Source: Fretibacterium sp. OH1220_COT-178 (GTDB lineage: Bacteria > Synergistota > Synergistia > Synergistales > Aminobacteriaceae). From it: a stretch of 41,346 nucleotides of DNA. Positions 1 to 41,346 of this stretch are shown in pieces; position 1 is the first letter of the stretch, and each line of letters starts with the position of its first letter. Where the stretch lies: positions 1 to 41,346 of the forward strand of contig NZ_RQYL01000027.1 of the NCBI RefSeq assembly GCF_003860125.1. The letters run 5' to 3'. Position numbers and translations under genes: made by a program. Below the pieces are notes generated by a model, which was not told the DNA's origin, did no database searches, and saw only the letters and a program-made list of their open reading frames with translations.

Positions 1-36
1 CTGGCCTCACCTCTGGCCTCACCTCTGGCCTCGCCT
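1..36. repeat. 12-bp tandem repeats coding an EARG tail
   Basis: Three near-identical copies of ctggcctcacct lie at the left edge. On the minus strand they encode Glu-Ala-Arg-Gly units of the Rpn tail. The array probably continues outside the window. Such arrays can change length by slippage without breaking the frame. Confidence 0.85.
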
Positions 37-833
37 TCCATCCTCGCTTTCGCCTCGCGATACCGCAACGCGTTCCTGTAGTCCGTCTCCGCCCGCTCGT
101 GCATCCGGTACGACGCCAGATTGCCCGGCGTCCGGAAAAAAGACCGTTCTCCCTTTCTCAACCGCTCGATTCCGGGGTCCTGCTCCGCCAGACGCTCCAT
201 CTCCTCATCCCCTCCTATCCTCCCAAGGTACCGAAGGAGGCGCTCCAATCCCGTCTCCTTTTCTCCTCCCAGAAAACCTGCCCCAAAAAGACGTTCCAGC
301 TTCGGCAGCTCGAAAAACTGAAATTCCAGCAAGTCGTTGTAGCAACGGTGATCCTCCACGTCCAAAACCCTGTGGACCGAACGCCACGTTTCCGGCCTTC
401 CCGGGAAAAGCTCGTACCTCAAAAGCGACACGAACACCACCGGCCTCAGACACTCGTACCCGTCGCCCTTCGACAACTGGTCCGCCAGACTGCACGCCGC
501 ATAATACGCCACACGCTCAAAAAAATAGCCCTCGTCCAGAAGCTGGACCTCGACGTGAAAAACACGGCCGTCCTCCGAGCGAGCCAGAACGTCCACAAAG
601 GAAGAGCGCCCCTCGAACCTCCGGGCATCGCTCTCCCGGTCCAGATACTCCACGTCCACGATGCAGCGCTCCGGCCCCAGCGTGTCGTTCAACAGGCGAA
701 GAAGATTTTCCTTATTCTCCTTCGACGCAAAAAGATATTTGAAAAGCGCGTCGTTCAAAGGATTCGACATCCGGATACAGGCCTCGAGCTCCCGATCCGA
801 AACACGGAATACCTCGTCATCCCTCAATGCCAT
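1..833 (-). CDS. Rpn-family PD-(D/E)XK nuclease / putative transposase (3' end outside window)
   Basis: The frame is open from an ATG at 833 to the left edge, so the C-terminus is missing. The N-terminal part has the Rpn/PDDEXK nuclease layout: NDALFKYLF near residue 27, then FVDVLAR with Asp81, then VFHVEVQ with Glu95 and Gln97, matching the D-(x)n-ExQ active site. About 275 residues are visible. They end in a Glu-Ala-Arg-Gly repeat coded by 12-base repeats at 1-36, a usual tail in this family. Rpn proteins are DNA nucleases that promote RecA-independent recombination, and some act in phage defence; that is family knowledge. In-frame GTG codons just upstream (near 845 and 857) are alternative starts. 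Two further Rpn loci lie at 4637-5697 and 6946-8019. Confidence 0.88.
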   Translation of the reverse strand, partial: MALRDDEVFRVSDRELEACIRMSNPLNDALFKYLFASKENKENLLRLLNDTLGPERCIVDVEYLDRESDARRFEGRSSFVDVLARSEDGRVFHVEVQLLDEGYFFERVAYYAACSLADQLSKGDGYECLRPVVFVSLLRYELFPGRPETWRSVHRVLDVEDHRCYNDLLEFQFFELPKLERLFGAGFLGGEKETGLERLLRYLGRIGGDEEMERLAEQDPGIERLRKGERSFFRTPGNLASYRMHERAETDYRNALRYREAKARMEGEARGEARGEA

Positions 834-892
834 CCGCTTCACCCCGCGCCGCACTTTTTTCCAGTTTCCGGTTTTTCCCGTCCTTACCGTAC

Positions 893-921
893 AGTATAGC
901 AAAAAGAATCAGGCGGCCCAA
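893..921 (-). promoter_or_regulatory. Candidate promoter of the left-edge Rpn gene
   Basis: On the minus strand TTGGGC (921-916) is followed after 17 bases by TATACT (898-893), about 60 bases before the ATG at 833. The -35 match is weak and the -10 match is good. The promoter overlaps the terminator hairpin of the upstream gene. Confidence 0.4.
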
Positions 922-939
922 AAGGACCGCCCGATTCTT
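899..939 (-). terminator. Intrinsic terminator after the surface-protein gene
   Basis: On the minus strand a hairpin with arms AAGAATCGGGCGG and CCGCCTGATTCTT (one G-T pair) closes on a short T-rich loop. It runs into a T-run, only about a dozen bases after the stop at 951. This is a textbook rho-independent terminator. Confidence 0.85.
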
Positions 940-950
940 GTCGCCTTTTG

Positions 951-3899
951 CTACTTGAGGGCGCTGGGGCAGCCGCCCTCAGGTTCGTTTGTTTCCGAGA
1001 CTAGTCCCTCTTGCGCAGGAACAGAGGAGCCGCAAGGAGCAGGGCCAGGCCCGCAAACCCAGCGATCGGCCTTCAGCTTGGCGGTCACGACAAGATTCAT
1101 CGTGCCCTCCTTCTCGGCCTTCACGGTCAGCTTGCTGTCCTTCACGTCGGCCGTCTTGTCGACGCCGTCCAGCATCCACTTGACGTCCTGAACCTCGACG
1201 TCGCCGGAAGCCTTCGTGTAGGTCCACTTGCCCAGCTCGAAGGTGACCATGGAGCCCACCTTCACCTCGGCGGGAGCCGTAATCACAGCCTTCAGGTCCT
1301 TCTCGACCGCGGGAGGCGTGCCCGGGTTGACGGGATCATTGACATCCTCGCCCACCTCGACAAGGATCGTGTAGCTGTTCTCGTCCACGTGAGCCACGGC
1401 GTTCTTCACGATGTCGGACGTCGTGGTCCAGGTGATGCGGACCTTCGCATAGTCCTCGTAGGTCAGCCCCGGCGTGTACTCGCGCAGGTAGTGCAGATTG
1501 TTCCAGTTCTTCGCGTCGGGCGAGAAGACCAGCTTGACCCAGCCCTTCTTGATCATACTGCCCGTCAGCTGCGTGGGGTCCAGCTGGATGACCAGACGAC
1601 GGTCCTTGTTCTGGGCTCCGGCACCAAGAGCGGAGTAATCAACGTGATGCGCCTGGAAGACCGGCTCTTTGGCCATGGCCTCGCTGCGGGTCGCGGCGAT
1701 GTCGCTGTCGCGCAGCACAACGCGGATGCGGCTGTCGTCGGTGACCTTCAGATCCATAAGATTGCTGAAGTCGTTGACGTCCTTGGCCAGGGAGAGAGCC
1801 GCCGTCGGGTAGACATAGACGTTCATGAAGGGCTTCTCGCCCGCCGCGACCTGGGCTGTAGTCGGAACCGGGAAGCCGTTCAACTGCCACACGCCGCGCT
1901 CCACGTCCACGCGGGTCGGATTGCGCAGAACGCCCTCGACACTGTACTTGGCATCATCGGAACCCATTGCGCCGAACGCCACCGTGGCCGAATCGGTCCA
2001 GCTGCCCGGTAGAGGATTCGTCAAAACCAGAGTCGCCGGGAACGGGTCGCCGCCAGCATTGTTAAGGTACCCTTCGCCCAGCGCCACTCCCACGGGATTG
2101 ATGCGGAAGCTGTCCACGTCCGCCGTGCCCATGTTGTTGAGGGTGATGTCCTTGAAGGACAGGGTCTCGCCGCGCTCCACCGCCACCGCACCGCCGGGCT
2201 GGCCAACGGTCACGTTCTCCAGCTTGAAGGTCTTGGCCGCTGCAAAGGTACCCAGACCGGCAGCAGGGGCAACAGGGGTTGAGAACCCGCGGTCGGGAAG
2301 GCCGTTGCCGCCCGTCGCGCCGATCGTCACCTGACCGCCGCCGATGGATTTGGCACCCATGATCTCCAGGACGCCGTTGGCCACCAGGGTATCGCCCGAT
2401 GCAAAGATCTTGTTGTCGGGGTTGTTGATGAAGAAGATGGCCTGGGCGTCAACGTTGATAGCAGCGCTCCTCGGGGCATTGGTCGGGAAGTTCACGGCGG
2501 AGATAGAATTCAGAACCAAGTCGAACTTGCCCTCCAACAGACCATCGGCCTTGGAATCGTTGTCGTCCAGCGTCACCGCGATCTGCGGGTTGTAGTTGGT
2601 GCCCGCCAGCGTGTACTCGTCCACATGGAAGGTCGCGTCCTTGGCCACGTTGAAGTCGCTGAAGAACTGGCTGCGGTTCACCATGACCTTGGCGTCGTTG
2701 AGAATGAACAGCGGGTTGTAAATAGCGCCCCCAGCAGCACCATCAGCCGCGGCAGGAGCAGACTCAATAACACGGGCAAGATAGGACGCCGGGTCGTAGG
2801 GGGTGGCCGTCGCAGAAAGCGAGCCCTGGAACGCAGCCCACACCTTGCCCAGCGAGCCGCGGAAGTGGTCGTTGGGCACGGAGGCGTTTCCAGCGTCGAC
2901 CTGGAGGATGCCGGCCTCGACGACCGTTCCGCCCTGATGGTGTGCTCCGTCAACTGCCTTATAACCCCGAATTCCCGCCAGTGCCCACTCATCCGGCAGG
3001 GCAACCATGCCCTCTGCTGCCGCAGCAAGGCTGGTGGTGTCGCCGTTGATAAACAGAGACCCCTTCCCCTGTTTGATCAAACGGACAAACTCTCCCGCAG
3101 CGGCATCCGCAGCCGTAACAAAGGTATCATTGGCTGTACCTGCGCCAGAAGCCGGGGCACCAAAGTTGCGCTGGCTGAGACCATGATGGAGCGTAAGTCC
3201 CTGAAGTTTCGAGGATACCGCATCGGCATTGACCTTGACGTAACGCAGATCGGCCGCAGCACCGCCGTCGGCGGTATTCCGCATCAGGAAGAACGGCTGG
3301 AAAGTAGGACGATTCTTGGGATCGTTCACGCCCAGCTGCAGCTTGTCCACTTCCTCGACCTGGAACACGGGCGCCCTGGCCTCGGTGCGGCTGCCCACCA
3401 CGCCGACCCAGCGCTGGCCCAAGGCGTTGTTGTTGGTCACACCCAGGGTTCCCCCCATCTGGACCGTACCGCCATGGTAGCGAGTAAAGTAGTCATTACC
3501 TCCCACTACTTTAGGATCATCGCCATTCGACGCCCTGATAACGACCTTGCCACTATTGCCGTTGTTGACAAGGACCTGAACCGCACGAGCGGCAACGGAC
3601 TCCTGAAAGACCTTGTTGCCCGTAGCTCTGGGAGCAAGGGTCACCGTATTCCCCGCGTCCGCGTTCAACTGCAGGATCTGCAGGAAGTTCGGGCTGGCAG
3701 CATCATCAGTCTTTACGCTACCAAGCTGAGTACCGTTGCCGCTGATGGTGTTGTACGCATTAGCCCCTGCAACTGCCGTTTTGATGTCGTCCATCCAATT
3801 ACCCGGCAACACGTGATCCGGCAAAGCTGCCCAAGCCACGCCAGCCCCCAACGCCAACGTCAGCGCCAGCAAGCCAAACAACTTCAGTTTCTTGTTCAA
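951..3899 (-). CDS. Large secreted surface protein, autotransporter-like beta-helix style, with disrupted Synerg-CTERM tail
   Basis: This encodes 982 residues from a TTG start at 3899, chosen because AAGGAGG lies just upstream and a signal peptide follows at once (basic MNKKLK, hydrophobic LLALTLALGAGVAWA, cleavage after Ala). The body is rich in Gly, Ala, Asn and Asp. It has repeated phrases such as GGTVVEAGILQVDAG, as in beta-helical passenger or adhesin proteins. No enzyme motif is visible. Near the C-terminus Ig-like text (APAEVKVGSMVTFELG) is followed by an atypical end. A hydrophobic anchor with a basic tail, typical of Synergist-CTERM proteins, lies in another frame at 1001-1069, so the gene appears frameshifted near its 3' end. 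A strong terminator follows. Surface location is inference. Confidence 0.8.
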   Translation of the reverse strand: MNKKLKLFGLLALTLALGAGVAWAALPDHVLPGNWMDDIKTAVAGANAYNTISGNGTQLGSVKTDDAASPNFLQILQLNADAGNTVTLAPRATGNKVFQESVAARAVQVLVNNGNSGKVVIRASNGDDPKVVGGNDYFTRYHGGTVQMGGTLGVTNNNALGQRWVGVVGSRTEARAPVFQVEEVDKLQLGVNDPKNRPTFQPFFLMRNTADGGAAADLRYVKVNADAVSSKLQGLTLHHGLSQRNFGAPASGAGTANDTFVTAADAAAGEFVRLIKQGKGSLFINGDTTSLAAAAEGMVALPDEWALAGIRGYKAVDGAHHQGGTVVEAGILQVDAGNASVPNDHFRGSLGKVWAAFQGSLSATATPYDPASYLARVIESAPAAADGAAGGAIYNPLFILNDAKVMVNRSQFFSDFNVAKDATFHVDEYTLAGTNYNPQIAVTLDDNDSKADGLLEGKFDLVLNSISAVNFPTNAPRSAAINVDAQAIFFINNPDNKIFASGDTLVANGVLEIMGAKSIGGGQVTIGATGGNGLPDRGFSTPVAPAAGLGTFAAAKTFKLENVTVGQPGGAVAVERGETLSFKDITLNNMGTADVDSFRINPVGVALGEGYLNNAGGDPFPATLVLTNPLPGSWTDSATVAFGAMGSDDAKYSVEGVLRNPTRVDVERGVWQLNGFPVPTTAQVAAGEKPFMNVYVYPTAALSLAKDVNDFSNLMDLKVTDDSRIRVVLRDSDIAATRSEAMAKEPVFQAHHVDYSALGAGAQNKDRRLVIQLDPTQLTGSMIKKGWVKLVFSPDAKNWNNLHYLREYTPGLTYEDYAKVRITWTTTSDIVKNAVAHVDENSYTILVEVGEDVNDPVNPGTPPAVEKDLKAVITAPAEVKVGSMVTFELGKWTYTKASGDVEVQDVKWMLDGVDKTADVKDSKLTVKAEKEGTMNLVVTAKLKADRWVCGPGPAPCGSSVPAQEGLVSETNEPEGGCPSALK
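1001..1069 (-). other. Out-of-frame Synerg-CTERM-like sorting tail
   Basis: In the frame shifted by one base from the 982-residue protein, this stretch reads PIAGFAGLALLLAAP then LFLRKRD and stop. That is a short hydrophobic helix followed by basic residues at the very end of the protein, the plan of the Synergistetes sorting domain. An in-frame stop just upstream means it is not an independent gene. A one-base indel near 1065-1080, real or a sequence error, best explains it. Confidence 0.7.
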
Positions 3900-4281
3900 C
3901 CTGAATTCCTCCTTCCAAATTCGAATCCACCCTGCGACCTCCGGCCCGTAAGGGCACCGTTCTCCGCCGAACGGATTCCCTCTCTCTACGCGCGTCCGCC
4001 CCTTCCCTTACTGCGGCGGACAAAAATCCTTTACTGCCTGTTATCCCTCCCTATTGCGATAACACGCCCCCGGACCCGCCGGGGACCACGCACCGCCGAT
4101 AAAAGACCGGGCACGGCGGAGACCCGAGATTCTGCCCGATGCCGTCGACCACTCCCTTCCCAATTCGTTACGCTGCGTCCTTCCGAACCCTTGAAAACCA
4201 AAACGTCCGCGCAGCTTCTCCAAAGGGCGCCTGGAGCTCAAACACAAATGCACAAAGACAACATACGCCCTTTGAGGTCAA
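3900..4281 (-). other. Long untranslated leader of the surface-protein gene
   Basis: About 380 bases separate the likely promoter (4282-4311) from the TTG start at 3899. No convincing gene is seen on either strand. It ends in a strong ribosome-binding site, AAGGAGG. I could not assign it to a known riboswitch or RNA element. Confidence 0.4.
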
Positions 4282-4311
4282 ATTATACACGGAAATACGC
4301 AAGCAATGCAA
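4282..4311 (-). promoter_or_regulatory. Promoter of the surface-protein gene
   Basis: On the minus strand TTGCAT (4311-4306), an 18-base spacer and a perfect TATAAT (4287-4282) lie in a locally AT-rich patch. They point toward the surface-protein gene. Confidence 0.6.
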
Positions 4312-4366
4312 GACCCGTTACGCCTTTTTGCCGCAAAAAATGGCAAAAACCACCCTAAAGTTCGCT

Positions 4367-4517
4367 CCACGCCCCGATCGCACCCCGCGCCCTCAGCTCC
4401 TCCAGCGCCGCAAACAGCGCCACGGAGCGGGACAGCGGGACCCAAGAGCACACGCAGACCTCCGCACCGTAGCTCCAGGCGGGCGACTCCCCCGCCCCGT
4501 GCTCCTCCAGAAAGCGC
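4367..4517 (-). pseudogene. Duplicated fragment of the yigZ 3' region
   Basis: These 151 bases align without gaps to 5754-5904 inside the intact yigZ gene, with about six mismatches. The copy lacks both the start region and the stop codon, so it is a dead fragment. It is followed within about 20 bases by a fragment of an Rpn gene. The copied segment begins just inside the yigZ stop. Confidence 0.9.
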
Positions 4518-4538
4518 CTATTCCTTCACCATCCCGGC

Positions 4539-4623
4539 CCGCATCGCCCTGTAGTTCTTAAGGTAACTTCAGCGCTTCTCGCGGCTCCGCAGAAACAGCC
4601 TCTCCAAATCCAAAGCCTGACCA
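4539..4623 (-). pseudogene. Fragment of an Rpn-family gene
   Basis: About 85 bases align without gaps to 4898-4982 in the neighbouring Rpn pseudogene, with roughly a dozen differences. It codes part of the segment between the nuclease domain and the repeat tail. It is more diverged than the adjacent yigZ fragment. Confidence 0.8.
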
Positions 4624-4788
4624 CAGGGCGTCAACGTCACTCCAAACGGGCGCTGCTTTTGCCGGCCTTCCCCATCCGAGACACAAATGCATCCTTCGTC
4701 ATGCCGGCACGGGAGGACGCCTCCTCGACCGAAAGAAGGCCATCGCGCACAAGGGAGAAAAGAAGCTCGACCTGGCCTTCCCGCCGCC

Positions 4789-4857
4789 CCTCGGCTCTGC
4801 CCTCGGCCTTACCCTCGGCTCTGCCCTCGGCCCTGCCCTCGGCCCTGCCCTCGGCCA
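4789..4857. repeat. 12-bp tandem repeats coding an AEGR tail
   Basis: Five to six degenerate copies of a 12-base unit (ccctcggccctg and variants) encode Ala-Glu-Gly-Arg repeats in the tail of the Rpn pseudogene. The unit resembles, but is not identical to, those in the other two Rpn genes. Confidence 0.85.
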
Positions 4858-5364
4858 TAGCGGTACGGCGGATGGTCTCATCCATCGTCATCGCATCCCG
4901 CATCGCCTTATAGCTCATAAGGTAATTCAAGCGCTCCTCGCGGCTCTGCAAAAACAGTTTCTCCAAATCCAAAGCCTGACCAATCATCGGGTCCCTCGAC
5001 ATCGGCTCCGGCATCTTCCTCGCCTCCATTCCTGCCAGATACAAAAGCCAATACTCCAAGCGGCTGCGCGGGGGCCTACTCTTAGCGAACTTCGAAACCT
5101 CAAGGTAGACCAGCATCAAATCGTCGCACAGCTTCTCGCCCGTCTCCTCATCGCACAGACAGAACGCGCGGCGGAAACGATCTCCCTCAAACAGGCCGAA
5201 CGCAAGAATATGAACCGAGATCGTACGCTTCAGCTCCAGGTACGATTGCCCCGAATTCATCTGGGAGGCATGCAGCGCACTGAGATAATATGCTGAACGT
5301 TGGGGGTATAAGCAGACAACCGCCTTCCACGAGGCGACAGCCCCGTGAGGCGCGTTGGTCGCTT

Positions 5365-5401
5365 ACGTCGAAACGAAGCCCCGTGGCTTCGGCTTCGACG
5401 T
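5365..5401. repeat. Hairpin (inverted repeat) inside the broken Rpn gene
   Basis: The arms 5365-5380 and 5385-5401 are reverse complements apart from one extra or changed base, around the loop ccgt. The hairpin sits where the active-site codons should be. It may be a small palindromic insertion or the scar of one. Confidence 0.7.
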
Positions 5402-5738
5402 GAATAGTGACATCAATAACAGATGTCCAGATAGCAATCCTTGCCATCCGACCGCGTGGCGGAGAGCTCGCGGCTGGCGTACTCGAAACCGGTGAAGCCC
5501 GGACCACCGTCGGGGAACACGAGCGCGTTGACAAGATCCAAAAACAGGTGCTTGCGATCCTCTCGACCGAACAGGAACTTGAAGAAACGGTCGTTGAGAC
5601 GGTAGATCCGCCCTTCGTCCAGCGCCGCCTCCAGCTGTTCGTCCGTAAGAGATGCCAGCGTCGGATAAAGCACGTCCCCCTTCGCGTCCCAGTCCATAGC
5701 ACAACCTCCTGTTCACCGACCTTCTTCGGCACCCATTC

Positions 5739-6374
5739 TCACTCCGGCGCCGACCACGCCCCGATCGCACCCCGCGCCCTCAGCTCCTCCAGCGCCGCAA
5801 ACAGCGCCGCGGAGCGGGACAGCGGGACCCGAGAGCGCACGCAGACCTCCGCTCCGTAGCTCCAGGCGGGCGACTCCCCCGCCCCGTGCTCCTCCAGAAG
5901 GCGCGTCACGAAGCCGATGGCGGGGTAGGCCAGCCGGACCTCCACGGGGCGCGTCAGCCGCCGCTCCGTGCGGCCCGCCGCGGCCAGGACCCCCGCCGCG
6001 GCCTGCCCGTAGGCCTCGATCAGGCCGCGCACCCCCAGCTTGACGCCCCCGAAGTAGCGCGTCACCACCACCATGACGTTGACCGTGCCGCTCCTTTTGA
6101 TCTCTCCCAGAATGGGGCGCCCCGCCGTCCCGGAGGGCTCGCCGTCGTCGGAGCAGTGCTCCGTCTCCGGGTCGGGCCCCAGGAGCCAGGCCCAGCAGTT
6201 GTGCGTCGCGTCCCTGTGGGCGGCCTGGACCGAGCCCAGGAAGGCGCGGCACTCCGCCTCGTCCCGGCAGGGCGCGAGGTGCCCGATGAAGAGCGACCGC
6301 TTGACCTTCTCCTCCGTCCTCGCGGGCCCCGCGGGCTCCAGGTAGGCGTCCGGACCGAGCCCGGAGGCGTCCAT
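5739..6374 (-). CDS. yigZ: YigZ/IMPACT family protein
   Basis: This encodes 211 residues, the usual length for the YigZ family. The N-terminal UPF0029/IMPACT domain is recognisable from KVKRSLFIGHLAP, the THNCWAW motif, DDGEPSGTAGRPIL and VVVTRYFGGVKLGVRGL. A smaller C-terminal domain (about residues 140-205) follows. The protein is cytoplasmic; IMPACT relatives are linked to translation control, but the exact bacterial role is not settled. It starts four bases after the stop of the HIT gene, so the two are probably co-transcribed. A partial copy of its 3' region lies at 4367-4517. Confidence 0.93.
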   Translation of the reverse strand: MDASGLGPDAYLEPAGPARTEEKVKRSLFIGHLAPCRDEAECRAFLGSVQAAHRDATHNCWAWLLGPDPETEHCSDDGEPSGTAGRPILGEIKRSGTVNVMVVVTRYFGGVKLGVRGLIEAYGQAAAGVLAAAGRTERRLTRPVEVRLAYPAIGFVTRLLEEHGAGESPAWSYGAEVCVRSRVPLSRSAALFAALEELRARGAIGAWSAPE

Positions 6375-6378
6375 CCCC

Positions 6379-6861
6379 TCAGGCCCCGCCCCACGCGGCG
6401 AGGAGCTTGCGGTAGGTCGCGTCCAGGCACTCCGGCACCACCCGGGTGTCGGCCAGGACGGGCATGAAGTTGTTATCCCCGCTCCAGCGCGGGACGACGT
6501 GCCGGTGCAGGTGCCCCTCCACCCCCGCCCCCGCCGGGTGCCCCAGGTTGATGCCGATGTTGAAGCCGTCGGGGCCCATCTCGCGCTTGAGCACCGCCAC
6601 CGCGCGCGCCGTGAGCCGGTGCATCTCCATGGCCTCGGGGTCGGTCAGCGACTCGTAGACGTTGGTGTGACGGTAGGGCACCACCATCAGGTGCCCGGGG
6701 TTGTAGGGGTAGAGGTTCAGGATCACGAAGCAGGACTCCCCGCGGTGGAGGATGTACCGCTCCCCGTCCCGGTTCTCCGCGGGAAAGTCGCAGAAGATGC
6801 AGCCCCGGTGCTTGGGGGCCGCGATGTAGGCCATGCGCCACGTGGCGAAAAGGTGTTCCAT
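6379..6861 (-). CDS. HIT-family nucleotide hydrolase/phosphorylase
   Basis: This encodes 160 residues. The histidine triad is HLHRHVVPRW, with His117, His119 and His121. An N-terminal CIFC (Cys21, Cys24) is the zinc-type pair common in bacterial HIT proteins of the Ap4A-phosphorylase-like branch. The segments FVILNLYPYNPGHLMVVPYR and NIGINLGHPAGAGVEGHLH are characteristic. Such enzymes cleave dinucleoside polyphosphates or nucleoside phosphoramidates; the substrate here is unknown. The ATG at 6861 follows GAGGA at a normal distance. The gene lies between an Rpn gene upstream and yigZ downstream, all on the minus strand. Confidence 0.92.
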   Translation of the reverse strand: MEHLFATWRMAYIAAPKHRGCIFCDFPAENRDGERYILHRGESCFVILNLYPYNPGHLMVVPYRHTNVYESLTDPEAMEMHRLTARAVAVLKREMGPDGFNIGINLGHPAGAGVEGHLHRHVVPRWSGDNNFMPVLADTRVVPECLDATYRKLLAAWGGA

Positions 6862-6945
6862 AAGGATGGTCCTCGTTTCCTCAAGAATTTTGCGCCGGGC
6901 GTCCCGCCGAGGGGGACGGCCCCCTCAGGGAGGTGCAAGCCGCTC

Positions 6946-7305
6946 TCAGCGGTGCTCGTCCGTATCGGCCCCGCACGGAAGCTCCTCCCGGGGGAGCCCC
7001 GTCAGCTCCGCGACCCGCTCCGCCGCCATGCCGGAGGCGAGGAGCCTTTCCGCCAGACGCCGCCGCTCCTCGGCTATGCCTTTGGCCACACCCTCGGCCA
7101 TTCCCTCGGCCATGCCCTTCGCCACGCCCTCGGCCATACCTTTGGCCATACCTTTGGCCATACCCCTCGCCATACCCTTGGCCATGGCCCGGTCCGTCGC
7201 CTCCGCCAGCCTCGTCTCCTGGATCGCCTTGATATCCAGCTGCGTCATCAGTTCCCGCAGCTGATAATAACGGTTCTCCGGTTCGCTCCAGAACTGCTGT
7301 TCCAC
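6946..7305 (-). other. Candidate internal translation start giving the Rpn C-terminal domain alone
   Basis: Within the intact Rpn gene an in-frame GTG (7305-7303) is preceded by GGAGGTGA (7318-7311) with a 5-base spacer. This is a far better ribosome site than the annotated start has. It would make a 119-residue product holding the linker, the repeat tail and the C-terminal helix but not the nuclease. Rpn genes of E. coli are known to make a small protein from an internal start that blocks the toxic full-length protein. That the same happens here is inference. Confidence 0.45.
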
Positions 7306-8019
7306 CTCGCTCACCTCCGAAAAAACGGAATCCGCAGCCAGGCTTTCCCCCATCAGGGCCAGCCCGTCCGACTCGTTGTTGATGTAACCGCCCCAGACCA
7401 GAGCCCGCTCCTCCGGGGTCATGACGTAGCCGGGGTTTTTCTTGAGCTTTTGACGCAGCGCCTTGAGGGGGCGGGCGAATTTCTCCAGCTCCACATAGAT
7501 CAGCAGCAGATCGTCGCTCTTCATCAGGCGGCGGCCCGTCGCCGGGTTGATCAGAGCGAAATCCCACAGGCCGCGTTCGTCGCCGCCGAAAAGTTCGAAG
7601 CCCAGCAATGAAATGGAGACGACGGGCGTCAACTTGCCGTAGCCCTCCCTGACGTTGAGACGCCGCGTGTAGTTCCGGCAGAGGTAGTAAAGGCAGCGTT
7701 TCTCGAAGTGGGTGTAGGCGTCGCGCTGCATCTCGATGTGGAGGCTGCGGCCGAGGTCGTCCGTCGCCGTCAGGTCCAGGCGCGCGTATTTGGCGCCCCT
7801 GACCTCGGGCTCCCGCTCCGTATCCGCAAGTGTGACCGTCCGCAAAAGAGGGTATTCCAAGGCGCCGAATATGGAATTGATCAGGTCCCGCAGCAAGCCC
7901 ATGCGCGCGGGCGTGCCGAGCAGGAAACGAAAATAAAGGTCCGTGGAGCGGTCGATAACGTCGGGAAGGTCGCCCTGCTCCCGGAGCCGCTCCATATCCT
8001 CGCGCTCGGCAGAGGTCAA
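6946..8019 (-). CDS. Rpn-family PD-(D/E)XK nuclease / putative transposase (intact)
   Basis: This encodes 357 residues from TTG 8019, and it is the only complete Rpn gene in the window. The nuclease core is at about residues 20-150: DVIDRSTDLYFRFLLG, then YARLDLTA with Asp82, then SLHIEMQ with Glu96 and Gln98. A middle helical region leads to an Ala-Lys/Glu-Gly-Met repeat tail (about residues 275-320) and a short C-terminal helix with LTGLPREEL. The start is uncertain: TTG 8019 has no clear ribosome site, ATG 7995 lies downstream, and the frame stays open upstream with family-like residues. The family promotes recombination and includes phage-defence nucleases. A strong internal start is described separately. 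Confidence 0.9.
   Translation of the reverse strand: MTSAEREDMERLREQGDLPDVIDRSTDLYFRFLLGTPARMGLLRDLINSIFGALEYPLLRTVTLADTEREPEVRGAKYARLDLTATDDLGRSLHIEMQRDAYTHFEKRCLYYLCRNYTRRLNVREGYGKLTPVVSISLLGFELFGGDERGLWDFALINPATGRRLMKSDDLLLIYVELEKFARPLKALRQKLKKNPGYVMTPEERALVWGGYINNESDGLALMGESLAADSVFSEVSEVEQQFWSEPENRYYQLRELMTQLDIKAIQETRLAEATDRAMAKGMARGMAKGMAKGMAEGVAKGMAEGMAEGVAKGIAEERRRLAERLLASGMAAERVAELTGLPREELPCGADTDEHR
7077..7193. repeat. 12-bp tandem repeats coding an AKGM/AEGM tail
   Basis: About ten degenerate 12-base units (tttggccatacc and variants) encode Ala-Lys-Gly-Met, Ala-Glu-Gly-Met and Ala-Glu-Gly-Val. The unit is codon-aligned, so length changes keep the frame. Confidence 0.85.
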
Positions 8020-8298
8020 ACGCGGCTTTGGATCGTCCGAAAATCTTCCTCCAATATCCGTACCCCCACACCTCCCCGTACCGGCCCGACTTTGAAAAGA
8101 GCCCCGTTATGGTTATTATATCAGCGGAGACCCCGGCTTCGGGCCCCGGAAAATCGGGCCGGGGCACCGCATGGCCCTCGGGGCGAAAGCACGGGGCTCT
8201 TTCGTCCTCGTTCCGATCATCCTCCCTATATTTTTAAGGAAGGAAGCGGAATGCGGGCGACGGGCAGACGGACTTTTTCGGGGAGGAGCGATTGTGCA

Positions 8299-8943
8299 AT
8301 GCTGCTTAAGGAGGAGCGCGAGGCGGTCGTCGCGTACGGCCGGAGGCTCGTGACGCATCGGCTGACGCGGGGGACGGGGGGAAACGTCAGCGTGTTCTGC
8401 CGCGCGAAGGGGCTCTTCGCCATCAGCCCCTCGGGGATGGACTACTTCGAGACGGAAAGCGCGGACGTGGTGGTCATGGACCTGGAGGGGCGCGTGGCGG
8501 AGGGCTCGCGGCGGCCCTCCAGCGAGTCGGACATGCACCGCCTGCTCTACCGGGAACGGGAGGACGTCGGGGCGGTGGTCCACACGCACTCCCCCTACGC
8601 GACCGTGCTGGCCTGCCTGCACCGCGAGCTGCCGCCCGTCCACTATCTGATCGGCTTCGCCGGCCGCAGCGTGCGCTGCACGCCCTACGCCCCCTTCGGG
8701 ACCCCCGAGCTGGCCCGGCTGGCCTGCGACGGGATGAGGGACCGCTACGCGGTGCTGCTGGGCAACCACGGGCTGCTGGCCGCGGGCCCCACCCCGGCCT
8801 ACGCCTTCGACACGGCCGAGGAGATCGAGTTCGTCTGCGAGGTCTACTGCCGCTCCCTGGCCGTCGGGACGCCCGTGCCGCTGTTGGACCGGGACATGGA
8901 CGTCGCCCTGGAGAAGTTCAAGACCTACGGACAGCGGGGATGA
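8299..8943 (+). CDS. Class II aldolase/adducin family protein, L-fuculose-phosphate-aldolase-like
   Basis: This encodes 214 residues from ATG 8299, the usual family length. GTGGNVSVF near residue 25 is the phosphate-binding stretch. The zinc ligands match fuculose-1-phosphate aldolase: Glu76 in SSESDMH, His95 and His97 in VVHTHSP, and His157 in LLGNHGLL. The enzyme would cleave or epimerise a sugar phosphate using zinc. L-ribulose-5-phosphate epimerase or a methionine-salvage dehydratase are other members, and no neighbour fixes the substrate. An in-frame ATG at 8251 with AAGGAAGG upstream is an alternative start; the family alignment favours 8299. The gene stands alone between the divergent Rpn gene and the ECF operon. 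Confidence 0.9.
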   Translation: MLLKEEREAVVAYGRRLVTHRLTRGTGGNVSVFCRAKGLFAISPSGMDYFETESADVVVMDLEGRVAEGSRRPSSESDMHRLLYREREDVGAVVHTHSPYATVLACLHRELPPVHYLIGFAGRSVRCTPYAPFGTPELARLACDGMRDRYAVLLGNHGLLAAGPTPAYAFDTAEEIEFVCEVYCRSLAVGTPVPLLDRDMDVALEKFKTYGQRG

Positions 8944-9047
8944 AAACGGCCCCGACGAACGGGCGCCCCGGACGCAAAACGGCCTCGGGATGAGCTGCAG
9001 CACGGGGAATGCCAAGCACGCCCGCGCCGCGGGCGAGTCCTCGATCC

Positions 9048-9076
9048 TTGACAACCCCATCCGGAATACGCACAAT
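9048..9076 (+). promoter_or_regulatory. Candidate promoter of the ECF transporter operon
   Basis: A perfect TTGACA (9048-9053), a 17-base spacer and CACAAT (9071-9076) lie about 75 bases before the TTG start at 9151. I saw no recognisable riboswitch in the leader. Confidence 0.5.
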
Positions 9077-9150
9077 AGACCGCAGAACTTCACCACTTCC
9101 CACATCGGGGCGCAATATCCCGAAGAAGAGGAGACGGAGGACGCGAAGAA

Positions 9151-10878
9151 TTGCAGAACAACGCTGAAAAGGCCGTGGAGGTCCGGGACTTCTCCTTCAC
9201 CTACCGAGGGGGCGAATCCCCGGCCCTGAACGCGCTGAACCTGGAGGTGGAGCGCGGCCGGTTCGTCGTGATCATGGGCGAGAGCGGCGCGGGCAAGTCC
9301 ACCCTGGCGAACAGCCTCAACGGGCTGATCCCCCACTTCATCCGGGGGCGGTACGAGGGCTCCGTGACGGTGAACGGGCTCCCGGCCCGGACCACCCCCG
9401 TCAGCCGGATGGCCCGGGAGATCGGCCTGGTCTTCCAGGACTTCGAGGCCCAGCTCTTCTCCACCAACGCCGGGCTGGAGATCGCCTTCGGGCCCGAGAA
9501 CTTCGGGGTCCCGAGGGAGGAGATCGCCCCGCGCATCGGCGACGTCCTGTCCACGGTCAACCTGGAGGGCTTCGGGGGACGCCACCCCGCCACCCTGTCC
9601 GGCGGGCAGAAGCAGCGCCTGGCCATCGGGTCCGTGCTGGCCGCCCGCCCGTCGGTCCTCTGCATGGACGAGCCCACCACGGACCTCGACCCCATGGGGA
9701 AGATCGAGGTCTTCACCCTGGCCGAGGGGCTGCGCGCACAGGGCGACCTGACCCTGATCATCGTCGAGCACGAGACCGAGGAAGCCCTGCACGCCGAGCG
9801 CCTGATCCTGATGAAAAAGGGCCGCATCCTGGCCGACGGCGCCCCCGGGGACCTGCTTCGGGACGCGGCGCTCGTCGCGGAGGCGGGCATCCGTCCTCTC
9901 CAGGTCCCCCAGTTCTTCGCCGGGCTGAACGTCCGCCCTCCGGAGGCGCTGCCGCTGCTCCCCGACGAGGGGGCGGAGTTCTTCCGCAGCAGGGGCCTGG
10001 CCCTCGACGACGCGAGGTACCGGGAGCTCCTGGACCGCGACGCGGAGCGGGAGGCGCGCTACGGCGAGACGGTCGTGGAGATCGAGGGGCTGACCCACGT
10101 CTACCCCAACGGCGGGAGCGCGGTGAACGACGTGAGCCTGAGGATCCGGGAGCGCGAGTTCGTGGCCGTCCTGGGACACAACGGCAGCGGCAAGACGACG
10201 CTGGTGAAGCACTTCAACGGCCTGCTGCTCCCGAGCGCGGGGCGGGCGCTGATCCGGGGGAAGGACACGACGAAGCACTCGGTCTTCGAGATCGGCAGGG
10301 AGGTGGGGTACGTCTTCCAGAACCCCGACCACCAGATCTTCGCGGACAACGTCTTCGACGAGGTCGCCTTCAGCCCGAGGATCCGCGGCTGCTCCGCCGG
10401 GGAGGTCGCTTCCCGCGTGACCGAGGCGCTGGAGGCCGTCGGGCTTCAGGGCTACGAGAAGCGGGACCCCTTCACGCTCGGCAAGGGCGAGCGCCAGAGG
10501 GTCGCCGTGGCGTCCGTGCTCTCGGCGCGGCCCGGCGTCATCATCCTGGACGAGCCCACCACCGGGCTCGACTACGGCGAGCAGAAACGGATGATGGAGC
10601 TGATCCGGAAGCTCAACGAGGCGGGGCAGACCATCGTCATGATCACCCACACCCTGTGGGTGGTGGCGGAGTACGCCCACCGGATCGTGACGATGAAGGA
10701 CGGCCGGGTGCTGCTGGACGGTCCCGCACGGGAGGTCCTGGCGCGCACGGACGAGCTGGCCGCCTCGCACCTGAGGCCGCCCCACATCGTGGAGCTGGGC
10801 AACCGCCTCGGGCGCACGGTCCTCTCCGTCGAAGAGCTGGCCCACTGCACCCGGGCCGGCGAGGGGAGGGACGCCTGA
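9151..10878 (+). CDS. ECF transporter double ATPase (EcfA-EcfA' fusion)
   Basis: This encodes 575 residues from TTG 9151. It holds two ABC ATPase domains in one chain. Domain 1 (about residues 8-240) has Walker A GESGAGKST, signature LSGGQKQR, Walker B LCMDEPTTDLD and switch His in VEHE. Domain 2 (about 310-545) has Walker A GHNGSGKTT, Walker B IILDEPTTGLD and switch His in ITHT, but its signature is LGKGERQR instead of LSGGQ. It would power an energy-coupling-factor vitamin or metal importer on the inner face of the membrane. The stop overlaps the EcfT start by one base (TGATG), showing translational coupling. The substrate depends on the S component and is unknown. Confidence 0.93.
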   Translation: MQNNAEKAVEVRDFSFTYRGGESPALNALNLEVERGRFVVIMGESGAGKSTLANSLNGLIPHFIRGRYEGSVTVNGLPARTTPVSRMAREIGLVFQDFEAQLFSTNAGLEIAFGPENFGVPREEIAPRIGDVLSTVNLEGFGGRHPATLSGGQKQRLAIGSVLAARPSVLCMDEPTTDLDPMGKIEVFTLAEGLRAQGDLTLIIVEHETEEALHAERLILMKKGRILADGAPGDLLRDAALVAEAGIRPLQVPQFFAGLNVRPPEALPLLPDEGAEFFRSRGLALDDARYRELLDRDAEREARYGETVVEIEGLTHVYPNGGSAVNDVSLRIREREFVAVLGHNGSGKTTLVKHFNGLLLPSAGRALIRGKDTTKHSVFEIGREVGYVFQNPDHQIFADNVFDEVAFSPRIRGCSAGEVASRVTEALEAVGLQGYEKRDPFTLGKGERQRVAVASVLSARPGVIILDEPTTGLDYGEQKRMMELIRKLNEAGQTIVMITHTLWVVAEYAHRIVTMKDGRVLLDGPAREVLARTDELAASHLRPPHIVELGNRLGRTVLSVEELAHCTRAGEGRDA

Positions 10879-11654
10879 TGGACCTCTTCCTGTACCTCGA
10901 CAGGGACACCCCCATCCACAGGCTCGACCCGCGGACCAAGATCCTGCTGACGGTGCTGAGCTTCGCCATGGCCCTGATGTTCCGGGACATCCCGATACTG
11001 CTGATCCTGACGGGCCTGGTGCTGATCGTCGGCGCGCTGGGACGCGCGCTCTCGAACCTCCGGCGCATCCGCGGCGTGCTGATCATGATCGCCCTCTTCT
11101 GCCTGACGGTCTGGCCCCTGGCGCGGGGAACCCTCTCCCTCTCCGGGGTCCTCTACGGCGCGATGGTCGCCCTCAAGACGGACCTCATGATCGTGGCGGG
11201 CATGATCTTCCTGAGCACCACCAAGATCGAGGAGATCGCCGAGGGGCTGGTCAAACTGGGGCTCCCGTACCGGGGCGCCTTCGCCTTCGCCACGGCCATT
11301 CGTCTGGTGCCCATGATCGTCGAGACCAGCTACACGATCATCCAGGCGCAGAGGTCCCGGGGGCTCGACCTGGACTCCGGGAACCTCCTGGCCCGCATCC
11401 GCAAGCACATCCCGCTGGTCATCCCCACCCTCGTGTCGCTGATCCGGAGCACCAACGTCTTCTCCATGGCGCTCGAGTCCAAGGGGTTCGGCTACAGCTC
11501 CTCGCGCACGACGCTGCTGGAACTGAAGCTCGGGGCTCGCGACTACGCCGCGATCGTCCTGGGGCTCGCGCTGTTCGCGGCCCTGCTGGCCCTGAAGCTG
11601 GTTCCCGGAGCCTACACGGCCTGGGCCGGCCTCTTCCCCTGGGGCAGCTTCTGA
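10878..11654 (+). CDS. ecfT: ECF transporter transmembrane component EcfT
   Basis: This encodes 258 residues of the CbiQ/EcfT family. The N-terminus YLDRDTPIHRLDPRTKIL is typical and is followed by several membrane helices. The two coupling motifs that contact the ATPases are visible as AQRSRG and ALESKG in the C-terminal cytoplasmic region. It joins the ATPase pair to the substrate-binding S component. The start ATG overlaps the stop of the ATPase gene, and the S-component gene follows 72 bases later. Confidence 0.92.
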   Translation: MDLFLYLDRDTPIHRLDPRTKILLTVLSFAMALMFRDIPILLILTGLVLIVGALGRALSNLRRIRGVLIMIALFCLTVWPLARGTLSLSGVLYGAMVALKTDLMIVAGMIFLSTTKIEEIAEGLVKLGLPYRGAFAFATAIRLVPMIVETSYTIIQAQRSRGLDLDSGNLLARIRKHIPLVIPTLVSLIRSTNVFSMALESKGFGYSSSRTTLLELKLGARDYAAIVLGLALFAALLALKLVPGAYTAWAGLFPWGSF

Positions 11655-11726
11655 TTCCTGAAGGCCCGGAGCCCATGCCCGGGGTTCACTACAAAACTTT
11701 TCCATAAAAAAGGGAGCGTGTGACTT

Positions 11727-12554
11727 ATGAAGGAAGTTTTTTCCATGTGGGGCAAGACGAAAATGGTGGTCCTCGTGGCCCTCTGCGCCGGCCTGTACGC
11801 GGCCCTGCTGATCCCGTTCAAGGGGTTCGTCCTCATCCCCGGCGTCACCGAGTTCCGGCCCGCAAGCGCGCTGCCGGTCGTTTTGGGCCTGCTCTTCGGG
11901 CCCGCCGGCGCCTGGGGCTCGGCCATCGGCAACCTCATCGGGGACTTCTTCGGGTCTCTCGGGATCGGCAGCCTCTTCGGGTTCTTCGGCAACTTCATGT
12001 TCGCCTACATCCCCTACAAGCTCTGGATCAACCTCGGGCTCGCCCCCAGACACGACCTCGAGCCCAACGTGACCACCCACAGAAAGGCGGCGGCCTACGT
12101 CGTGTCGGCGCTGACGGGCTCCATGGGCTGCGCGCTCCTCATCGCCTGGGGGCTCGAGCTTCTGGGGATGGTGCCCTTCGCGGCGCTGGGCACCATCATC
12201 ATGCTGAACAATTCCATTCCCTCGGTCGTCCTGGGGATGCCCATCCTGATGGTGCTCTACCCGCGCGTCAAGAAATGGGACCTCCTGTGGACGGACATCG
12301 TGAACGAGGCGGACCAGCCCGTACCGGGCGCCATGTCCAAGATCGGCGGGTTCTTCATGGTCGTCAGCATCGTGGGCGGCTGGGTCGGCGGCCTGCTCCT
12401 GGCGCTCGGCGTCGGTCAGGCCCTGCTGTACGGGGGCTTCGAGGCGGGCGGAACCGTCGGCTCCCTCGGCGTCATCCTGGTGGCCGGGGTCGGCACGGCG
12501 GGGATGATCCTCGCCTCCTTCGTGCAGACGACGGGAGGAAACATCGGGGACTGA
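11727..12554 (+). CDS. ECF transporter S component (substrate-binding membrane protein)
   Basis: This encodes 275 residues with about six hydrophobic helices. The segment VTEFRPASALPVVLGLLFGP, followed by an AIGNLIGDFFG stretch, looks like the membrane-embedded binding core of S components and somewhat resembles QueT-type proteins. The position right after the ATPase and EcfT genes supports the role. Substrate could be a vitamin, queuosine precursor or metal; nothing in the window decides. The ATG has a good ribosome site (AAAAGGGAG). A strong terminator at 12584-12623 closes the operon. Confidence 0.8.
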   Translation: MKEVFSMWGKTKMVVLVALCAGLYAALLIPFKGFVLIPGVTEFRPASALPVVLGLLFGPAGAWGSAIGNLIGDFFGSLGIGSLFGFFGNFMFAYIPYKLWINLGLAPRHDLEPNVTTHRKAAAYVVSALTGSMGCALLIAWGLELLGMVPFAALGTIIMLNNSIPSVVLGMPILMVLYPRVKKWDLLWTDIVNEADQPVPGAMSKIGGFFMVVSIVGGWVGGLLLALGVGQALLYGGFEAGGTVGSLGVILVAGVGTAGMILASFVQTTGGNIGD

Positions 12555-12583
12555 CCCGCAAAGGGAAGGAGCCGAAGCGGTGT

Positions 12584-12623
12584 GGGGGCGGGCGCGGCGG
12601 TGTCCGGCCCCCGTCTGTTTTTT
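12584..12623 (+). terminator. Intrinsic terminator of the ECF operon
   Basis: GGGGGC (12584-12589) pairs with GCCCCC (12607-12612) and is followed by a T-rich run ending in six T. It lies about 30 bases after the S-component stop. Confidence 0.75.
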
Positions 12624-12714
12624 CAGCGTCCCCCGTCCGGCCGCCTCGCCCCGCGCGACCTTTCGCGAAGGGTTCCGGCCGGGCCCTCGATATCCTGGGA
12701 AGCGCAAAACGTCC

Positions 12715-12743
12715 CCTTCAAAATCCCGATTATATGGTATAAA
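12715..12743 (+). promoter_or_regulatory. Candidate promoter upstream of the small gene and topA
   Basis: CCTTCA (12715-12720), a 17-base spacer and TATAAA (12738-12743) lie in an AT-rich patch 75 bases before the TTG start at 12819. The -35 match is poor. Confidence 0.35.
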
Positions 12744-12818
12744 TAGCTTCGTACCCGAAGACAAGTCCCCGTCCTCGGAACGCGCGTTCCGTCGACGTCA
12801 CGCCAAAAGGAGAAGAAC

Positions 12819-13154
12819 TTGGACAAAAAACACGCCGATGCGGTCCGAACCGAGAAAAAAGCGAGCGCATCCCAAAAAGTCAGCGCCCAAAGAGTCTTCC
12901 ACAGTCTGGAGCGCCGTTACCTCTCGCAGGAGGCGCGCTCCCTGGCCGTATGCCTGATGGACTCCCAATCCGTCCCTCCCGAGGTGACGGAGCGGGCCAT
13001 CCAGCAGGCCCTGGTGCTGGGCGTCATGAGTGGTTCGCCCATCGACGCGTCGACCTTCGAATCGCTCTTCGAGGCCGTCGCTCTGGACCCGTCGTTCAAG
13101 GTCCCCTTTGCCGTATCCATCTCCCTGCCCCCTTCGGGCAACTGGGTCTGCTGA
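12819..13154 (+). CDS. Small protein of unknown function upstream of topA
   Basis: This encodes 111 residues from a TTG start at 12819, supported by AAAAGGAGAAGAAC just before it. The N-terminal 25 residues are Lys/Ala/Ser-rich and probably unstructured. The rest looks helical (VFHSLERRYLSQEARSLAVC and VPPEVTERAIQQALVLG). There is no signal peptide or membrane segment, and I recognise no family. The stop lies two bases before the topA ATG, so the genes are likely co-translated and it may serve DNA topology or be a chance neighbour. Confidence 0.7.
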   Translation: MDKKHADAVRTEKKASASQKVSAQRVFHSLERRYLSQEARSLAVCLMDSQSVPPEVTERAIQQALVLGVMSGSPIDASTFESLFEAVALDPSFKVPFAVSISLPPSGNWVC

Positions 13155-13156
13155 CG

Positions 13157-15490
13157 ATGAGCCCCACGAAGAAGCCCACCGCGTCCGGCACGGACCCGGG
13201 CCCGGAGGAGCGGACCAGGAAGACGCCGGCCAAGCGCACGACGAAGGCCGCCAAGAAGCCGGCCCCCGCCCGGACCTCGGCGGCGAAGGCCTCGAAGGGC
13301 ACGAAGACCGTCAAGAGTGCTACCCCCAAAAAAGCCGCGGCCGAGCCCGCGAAGCGCTCGCGGAGCTCGGGAACGTCCGCAGCGGGCAAGACCCTCGTCA
13401 TCGTGGAGTCCCCGTCCAAGGCCAAGACGCTGACCGGCATCCTCGGGAACAAATACGTCGTCCGTTCGAGCGTCGGGCACATCCGCGACCTGCCCCGCAG
13501 CCGCATGGCTATCGACATCGAGCACGACTTCGCCCCGGAATACATCCTGGTCAAGGGCAAGGCCGCGATCAAGAACGAGCTCTCGGCCATGGCGCAGTCC
13601 GCGTCGAACGTCCTGCTGGCCTCCGACCCCGACCGCGAGGGCGAGGCCATCGCCTGGCACCTGGCCGAACTGCTGGGTCTGGACCTCTCGGAGAAGTGCC
13701 GCGTGCGCTTCTACGAGATCACGGCGGGCGCCGTGCGCAGCGCCGTCCGGAACCCGGACGTCGTGGACCTGAACAAGGTGGACGCCCAGCAGGCGCGCCG
13801 CATCCTGGACCGGCTGGTGGGCTACACGCTCAGCCCCTTGCTCTGGAACAAGATCCGCTACGGGCTCTCCGCGGGGCGCGTGCAGTCCGTGGCGCTCGAC
13901 CTGATCTGCGAACGGGAGCGGGAGATCGCCCGCTTCGTCCCCGAGGAGTACTGGTCCGTGACGGTCCGGGCGACCGCCTCCGGCGGCCGTTCCTACGAGA
14001 TGAAGGTCGACAGGCTGGACGGCAAATCCCTCTGGAAGAACGGGATGCCGCTGCTCATCAAGAGCCGGACCATGGCGGACGAGCTTCTGAGCGAGGTGGA
14101 GGCCAACCCCATCCGCGTCTCGGAGTTCCGCCTGCGCAACGGCAAACGCAACCCGCCGCCGCCCTTTCGCACCAGCACGCTCCAGCAGGAGGCGGCACGC
14201 CGCCTGGGCATGGCCCCGAGGCGGACCATGCGGGTGGCCCAGGAGCTCTACGAGGGGCTGAGCCTCCCGGGACGCGGGCACGTCGGCATGATCACCTACA
14301 TGCGCACCGACAGCCTGAGGCTCTCGGCCGAGGCGGTCGAGGCCTGCCGCGCCCACATCGCCGAAGGATACGACGCCCCCTACCTGCCCGAGAAGCCCAA
14401 CGTCTACGCCGCTCCGGGCCGGAGCCAGGACGCGCACGAGGCCGTGCGCCCCACCGACGTCACCCTGACCCCGGAGTCCCTCAAGGACGTCCTGACCTCC
14501 GAGCAGTTCCGGCTCTACGACATGATCTGGCGCCGTTTCGTCGCCTGCCAGATGGCCCCGGCGGTCGTGGCCAACTCCACGCTGCTGGCGGAGGCCGGGC
14601 GCGTCGGGATGCGCCAGCTGGGCGAGAGCCTGATCTTCGAGGGCTGGAGCGCCGTGTGGCCGCTCGACCTCAAGGGGAACCGCATGGACAAGGCGGAGGA
14701 GGGAGAGCCCCTCGATTTCGTCGGCGCCGAGAAGGAGCAGAAGTTCACCCGCCCGCCCGCCCGCTATTCCGAGGCGACCCTCATCAAGACTCTGGAGGAG
14801 GAGGGCGTGGGACGCCCCTCCACCTACGCCACGATCGTCGACACCCTCTTCGGGCGCGGCTACGTGGAGAAGAACGACGAGAAGCGCCTCTTCCCGACGT
14901 CGCTCGGCATGACGGTGGACGAGTTCCTCAAGCGCTATTTCGACCGGGAGGACGTGTCGTCCATCGTCGACACGGGCTTCACCGCGCAGATGGAGAAGGA
15001 GCTCGACGACATCGAGGAGGCCAAGCGCCGCTGGCTGGACGTGGTGCGCGAGTTCTGGACGGAGTTCTCCAAGACCGTGGAGGAGGCGCGCGGGGCCGAG
15101 AGGGTGCCCCTTCCGGAGCCCGAGCCGATCGGCGAGGACTGCCCCGAGTGCGGCAATCCGCTGGTGAAGAAGCGCGGACGCTTCGGCGAATTCATCGCCT
15201 GCACCGGCTACCCGGCATGCCGCTACACGCGCGCGATCCTCTCCACGATCGGCGTGAAGTGCCCCAAGTGCGGCGAGGAGAGCGGCGGGGAGATCGTCAA
15301 GCGCCGGAGCAAGAAGGGTAAGACCTTCTACAGCTGCTCCCGCTACCCCGACTGCGACTACATCTCCTGGAACCCGCCCACGGGCGACAAGTGCCCCGAA
15401 TGCGGGGCGGAGCTGTTCAAACGCGGCAAGACCCGCTTCTGTCAGGGGTGCGGCTACAAGGAGCAGGAGGAAGCGGCCTCCGATGATTGA
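13157..15490 (+). CDS. topA: DNA topoisomerase I, type IA
   Basis: This encodes 777 residues. The Toprim domain starts near residue 78 (KTLVIVESPSKAK, DPDREGEAIAWHL). The catalytic tyrosine is Tyr381 in MITYMRTDS. Three zinc-finger modules follow from residue 662: CPECGNPLVKKRGRFGEF, CPKCGEES and CPECGAELF. The enzyme relaxes negative supercoils through a 5'-phosphotyrosyl link. Unusually the first 77 residues are a Lys/Ala/Pro/Thr-rich extension like a histone H1 tail; many TopA proteins carry such a tail only at the C-terminus. The ATG is two bases after the preceding stop, and trmFO overlaps its end. Confidence 0.96.
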   Translation: MSPTKKPTASGTDPGPEERTRKTPAKRTTKAAKKPAPARTSAAKASKGTKTVKSATPKKAAAEPAKRSRSSGTSAAGKTLVIVESPSKAKTLTGILGNKYVVRSSVGHIRDLPRSRMAIDIEHDFAPEYILVKGKAAIKNELSAMAQSASNVLLASDPDREGEAIAWHLAELLGLDLSEKCRVRFYEITAGAVRSAVRNPDVVDLNKVDAQQARRILDRLVGYTLSPLLWNKIRYGLSAGRVQSVALDLICEREREIARFVPEEYWSVTVRATASGGRSYEMKVDRLDGKSLWKNGMPLLIKSRTMADELLSEVEANPIRVSEFRLRNGKRNPPPPFRTSTLQQEAARRLGMAPRRTMRVAQELYEGLSLPGRGHVGMITYMRTDSLRLSAEAVEACRAHIAEGYDAPYLPEKPNVYAAPGRSQDAHEAVRPTDVTLTPESLKDVLTSEQFRLYDMIWRRFVACQMAPAVVANSTLLAEAGRVGMRQLGESLIFEGWSAVWPLDLKGNRMDKAEEGEPLDFVGAEKEQKFTRPPARYSEATLIKTLEEEGVGRPSTYATIVDTLFGRGYVEKNDEKRLFPTSLGMTVDEFLKRYFDREDVSSIVDTGFTAQMEKELDDIEEAKRRWLDVVREFWTEFSKTVEEARGAERVPLPEPEPIGEDCPECGNPLVKKRGRFGEFIACTGYPACRYTRAILSTIGVKCPKCGEESGGEIVKRRSKKGKTFYSCSRYPDCDYISWNPPTGDKCPECGAELFKRGKTRFCQGCGYKEQEEAASDD

Positions 15491-16809
15491 AGATGATTGA
15501 TGTCGTCGGGGGCGGGCTGGCCGGCTGCGAGGCCGCCTGGCAGCTGGCGGAGCGGGGCATCCCGGTCCGCCTGTTCGAGATGCGGCCCCTCGTCGCCACC
15601 CCCGCTCACACGACCGACCGGCTCGCGGAGGTGGTGTGCAGCAACTCCTTCGGCGCGGAGGGCGAGACGGCCGCGGCGGGCATCCTGAAGGCGGAGCTGG
15701 CGGTCTTCCGGTCGCTGATCCTGGAGTGCGCGCACGCGACGCGGGTCCCGGCCGGGGGCGCCCTGGCCGTGGACCGGGAGCGTTTTTCCGCGCTCGTCAC
15801 CCGGCGTATCGACGCGCATCCCGGCATCACGCTGGTCCGCGAGGAGGTGCGCGTCCTGCCCCCGGGCCCCGCGATCGTCGCCACCGGCCCCCTGACGGCC
15901 GCGGCGCTGGCCGGCGACCTGCGTGAACGGCTGGGGCACGAGTACGTGGCGTTCTTCGACGCCGTGGCCCCCATCGTGACGCGCGAGTCCATCGACATGG
16001 ACCGGGCCTACGTCGCCGGACGCTACGGGCGCGGCGACGACTACATCAACTGCCCCATGACGCGGGAGGAGTACGAGACGTTCCTGGAGGCGCTCCTGAG
16101 CGCCGAGCGCGCCCTTCCCCACGACTTCGAGAGGGGCATGTACTTCGAGGGCTGCATGCCCGTGGAGGCCATCGCGGACCGGGGGCCGGACACGCTGCGG
16201 TTCGGCCCCATGAAGCCCGTGGGGCTCCCCGACCCGCGGACCGGGCGGGAGCCCTGGGCGGTGGTCCAGCTCCGCCGGGACAACGCGGACGGGACGCTCT
16301 ACAACCTCGTGGGGTTCCAGACGGGGCTCAAGTGGGGCGAGCAGCGGCGCGTGATCGCCCTGATCCCGGGCCTGGAGCGCGCGGAGATCGTGCGGTTCGG
16401 CGTGATGCACCGCAACACCTCGGTCAACGCACCGGCGGTTCTGGACGCGCACCTGCGCCCCATCCCTCTGGGGCGCCAGGACCTGTTCCTGGCCGGTCAG
16501 ATCACGGGCGTGGAGGGCTACATGGAGAGCACGGCGATGGGCCTGGCCGCGGGGCTGAACGCCGCCTGCCTGCTGCGGGGGCAAGGGCAAGGGCAACAAA
16601 GCCCCCTGCCCGAATGGCCGGCGGAGACGGCCGTGGGGTCCCTGCTGCGCTACCTGCGCACGGCCGACCCGAAGCACTTCCAGCCGATGAACACGAACCT
16701 GGGGATCTTCCCGCCCCTGGCGGAGCGGATCCGAAACAAGCGCGAGCGCGCGGCCGCCTTCCACGCCCGCGCCGTCGCCGCTGCGGAGGCGTTCCGGGAG
16801 GGGCTGTAG
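15487..16809 (+). CDS. trmFO: Methylenetetrahydrofolate-tRNA (uracil-5-)-methyltransferase TrmFO
   Basis: This encodes 440 residues. The FAD-binding motif VVGGGLAGCEAA is at the N-terminus. The conserved cysteines appear in EVVCSNSFGAEG (Cys51) and YFEGCMPVE. C-terminal HFQPMNTNLGIFP and the segment AGQITGVEGYMESTAMG are family hallmarks. It makes m5U54 in the tRNA T-loop using methylene-tetrahydrofolate and FAD. TTG 15487 overlaps the topA stop by four bases and has GGAGGAA upstream; ATG 15493 is an equally possible start. The topA-trmFO pairing is common in bacteria. Confidence 0.95.
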   Translation: MKMIDVVGGGLAGCEAAWQLAERGIPVRLFEMRPLVATPAHTTDRLAEVVCSNSFGAEGETAAAGILKAELAVFRSLILECAHATRVPAGGALAVDRERFSALVTRRIDAHPGITLVREEVRVLPPGPAIVATGPLTAAALAGDLRERLGHEYVAFFDAVAPIVTRESIDMDRAYVAGRYGRGDDYINCPMTREEYETFLEALLSAERALPHDFERGMYFEGCMPVEAIADRGPDTLRFGPMKPVGLPDPRTGREPWAVVQLRRDNADGTLYNLVGFQTGLKWGEQRRVIALIPGLERAEIVRFGVMHRNTSVNAPAVLDAHLRPIPLGRQDLFLAGQITGVEGYMESTAMGLAAGLNAACLLRGQGQGQQSPLPEWPAETAVGSLLRYLRTADPKHFQPMNTNLGIFPPLAERIRNKRERAAAFHARAVAAAEAFREGL

Positions 16810-16815
16810 ACGCGG

Positions 16816-17256
16816 ATGGAACCGAGAATCGACCATATCCACGTAACCGTTGAGGATATCGAGCGGGCGGAGCGCTTCTACGACAGGCTGTTGCCGCTCC
16901 TTGGCTTCGACCTGGGCCTCAAGGAGCACGACTGCGTACCCGAACATGAATACCGCATCGTGGAGTACCACAACCGCAATTTTTCCTTCGGGATCGTAAA
17001 CCGCCGCCCGCAATTCGCAGGCGAAACGGTCAGCCGGCGCAAAGCGGGTGCGTTGCATCATCTCGCATTCCGCGTCGAAACCGAAGCCGAGGTCGACGAC
17101 CTGTACCGGGAGATCTCGGCCATTCCGGCGACCATCATCCACCGGCCGCGCCATTACAAGGAATACTGCGAGGACTATTACGCCTTTTTCTTCAAGGACT
17201 CCGAGGGCATCGAATACGAAGTCGTCGCCTTCTCCCGGGACCGTTGTTTCTCGTGA
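16816..17256 (+). CDS. VOC-family (glyoxalase/dioxygenase fold) protein
   Basis: This encodes 146 residues with two beta-alpha-beta-beta-beta modules of the vicinal-oxygen-chelate fold. Likely metal ligands are His8 in IDHIHVTVED, the His in ALHHLAFRV, and the Glu in FKDSEGIEYEVV. This resembles glyoxalase I-like or fosfomycin-resistance-like single-domain VOC proteins. The substrate cannot be read from the sequence. It starts six bases after the trmFO stop, so it is probably in the same transcript. Codon use is slightly less GC-rich than in trmFO. Confidence 0.85.
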   Translation: MEPRIDHIHVTVEDIERAERFYDRLLPLLGFDLGLKEHDCVPEHEYRIVEYHNRNFSFGIVNRRPQFAGETVSRRKAGALHHLAFRVETEAEVDDLYREISAIPATIIHRPRHYKEYCEDYYAFFFKDSEGIEYEVVAFSRDRCFS

Positions 17257-17365
17257 CGGAAAACGAAAACTCCTCTTTCTTCCGCCGGATTGCTTCGATT
17301 GCAGAAGCCGTTCCCGACAAGGGCCGGGCTTTAAAAAGCGCCGGATTCGGCCTTCCCCCTCCGGC

Positions 17366-17394
17366 TTGACAATTCACCCCCAGTGAAATACTCT
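17366..17394 (+). promoter_or_regulatory. Candidate promoter of the DUF819 gene
   Basis: A perfect TTGACA (17366-17371), a 17-base spacer and TACTCT (17389-17394) lie about 45 bases before the start. The -10 match is weak. Confidence 0.4.
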
Positions 17395-17440
17395 GAAAAC
17401 GCATTGATCCTTTACCATAAGAAAGGCAGGGGTGTTTGCA

Positions 17441-18682
17441 ATGGGTTTTCTATGGAGCGGGACGTTGGTTGCGGCAGACGACACATGGGTTTTGTGGATG
17501 CTCATCGTTGTTTTCTCGGCGGCCTCCATCTATGCGGAGCAGCACTATCGGTGGGCGGAGAAGCTCTCCGGGCCGGTGATCGGGCTGATCCTGGCGATCG
17601 TCTCCGTCAATCTGGGCATTCTTCCGACGGAGGCTCCCGTCTATGATGCGATCCTGGACTATTGCATCCCCCTGGCGGTCTCCATGCTTCTTTTCCGCGC
17701 GGACATCAAGTCCATCCTCAGGGATACCGGCAAAATGTTCCTCTGCTTCAACATCAGCGCCATCGGAACCCTGATCGGCGTCGTCGCGGCCTTCTTCCTC
17801 CTGAAGAACTTCCTTCCCGAGCCCGAGAAGCTGGCCGCGCTGGCGACGGGGGGCTACATCGGAGGGGGCGTCAACATCTTCGCGGTCGTCCGGTCCCTCC
17901 GCACCTCCGACTCTACCTTGAGCGCCTATGTGGTCTCGGACAACTTCATGATGGCCCTGGCGTTCCTGGTCCTCCTCTGGATTCCCAGCAGCCGGTACTT
18001 CACGGCACGATTCAGGCACCCTTTTCAGGCAAAGCTCGAGGAGGAGGGGGCGCTCCATGGCGATGCAAAAACCATGTCCGCCTCGTTTTGGGGCAAAAAA
18101 GAGGTCTCTCTGCTTGATATTGCCCTGACGATCGCCACAGCCTTCGTCTTGTCGACCGTATCGATCAAACTCGCGAATTGGCTCAAAATCCGCTTTGCAG
18201 GCCCTGAGGGCGGGGACCTCTGGAGCGCCCTGCCCTCCATGATCCTGGGGAACCAGTTCGTCATCCTGACCCTGGTCGCGGTCCTGGCCGCAACGCTCTT
18301 CCCGCGGTACTTCAAGTCGCTCAGGGGCGCTCAGGAGATCGGGACGTTCCTGATCTACACCTTTTTCGTGGTCATCGGGTGCCCGGCCGTCCTGAAGGAC
18401 GTCATCGTCTCCGCTCCGCTGCTTTTCATCTTCAGCGGCCTGATCGCCGCCATCAACATCGTCTGGACGCTCCTCTGCGGCAAGCTGCTGCGCCAGAACA
18501 TCGAGGAGCTGAGCATATCCTCCAACGCCAACCTCGGCGGCCCGGCCTCCGCTGCGGCCATGGCGGTCGCCAAGGGGTACGGCGAGCTGGTGGTGCCCGC
18601 CATCCTGGTGGGCCTTTGGGGGTACATCATCGGGACGCCGCTGGCGCTCTTTATCGCAACCTGGCTGAGGCAGTACCTGTAA
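17441..18682 (+). CDS. DUF819-family (YjcL-like) membrane transport protein
   Basis: This encodes 413 residues from ATG 17441; GTG 17432 is an alternative. About ten to twelve membrane helices are visible. The C-terminal signature SSNANLGGPASAAAMAVAKG, then a PAILVGLWGYIIGTPLAL stretch, is characteristic of DUF819. An internal GGYIGGGVNIFAV repeats the glycine-rich theme, as in inverted-repeat secondary transporters. The substrate of this family is not established. It is followed after two bases by a D-Ala-D-Ala dipeptidase and then D-serine dehydratase, so uptake or release of D-amino acids or dipeptides is a reasonable inference. Confidence 0.88.
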   Translation: MGFLWSGTLVAADDTWVLWMLIVVFSAASIYAEQHYRWAEKLSGPVIGLILAIVSVNLGILPTEAPVYDAILDYCIPLAVSMLLFRADIKSILRDTGKMFLCFNISAIGTLIGVVAAFFLLKNFLPEPEKLAALATGGYIGGGVNIFAVVRSLRTSDSTLSAYVVSDNFMMALAFLVLLWIPSSRYFTARFRHPFQAKLEEEGALHGDAKTMSASFWGKKEVSLLDIALTIATAFVLSTVSIKLANWLKIRFAGPEGGDLWSALPSMILGNQFVILTLVAVLAATLFPRYFKSLRGAQEIGTFLIYTFFVVIGCPAVLKDVIVSAPLLFIFSGLIAAINIVWTLLCGKLLRQNIEELSISSNANLGGPASAAAMAVAKGYGELVVPAILVGLWGYIIGTPLALFIATWLRQYL

Positions 18683-18684
18683 CC

Positions 18685-19344
18685 ATGGAAAGAACGGCCA
18701 GGAACGCCAGCACGTTCGGCATTCCCAAAGCGGGGCTGCCGGATGGCTTCGTGTACATCGACGAATGGATCGAGGACTGCATCGTCGACGCGAAATACTG
18801 GGGCACGGACAACCTCGTCGGGTGCGGCATCGACGGCTACGAACGTCCCCTCGTCGTCACGAGTCGGGAGGCCGCCGAGTGCTGCGTCAGGGCCGCCGGA
18901 CTCCTGCGGGAGCAAGGCTACCGGATGAAGTTCTACGACGCCTATCGCCCCCAGAGGGCGGTCGATCACTTCCGCCGATGGGCGGCGGATACGGACGACA
19001 TTCGACGCAAGCCGATCCACTACCCCCGGGTCGACAAGAAGGATTTCTTCGAACTTCGCTACATCGCCGAGCGGTCCGGGCATTCGAGGGGCGGGGCGGT
19101 CGATCTCACGATCGTGGACGCGCAGACGCATCAGGAGCTGGACATGGGGTCGATCTTCGATTTCATGGATTCGCGTTCGCACATCATCGCCGAAGGACTG
19201 ACCGATCGGCAGGAGGCCAACCGCTCCATTCTGCGCACCGCAATGATTCTCAGCGGCTTCACGGTCTTCGAATACGAATGGTGGCATTTCAACCTGGAGA
19301 AGGAGCCCTACCCCGAAACCTACTTCGACTTTCCCGTTCGATGA
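18685..19344 (+). CDS. D-alanyl-D-alanine dipeptidase, VanX/DdpX family
   Basis: This encodes 219 residues. All VanX zinc and catalytic residues are present: Arg88 in YDAYRPQ, His133 and Asp140 in SGHSRGGAVD, and Glu198 and His201 in YEWWHF. It hydrolyses D-Ala-D-Ala to D-alanine. No signal peptide is visible, so it acts in the cytoplasm, like E. coli DdpX, which serves as a nutrient scavenger, and like VanX. No vanA/vanH ligase or reductase gene is nearby, so a nutritional role fits better than vancomycin resistance. The ATG is two bases after the DUF819 stop; the ribosome site is poor, suggesting coupled translation. Confidence 0.93.
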   Translation: MERTARNASTFGIPKAGLPDGFVYIDEWIEDCIVDAKYWGTDNLVGCGIDGYERPLVVTSREAAECCVRAAGLLREQGYRMKFYDAYRPQRAVDHFRRWAADTDDIRRKPIHYPRVDKKDFFELRYIAERSGHSRGGAVDLTIVDAQTHQELDMGSIFDFMDSRSHIIAEGLTDRQEANRSILRTAMILSGFTVFEYEWWHFNLEKEPYPETYFDFPVR

Positions 19345-19358
19345 GCATGGGCATGAAG

Positions 19359-19392
19359 GCACGCCGGCAAGAGGTTGCCCGTCCCGGCGTGC
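19359..19392. terminator. Hairpin between the dipeptidase and D-serine dehydratase genes
   Basis: GCACGCCGG (19359-19367) and CCGGCGTGC (19384-19392) form a perfect 9-bp stem. There is no T-run after it, so it may be a weak attenuator or an mRNA-stability element rather than a full terminator. Confidence 0.45.
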
Positions 19393-19398
19393 TTGGCC

Positions 19399-19427
19399 TT
19401 GACCACGGTTCCGGCCCTCCGGAAAAT
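19399..19427 (+). promoter_or_regulatory. Possible promoter of the D-serine dehydratase gene
   Basis: TTGACC (19399-19404), a 17-base spacer and GAAAAT (19422-19427) lie just after the hairpin, 24 bases before the ATG. The match is modest. Confidence 0.3.
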
Positions 19428-19450
19428 CGTTTCGACAGGAGCGCAATCGC

Positions 19451-20740
19451 ATGAAGGACGATATCGCCGTTCAATTTCCCCTGGTTCAAAACATGGCGCG
19501 CGGGGAGGAGGTCCTGTGGCTCAACCCCCGCTGCGGTGCGCCCTCCCTTTCCTCCGCGGTAACGGACGCGGAGATCGCGGACGCGGCGGCCCGCATGGAC
19601 CGTTTCGCCCCCTGCATCCGAAGGGCGTTCCCGGAGAGCGGCGGGATCATCGAGTCCCCGCTCGAGGAGATCCCCGCAATGAGGGAGCACCTGGCGCGGC
19701 GTGCAGGGAGGCCCCTCAGGGGCCGCCTGATGCTGAAACGGGACGGCGACCTCCCGATCTCCGGCTCCATCAAGGCCCGCGGCGGCATCTACGAGGTGCT
19801 GTGCTTCGCCGAGACCGTGGCGAAAGAGAACGGGATGCTGCGCGAGGAGGACGACTACTCCGTACTCTGCGGCGAGCGGTTCCGGCGCCTGTTCGCCGGC
19901 TATTCGATCACGGTCGGGTCCACCGGAAACCTGGGGCTGAGCATCGGGATCATGGGCTCGCGGCTCGGCTTTCGGGTGACGGTCCACATGTCCGCGGACG
20001 CCCGCCAGTGGAAGAAGGATCTCCTTCGGCAAAAGGGCGCCGAGGTCGCGGAGTACGCCGGCGACTATCAGAAGGCCGTGGCGGAGGGGCGCAGGCAGGC
20101 GGAGTCGGATCCGCTCTGCCATTTCGTGGACGACGAGAACTCCCGGACGCTGTTTCTGGGCTACGCCGTGGCGGCCGACAGGCTGCGGCGCCAGCTGGAG
20201 GAACGGGACATCGCCGTCGATGGGGACCATCCCCTCTTCGTCCATCTGCCGTGCGGCGTAGGGGGCGGGCCGGGCGGAGTCGCCTACGGCCTGAAGCGCA
20301 TCTACGGCCGGGACGCGCACTGCTTCTTCGCCGAGCCCGTTCAGGCCCCCTGCATGCTCCTCGGGGTGATGACCGGCCGGCACGACGGTATTGCGGTGCA
20401 GGACATCGGGCTGACGGGCAGGACGATCGCCGACGGCCTGGCGGTCAGCCGCCCCTCGAAGCTGGTGGGACGGCTGGTGGGCGACCTGCTCGACGGGCTC
20501 TTCACGGTGGAGGACCGCCGGATGGACCGGCTGGTGCCGGAGCTCTGGGAACGGGAGAGAATCTTTGTGGAGCCCTCGGCCACAGCCGGTTTCCCGGGCT
20601 ACGCCCGGATCCAGGAGGACGAGGCGTACGCCGCCCGGTTCGGGGACGAACGCCTGGAAAACGCCACCCACATCGTATGGGCCACCGGCGGCGGCATGGT
20701 GCCCCAAGAGGAGCGGAAAAAGTACCTGGCCGCCCGATGA
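19451..20740 (+). CDS. dsdA: D-serine dehydratase (D-serine ammonia-lyase)
   Basis: This encodes 429 residues, close to the usual size of about 440. The PLP-binding lysine is Lys108 in ISGSIKARGG. The glycine-rich phosphate-binding loop is VGSTGNLGLSIG, and a second Gly-rich stretch is LPCGVGGGPGGVAYGLK. The C-terminal part (SATAGFPGYARI and WATGGGMVP) matches the DsdA family. It converts D-serine to pyruvate and ammonia in the cytoplasm. ATG 19451 has ACAGGAG upstream. No DsdC-like regulator or DsdX permease is adjacent; the DUF819 protein upstream may supply substrate. Confidence 0.95.
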   Translation: MKDDIAVQFPLVQNMARGEEVLWLNPRCGAPSLSSAVTDAEIADAAARMDRFAPCIRRAFPESGGIIESPLEEIPAMREHLARRAGRPLRGRLMLKRDGDLPISGSIKARGGIYEVLCFAETVAKENGMLREEDDYSVLCGERFRRLFAGYSITVGSTGNLGLSIGIMGSRLGFRVTVHMSADARQWKKDLLRQKGAEVAEYAGDYQKAVAEGRRQAESDPLCHFVDDENSRTLFLGYAVAADRLRRQLEERDIAVDGDHPLFVHLPCGVGGGPGGVAYGLKRIYGRDAHCFFAEPVQAPCMLLGVMTGRHDGIAVQDIGLTGRTIADGLAVSRPSKLVGRLVGDLLDGLFTVEDRRMDRLVPELWERERIFVEPSATAGFPGYARIQEDEAYAARFGDERLENATHIVWATGGGMVPQEERKKYLAAR

Positions 20741-20938
20741 TTGCCGCGGGTGCCCAGGCCTCCGCCCGCCGTGACAAGCGGGGACGTCCGTCGCGCGGCT
20801 GGCGGGGAGCACCTCCGGGGCGACGGCCTCCCGGGGCCCCGCGCCGACGTCGATCACGACTTTACGCCACTTCATTTACCGTTCCTCGCGAACGTAATCC
20901 CAATTTCCAAATCAATCGCACACTTCGTTTAAACAGAC

Positions 20939-20976
20939 AAGCGGCTCCTTAAGGCTGCAACCCTTAAGTACCGCTT
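20939..20976 (-). terminator. Terminator-like hairpin between convergent dsdA and the frl operon
   Basis: AAGCGG pairs with CCGCTT at the base, and CTTAAGG with CCTTAAG higher up, across 20939-20976. On the minus strand it follows the GntR stop by about eight bases and runs into TTGTCTGTTT. It probably ends the frl operon. Confidence 0.55.
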
Positions 20977-20983
20977 CGGTCGC

Positions 20984-21727
20984 TTAGATCGAAGCAAGGC
21001 CCGAAGCAGCCAGGTCCGAGAAGCTGATCCGCAGGTCGCAGACATCGCCCCGTATCCGATAGCGGAAGAAGGCCATGGGGTGCCCCCTCCCGTCAAAGTC
21101 CCTGCGCTCCAGAAGCAGTATGGGGTCGCCCTCGGACAGCTCTAGCCGTTTCCCGTTTCTGGCGTCCACGGGGACGATCTCGAGGCTCTGTTCGGTCCTG
21201 CAGGAGTCCTTTCCGTAATGCCGGAAGATCTCCACGACGTCGAACGCCATGAACTCGATCCTCTCGATGCCCGGAAAAGCGCCCTGAGGCAGGTAGAATT
21301 CCTCGATGTATAAGGGCTGGGGCCCCTCCAGAACACCCTGCTGGACGTAAAAAAGAGCGTCGTCCGGCCCCAGGTCCAGTTTTCCCCCGTAATAGGGACC
21401 TGCCGGACGCAGCGTCCTCCTGAACACGTGCCGCCTCTGCCGGAGCGGCTCCCTGAGCCGAAAGCCGCACTCCCGATCCTCCAGCGACAGACTGGCCTTC
21501 AGCCGCACATAGACGCCCTTGCCCGCGACGCGCCTCAACAAGCCCTCACGGACCAGGATCTCAACGGCGTTCCGGACCGTCTGCCGGCTCAGGCCATAAG
21601 CGGCGGACAGCTCGTTCTCCGAGGGAATCGCCGTCCCCGGCCGGTATTCCCCCTCCTCGATCCCGGCCCGAATCGCCTCCCTGAGCTGCTGGCAGCAGGG
21701 AGAGAGCTTGCCGTCGTTCCCGGACAT
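20984..21727 (-). CDS. GntR-family regulator with UTRA domain (frl operon, second regulator)
   Basis: This encodes 247 residues from ATG 21727, chosen because AGGGAGGAG precedes it and the ATG overlaps the upstream stop as TGATG. The winged helix-turn-helix is at about residues 10-75 (REAIRAGIEEGEYRPGTAIP, SENELSAAYGLSRQTVRNAV). A HutC/FarR-type UTRA effector domain follows (PLYIEEFYLP, SLEIVPVDA, DPILLLERR, RYRIRGD). This family represses sugar or amino-sugar operons and is released by a phosphorylated substrate. As the last gene of the frl operon it probably controls that operon. Confidence 0.9.
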   Translation of the reverse strand: MSGNDGKLSPCCQQLREAIRAGIEEGEYRPGTAIPSENELSAAYGLSRQTVRNAVEILVREGLLRRVAGKGVYVRLKASLSLEDRECGFRLREPLRQRRHVFRRTLRPAGPYYGGKLDLGPDDALFYVQQGVLEGPQPLYIEEFYLPQGAFPGIERIEFMAFDVVEIFRHYGKDSCRTEQSLEIVPVDARNGKRLELSEGDPILLLERRDFDGRGHPMAFFRYRIRGDVCDLRISFSDLAASGLASI

Positions 21728-22368
21728 CAGGGCTCCTCCCTGCGACAGACGAGACGAACCCGGTCCCACCGCATGACGGTCTTGCAGTATTCAACAGGTT
21801 TGTCCCTCTTGTCGGTCACGACGGAACGCACGAAGAACGCGGGACTCCCGGCGGAGACCTCCAAGTGGCGCGCCTCCCATGCGTCGAGGTAGGTGATGCT
21901 GATCGTCTCGTGCCCCCGATACAGCTCCGCTCCATAACGTTCCGAAAGGATCGCGTAAAGCGAACCCGAGGACAGATCACAGTCCGAGAGCCCGGGATAG
22001 GCCTCCTCGCTCAGGTAGACGTACTCCAGCAAAAGTGAGGCTCCGTCGAGCATCCGGAGCCTCACGGCATGAAAGAGCCTCGTTCCCAAGGGAACCTGCA
22101 AAAAGCCACACACGGATCTGGAGGCCTCGAGGCATTCCTGCCTCAGAATTCGGGAGCCCGGCTCCATCCCCATCGAACGGGCCCAACGGGTGAAGGACAG
22201 GAGATCCGTCAGCTCCTTTTCGAGCTTGGGTCGGGTGTTGTAGTGCCCCGAGCCGATACGGCTGTCTATCCGCCCCTCCAGGCGCAGAGAAGCGATCGCC
22301 CGCCGCACCGTCTCCCGGTGGACGTCCAGGGAAGCACAGAGCTCCCGTTCACTGGGCAACCGTTTCAC
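21727..22368 (-). CDS. GntR-family regulator with UTRA domain (frl operon, first regulator; true start uncertain)
   Basis: From GTG 22368, the first conventional start codon, the product is 213 residues (LPSERELCASLDVHRETVRR then a UTRA domain with LLEYVYLSEEAYPGL and ITYLDAWEARHLEVSAGSP). This start removes helix 1 of the DNA-binding domain. The same frame is open upstream and encodes the missing part (DITPYERVRERLLCCLEESG), back to the end of the ATPase gene. No ATG, GTG or TTG lies there; an ATC at 22434-22432, two codons after an AAG and four bases after the ATPase stop, is the best-placed candidate. A HutC-like regulator of fructosamine use is likely. Confidence 0.85.
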   Translation of the reverse strand: MKRLPSERELCASLDVHRETVRRAIASLRLEGRIDSRIGSGHYNTRPKLEKELTDLLSFTRWARSMGMEPGSRILRQECLEASRSVCGFLQVPLGTRLFHAVRLRMLDGASLLLEYVYLSEEAYPGLSDCDLSSGSLYAILSERYGAELYRGHETISITYLDAWEARHLEVSAGSPAFFVRSVVTDKRDKPVEYCKTVMRWDRVRLVCRREEP

Positions 22369-22438
22369 ACTCTCCCGGCCGGACTCCTCCAGGCAGCAGA
22401 GAAGCCGCTCCCGGACCCTCTCGTAGGGAGTGATGTCC

Positions 22439-23584
22439 TTAACGAGCCTCGCCCCCTTCCTCCAGAGGCTTCTGCATGACGTTCAGCTCCGTCTCCTTGT
22501 CGAACACGTGAATCCGCTTCCAGTGCACATGAAATTCGGCCTCGTCGCCCACCGTCTTCTCCGTATCGGGCACGACCCGGGCCACGATCTGGCGGCCGAA
22601 CAGCGTGGAGTACAGGAGCGTCTCCGATCCCATGAGCTCCGCAACCTCCACGGTGGCACGAATGCGCGAGAACCGTTTCGTGAGAGGATCGACCTGGCTT
22701 TCATGAAGGCTTTCGGGGCGAATGCCCGCAACGACCTCCTTCCCCAGGTATCCCCTTTCCCGCAGCACCCGCTCCCGTTCCTCCGAAAGCTGCAGGACGT
22801 TGCCGTCCGGAAGACGGAGCCGGCAGCGCCCCTCCTCCTCCACGACGACGCCGGGCAGAAAGTTCATCTGCGGGCTTCCGATGAAACCGGCCACGAACAT
22901 GTTGACGGGATTGTCGTACAGTGCCTTGGGGCTGTCTATCTGCTGAATCTCCCCGTCGTTCATGATGACGATGCGCGTCCCCATCGTCATGGCCTCGGTC
23001 TGATCGTGGGTCACGTAGATGAAGGTCGTCTTCAGGCGCTTGTGGAGCTTGGCGATCTCCGCACGCATCTGGACCCTCAGCTTGGCGTCCAGGTTGGAGA
23101 GCGGCTCGTCCATGAGGAAGACCCGGGGCTCCCGGACGATGACCCTTCCCAGGGCCACGCGCTGGCGCTGTCCGCCCGAAAGGGCCTTGGGCTTCCGTTG
23201 GAGAAGTTCCTCGATCCCCAGGATCTCAGCGGCGGCCTTCACGCGCTTGGCGATAACATCGGTCGGCACTTTCCGAAGCTTCAGCCCGAACGCCATGTTG
23301 TCGTAAACGGTCATGTGCGGGTAAAGGGCGTAGTTCTGGAAGACCATGGCGATGTCCCTGTCCTTGGGAGACACGTCGTTCACCAGGACATCGTCGATGT
23401 AGAGCTCGCCCTCGCTGATATCCTCCAGCCCGGCGATCATGCGCAGGGTGGTGCTTTTGCCGCAGCCCGAGGGGCCGACCAGCACGATGAACTCCTTGTC
23501 GTCGATCGTCAGGTTGAAATCCTTGACGGCGACAAACCCTCCGGGATAGATCTTCCTGATCCTTCGCAGACGCAGGCCGGCCAT
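22439..23584 (-). CDS. ABC sugar transporter ATP-binding protein (MalK/UgpC type)
   Basis: This encodes 381 residues from ATG 23584. Walker A is [10 protein letters not shown]-loop [12 protein letters not shown], signature [13 protein letters not shown], Walker [13 protein letters not shown] and switch His [11 protein letters not shown]-terminal MalK-like OB/TOBE regulatory domain follows from about residue 240 ([21 protein letters not shown]). It energises the two permeases encoded upstream in the operon. In B. subtilis the equivalent frl transporter borrows a shared ATPase, whereas here a dedicated one is in the operon. It follows the second deglycase by eight bases. Confidence 0.95.
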
Positions 23585-23592
23585 GGCGCCCC

Positions 23593-24597
23593 CTAGTACG
23601 GAACCTTGCCCATGTAGCGGCGGGTCTTCAGGGGATGGTTCCTCCTCTCGGCCAAGGCGTCGCTGTAGCTGTTGAGCACGGCCAGAAGGATGAAGGGGCC
23701 GTAGATCCCCCGGCGGTCCGGCGCTATTCCGTCCAGCGGGTAGTTCTTCGTGTCGATGAGGTGGGCCCGCCGGGTATACTGCTCGGCAAACGCCACCACA
23801 CGCTCGGTCAGGGGACGGGTCTCGTCCTCCCCCTGGAAGATCAGCAGGTTGGTGTCCTCCTGAAGGATCTCGAAGGCCCCATGGAAGAACTCCCCGGCGT
23901 GAACCGACTGCGCGGGGATCCACTGCATCTCCTGCAGGATGCACATGGCGTAGGAGTAGGCCTCCCCCCAGTTGATCCCGCTTCCCGTAACCATGAAGAA
24001 GGTCTGGTCGTGATTCTTCTCCGCGAACTCCCGAGCCTCGGGCTTGGCGAGTTCACGGATGCGTGCCAGCCCCTCCGGAAGAAGGCTCAATTCCTTCTGG
24101 AGCAGCTCGTAATCGACGCCGAAACCCAGCTTGTCGAGAAGGCAGAACACGATCTGATAGAGCATGATGAGCTTGGAGTCCGTAACTCCGGACGGCGCAT
24201 CGTTGGCAAAGACGTAGTCCACGGCCTTGCCCAGAGGCGTGTCGGCCTTGCCGGCGAAGGCGATGGTCCGGGCTCCCTTCGCTCTGGCCATCTCCGCCGC
24301 AGCCACCGTCTCCTTCGTCGTCCCCGTGTAGGACGAGAGGATCACCAAAGACCTCTCCGTAAGGGCCTTGGGCTTCATGTTGAGGAACTCGCTGGCGTTG
24401 TACGGAACGGCGAGGATGGTCGTGTGGAGATTCATCAGGTATTGCAGCGGATACATCACCGCCAGGGATCCTCCGCACCCCACGAAGAAGACGCTGTCGA
24501 TGGGCTTTTTCGTGAGCTCCCTCAATGCGGCTTCGATGTTGTCCTTCTCACGGATGCCCCTCATGAGCACCTCTTTGTATTCCTGCTGCGCGTTCAT
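23593..24597 (-). CDS. frlB: SIS-domain deglycase, B. subtilis FrlB / GfrF-like
   Basis: This encodes 334 residues with two SIS (sugar isomerase) domains. The first has [14 protein letters not shown] and [11 protein letters not shown]; the catalytic-type motif [11 protein letters not shown] carries Glu236 and His239. The end, [16 protein letters not shown], closely matches what I recall of B. subtilis FrlB, which removes the sugar from 6-phosphorylated alpha-fructosamines. The product would be glucose-6-phosphate plus amino acid. It differs clearly from the other deglycase of this operon (28525-29547), which is of the E. coli type. Start ATG 24597 lies two bases after the permease stop. The exact glycated substrate is inference. 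Confidence 0.85.
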
Positions 24598-24599
24598 CG

Positions 24600-25433
24600 T
24601 TATCCCTTCACTCCTCCCGAGGTTATTCCCCGAATGAATTGTTTTTGAAAGATCAGAAAAAGAGCTACCATGGGCAGCATCGAGAGCGTCAGTCCCGCCA
24701 TGAGGATCGTCCACTCCGTGCGAAGGCTGCTCTTGAGTCCCATCAGACCGATGGGGATGGTCTTCAGCTTGTCGCTTTCGATGAACACCAGGGCGAACAT
24801 GAATTCATTCCAGCAGCTCATCGCGGTGAACAGGGCGGCGGTGACCAGGATGGGTTTGCTCATGGGAAGGATTATCCTGGAGAAGACCGTCCACGCGGAA
24901 CACCCGTCGATATAGGCGGAATCCTCTATCTCCCGGGGCAGGGAGAGCATGTAGGCCCGGATCAGAAAGGTGGTGAAGGGGATCCGATAGGCCACATAGG
25001 GGATGATGAGGGCCCAATAGGTGTTGTAGAGCTTCAGCCTCTGCAGAAGTTTGAAGAGCGGGATCAGGCTGACCTGAGGGGACAGCATGAGGCCCCCGAG
25101 CACGAAGAGCAGGAGGATCCCCTGGCCTCTGAACTCGAAACGACTCAGGGCAAATGCGGCACAGGAACTGATGAACAGCGTCAGACAGACCGAGGTGCTC
25201 GTGACGATCAGACTGTTGAGAAAATACCGTCCCACGCCGCCGTTCCAAGCCGTCACGTAATTTTCCCAGAGGAATTTCTTGGGAAGGCCCCAGGTGTCCA
25301 GAAAAAGGCCCTGATTGTCCTTGAACCCGCTGAGGACCATCCATATCAGAGGAAGGACGATGAGCAGCGCGTAGAGGACGAGAATGCCCAAAACGAGAAC
25401 GTGTCCGGGACTCCAACGGCGTTCTTGTCGCAT
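24600..25433 (-). CDS. frlM: ABC sugar transporter permease (MalG type)
   Basis: This encodes 277 residues with six predicted membrane helices. The EAA loop that contacts the ATPase is visible as EIEDSAYIDGCSAWTVF then SRIILPMSKP. It is the MalG-like half of the permease pair. AGGAGG precedes ATG 25433, and the stop lies two bases before the deglycase ATG. The gene symbol is by analogy with B. subtilis frlONM and is less certain than the family. Confidence 0.9.
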   Translation of the reverse strand: MRQERRWSPGHVLVLGILVLYALLIVLPLIWMVLSGFKDNQGLFLDTWGLPKKFLWENYVTAWNGGVGRYFLNSLIVTSTSVCLTLFISSCAAFALSRFEFRGQGILLLFVLGGLMLSPQVSLIPLFKLLQRLKLYNTYWALIIPYVAYRIPFTTFLIRAYMLSLPREIEDSAYIDGCSAWTVFSRIILPMSKPILVTAALFTAMSCWNEFMFALVFIESDKLKTIPIGLMGLKSSLRTEWTILMAGLTLSMLPMVALFLIFQKQFIRGITSGGVKG

Positions 25434-25445
25434 CGCGGCGGCCTC

Positions 25446-26327
25446 CTAGCTTTCCTGTCTCTTCGAGACCAGCAGTTGAAAGAGCGTCATGGTGAAGGTT
25501 ATGACAAAAATCGTCGTGGCCAGGGCCGAGGCCAGCCCCATCTCGTCGTTTCGGAACCCGGCACGGTAAAGGTAGGAGGCGAGCACCTCGGAACTGCGTC
25601 CGGGGCCGCCGGCCGTCATGACGTAGACCTCGTCGAACACCTTGAAGCCCCCGATCAGGGTGATGATCGTGCACATCACCAGCGTGTCCTTGACCTGAGG
25701 AAGCGTCACATAGCGAAACTTCTGGAACGCGTTGACTCCGTCCATCTCCGCAGCCTCGTAGAGCTCCTGGGGGATCTTCTGGATGGCCACCAGGAAGAGG
25801 AGCATGATGTACCCCATGTACTGCCACTGAGAGGTCGCGATGATCGCGAAGATGGCGGTATTCTTCTCCCCGAGCCACGCCCGGCACAGGGCGTCCAGGC
25901 CGAGGCCGCGAAGTCCCTGGTTCAGAAGGCCGATGCTGGGATGGTAGACCAGCTGAAAGAGGAGCCCCACAACGGAGATGGAGATGACGGAGGGCAGGAA
26001 GTACACGGTGCGGAAAAAGGGCTGCATTCTGCGGAAGGCCCTCTCCTCCAGGACGGCCGCAAAGACCAGCCCAAATCCTACCTGGAAGACGATGGAGATG
26101 GCGGAGTACAGGACGTTGTTCCGGAGCGCCGTGTAGAAGACGGCGTCCTTGAAGAGCTTTCTGTAATATTCGAACCCGACGAACACCCTGTCGCTGGAGA
26201 AGGCCTTCCAGCGATAGAGGCTGAGGATGAAGCTCTCCACGATGGGATAGTAGACGAACAGCAACAACAACGCCAGTGCCGGCAGGAGGAAAAGAATCGC
26301 CAGTTTTTTATTGCCGTAGAGGTTCAT
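25446..26327 (-). CDS. frlN: ABC sugar transporter permease (MalF type)
   Basis: This encodes 293 residues with six membrane helices. The EAA loop is LYEAAEMDGVNAFQKFRYV then TLPQV. The N-terminus KLAILFLLPALALLLLFVYY is the usual first helix of MalF-like short permeases. It pairs with the next gene. A GC-rich hairpin lies between it and the solute-binding protein gene. The symbol is by analogy. Confidence 0.9.
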   Translation of the reverse strand: MNLYGNKKLAILFLLPALALLLLFVYYPIVESFILSLYRWKAFSSDRVFVGFEYYRKLFKDAVFYTALRNNVLYSAISIVFQVGFGLVFAAVLEERAFRRMQPFFRTVYFLPSVISISVVGLLFQLVYHPSIGLLNQGLRGLGLDALCRAWLGEKNTAIFAIIATSQWQYMGYIMLLFLVAIQKIPQELYEAAEMDGVNAFQKFRYVTLPQVKDTLVMCTIITLIGGFKVFDEVYVMTAGGPGRSSEVLASYLYRAGFRNDEMGLASALATTIFVITFTMTLFQLLVSKRQES

Positions 26328-26354
26328 GAGGCCGCTCTCCCTTCCCGGTCGATG

Positions 26355-26383
26355 GGTCCGCCGCCGCTCCAGGGCGGCGGACC
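26355..26383 (-). other. Strong hairpin between solute-binding protein and permease genes
   Basis: GGTCCGCCGCC (26355-26365) and GGCGGCGGACC (26373-26383) form a perfect 11-bp stem with a 7-base loop, with no T-run. Hairpins here in ABC operons often protect the binding-protein mRNA or reduce read-through, giving more binding protein than permease. Confidence 0.75.
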
Positions 26384-26393
26384 GGACGTTTGT

Positions 26394-27677
26394 TTATTTC
26401 GCCTCGCTCCTGACCTCGGCCGCTGTGGCCTGAACGTCCTTCATGACCTCCTCGGGGCTCTTGTCCCCATTGAGGAGCTCCTGAAGATCGGGAAGGTAGA
26501 CGTCGGAGATCTTGATGGCGATGTCGGTGTCCAGCCAAAGGGCCATCCCCTCGGCCTCGGTGACCGCCTTCAGGCCCCGGACCAGCATCTCCATGGAATT
26601 CCCCTCGTTGACAGCTCCGACGACAGGGCTGGGCCACCCCATGGCCTTGACCATCCGCTCGGAGTTCTCCCTGTTCGTCAGGAAACGCAGGAAGGCGACG
26701 GCCTCGTCGGGATGCTCGGTCCTGGCGGAGACCATGAATCCGTCCGGCGCCCCCGTCAGGAACTTCTGGTTCCCGGGAGCGCCCTCGATGGCCGGCATCG
26801 CGAAGAAGCCCCAGTTCCCCGCCATCTTTTCCTCGATGTCCGCGAACTCCTCGAGCTCGACGTACACCATCGCCACCCGGCCGCCGTAGAACATCTCGAG
26901 CGCCATGTTGTGTTCGGTGGAATTGGCGCCCATGTTGAAGTACCCCTTCTCCTGCAGCTCCCTGAAATATTCGAGGGCCTTCACGTAGCCCGGATCGTCG
27001 AACGCCCCGGACTCGGTGTAGTCCTTCTCGCGCACCTCCTGGGGCACGCACTTCTGATTGAGCCCCGTGAGGTAGTGACAGCCCGCCCAAGGATAGATAT
27101 TGCCGAATCCGATGGGCGTAACCCCCGCCTTTTTCAGAGTCTCCAGCCCCGCGGTGAACTCCGTCCAGGTCGCAGGCTCCTTCAGGCCGTTATCGCCGAA
27201 CATCTTCTTGTTGTAGACGAAGAATTTTCCGTTGATTCGGTACGGGATACCGTAGTTCCTGCCCTTCATGGTGAAGGGCTCCAGCCCGGCCATCATGAAG
27301 CCGTTCTTCCAGTCGGGGTCCTTGTCCAGATAAGGCGTCAGATCCAGGACGCTTCCGGTGCGGATGAAGTTCTTGGCAAACTCGCCGCTCCAGGAGAAGA
27401 AGACGTCGGGCTGCTGGTCCGTCCCCATCTGGATGCGCAGTTTGTCCTTGATGGGCTCGTCTCCGGCCGCCTCCACCTGAATGGTGACGTTCGGGTGTTC
27501 CTTCTCGAAGGCCTTGGCCATCTGCACAAAAAATTCGTTGTACTCCACCTTCGGCCACTTGTGCAGGAACTTGAGCGTCACGGGGTCTGCCGCCTCGGCG
27601 GCGGCACACAGGACGAACGCTGTCAGCACAAACAGGATCACACACAGGACGGAACGCGAGCGGAACAGTTTTTTCAT
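26394..27677 (-). CDS. frlO: Extracellular solute-binding protein of the sugar ABC transporter
   Basis: This encodes 427 residues from ATG 27677, with GAAGGAGG upstream. The signal peptide has KKLFRSR, a hydrophobic core and a likely cut at AEA-AD. The cysteine in it lacks a lipobox, so the protein is probably periplasmic and soluble. The mature part is a family 1 solute-binding protein (VTLKFLHKWP, DVFFSWSGEFAKNF, YGIPYRINGKFFVYNKKMFG, SPVVGAVNEG). It would capture glycated amino acids. It is encoded right after the kinase and before the permeases, as in fructosamine operons. The symbol is by analogy. Confidence 0.92.
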   Translation of the reverse strand: MKKLFRSRSVLCVILFVLTAFVLCAAAEAADPVTLKFLHKWPKVEYNEFFVQMAKAFEKEHPNVTIQVEAAGDEPIKDKLRIQMGTDQQPDVFFSWSGEFAKNFIRTGSVLDLTPYLDKDPDWKNGFMMAGLEPFTMKGRNYGIPYRINGKFFVYNKKMFGDNGLKEPATWTEFTAGLETLKKAGVTPIGFGNIYPWAGCHYLTGLNQKCVPQEVREKDYTESGAFDDPGYVKALEYFRELQEKGYFNMGANSTEHNMALEMFYGGRVAMVYVELEEFADIEEKMAGNWGFFAMPAIEGAPGNQKFLTGAPDGFMVSARTEHPDEAVAFLRFLTNRENSERMVKAMGWPSPVVGAVNEGNSMEMLVRGLKAVTEAEGMALWLDTDIAIKISDVYLPDLQELLNGDKSPEEVMKDVQATAAEVRSEAK

Positions 27678-27711
27678 CGTTGTTTTCCTCCTTCCCGATT
27701 TTGGTGTTGCC

Positions 27712-28518
27712 TCAGAACGGTTTGGGATATCCGAAAGCTCCGTAGTGGGAGCATGCGGCCGCTGCACAGCGGGCCGACTCTCCGAGGACGGCCTGCGGCT
27801 CTCCGCCGGAGACGATCCCTAGAATCAGCCGCGCGATGAAGGCATCCCCGGCACCCAGCGTGTCCACGACCTCGCAGGGAACGGCATCCTGCCGGTAGGT
27901 ACGCCCCTCGAAACGAAGGACCGCCCCCCTCGAGCCCCGCGTGACCAGACACAAGGTCACCCCAAAGGACTCCGTCAGGAGAAAAAGCGCTTCGATATCG
28001 GAGTCGTTCATCTTCGACCCCGAGAAGAAAGCGTAGTCCACCGAGCCCGCGACCGCCCTCAGATACGCCGCGTCGCACTCGTTGGAGAAGTCGAAGGCAA
28101 GGATACGGCTGCTCGCCCGGAGCTCCTTCAGCTGCCCTTCGAGCCCGCTGTAGATGCTGGTATGGACGACATCGAATCCACGGATATAGTCGAGGTCCTC
28201 CCGGGACAAAACCAGTTTGCAGCTGGCGCCCTTCTCGCTGCCGACGAAGGTTCTGTCCCCATCCACAAGCGTCACTCTGGAATAGGAGTTGTTCTCGGGC
28301 AGGATCTTGGTCCGGGAGACGTCCAGTCCCTCCCGGACCAGCGCCTCCCGAAGCCATCTTCCGCCCCCATCGTCCCCGAGGGCGCCGATGTAGGCCGCGG
28401 CCTCCGCGCCATAGCGCAGGGCCAGGACAGGCACGTTGACGGCGTTGCCGCCAGGGTACATCAGCCCCTGATCGACGTACTTGTCCAGGACGTTGTCGCC
28501 GACACCGACGATCTTCAT
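27712..28518 (-). CDS. frlD: PfkB-family kinase, fructoselysine 6-kinase (FrlD-like)
   Basis: This encodes 268 residues, similar to E. coli FrlD (about 261). The N-terminus KIVGVGDNVLDKYV, the sugar-binding YPGGNAVNVPVLALRYG and the C-terminal DTLGAGDAFIARLI with the catalytic Asp define the PfkB/ribokinase family. The short N-terminus and GGNAVNV text match FrlD. It would phosphorylate C6 of imported fructosamines, giving the substrate for the deglycases. It starts six bases after the stop of the FrlB gene upstream, an arrangement that supports the assignment. Confidence 0.88.
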   Translation of the reverse strand: MKIVGVGDNVLDKYVDQGLMYPGGNAVNVPVLALRYGAEAAAYIGALGDDGGGRWLREALVREGLDVSRTKILPENNSYSRVTLVDGDRTFVGSEKGASCKLVLSREDLDYIRGFDVVHTSIYSGLEGQLKELRASSRILAFDFSNECDAAYLRAVAGSVDYAFFSGSKMNDSDIEALFLLTESFGVTLCLVTRGSRGAVLRFEGRTYRQDAVPCEVVDTLGAGDAFIARLILGIVSGGEPQAVLGESARCAAAACSHYGAFGYPKPF

Positions 28519-28524
28519 GACGGC

Positions 28525-29547
28525 CTAATACTCCGCGAGCCCGCCGTAGTAGCGCCGGGCATCGGGGTTGTGATCCTTGTAAAGGGAAAGGTAGTAGTAG
28601 AAAAACTCGAGCGGGACAAAGAGGATCAGGGGGTCCAGGGCAGGATGCAGCCCGCCCTCGAAACGGCGCACATCGAAGACGACGACGTCCTTGGTGCGCT
28701 GTTCCACGAAGCGCAGGCTCCTCTCCGTGATCGGCCGGAACGCGTCGTTGCCCAGCAGAAAGACGTAGGGCACCCCCTCCTCGACGACCTCCAGAGGCCC
28801 GTGCCTGAACTCCGAGGCGTTGAGGCTGCAGCCGTGAGTCCAGGTGAACTCCAGCATGGTGATGATCCCTTCCTTGTAGCCCAGCGGCAGCAGGTTTCCC
28901 GCCGATACGGTGTAGATCATCTTCCACTTCGAGGCCCTCTCGGCCAGGGCCTTCATCTCCTCCTCCACCTCGTTCACCAGACGCGCGAGGATGCCGGGAA
29001 GCCGATGCATGTCCTCCAGAATGGGCTCGAGCCCCTCGACTCCGGCCTCCTGCATGGCCCTCAGGGCAAAGTAATAGACGATAAGGAGGTGAACCTCCCA
29101 GATACAGTCGGCACGGTAGTCGATGAGGTACTCCGCGGCGTCCGCCAGAGGGTTCTCCGCGGTCTTGGTCACGGCGACGGTCATGGCTCCCTTTTTACGG
29201 GCATAGGCCAGGGATTCGCAGACCTCCTGAGTTTTTCCGGAATCGCTGACGCCGACGACGAGAGCGTCCGGCCCCAGGGCAAAGGGCGGCTCCGAGAGAA
29301 AATCCATGCCGCTGTAGGCCCCCGAACGCAGGGACGACCGCGCCTCCAGCAGCCGCACTCCGGTCTGGCAGGCGCAGAGCGGCGATCCGCAGGCCACGAA
29401 GTAGAGCTTTTTTATCCCCCGCCTGTTCATCTCCGGGATGATCTGCGCGTCCATCCGGGGGAACACGTCCTTCAGCACATGGGTCACCTCGTCCGCCATG
29501 TGCTCCGTCACCAGAAAATCCACGTCGCTTTTGTCCAGATTGAGCAT
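28525..29547 (-). CDS. frlB: Fructoselysine-6-phosphate deglycase, E. coli FrlB type
   Basis: This encodes 340 residues, the same length as E. coli FrlB. ATG 29547 was chosen over an upstream in-frame ATG because the family begins with LNLDKSDVDFLVTE. Matching hallmarks are YFVACGSPL, VGVSDSGKTQEV, DCIWEVHLL, EFTWTHGC, SEFRHGPLEVV (Glu246, His249) and the end YKDHNPDARRYYGGLAEY. Two SIS domains are present. It splits fructoselysine-6-phosphate into lysine and glucose-6-phosphate. It is the first gene of the operon, behind a good promoter. This is the strongest single pointer to Amadori-compound catabolism. Confidence 0.93.
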   Translation of the reverse strand: MLNLDKSDVDFLVTEHMADEVTHVLKDVFPRMDAQIIPEMNRRGIKKLYFVACGSPLCACQTGVRLLEARSSLRSGAYSGMDFLSEPPFALGPDALVVGVSDSGKTQEVCESLAYARKKGAMTVAVTKTAENPLADAAEYLIDYRADCIWEVHLLIVYYFALRAMQEAGVEGLEPILEDMHRLPGILARLVNEVEEEMKALAERASKWKMIYTVSAGNLLPLGYKEGIITMLEFTWTHGCSLNASEFRHGPLEVVEEGVPYVFLLGNDAFRPITERSLRFVEQRTKDVVVFDVRRFEGGLHPALDPLILFVPLEFFYYYLSLYKDHNPDARRYYGGLAEY

Positions 29548-29718
29548 GGTCCCATCCCTTTTGCACCGAAATTGTTTGGAGGCCGACGCCTGAAAATGTA
29601 CAAACATAAAATTTTTTGGGGAGAAACCTATCGAAGCGCTCCAGCTGAGGACGGATCCGTTGCTCTCCACGCCCCGCATTAAACAAGTTCGAGTTTTTCC
29701 ATACCAATTTACAGGCAC

Positions 29719-29746
29719 AATATATCACGATTCAATATGTTGTCAA
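29719..29746 (-). promoter_or_regulatory. Promoter of the frl operon
   Basis: On the minus strand a perfect TTGACA (29746-29741), a 16-base spacer and TATATT (29724-29719) lie in a locally AT-rich stretch 170 bases before the first gene. Two CAATAT repeats in and around the spacer could be regulator sites. The rest of 29548-29718 holds no gene that I can see. Confidence 0.65.
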
Positions 29747-29802
29747 TGTAACGGATACCTCCATTCCGCATATTTCCGTTTGAAGGAAGCCCGAGATATG
29801 GT

Positions 29803-29846
29803 AGCATTGCGCCACGAAGGAATTTGTACCTTCGTGACGCAACGCT
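29803..29846. repeat. Long inverted repeat in the leader of the alpha/beta hydrolase gene
   Basis: Arms of 18 bases (29803-29820 and 29829-29846) are reverse complements apart from two or three positions, with an 8-base loop. The right arm ends 28 bases before the hydrolase ATG. There is no T-run. It could be an operator or an RNA hairpin. Confidence 0.7.
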
Positions 29847-29874
29847 TTACGGCGTCCGAAAGGAGGGAGCGACA

Positions 29875-30711
29875 ATGCTCTTCAGTTTTCTGTTCAGGCT
29901 CCTGTACAAGACGGCGCTCTTTCTGGGGTTCCTGCTCGTCCTGCTGCTCGTGGGGCTTCGTCTGTTCTTCCCCTCGATGGTCTTTCATCCGACGGCCACG
30001 GTCCGGTCCACCCCGCAGGACCTTCAGCTCGAATACGAGGATGTCACCTTCCAATCCGACGGACTGGCTTTGCACGGATGGTACATCCCCGCATACCGGG
30101 CACGCGCCACGGTCCTCTTTCTGCACGGCAGCGGGGGCAACATCGGAAACCGCATGGGGCACATCCGCATCCTCCACGATCTGGGGCTCTCCGTGTTCAT
30201 CTTCGATTACCGGGGCTACGGCCGGAGCGGCGGCACTGCCTCCGTCAAGGGGGTCGGCAAGGACGCGCGCGCGGCCTGGGACTGGCTGGTAAAGGAAAAG
30301 GGAACGTCGCCCAGCGATATCGTGCTCCTGGGCCGCTCCTTCGGCGGGGCGCTGGCCCTGGAGCTCACGCGCAGCGTGCAGCCCGGCGCCCTGATCCTGG
30401 AGTCGACCTTCGCCTCGCCGTTCGGTTTTATGCGCCTCGACTTCCTCACCCCCCTCATGCGGTTCGCCGTCGGCGACATCTGGAACCCCCTGGAGGCGGC
30501 CAAGCGCCTCACGGTGCCGACCCTGTGCATCCACAGCCCCGACGACGGAGTGGTCCCCTTCCGCGAGGGGCAGAAACTCTACAACGCCATCAGGGGCGAA
30601 AAGACCTTCGTGCAGATCCGCGGCGGCCACAACGAGGGATTCGCGCAGTCCCGGTCGACCTACACGGCCGCGCTCGAAAACTTTCTGACCGATCACTTCG
30701 GCCGTCACTGA
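29875..30711 (+). CDS. Membrane-anchored alpha/beta hydrolase (BEM46/YfhR-like)
   Basis: This encodes 278 residues from ATG 29875, with AAAGGAGGGAGC upstream. One N-terminal membrane helix (about residues 10-30) anchors a serine hydrolase domain facing the periplasm. The catalytic triad is Ser155 in LLGRSFGGA, Asp in HSPDDGVVPF and His in GGHNEGF; the oxyanion stretch is FLHGSGGN. This resembles YfhR/BEM46 hydrolases, with unknown ester or peptide substrates. It is transcribed away from the frl operon and is followed by a strong hairpin, so it is probably monocistronic. Confidence 0.9.
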   Translation: MLFSFLFRLLYKTALFLGFLLVLLLVGLRLFFPSMVFHPTATVRSTPQDLQLEYEDVTFQSDGLALHGWYIPAYRARATVLFLHGSGGNIGNRMGHIRILHDLGLSVFIFDYRGYGRSGGTASVKGVGKDARAAWDWLVKEKGTSPSDIVLLGRSFGGALALELTRSVQPGALILESTFASPFGFMRLDFLTPLMRFAVGDIWNPLEAAKRLTVPTLCIHSPDDGVVPFREGQKLYNAIRGEKTFVQIRGGHNEGFAQSRSTYTAALENFLTDHFGRH

Positions 30712-30721
30712 CGCCGAAGGA

Positions 30722-30773
30722 TAATGCCCGGCGCTCCTCCTCAAAGGAGCCCGAGGACGAGCGCCGGGCGTTA
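30722..30773 (+). terminator. Strong hairpin after the hydrolase gene
   Basis: Arms of 15 bases (from 30722 and ending at 30773) pair with one G-T mismatch, and an inner CTCCT/AGGAG extends the stem. It begins about ten bases after the stop. There is no T-run, so it may be a rho-aided or processed 3' end. Confidence 0.65.
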
Positions 30774-30791
30774 TAAGTGCAGCCCTTCCTC

Positions 30792-30819
30792 CGCCTTCGG
30801 GGCCCGCAAACCGAAGGCG
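30792..30819. repeat. Second hairpin in the hydrolase-his intergenic region
   Basis: CGCCTTCGG (30792-30800) and CCGAAGGCG (30811-30819) form a perfect 9-bp stem, 18 bases after the first hairpin. The rest of the gap, 30820-31061, holds no gene that I can see and no T-box motif; it contains the his promoter. Confidence 0.6.
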
Positions 30820-30985
30820 CGTGGGGAATCGTGCCCTCCCGTCGCGAAGTCCGGGCCCGCCGTCGGCGATTCCTCTGACGAGGCCGGCCGTCTTTTCCCA
30901 TCGAAAAAAATCCATACCTCATCGATGCAGCCCGACACCCTTGACCGTGGCGGCGCTCGTACACGGCGCACAGCCCCCCTTCGGC

Positions 30986-31014
30986 TTGCCTCCCCGCACG
31001 AGTTGCGATACAAT
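30986..31014 (+). promoter_or_regulatory. Promoter of the histidine operon
   Basis: TTGCCT (30986-30991), a 17-base spacer and TACAAT (31009-31014) lie 47 bases before the hisZ start. The local rise in AT content supports it. Confidence 0.6.
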
Positions 31015-31061
31015 GTCCATCGTTTATCATTTTAATTCGTTAATGTAAAGAAGGGGATGCG

Positions 31062-32147
31062 ATGCAACCGCCCGCAGGCGTGCTGACCCGGGAGGAGAAG
31101 GCCGTTCTGGCGCTTCGGGAGCTTTACCGGAGCTACGGGTATCGGCGCTACCGGATCGACAAGTTCGAGCCCTACGACCTGTACCGGGACAATAAGGACT
31201 TTCTGGGCGAGGAGACGGCCATCACGTTTCCCGATTCGCGCGGGCGGCTGATGGCCCTGAAGCCGGACGTGACGATGAGCATCGTCAACGACTACCGGCC
31301 CGACGGCCGGGCCAGGAAATGGCACTACACCGAGAACGTCTTCCGCAGGGGGGGCGACGGCGAATTCCGCGAGATCCGCCAGATCGGGATCGAGTACCTG
31401 GGGGGCGGTCCGCTCTACCCTCAGGCCGAGGTGCTTCTGCTCGCGCTGAAGAGCCTGGCCGTCTTCTCGGACAAATTCATCCTTGCCGTCGGGCACCTGG
31501 GGCTCCTCAACAAGGCCCTGGGGGACGTGCCCCCCTCCGCCCTCCTTCTGGACTGCGTGCGCAGGAAGAACGCCCACGACCTCGCCCGTCTGGTCGGGGA
31601 CGGGAACGCCGGAGTCCTGTCGAAGCTGCTGGACCTTCCGGCCGAGCTTCCCCGTGCCCTCGCGGCGCTCGACTCGGCACTCGCGGACCGGGACGCCGGC
31701 GGGGAGCTGGAGGAGCTCCGGACCCTCTGCGACGTGGTCGAACGCAACGGGCTGGGCCGACACCTGCGCCTGGATTTCTCCGTGCTGCATGGCCTGAACT
31801 ACTACAACGGGATGTGCTTCCAGGGCTGCGTCGACGGGCTGGCGCGCCCGGTGCTGAACGGCGGGCGGTACGACGGGCTGCTCGAGAAGATGGGGAAGCC
31901 CTCGGTCGCCGTCGGTTTCGCCGTCTACCTCGCCGAGCTCGAGGCGCTGCTTCGGGACGGCCCGCAGGGCGTCGACGTGGCGCTGATCAACCGCTGTCCC
32001 GACCTCGCCGCAGTCCTCGACCGGGTGGAGGAATGGGTGCGGCAGGGCCGGAGCGTGCGCGTCTGCCGGGTCCGTGCGGAGGCCGACGGGGCCGCGTCGG
32101 TATGGCTCGTCGACGAATCGGGCGCTCTGAGGGAGGAGGACCGATGA
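31062..32147 (+). CDS. hisZ: ATP phosphoribosyltransferase regulatory subunit HisZ
   Basis: This encodes 361 residues related to class II histidyl-tRNA synthetase without the anticodon domain. Motifs include RYRIDKFEPYDLY, ALKPDVTMSIV, the EIRQIGIEYLG segment and GGRYDGLLEKMG. It activates and feedback-controls the short form of HisG, which lacks its own regulatory domain. Being encoded directly before short hisG, with a four-base overlap (ATGA), confirms HisZ rather than a true HisS. GAAGGGGA precedes the ATG. Confidence 0.94.
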   Translation: MQPPAGVLTREEKAVLALRELYRSYGYRRYRIDKFEPYDLYRDNKDFLGEETAITFPDSRGRLMALKPDVTMSIVNDYRPDGRARKWHYTENVFRRGGDGEFREIRQIGIEYLGGGPLYPQAEVLLLALKSLAVFSDKFILAVGHLGLLNKALGDVPPSALLLDCVRRKNAHDLARLVGDGNAGVLSKLLDLPAELPRALAALDSALADRDAGGELEELRTLCDVVERNGLGRHLRLDFSVLHGLNYYNGMCFQGCVDGLARPVLNGGRYDGLLEKMGKPSVAVGFAVYLAELEALLRDGPQGVDVALINRCPDLAAVLDRVEEWVRQGRSVRVCRVRAEADGAASVWLVDESGALREEDR

Positions 32148-32785
32148 TCGGCCTGGCCCTTCCCAAGGGACGCCTGGTCGCCAGGGCCGTCGAGCTGCTC
32201 CAGAGGAGCGGCTGCGACTGCGGCGCGCTGCGGAACGGGTCGCGCCGGCTGGCCTTTACGATGGACGGCATCCGGGTGACGCTCGTCAAGCCCAGCGACG
32301 TCGCGGTCTACGTCGAGCACGGGGCGGCCGACATCGGCATCGTGGGGAAGGACGTCCTGCTGGAGGACGAGCCGGACGTCTTCGAGCTCATGGACCTGCG
32401 CTTCGGTGCCTGCCGGATGGTCGTCGCAGCCCCGGCGGGGTACGTCGACGACCCCTCGACGGTCCTGCGCGTCGCCAGCAAGTACCCGCGCACGGCGGCC
32501 GGGCATTTCGCCCGCAGGAACCGCGCGGCGGAGGTCATTCCCCTGCACGGGAGCATCGAGCTCGCGCCGCTGGTCGGGCTCAGCGACGTCATCGTCGACA
32601 TCGTCGAGACCGGGACGACCCTTCGGGAGAACGGCCTGGAGGTCGTCGAGGAGATCGCCCCGCTCAGCGCCCGCCTGATCGCCAACCGGGCCCGCTACCA
32701 TTTCGCGCGCGAGGCGATCGAGCGGCTCACGGCCCCCTGGCGAAGGGGAGCCGCATCCGGCCGTCCGAAGGAGGTCGAGGCATGA
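32144..32785 (+). CDS. hisG: ATP phosphoribosyltransferase, short form HisG
   Basis: This encodes 213 residues, the length of short HisG enzymes that need HisZ. The N-terminus LALPKGRLVARAVELL, the phosphate-binding stretch VETGTTLRENGLEV and the ADIGIVGKDVL segment identify it. It carries out the first step of histidine synthesis, joining PRPP to ATP. It overlaps hisZ by four bases and hisC by four bases. Confidence 0.95.
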   Translation: MIGLALPKGRLVARAVELLQRSGCDCGALRNGSRRLAFTMDGIRVTLVKPSDVAVYVEHGAADIGIVGKDVLLEDEPDVFELMDLRFGACRMVVAAPAGYVDDPSTVLRVASKYPRTAAGHFARRNRAAEVIPLHGSIELAPLVGLSDVIVDIVETGTTLRENGLEVVEEIAPLSARLIANRARYHFAREAIERLTAPWRRGAASGRPKEVEA

Positions 32786-33852
32786 AACGCTTTCTAGACC
32801 CCAAACTGGCGGATCTCGTCCGTTATGCCCCCGGAGAACAGCCGCACGGCGGTCCCGTGGTCAAGCTGAACACCAACGAAAACCCCTTTCCGCCCTCGCC
32901 GTCCGTGCTGCGTGCGCTCTCCGGCGGAGAATCGGAGAAGCTGCACCTCTACCCGGACCCGGAGGCCGCGGGGCTGACCCGCGCGATCGCCGAGCGGTTC
33001 GGCGTCTCGGAGCGCCAGGTCGTCACCGGGAACGGGAGCGACGAGCTTCTGGCCTTCTGCTTCCACGGCCTCTGTCCCGAAGGAGCCGTCTTCGCCGACG
33101 TCACCTACGGATTCTACCCCGTTTTCTGCCGGATGTTCGGGGTGCCGTTCCGGGAGGTTCCGCTTCGCGGGGATTTCTCTCTGAACGTCGACGACTACCG
33201 AAACCACAGGGAGACGGTCTTCATCGCCAACCCCAACGCCCCCACGGGAATCGCGCTGACGCTCTCCGAGGTCCGGGCGCTTCTGGAGCAGGACCGGGAC
33301 CGCCTTACCGTCGTGGACGAGGCCTACGTCGACTTCGGCGCGGACTCGGCGACGGCCCTGCTGGACGACTACGACAACCTGCTGGTCGTGCAGACCTTCT
33401 CGAAGTCGCGTCAGCTCGCGGGCATCCGTCTGGCCTTCGCCCTGGGCTCGGAGCCGCTCGCGCGGGATCTCGCGACCCTGAAGTTCGCCTTCAACCCCTA
33501 CAGCGTCAACCGCCTGGCCCTCGCGGCCGGGGAGGCCGCCTTGCGGGACGAGGCGTACTTCGAGCGGACCCGCAGGGAGATCGTCAAGAACCGCGAAGCC
33601 CTGCAGGAGGGACTGAGGGCCCTCGGCGCAAAGACGCTCCCGTCCGAGGCCAACTTCGTCTTCATGCGGCCCCCCATGGACGCCGCGGCGCTGTACCGCG
33701 CTCTGCGGAACCGGGGGATCCTCGTGCGCCACTTCCCCGGCGGACGTACCGGGGACTGGCTCCGCGTCAGCGTGGGCACGGACGAGCAGATCGTGGCGCT
33801 CATCGGTGCCGTAAGGGACATCCTGAGGGAGACGGCCGATGCGGCGGGCTGA
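32782..33852 (+). CDS. hisC: Histidinol-phosphate aminotransferase
   Basis: This encodes 356 residues of class I/II aminotransferases. LNTNENPFPPSP near the N-terminus, NPNAPTGIAL, VVDEAYVDFG and the PLP-lysine stretch TFSKSRQLAGIRL are the HisC hallmarks. It moves an amino group from glutamate to imidazole-acetol phosphate. It overlaps hisG at its start and hisB at its end. Confidence 0.95.
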   Translation: MKRFLDPKLADLVRYAPGEQPHGGPVVKLNTNENPFPPSPSVLRALSGGESEKLHLYPDPEAAGLTRAIAERFGVSERQVVTGNGSDELLAFCFHGLCPEGAVFADVTYGFYPVFCRMFGVPFREVPLRGDFSLNVDDYRNHRETVFIANPNAPTGIALTLSEVRALLEQDRDRLTVVDEAYVDFGADSATALLDDYDNLLVVQTFSKSRQLAGIRLAFALGSEPLARDLATLKFAFNPYSVNRLALAAGEAALRDEAYFERTRREIVKNREALQEGLRALGAKTLPSEANFVFMRPPMDAAALYRALRNRGILVRHFPGGRTGDWLRVSVGTDEQIVALIGAVRDILRETADAAG

Positions 33853-34426
33853 GGTGGAGCGGGTTACCGGGGAGACGTCGGTCCGGCTGACTCTGGACCT
33901 GGACGGGCGGGGACGACACGACGTCCTGACGGACTGCGGGTTCCTGGACCACATGATGGAGCTGCTGTGCTGCCACGGCCGCTTCGACCTGACCCTCCGG
34001 GCGACCGGGGACGTGCGGGTGGACTTCCACCATCTGGTCGAGGACGTGGGGATCGTGCTGGGTACGGCCCTGGACCGAGCGCTCGGAGACCGCAGGGGGA
34101 TCCGGCGCTACGGGCAGCGATTTCTGCCGATGGACGAGGCCCTGGTCCTCGTGGCCCTGGACGTGAGCGGCCGGAGCTGTCTTTGCTTCGAGGTGCCGAT
34201 GCCGCAGGCGCGGGTCGGCTCGTTCGACACGGAGCTCGTGCGCGAGTTCTTCGAGGGCCTCGTGCGCACGCTCGGCCTGACGCTGCACATACGGCTCCTC
34301 TCGGGGACCAACGCGCACCACGTCATCGAGGCGATCTTCAAGGGGTTCGGCCGGGCGCTCGCCGAGGCGGCAGGCCCCGAACCGGGCTTTGCGGGCGAGG
34401 TCCCATCCAGCAAGGGGGTTCTGTGA
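33839..34426 (+). CDS. hisB: Imidazoleglycerol-phosphate dehydratase
   Basis: This encodes 195 residues, a single-function IGPD without the phosphatase domain. Metal-binding histidine clusters are visible in FLDHMMELLCCHG, VDFHHLVEDVGIVLG and NAHHVIEAIFKGFG. It dehydrates imidazoleglycerol phosphate. It overlaps the end of hisC by 14 bases. The gene that normally comes next, hisH, is missing; only 34 bases separate hisB from hisA. Confidence 0.95.
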   Translation: MRRAEVERVTGETSVRLTLDLDGRGRHDVLTDCGFLDHMMELLCCHGRFDLTLRATGDVRVDFHHLVEDVGIVLGTALDRALGDRRGIRRYGQRFLPMDEALVLVALDVSGRSCLCFEVPMPQARVGSFDTELVREFFEGLVRTLGLTLHIRLLSGTNAHHVIEAIFKGFGRALAEAAGPEPGFAGEVPSSKGVL

Positions 34427-34460
34427 CCGTGGCGGCGGCATCGGATGGGGGCGGCGAAAC

Positions 34461-35183
34461 ATGAGGATCTACCCGGCGATCGACCTGCTGGACGGCCGGG
34501 TCGTCCGGCTGGAACAGGGGGATTTCGGACGTAGGACCGACTACGCCGTCGAACCCTCCGAGGCGGCCCGGCGATTCCGCGACGCGGGGGCGAGCTGCCT
34601 GCACGTCGTGGACCTGGACGGGGCCCGCGGCGGTCGGGCTGCGAACCACCGGACGATCGAGGCGATCGTCCGCGAGACCGCCCTCTTCGTACAGGTCGGC
34701 GGAGGCATCCGCACCCTGGACCGGGTCCGGGCCTACCTGGACGCGGGGGCCGGCCGGGTGATCCTGGGTTCGGCGGCCGTATCCGACCCGGAGTTTCTGG
34801 ACCGCTGCCTGGCGCTGTTCGGAGACCGGATCGCCGTCGGCGTCGACCTGCGAGACGGGCAGGTCATGACCCACGGCTGGGAACGGGGCACCGGGATCGA
34901 CGGGCTGGCGTTCTGCCGGGATCTCGCGGCCCGCGGCGTCGCGACCGTCGTTGCGACCGACATCGCCAGAGACGGCAGATTGGAGGGGACCAACCTGGAG
35001 CTGTACGAACGGCTGCAGGACGTCGGGATCCCCGGCGTCATCGCCTCGGGCGGCATCACGACCCTGGACGAGCTCCTGGCGCTGCGCGGCCTGGGGGTCT
35101 CCGGAGCCGTCGTCGGAAAGGCGCTCTATGCGGGCCGGCTCCGGCTCGACACTCTTATCCGGGAAGCGGAGGAACGATCATGA
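34461..35183 (+). CDS. hisA: ProFAR isomerase HisA
   Basis: This encodes 240 residues in a TIM barrel. Catalytic Asp residues lie in AIDLLDGRVVRL and VATDIARDG. Phosphate-binding loops are VGGGIRTLD and ASGGITTLDE. It isomerises ProFAR to PRFAR, the HisF substrate. ATG 34461 follows GGGGGCGGCG, and the stop overlaps hisF by four bases. Confidence 0.95.
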   Translation: MRIYPAIDLLDGRVVRLEQGDFGRRTDYAVEPSEAARRFRDAGASCLHVVDLDGARGGRAANHRTIEAIVRETALFVQVGGGIRTLDRVRAYLDAGAGRVILGSAAVSDPEFLDRCLALFGDRIAVGVDLRDGQVMTHGWERGTGIDGLAFCRDLAARGVATVVATDIARDGRLEGTNLELYERLQDVGIPGVIASGGITTLDELLALRGLGVSGAVVGKALYAGRLRLDTLIREAEERS

Positions 35184-35956
35184 CCACAAAACGCATCATC
35201 CCCTGTCTCGACGTGAAGGACGGGCGGGTCGTCAAGGGCGTGCGCTTCGAGGGGCTGCGCGACGTGGAGGACCCCGTCGTCCTGGCCCGGTACTACAACG
35301 ACAGCCAGGCGGACGAGCTGGTGTTCTACGACATCGCCGCCAGCACGGAGGGGCGCCCGATCTTCGCCGATCTCCTGCGCCGGGTCGCGGAGGCCGTCCG
35401 CATCCCGCTCATGGCGGGCGGCGGCATCGCGGACCTGGAGGACTTCGGCCGGGCTCTGGACTGCGGCGCCAGCAAGGTGAGCGTGAACTCCGGGGCGCTC
35501 CGGGACCCGGAGCTCGTCCGGCGTGCGGCCGAGAGGTACGGCAGCCGGTGCGTGGTGCTGTCGATGGACGTCAGACGGACGGAGCACGGGTACCGAGTCT
35601 TCTCCGGCGGCGGACGGACCGATACGGGGCGGGACGCCCTGGATTGGGCCCGCCTGGGCGAGGCGCTGGGGGCCGGGGAGATCGTCCTGAACAGCATCGA
35701 CGCCGACGGCGTCCGAAGCGGCTTCGACCTGCCGATGCTCGAGGCCGTGGGCGGCGCCGTCGGCATACCGATCGTCGCCTCCGGGGGCGCCGGGACGATG
35801 CAGGACTTCGCCGAGGCGCTCCGGATTCCGGGCGTGGCGGCGGGGCTCTCCGCAGGCGCCTTCCACTCCCGCACCGTCCTCATCCCCGAGCTGAAGCGGT
35901 ACCTGCGGGAGCAGGGGATCCCGGTCCTGCTCCCGGGGGAAGCGGCCTCGCAATGA
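35180..35956 (+). CDS. hisF: Imidazole glycerol phosphate synthase cyclase subunit HisF
   Basis: This encodes 258 residues in a TIM barrel. IIPCLDVKDGRVVKGVRF carries the first catalytic Asp, and GEIVLNSIDADGVRSG carries the second. Phosphate loops are MAGGGIADLED and ASGGAGTMQDF. It makes imidazole glycerol phosphate from PRFAR and ammonia. The usual partner HisH, which supplies ammonia from glutamine, is not in this operon. It overlaps hisA and hisIE. Confidence 0.95.
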   Translation: MTTKRIIPCLDVKDGRVVKGVRFEGLRDVEDPVVLARYYNDSQADELVFYDIAASTEGRPIFADLLRRVAEAVRIPLMAGGGIADLEDFGRALDCGASKVSVNSGALRDPELVRRAAERYGSRCVVLSMDVRRTEHGYRVFSGGGRTDTGRDALDWARLGEALGAGEIVLNSIDADGVRSGFDLPMLEAVGGAVGIPIVASGGAGTMQDFAEALRIPGVAAGLSAGAFHSRTVLIPELKRYLREQGIPVLLPGEAASQ

Positions 35957-36609
35957 ACGTCGGCGCGAGGATCGACGTCGGCGCGCTGAAGTTCGACGAG
36001 CGCGGCCTGATCCCGGCGATCGTCCAGGACCACCGCAGCCGCAGAGTGCTCACCCTGGCCTACATGAGCCGCGAGAGCCTGGAGATCACCCTGAGGGAGG
36101 GCCGCACCTGCTTCCATTCGCGCAGCCGCGGGACGCTCTGGCGCAAGGGCGAGACCAGCGGCAACATCCAGCGCGTGGTCTCCATCCGCCCCGACTGCGA
36201 CGGGGACGCACTGCTGGTGGAGGTCCTGAAGGAGGGCCCGGCCTGCCATCGGGGGACCGACTCCTGTTTCGACGGGGACACGCCCCCCGGGGCCCCGCAC
36301 CTCTCGGTCGACGCGCTCTACCGGCTGCTCCGGGACCGGAACGTCAGCCGGCCGGAGGGCAGCTACACCACCTATCTGTTCGAGAAGGGGCTGGAGAAGA
36401 TCCTGAAGAAGTGCGGGGAGGAGGCGACGGAGGTCGTCATCGCCGCCATGAAGGGGTCGAGGGAGGAGACGGTCTACGAGCTGGCGGACCTCTGCTACCA
36501 CGCCCTCGTGCTGATGGTGCACTGCGGCGTGACGCCGGACGACGTTCGAAGCGAGCTGGCCTCCCGCCATGTGGTCGACCGCAAGGTGAAGCAGGAGCCG
36601 CTTCGGTGA
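35953..36609 (+). CDS. hisI: Bifunctional phosphoribosyl-AMP cyclohydrolase / phosphoribosyl-ATP pyrophosphatase
   Basis: This encodes 218 residues, a HisI-HisE fusion (hisIE). The HisI part (about residues 1-115) has YMSRESLEITLREG, SRSRGTLWRKGETSGN, DCDGDALLVEV and the metal-binding Cys and His in CHRGTDSCF. The HisE part (about 116-218) has EGSYTTYLFEKG, KKCGEEATEVVIAA and ELADLCYHALVLM. It performs steps two and three of the pathway. ATG 35953 overlaps the hisF stop, and the next gene overlaps its own stop. Confidence 0.95.
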   Translation: MNVGARIDVGALKFDERGLIPAIVQDHRSRRVLTLAYMSRESLEITLREGRTCFHSRSRGTLWRKGETSGNIQRVVSIRPDCDGDALLVEVLKEGPACHRGTDSCFDGDTPPGAPHLSVDALYRLLRDRNVSRPEGSYTTYLFEKGLEKILKKCGEEATEVVIAAMKGSREETVYELADLCYHALVLMVHCGVTPDDVRSELASRHVVDRKVKQEPLR

Positions 36610-37397
36610 TCCGCTCGACCCTCCACAACCACACGACGCTCTGCGACGGCCGCAGCACGCCGGAGGCGATGGTCCGGGCGGCCGTAGCGGCGGGGTTCTC
36701 GGACCTGGGCTTCAGCGCCCACTCCCCCGCCCCCTTCGACGCGGGCTCCCTGCGTTCGGAGGCGGCGTACCGCGAAACGCTCCTCGCCCTGCGGCAAAAG
36801 TACGCCGGCGTCATCCGCATCGCCATCGGCATGGAGCAGGACTTCCTGGCTCCGGTGGCCCGCCGTGCGGATTACGACTTCCTGATCGGATCCGTACATT
36901 TCTTGAGGGTGGACGGAGCCCATCACGCGGTGGATTGGGACAAGGAACGCTTCGGCGCGCTTCTTCAGGCGGTCGGCGGCCCCCTGGCGGCCGTCCGGGC
37001 CTACTACGCAAGCGTCGTCGACATGGTGCGGACCCAGCGCCCGGACGTGGTCGGGCACTTCGACCTGATCGTCAAGTTCAACGCGGAGGGGCGTTTCTTC
37101 GAGGAGGACGCGGCGTACCGGAGGATCGCCCTGGAGGCGCTCGACGCGGTGATCGAGAGCGGGTGCGTTCCGGAACTGAACGCCAGCGGGTTCCGCTGGC
37201 GCGGTCGGCCGAACCCGGACGGCTTCCTGCTGCGCCGGCTTCGGGAGAAGAACCGCCTCCTCACGCTTCAGGCGGACTGCCACGACGCAGGGGACCTTCT
37301 GCGCTTCCTGCCGGAGGGGGCGGAGGCCCTGCGACAGGCCGGCTTCCGTTCCGCGCTTCAGTGGATCGGCGGCGCCTGGCAGGAGGTCGGGCTTTAG
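36606..37397 (+). CDS. Histidinol-phosphatase, PHP family
   Basis: This encodes 263 residues from GTG 36606, which overlaps the hisIE stop as GTGA. PHP metal-binding motifs are in order: HNHTTLCDG (His7, His9), FSAHSP, GMEQDF, GSVHF, VGHFDLI and DCHDAGDL. This is the HisK/HisJ type of histidinol-phosphate phosphatase that supplies the step HisB lacks here. Its place at the end of the his operon supports that role. No hisD follows; the next gene is on the other strand. Confidence 0.92.
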   Translation: MIRSTLHNHTTLCDGRSTPEAMVRAAVAAGFSDLGFSAHSPAPFDAGSLRSEAAYRETLLALRQKYAGVIRIAIGMEQDFLAPVARRADYDFLIGSVHFLRVDGAHHAVDWDKERFGALLQAVGGPLAAVRAYYASVVDMVRTQRPDVVGHFDLIVKFNAEGRFFEEDAAYRRIALEALDAVIESGCVPELNASGFRWRGRPNPDGFLLRRLREKNRLLTLQADCHDAGDLLRFLPEGAEALRQAGFRSALQWIGGAWQEVGL

Positions 37398-37527
37398 GCC
37401 GGAGCCGCTCGCGGCGGAGATTGCGGATTCAGGGCCTCCAAGGCATACCCCTCCGGATTTCCCAGTCCAGAGGACGTCACAATCTTTCTCCCGACTCACT
37501 CAAGTTCCAGACAAGTCTCCTTTTTTC

Positions 37528-38376
37528 TTATCCTCTCCGCCTTTTTTCTTCCAACTCAGCCAAGCGGTATGCGCGAAATGCCCCACACTCTTCGAGTCCA
37601 TAAAAAAGATACTCTATCGCTCCCAATCCAGCTATTACCAAATAAAGAGACATAAAATCAGGCAGTTGCCTTAATAAAATCTTTTGGTTTGTAAAAAAGG
37701 AAAGGGGTATTAACATCAGCACTGTTAAAATGTGATTAGGCGAATCAAGAGTACCGAAACTTCTGGCATATGTCCCTTCTCGAACTCGGTAACCTATAAG
37801 GCACATAGTCAAATAAGCGACAATAGCGCAAAAAAAGATCAAGAAACGTTGTGGAGCAGGGACAAGACAGCAGAGCAAGATAAACCACAGCCCACTCAAA
37901 TAGACCAGAAGCGCAAGCCGATCATCCCGCCGCTTACTCCAAATCCAATACGCCAACACAGGCATACCCAAAAGACAAAACCCACAGGTCAAAAACCAAC
38001 CAAACAGGATATTATCGAGATATCCTGCCCCGAAGAAGATGGCGAAACAGAGCCAGACATGGATAAAGACCATGATGGCCAAAGTATGCCGGATACGTTG
38101 CGCCACAGAATAATAAAAGCGCCAGCGTTTGAAGTAGATAACGAGAGCTACCACCATTCCCACCCATAGAAAGTTGGGAGCGTTAGGAAAGGAAGCGACA
38201 AAAAACCACAGACTCAATAAGTAAAAGCCGATCCCCAATGTAATATCGACATAGTGGTGAAAATTAAACCTATTAGTCTTGAATTTTTGTTTCCCTTCAT
38301 CCGCCTCAACTTCCTCCAGCATATCCCCGTACTTCTCCCGAATTCTGCGCTCGTCCTCTTCCGTCGTATGGCCCAT
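37528..38376 (-). CDS. Multi-spanning membrane protein of unknown function
   Basis: This encodes 282 residues. A charged N-terminal cytoplasmic part (TTEEDERRIREKYGDMLEEV) is followed by about seven or eight membrane helices and a basic C-terminus EEKRRRG. I recognise no family or motif. The ATG at 38376 has GAGGGAGGGG upstream. The gene is clearly AT-richer than the his operon and uses more A/T-ending codons, which suggests it was acquired. No obvious functional link to its neighbours. Confidence 0.8.
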   Translation of the reverse strand: MGHTTEEDERRIREKYGDMLEEVEADEGKQKFKTNRFNFHHYVDITLGIGFYLLSLWFFVASFPNAPNFLWVGMVVALVIYFKRWRFYYSVAQRIRHTLAIMVFIHVWLCFAIFFGAGYLDNILFGWFLTCGFCLLGMPVLAYWIWSKRRDDRLALLVYLSGLWFILLCCLVPAPQRFLIFFCAIVAYLTMCLIGYRVREGTYARSFGTLDSPNHILTVLMLIPLSFFTNQKILLRQLPDFMSLYLVIAGLGAIEYLFYGLEECGAFRAYRLAELEEKRRRG

Positions 38377-39037
38377 TCGGCCCCTCCCTCGATGAGCGCC
38401 TTAGCCTTGCCAAGCGTTGGTAGCCAACAACAAAACAACGTGAAACAACGGACCTCGATCTTTAAGGTCGGTCGCTTCGCGCGCGTTCGCAGGAATTTGT
38501 CGTTGACTCAGGTCTGCGCGGCCAGAGCGGCGTTCCCGAATGCTGTTCTACGAGTTCCGGTCTATTCCGTTCGTGTCGGGGAAATGGCACTGCCGTCGTC
38601 ATTCAAGCACAAAGATACACGAGTGTAAAGGGTGCTCGATCTTCCCCGCCGCGGGCAGCCGGACACCAAGGAAGTCCCCTTCGACGACCTAATGGCCCCC
38701 GAAACACTCCAGCATTGCCCGGCAGATCAGCTCCACCTTTCATCCTCCTTCGCCACGGGCCTCAAAGGCCCCGTCCCAACCTCTCCCCTACAACCCCATT
38801 CCATCAACATTCATTGACTCCGGTGAGAATATTTGATATTTTTTCGTCGGCATTCCTTTTCATTTCATTTCAAAATCGATCATGGACCATTCCACTTTCA
38901 CCACTTTTGCAAGGGCGGCGGGCTTCGGTTTTCGTGGGGGCGGAGCGTGAGCGGGGGCCACAACGGACAGCATCCAAAACGGAAGTCGGGGCATTGAAGC
39001 GAAAAATACCACTTTCACCCGGACAGGGGGCAATACG
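38377..39037. other. 661-base gap between divergent genes, no gene seen
   Basis: No convincing coding frame, RNA gene or repeat was found on either strand. It contains the ribosome site of the left gene and a possible promoter toward the right gene (38814-38842). Base composition is mixed, with an AT-rich patch at 38815-38890. Confidence 0.5.
38814..38842 (+). promoter_or_regulatory. Candidate promoter of the WD40-like membrane protein gene
   Basis: TTGACT (38814-38819), a 17-base spacer and TATTTT (38837-38842) lie in an AT-rich patch about 195 bases before the ATG at 39038. Confidence 0.4.
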
Positions 39038-40786
39038 ATGGACGAGGCGGTGCTGGAACCGATGCGGGAGGGTACTTTAGATCCAATAACGGAATGCCGG
39101 GATCGGATCGGGAAGCTGCTGAAGATCTATTCCGCGGTAATCTTGCTGCTGGTCGTGACGGGCGGGGGGAATCTTTTCTTTGTTTTTGTCGGGGGAGACG
39201 GAGCGGGCCTGATCGGAAGGATTCTCTACGCCTCACTGCCCTTGTTGATGTGGCTTTACAGCCAAAAAGCCTATTCGACAGGCCATATCTTGGTGATTTA
39301 TGCTTTTCTGGAGGTCGTTCAGGTCGCACTTCTTTTGGTGCTCATGGTGATCGGTGCACCTTTCCTGTCGGACAGCCCTCGACACAGTGCCGGCCTGATC
39401 AGCCTCGTCCTGCTCGCTTCTCTTTTCGGCGCGGCCTTGGTACTGGTGTTGCTGGTATTGTTCTTCAGGGCCGCGCTCAGGATGGTGCGGCTGCAACAGA
39501 TTGTGGAAACGATAAACGAAGAAAAAGGCATCGCGTCCAAGGAGGACCCGTGGTTCGTCCAGACGGGGATCGTCTTTCTGATGCTGCTGTGCTACTTTGC
39601 GCCCGGCATAGATTTCAGCTGGTCGAGCATCGTCAGGGTGTTTGACCATTACTCCGCCCCCGCCGTAAAGGTATACGACGTGGGGTCGCGTATTGCGTAC
39701 ATGGCAGGCTCTCCGGACGGAGAACTGCTGGCGTTGGGTACGGCAAAGGGGCTTTACGTGTGGGATACGACGAGCCGTGAGTGCGTCTGGAGCGACGACT
39801 GCCTTGCGGTGCAGCGGGTGCGTTTCAGCCCCAGCGGCCGTTATCTGGCTGCGGCGGGCCGGGGCCGTCCGGAAGGGGCCAGCGACCTGGTGGTGTACGA
39901 GGTGGAGGGCTTCAGGCGGCTTTCCGGGTTCAACTGGCCGGAGCACGAGGAACATAAGGAGAAGGTGTTCCACGACCTGGCATTCCGCCCGGACGAGGAG
40001 ACGCTGCTGGTGCTGTGGCACCGGAGCTGGATTTGGAATCGAAAAGGAGGTTGGAGCACTAGTAAGGAGGCTAAAACGGTCAAAGCAAGGGAGAAAAGCC
40101 TGGGGCACGAAACGAATCTGGCCGATCTGCTCTGCACGGAAGTGGCTGTGGCTGGAGGAGAGATAGGGCTTCCGAGAACGATACGGCAAGGGCTTTCCGT
40201 TTCTTTTGAACTGAGCCCTGAGGGCAGTGCGTATTTTTCCTCCGATGCTTCTCGTTTCGTTTATCCGACAGATAACGCCCAAACCATATCGGTGTGTAAG
40301 TGGGTGCACAGCGTAGATACGAAAACGTGGGAAGAGCGGATGTTTCAGCTTGATGGATACCGTTTGGACAGCTATTGGGGAGTCCGTTACTACGGGTGGA
40401 AGCTGAATGCGGAGGGCACCAAAGCGTATCTTCTCGGAGAGAAAAAAGAGAAGGGAAAAGATGTCGGCGTTTTGCTTGAGTTGGACTTGGGGACAGGGCT
40501 AAAGCGGGAGTTCGCCGGCAAAGGGGGGCGTCTGCTCCTGTCGTCGGACGAGAAAACAATTGTGATGCTGGCTGGTGATAATCAGTCGCAAAGGATAATG
40601 ATAGTCGCTTTGAATTTTTTGGATCGGAAGACGCAGGCAGAGGTGCAGGTTCTCAGGAAGTTCGACAAAGACGATCGAGGGTCCCCTAGACGTTTTGTGT
40701 GGCTGAAGACGGAACTGTTTGCCGTTGCAATGGACGATCAAAGGGGCACTTTGGCCTTTATCGATCTTGAGAGGGAGGCTAAGTGA
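39038..40786 (+). CDS. Membrane protein with C-terminal WD40-like beta-propeller
   Basis: This encodes 582 residues. After a short soluble start (MDEAVLEPMREG) come five membrane helices up to about residue 200. Then a long domain shows WD40-type blades, for example AYMAGSPDGELLALGTAKG then LYVWDTTSRECVW, and VRFSPSGRYLAAAGRG and LAFRPDEETLLVLW. Such propellers usually hold protein partners. With five helices after a cytoplasmic start, the propeller is predicted to face the periplasm; this is inference. I know no named family with this order. A small gene and an RDD-like gene with a similar N-terminus follow on the same strand. Confidence 0.8.
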   Translation: MDEAVLEPMREGTLDPITECRDRIGKLLKIYSAVILLLVVTGGGNLFFVFVGGDGAGLIGRILYASLPLLMWLYSQKAYSTGHILVIYAFLEVVQVALLLVLMVIGAPFLSDSPRHSAGLISLVLLASLFGAALVLVLLVLFFRAALRMVRLQQIVETINEEKGIASKEDPWFVQTGIVFLMLLCYFAPGIDFSWSSIVRVFDHYSAPAVKVYDVGSRIAYMAGSPDGELLALGTAKGLYVWDTTSRECVWSDDCLAVQRVRFSPSGRYLAAAGRGRPEGASDLVVYEVEGFRRLSGFNWPEHEEHKEKVFHDLAFRPDEETLLVLWHRSWIWNRKGGWSTSKEAKTVKAREKSLGHETNLADLLCTEVAVAGGEIGLPRTIRQGLSVSFELSPEGSAYFSSDASRFVYPTDNAQTISVCKWVHSVDTKTWEERMFQLDGYRLDSYWGVRYYGWKLNAEGTKAYLLGEKKEKGKDVGVLLELDLGTGLKREFAGKGGRLLLSSDEKTIVMLAGDNQSQRIMIVALNFLDRKTQAEVQVLRKFDKDDRGSPRRFVWLKTELFAVAMDDQRGTLAFIDLEREAK

Positions 40787-41022
40787 TGGGTGCTTGGAAC
40801 GACAGGCTTTTGATGCTTGAGCTGATCAAGCAGTCATATTACATTACACCCCGGGGTCTGCAAGGGGTTAAAAAAGACGGTTTTTTCAGATATGACGAAA
40901 CGCCTCATCCCCTTGGGCAATGGAGCTGGCTGTTGAAGAGGAATCCGGGGCCTTATGACAGAATTTGCGACCCCATGGGCGATCCCTATCCCGACAAGCC
41001 GGATTCCACAGTGCGGTCTTAG
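40786..41022 (+). CDS. Small protein of unknown function
   Basis: This encodes 78 residues from ATG 40786, or 79 from GTG 40783; it overlaps the stop of the propeller gene (TGATG), implying translational coupling. It is rich in aromatic residues and Pro (YYITPRGLQG, LGQWSWLLKRNPGPY) with no signal peptide or membrane helix. I recognise no family. It may be the partner of the propeller protein. Confidence 0.6.
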   Translation: MGAWNDRLLMLELIKQSYYITPRGLQGVKKDGFFRYDETPHPLGQWSWLLKRNPGPYDRICDPMGDPYPDKPDSTVRS

Positions 41023-41100
41023 CTTGACACGCTTGAAATTAAGCCAGCGGAGAAGGTCATGAAATAAAGAAGACCATACAAGGAACAGGGAGGCGCTGCG

Positions 41101-41346
41101 ATGGACGAGACGATATTGGAACCGACGGGAGGAAACGCATCGGAAGCCAAGCGGGAGGAGCCGGAGAGGAATTTGGAAGCGCCGCAGGCAATGTTGTTCT
41201 GGCGCCGTTTCTTTGCGCGGGTGGTCGATGCCGTTATTGTATTTTTTAGGTTCCTCGTTATTCTGTGTGGGTAAGGAACTATTCAGTCAAATTCAAATGT
41301 CCTGCGACGAGGTAAATCATATCGATGAAGGTCTGTTTGTTTCGAT
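41101..41346 (+). pseudogene. RDD-like membrane protein gene, frameshifted and cut by the window edge
   Basis: From ATG 41101, behind GGAACAGGGAGGCG, the frame reads MDETILEPTGGNAS and reaches FWRRFFARVVDAVIVFF, the start of an RDD-type first helix, then stops near 41274 after 57 residues. One base after the TTTTTT run at about 41249-41254 another frame is open to the window end (FLGSSLFCVGKELFSQIQ). Removing one T would join the two. The first residues resemble those of the protein at 39038 (MDEAVLEP), pointing to paralogous N-termini. This may be a true frameshift, a slippage switch or a sequence error. Confidence 0.6.

Follow-up and report, generated by a model that had tools for sequence, protein, structure and literature searches.

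The window analysed here, a stretch of 41,346 nucleotides from Fretibacterium sp. OH1220_COT-178, carries on its minus strand, at 6946..8019, an rpn gene which, when read from a TTG codon, encodes 357 amino acids: a PD-(D/E)XK nuclease of the Rpn family (PF12784, TIGR01784) followed by a repeat tail. The protein scores 94.5 bits against PF12784 (curated cut-off 27.4, E=1.1e-26) and 86.9 bits against TIGR01784 (curated cut-off 52.1, E=2e-24), which bears out an earlier note on this DNA that had read the gene as an Rpn nuclease. The nuclease domain, delimited by the profile match and the alignment, covers residues 25-191 (7447..7947, minus strand). Residues D82, E96 and Q98 do not vary across an eight-sequence alignment with distant relatives and correspond to the acidic residues of the PD-(D/E)XK core. 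Judged by profile and catalytic residues, the predicted protein is an Rpn/PDDEXK_2 nuclease. The two family models (Rpn family recombination-promoting nuclease / putative transposase) cover the long protein only and are silent on an internal start.

The tail is marked by ten four-residue repeats of the types AMAK, GMAR, GMAK, GMAE, GVAK and GIAE, which were read from the translation at residues 278-317 (7069..7188, minus strand). The short domain that follows the repeats matches E. coli RpnA-S (PDB 7TH0) with 37% identity over 27 amino acids (E 9e-4), and the tail also matches positions 187-270 of TIGR01784. The AlphaFold model, whose confidence is modest (mean pLDDT 66) and which served solely for a rough domain boundary, has the nuclease core ending near residue 194 and a single long helix at residues 246-328; therefore, a product starting at residue 239 would begin just before this helix. 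A search of the PDB with the window protein gave no match and the sole PADLOC match was to a coiled tail model. Matches of the repeat tail to FliH were judged to be compositional and were set aside.

The beginning of the full-length gene is unusual. The earlier note had stated that the gene's own start has no ribosome site, and this holds for TTG 8019 (-0.1 kcal/mol); the statement is nevertheless misleading, because a GGAGGTG Shine-Dalgarno sequence of -14.8 kcal/mol (8069..8075, minus strand) stands 7 nt before an in-frame ACG codon (8059..8061, minus strand), which lies 14 codons upstream of the TTG and is likely the ancestral start position. An ATG is found at the offset of ACG 8061 in the relatives L014 and L010, a GTG stands one codon further in the paralogue L002, and a Shine-Dalgarno sequence lies ahead of each of these three full-length starts. 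The ACG behind a near-ideal Shine-Dalgarno sequence could be a real weak start, a sign of decay or a one-base assembly error. Further upstream, a putative extended -10-like promoter element, TGATATAAT, was read from the sequence at 8115..8123 (minus strand), and its equivalent place is taken by TGCTATAAT in L014 and by TGCTATACT in L002. A scan for sigma-70-like promoters on the strand of the gene gave none in 6700-8350, though scans of that kind miss many promoters.

A strong ribosome-site motif also lies inside the gene. The earlier note had described GGAGGTGA followed after five bases by an in-frame GTG within the Rpn gene, and we find precisely this on the minus strand: GGAGGTGAGCGAGGTG at 7318-7303 consists of the internal Shine-Dalgarno sequence GGAGGTGA (7311..7318; assigned from the sequence, a motif scan and the pairing energy), a spacer and the GTG codon (7303..7305), which is codon 239 of the TTG-started gene and a candidate internal start by its frame, its pairing energy and synonymous recoding. 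The GTG opens a frame of 119 residues (6946..7305, minus strand), the candidate RpnS-like product. The size of about 13 kDa that had been proposed for such a product agrees with this frame, and so does the proposed composition of repeat tail and C-terminal domain, as a frame that begins at residue 239 lacks the nuclease domain. The site and its frame are established by computation.

Pairing with the 16S tail amounts to -13.8 kcal/mol for GTG 7305, the top value among all in-frame ATG, GTG and TTG codons of the gene, and the genome of the window has the standard 16S tail with the anti-Shine-Dalgarno sequence GGATCACCTCCTT. When the protein was held fixed, an internal linker start as strong as this one arose in 0.2-0.4% of synonymous recodings of the window gene; a wider region together with a looser score raises this chance to 4.7%. 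The pattern GGAGGTGA-N5-RTG is matched once in the whole window against 0.08 expected in shuffles. Across the 2.86-Mb genome the looser pattern GGAGGTGA-N3-8-RTG occurs 51 times against 4 for the reversed control, and many of the 51 copies are gene starts, while about ten lie in frame within other long frames and about 12 lie out of frame. Given the many genuine starts and the ten or so other in-frame internal copies, the motif in one gene alone is moderate evidence only, and rarity of the motif was dropped as a sole argument. The GAGGTG core moreover encodes a conserved Glu-Val pair, so that part of the motif may exist for protein reasons. The case for an internal start is carried by the family data and not by the motif of this single gene.

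For the family-wide test we scored each in-frame ATG, GTG and TTG by its Shine-Dalgarno energy and set the best score of the C-terminal region against those obtained when the synonymous codons of that gene were shuffled. As a control of the scanner, its top matches in E. coli rpnA, rpnB, rpnC and rpnE fell at codons 241-244, and the top match in rpnA was M244, the start that was mutated in PMC10327210 and that is residue 1 of PDB 7TH0. A first set of 40 Rpn genes, non-redundant at 60% identity, was enriched in strong internal starts in the C-terminal region (Fisher p 3e-10), with no excess in the N-terminal regions of these genes (p 0.32) or in 146 unrelated ORFs (p 0.34). The enrichment was repeated in a held-out set of 43 genes with less than 60% identity to the first set, taken from 60 further regions and from search loci (p 2e-9 for the C-terminal and 0.53 for the N-terminal region).

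The combined set comprised 74 non-redundant Rpn genes from the family of the window and from its order. Of these, 64 have a start of -8 kcal/mol or lower in the linker, against 26.9 expected from synonymous shuffles; at or below -10 kcal/mol the count was 38 (10.9 expected) and at or below -12 kcal/mol it was 19 (4.5 expected). Two control segments of the same 74 genes contained starts of the linker type at expectation. A plain motif definition gave a comparable picture (62 against 27.8 expected in frame 0 only), and the excess was absent from the other two frames and from two other gene segments. These sequence statistics show selection, across the bacterial family to which the window belongs, for a start within the linker that joins nuclease and tail. 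The proposal of an intragenic antitoxin-type start is supported at the level of the family, where a linker start is selected, and is not supported as regards the exact GGAGGTGA-GTG site, which is not conserved.

The position of the linker starts is not uniform. In window numbering they peak at alignment column 223 (26 against 11.8 expected) and at column 254 (21 against 4.2 expected), and at column 223 leucine is written as TTG in 7 of 10 cases versus 17% across these genes (p 3e-4). The two columns exclude each other: 33 of the 74 genes have a start at 223, 22 have one at 254 and none has both, an exclusivity that was noticed post hoc and may partly reflect subfamily structure. A start in between is found in 9 of the 19 genes that have neither peak site (3.3 expected), the window gene with its site at 239 among them, as against 1 of the 55 genes that have one (3.8 expected; Fisher 7e-6). 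Counted over all 74 genes, in-between starts number 10 against 7.1 expected at -8 and 5 against 1.4 expected at or below -12. In five of the remaining genes a strong start lies near residue 273, beside the repeats. The window gene retains an ATG at codon 223 (7351..7353, minus strand), in the column that serves as the predicted internal start of its subfamily relatives, and the Shine-Dalgarno sequence before it is weak: -6.2 kcal/mol, compared with about -9 to -15 in those relatives. The simplest reading is that the internal start of the window gene would have shifted from 223 to 239.

In the nearest relatives the column of GTG 239 differs: it reads GCG in L002, the closest paralogue of the window gene, GCT in L009, ACA in L010, ACG in L011, GCA in L012 and GCG in L013. 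The Glu-Val codons beneath the Shine-Dalgarno sequence are mostly kept in these relatives and the GTG is not; the copies in the genome G020 keep the GTG and have a weak Shine-Dalgarno sequence. We therefore rejected the idea that GGAGGTGA-GTG is conserved at this exact place. The earlier note had named this conservation in orthologues as a check on its proposal and its loss as grounds for refutation, and at the level of the site the result goes against it. The internal start of the relatives sits either 16 codons before GTG 239 or about 15 codons after it, so that an equivalent predicted start is conserved at another linker position. Close orthologues of the window gene were absent from the 83 genomes of the family, and a search of the genome contigs returned distant relatives only. 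L014, whose N-terminus is the most similar to that of the window gene (70% identity over 76 residues from the start), was unusable as an informant on the site, as a scaffold gap covers its linker.

Two further rpn copies lie in the window on the same strand as the gene discussed here, and both have an internal start at column 223. The copy at 4637-5697 is split between frames, and its C-terminal part keeps ATG 5014 behind gaatggaggcgaggaag (-9.7 kcal/mol). In the copy at 1-755 the contig end cuts the repeat tail, and the internal start is ATG 200 behind taggaggggatgaggag (-10.7 kcal/mol). Freestanding tails are found in other genomes of the family. On contig 68 of G022 the tail-only copy L064 matches the full-length gene at 95% identity, starting exactly at GGAGGTAACGCGAAATTG, and is preceded by unrelated sequence; on contig 79 of G014 the tail-only copy L062 lies directly downstream of its parent and is 86% identical to it, the similarity starting about 5 nt ahead of AAGGAGGCGTACAAAGTG. 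In each case the breakpoint falls at the predicted internal Shine-Dalgarno sequence, and although these genomes are draft assemblies in which chimerism is possible, the two independent cases agree. That tail copies begin at the Shine-Dalgarno sequence is, like the selection for one linker start, established by the computation itself. A third tail-only frame, L069 in G006, belongs to the subfamily of the window gene and has a GTG at column 223 (-12.4) with TATAAT upstream. As a separate observation, some genomes of the family (G004, G022, G006, G014 and G029) gave 16 to 30 matches to the query, many of them tail-only, which suggests that rpn genes or their tails have expanded locally; some of the matches are contig-end fragments.

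The closest known system is that of E. coli, where the rpn genes, like one rpn gene of C. difficile, make a separate tail from an internal start (PMC10327210). The earlier note had stated that E. coli Rpn genes make an inhibitor of a toxic nuclease, and in this respect it agrees with the literature, in which E. coli RpnS is an antitoxin (PMC10327210, Zhong et al. 2023). Like E. coli RpnL/RpnS, the window gene combines a PD-(D/E)XK nuclease of the Rpn type with four-residue repeats in a C-terminal tail, and it has an in-frame Shine-Dalgarno sequence and start at the boundary of nuclease and tail; the freestanding tail genes of the family have a counterpart in E. coli ypaA. In known RpnS proteins the repeats begin 8-20 residues after the internal start (PMC10327210), whereas in the window gene they begin 39 residues after it (GTG 239 to A278), and in most subfamily relatives about 51-55. 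The window gene also has GTG and not ATG at its candidate internal site, its full-length start reads ACG, and no internal promoter was seen in it, while in E. coli a transcription start lies within the rpn genes (PMC10327210). The C. difficile gene, which also comes from outside the enterobacteria, makes RpnS in E. coli in dependence on the internal ribosome site (PMC10327210).

We consider it probable, with a probability of roughly 0.6, that the window gene encodes an Rpn toxin and, within it, an antitoxin of the RpnS type produced from a shifted start, GTG 7305; this would make it a variant of the RpnL/RpnS arrangement already known. The full frame (RpnL) would encode a DNA nuclease whose tail forms a repeat helix, and ribosomes that enter a second time, at GGAGGTGA-GTG 7305, would yield the tail alone, an RpnS-like protein of 119 amino acids. 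Through its repeat helix this protein should form a dimer with the tail of the full-length nuclease and so block the enzyme. During evolution the internal start would have moved 16 codons downstream: ATG 223 was kept while its Shine-Dalgarno sequence weakened, and GTG 239 gained one. We infer that GTG 7305 itself is used, that its product binds and inhibits the nuclease, and that the pair may have an anti-phage role.

One could argue that the ATG at the conserved column, ATG 7353, is the real start of a 135-residue product and that GTG 7305 is coincidental or secondary, since subfamily relatives with a detectable site use column 223 and the window gene has retained the codon. However, its Shine-Dalgarno sequence is weak, the local fold around it is somewhat more stable than that around GTG 7305 (-23.3 versus -20.0 kcal/mol) and genes without a peak site tend toward an in-between start, which makes this assignment unlikely. 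The doubt about GTG 7305 can be taken further: the motif may have arisen by chance from the conserved Glu-Val and a nearby Val, in which case the window gene would make no short product. The lack of conservation of the exact site, the similar in-frame motifs in other genes of the genome and the near-expected number of in-between sites at -8 would all fit such a coincidence. We nevertheless regard it as improbable in view of the low synonymous probability of the site under the stricter score, the excess of in-between sites at the stringent threshold and the strong family-wide excess in the same linker.

A different question, and one that is compatible with the production of a tail from GTG 7305, is whether the full-length gene is decaying via its ACG codon, with hardly any nuclease produced, if any, and the internal start serving chiefly to supply a freestanding antitoxin. 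The ACG stands where relatives have ATG or GTG, the neighbouring rpn copy is already frame-split and has kept its internal start, and relatives contain freestanding tail copies. On the other hand, the rest of the frame, 357 codons long, is uninterrupted, resembles coding sequence and keeps the catalytic residues, TTG 8019 could act as a weak start, and the ACG itself may be an assembly error of one base. Decay thus appears possible, though rather doubtful. Likewise tentative is a broader view in which nearly every Rpn gene of the family has one antitoxin start that slides along the linker, from residue 223 to about residue 273, and in which the tail can split off as a freestanding unit beginning at its Shine-Dalgarno sequence. 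The window gene would then have moved this start and weakened the start of the toxin (ACG), tilting the balance towards the antitoxin.

Published evidence for Rpn antitoxins encoded within their own toxin genes comes from E. coli and one C. difficile gene, and a wider conservation has been suggested (PMC10327210). Here sequence statistics, repeated on held-out genes, show selection for a linker start in most Rpn genes of another family, at linker positions that give longer tails than the published ones. The test by synonymous shuffling is a simple way to find genes within genes without ribosome profiling. For the organisms concerned these findings predict that many genes annotated as single 'putative transposases' would give rise to a second protein, and the exact sites from which it would start are supplied.
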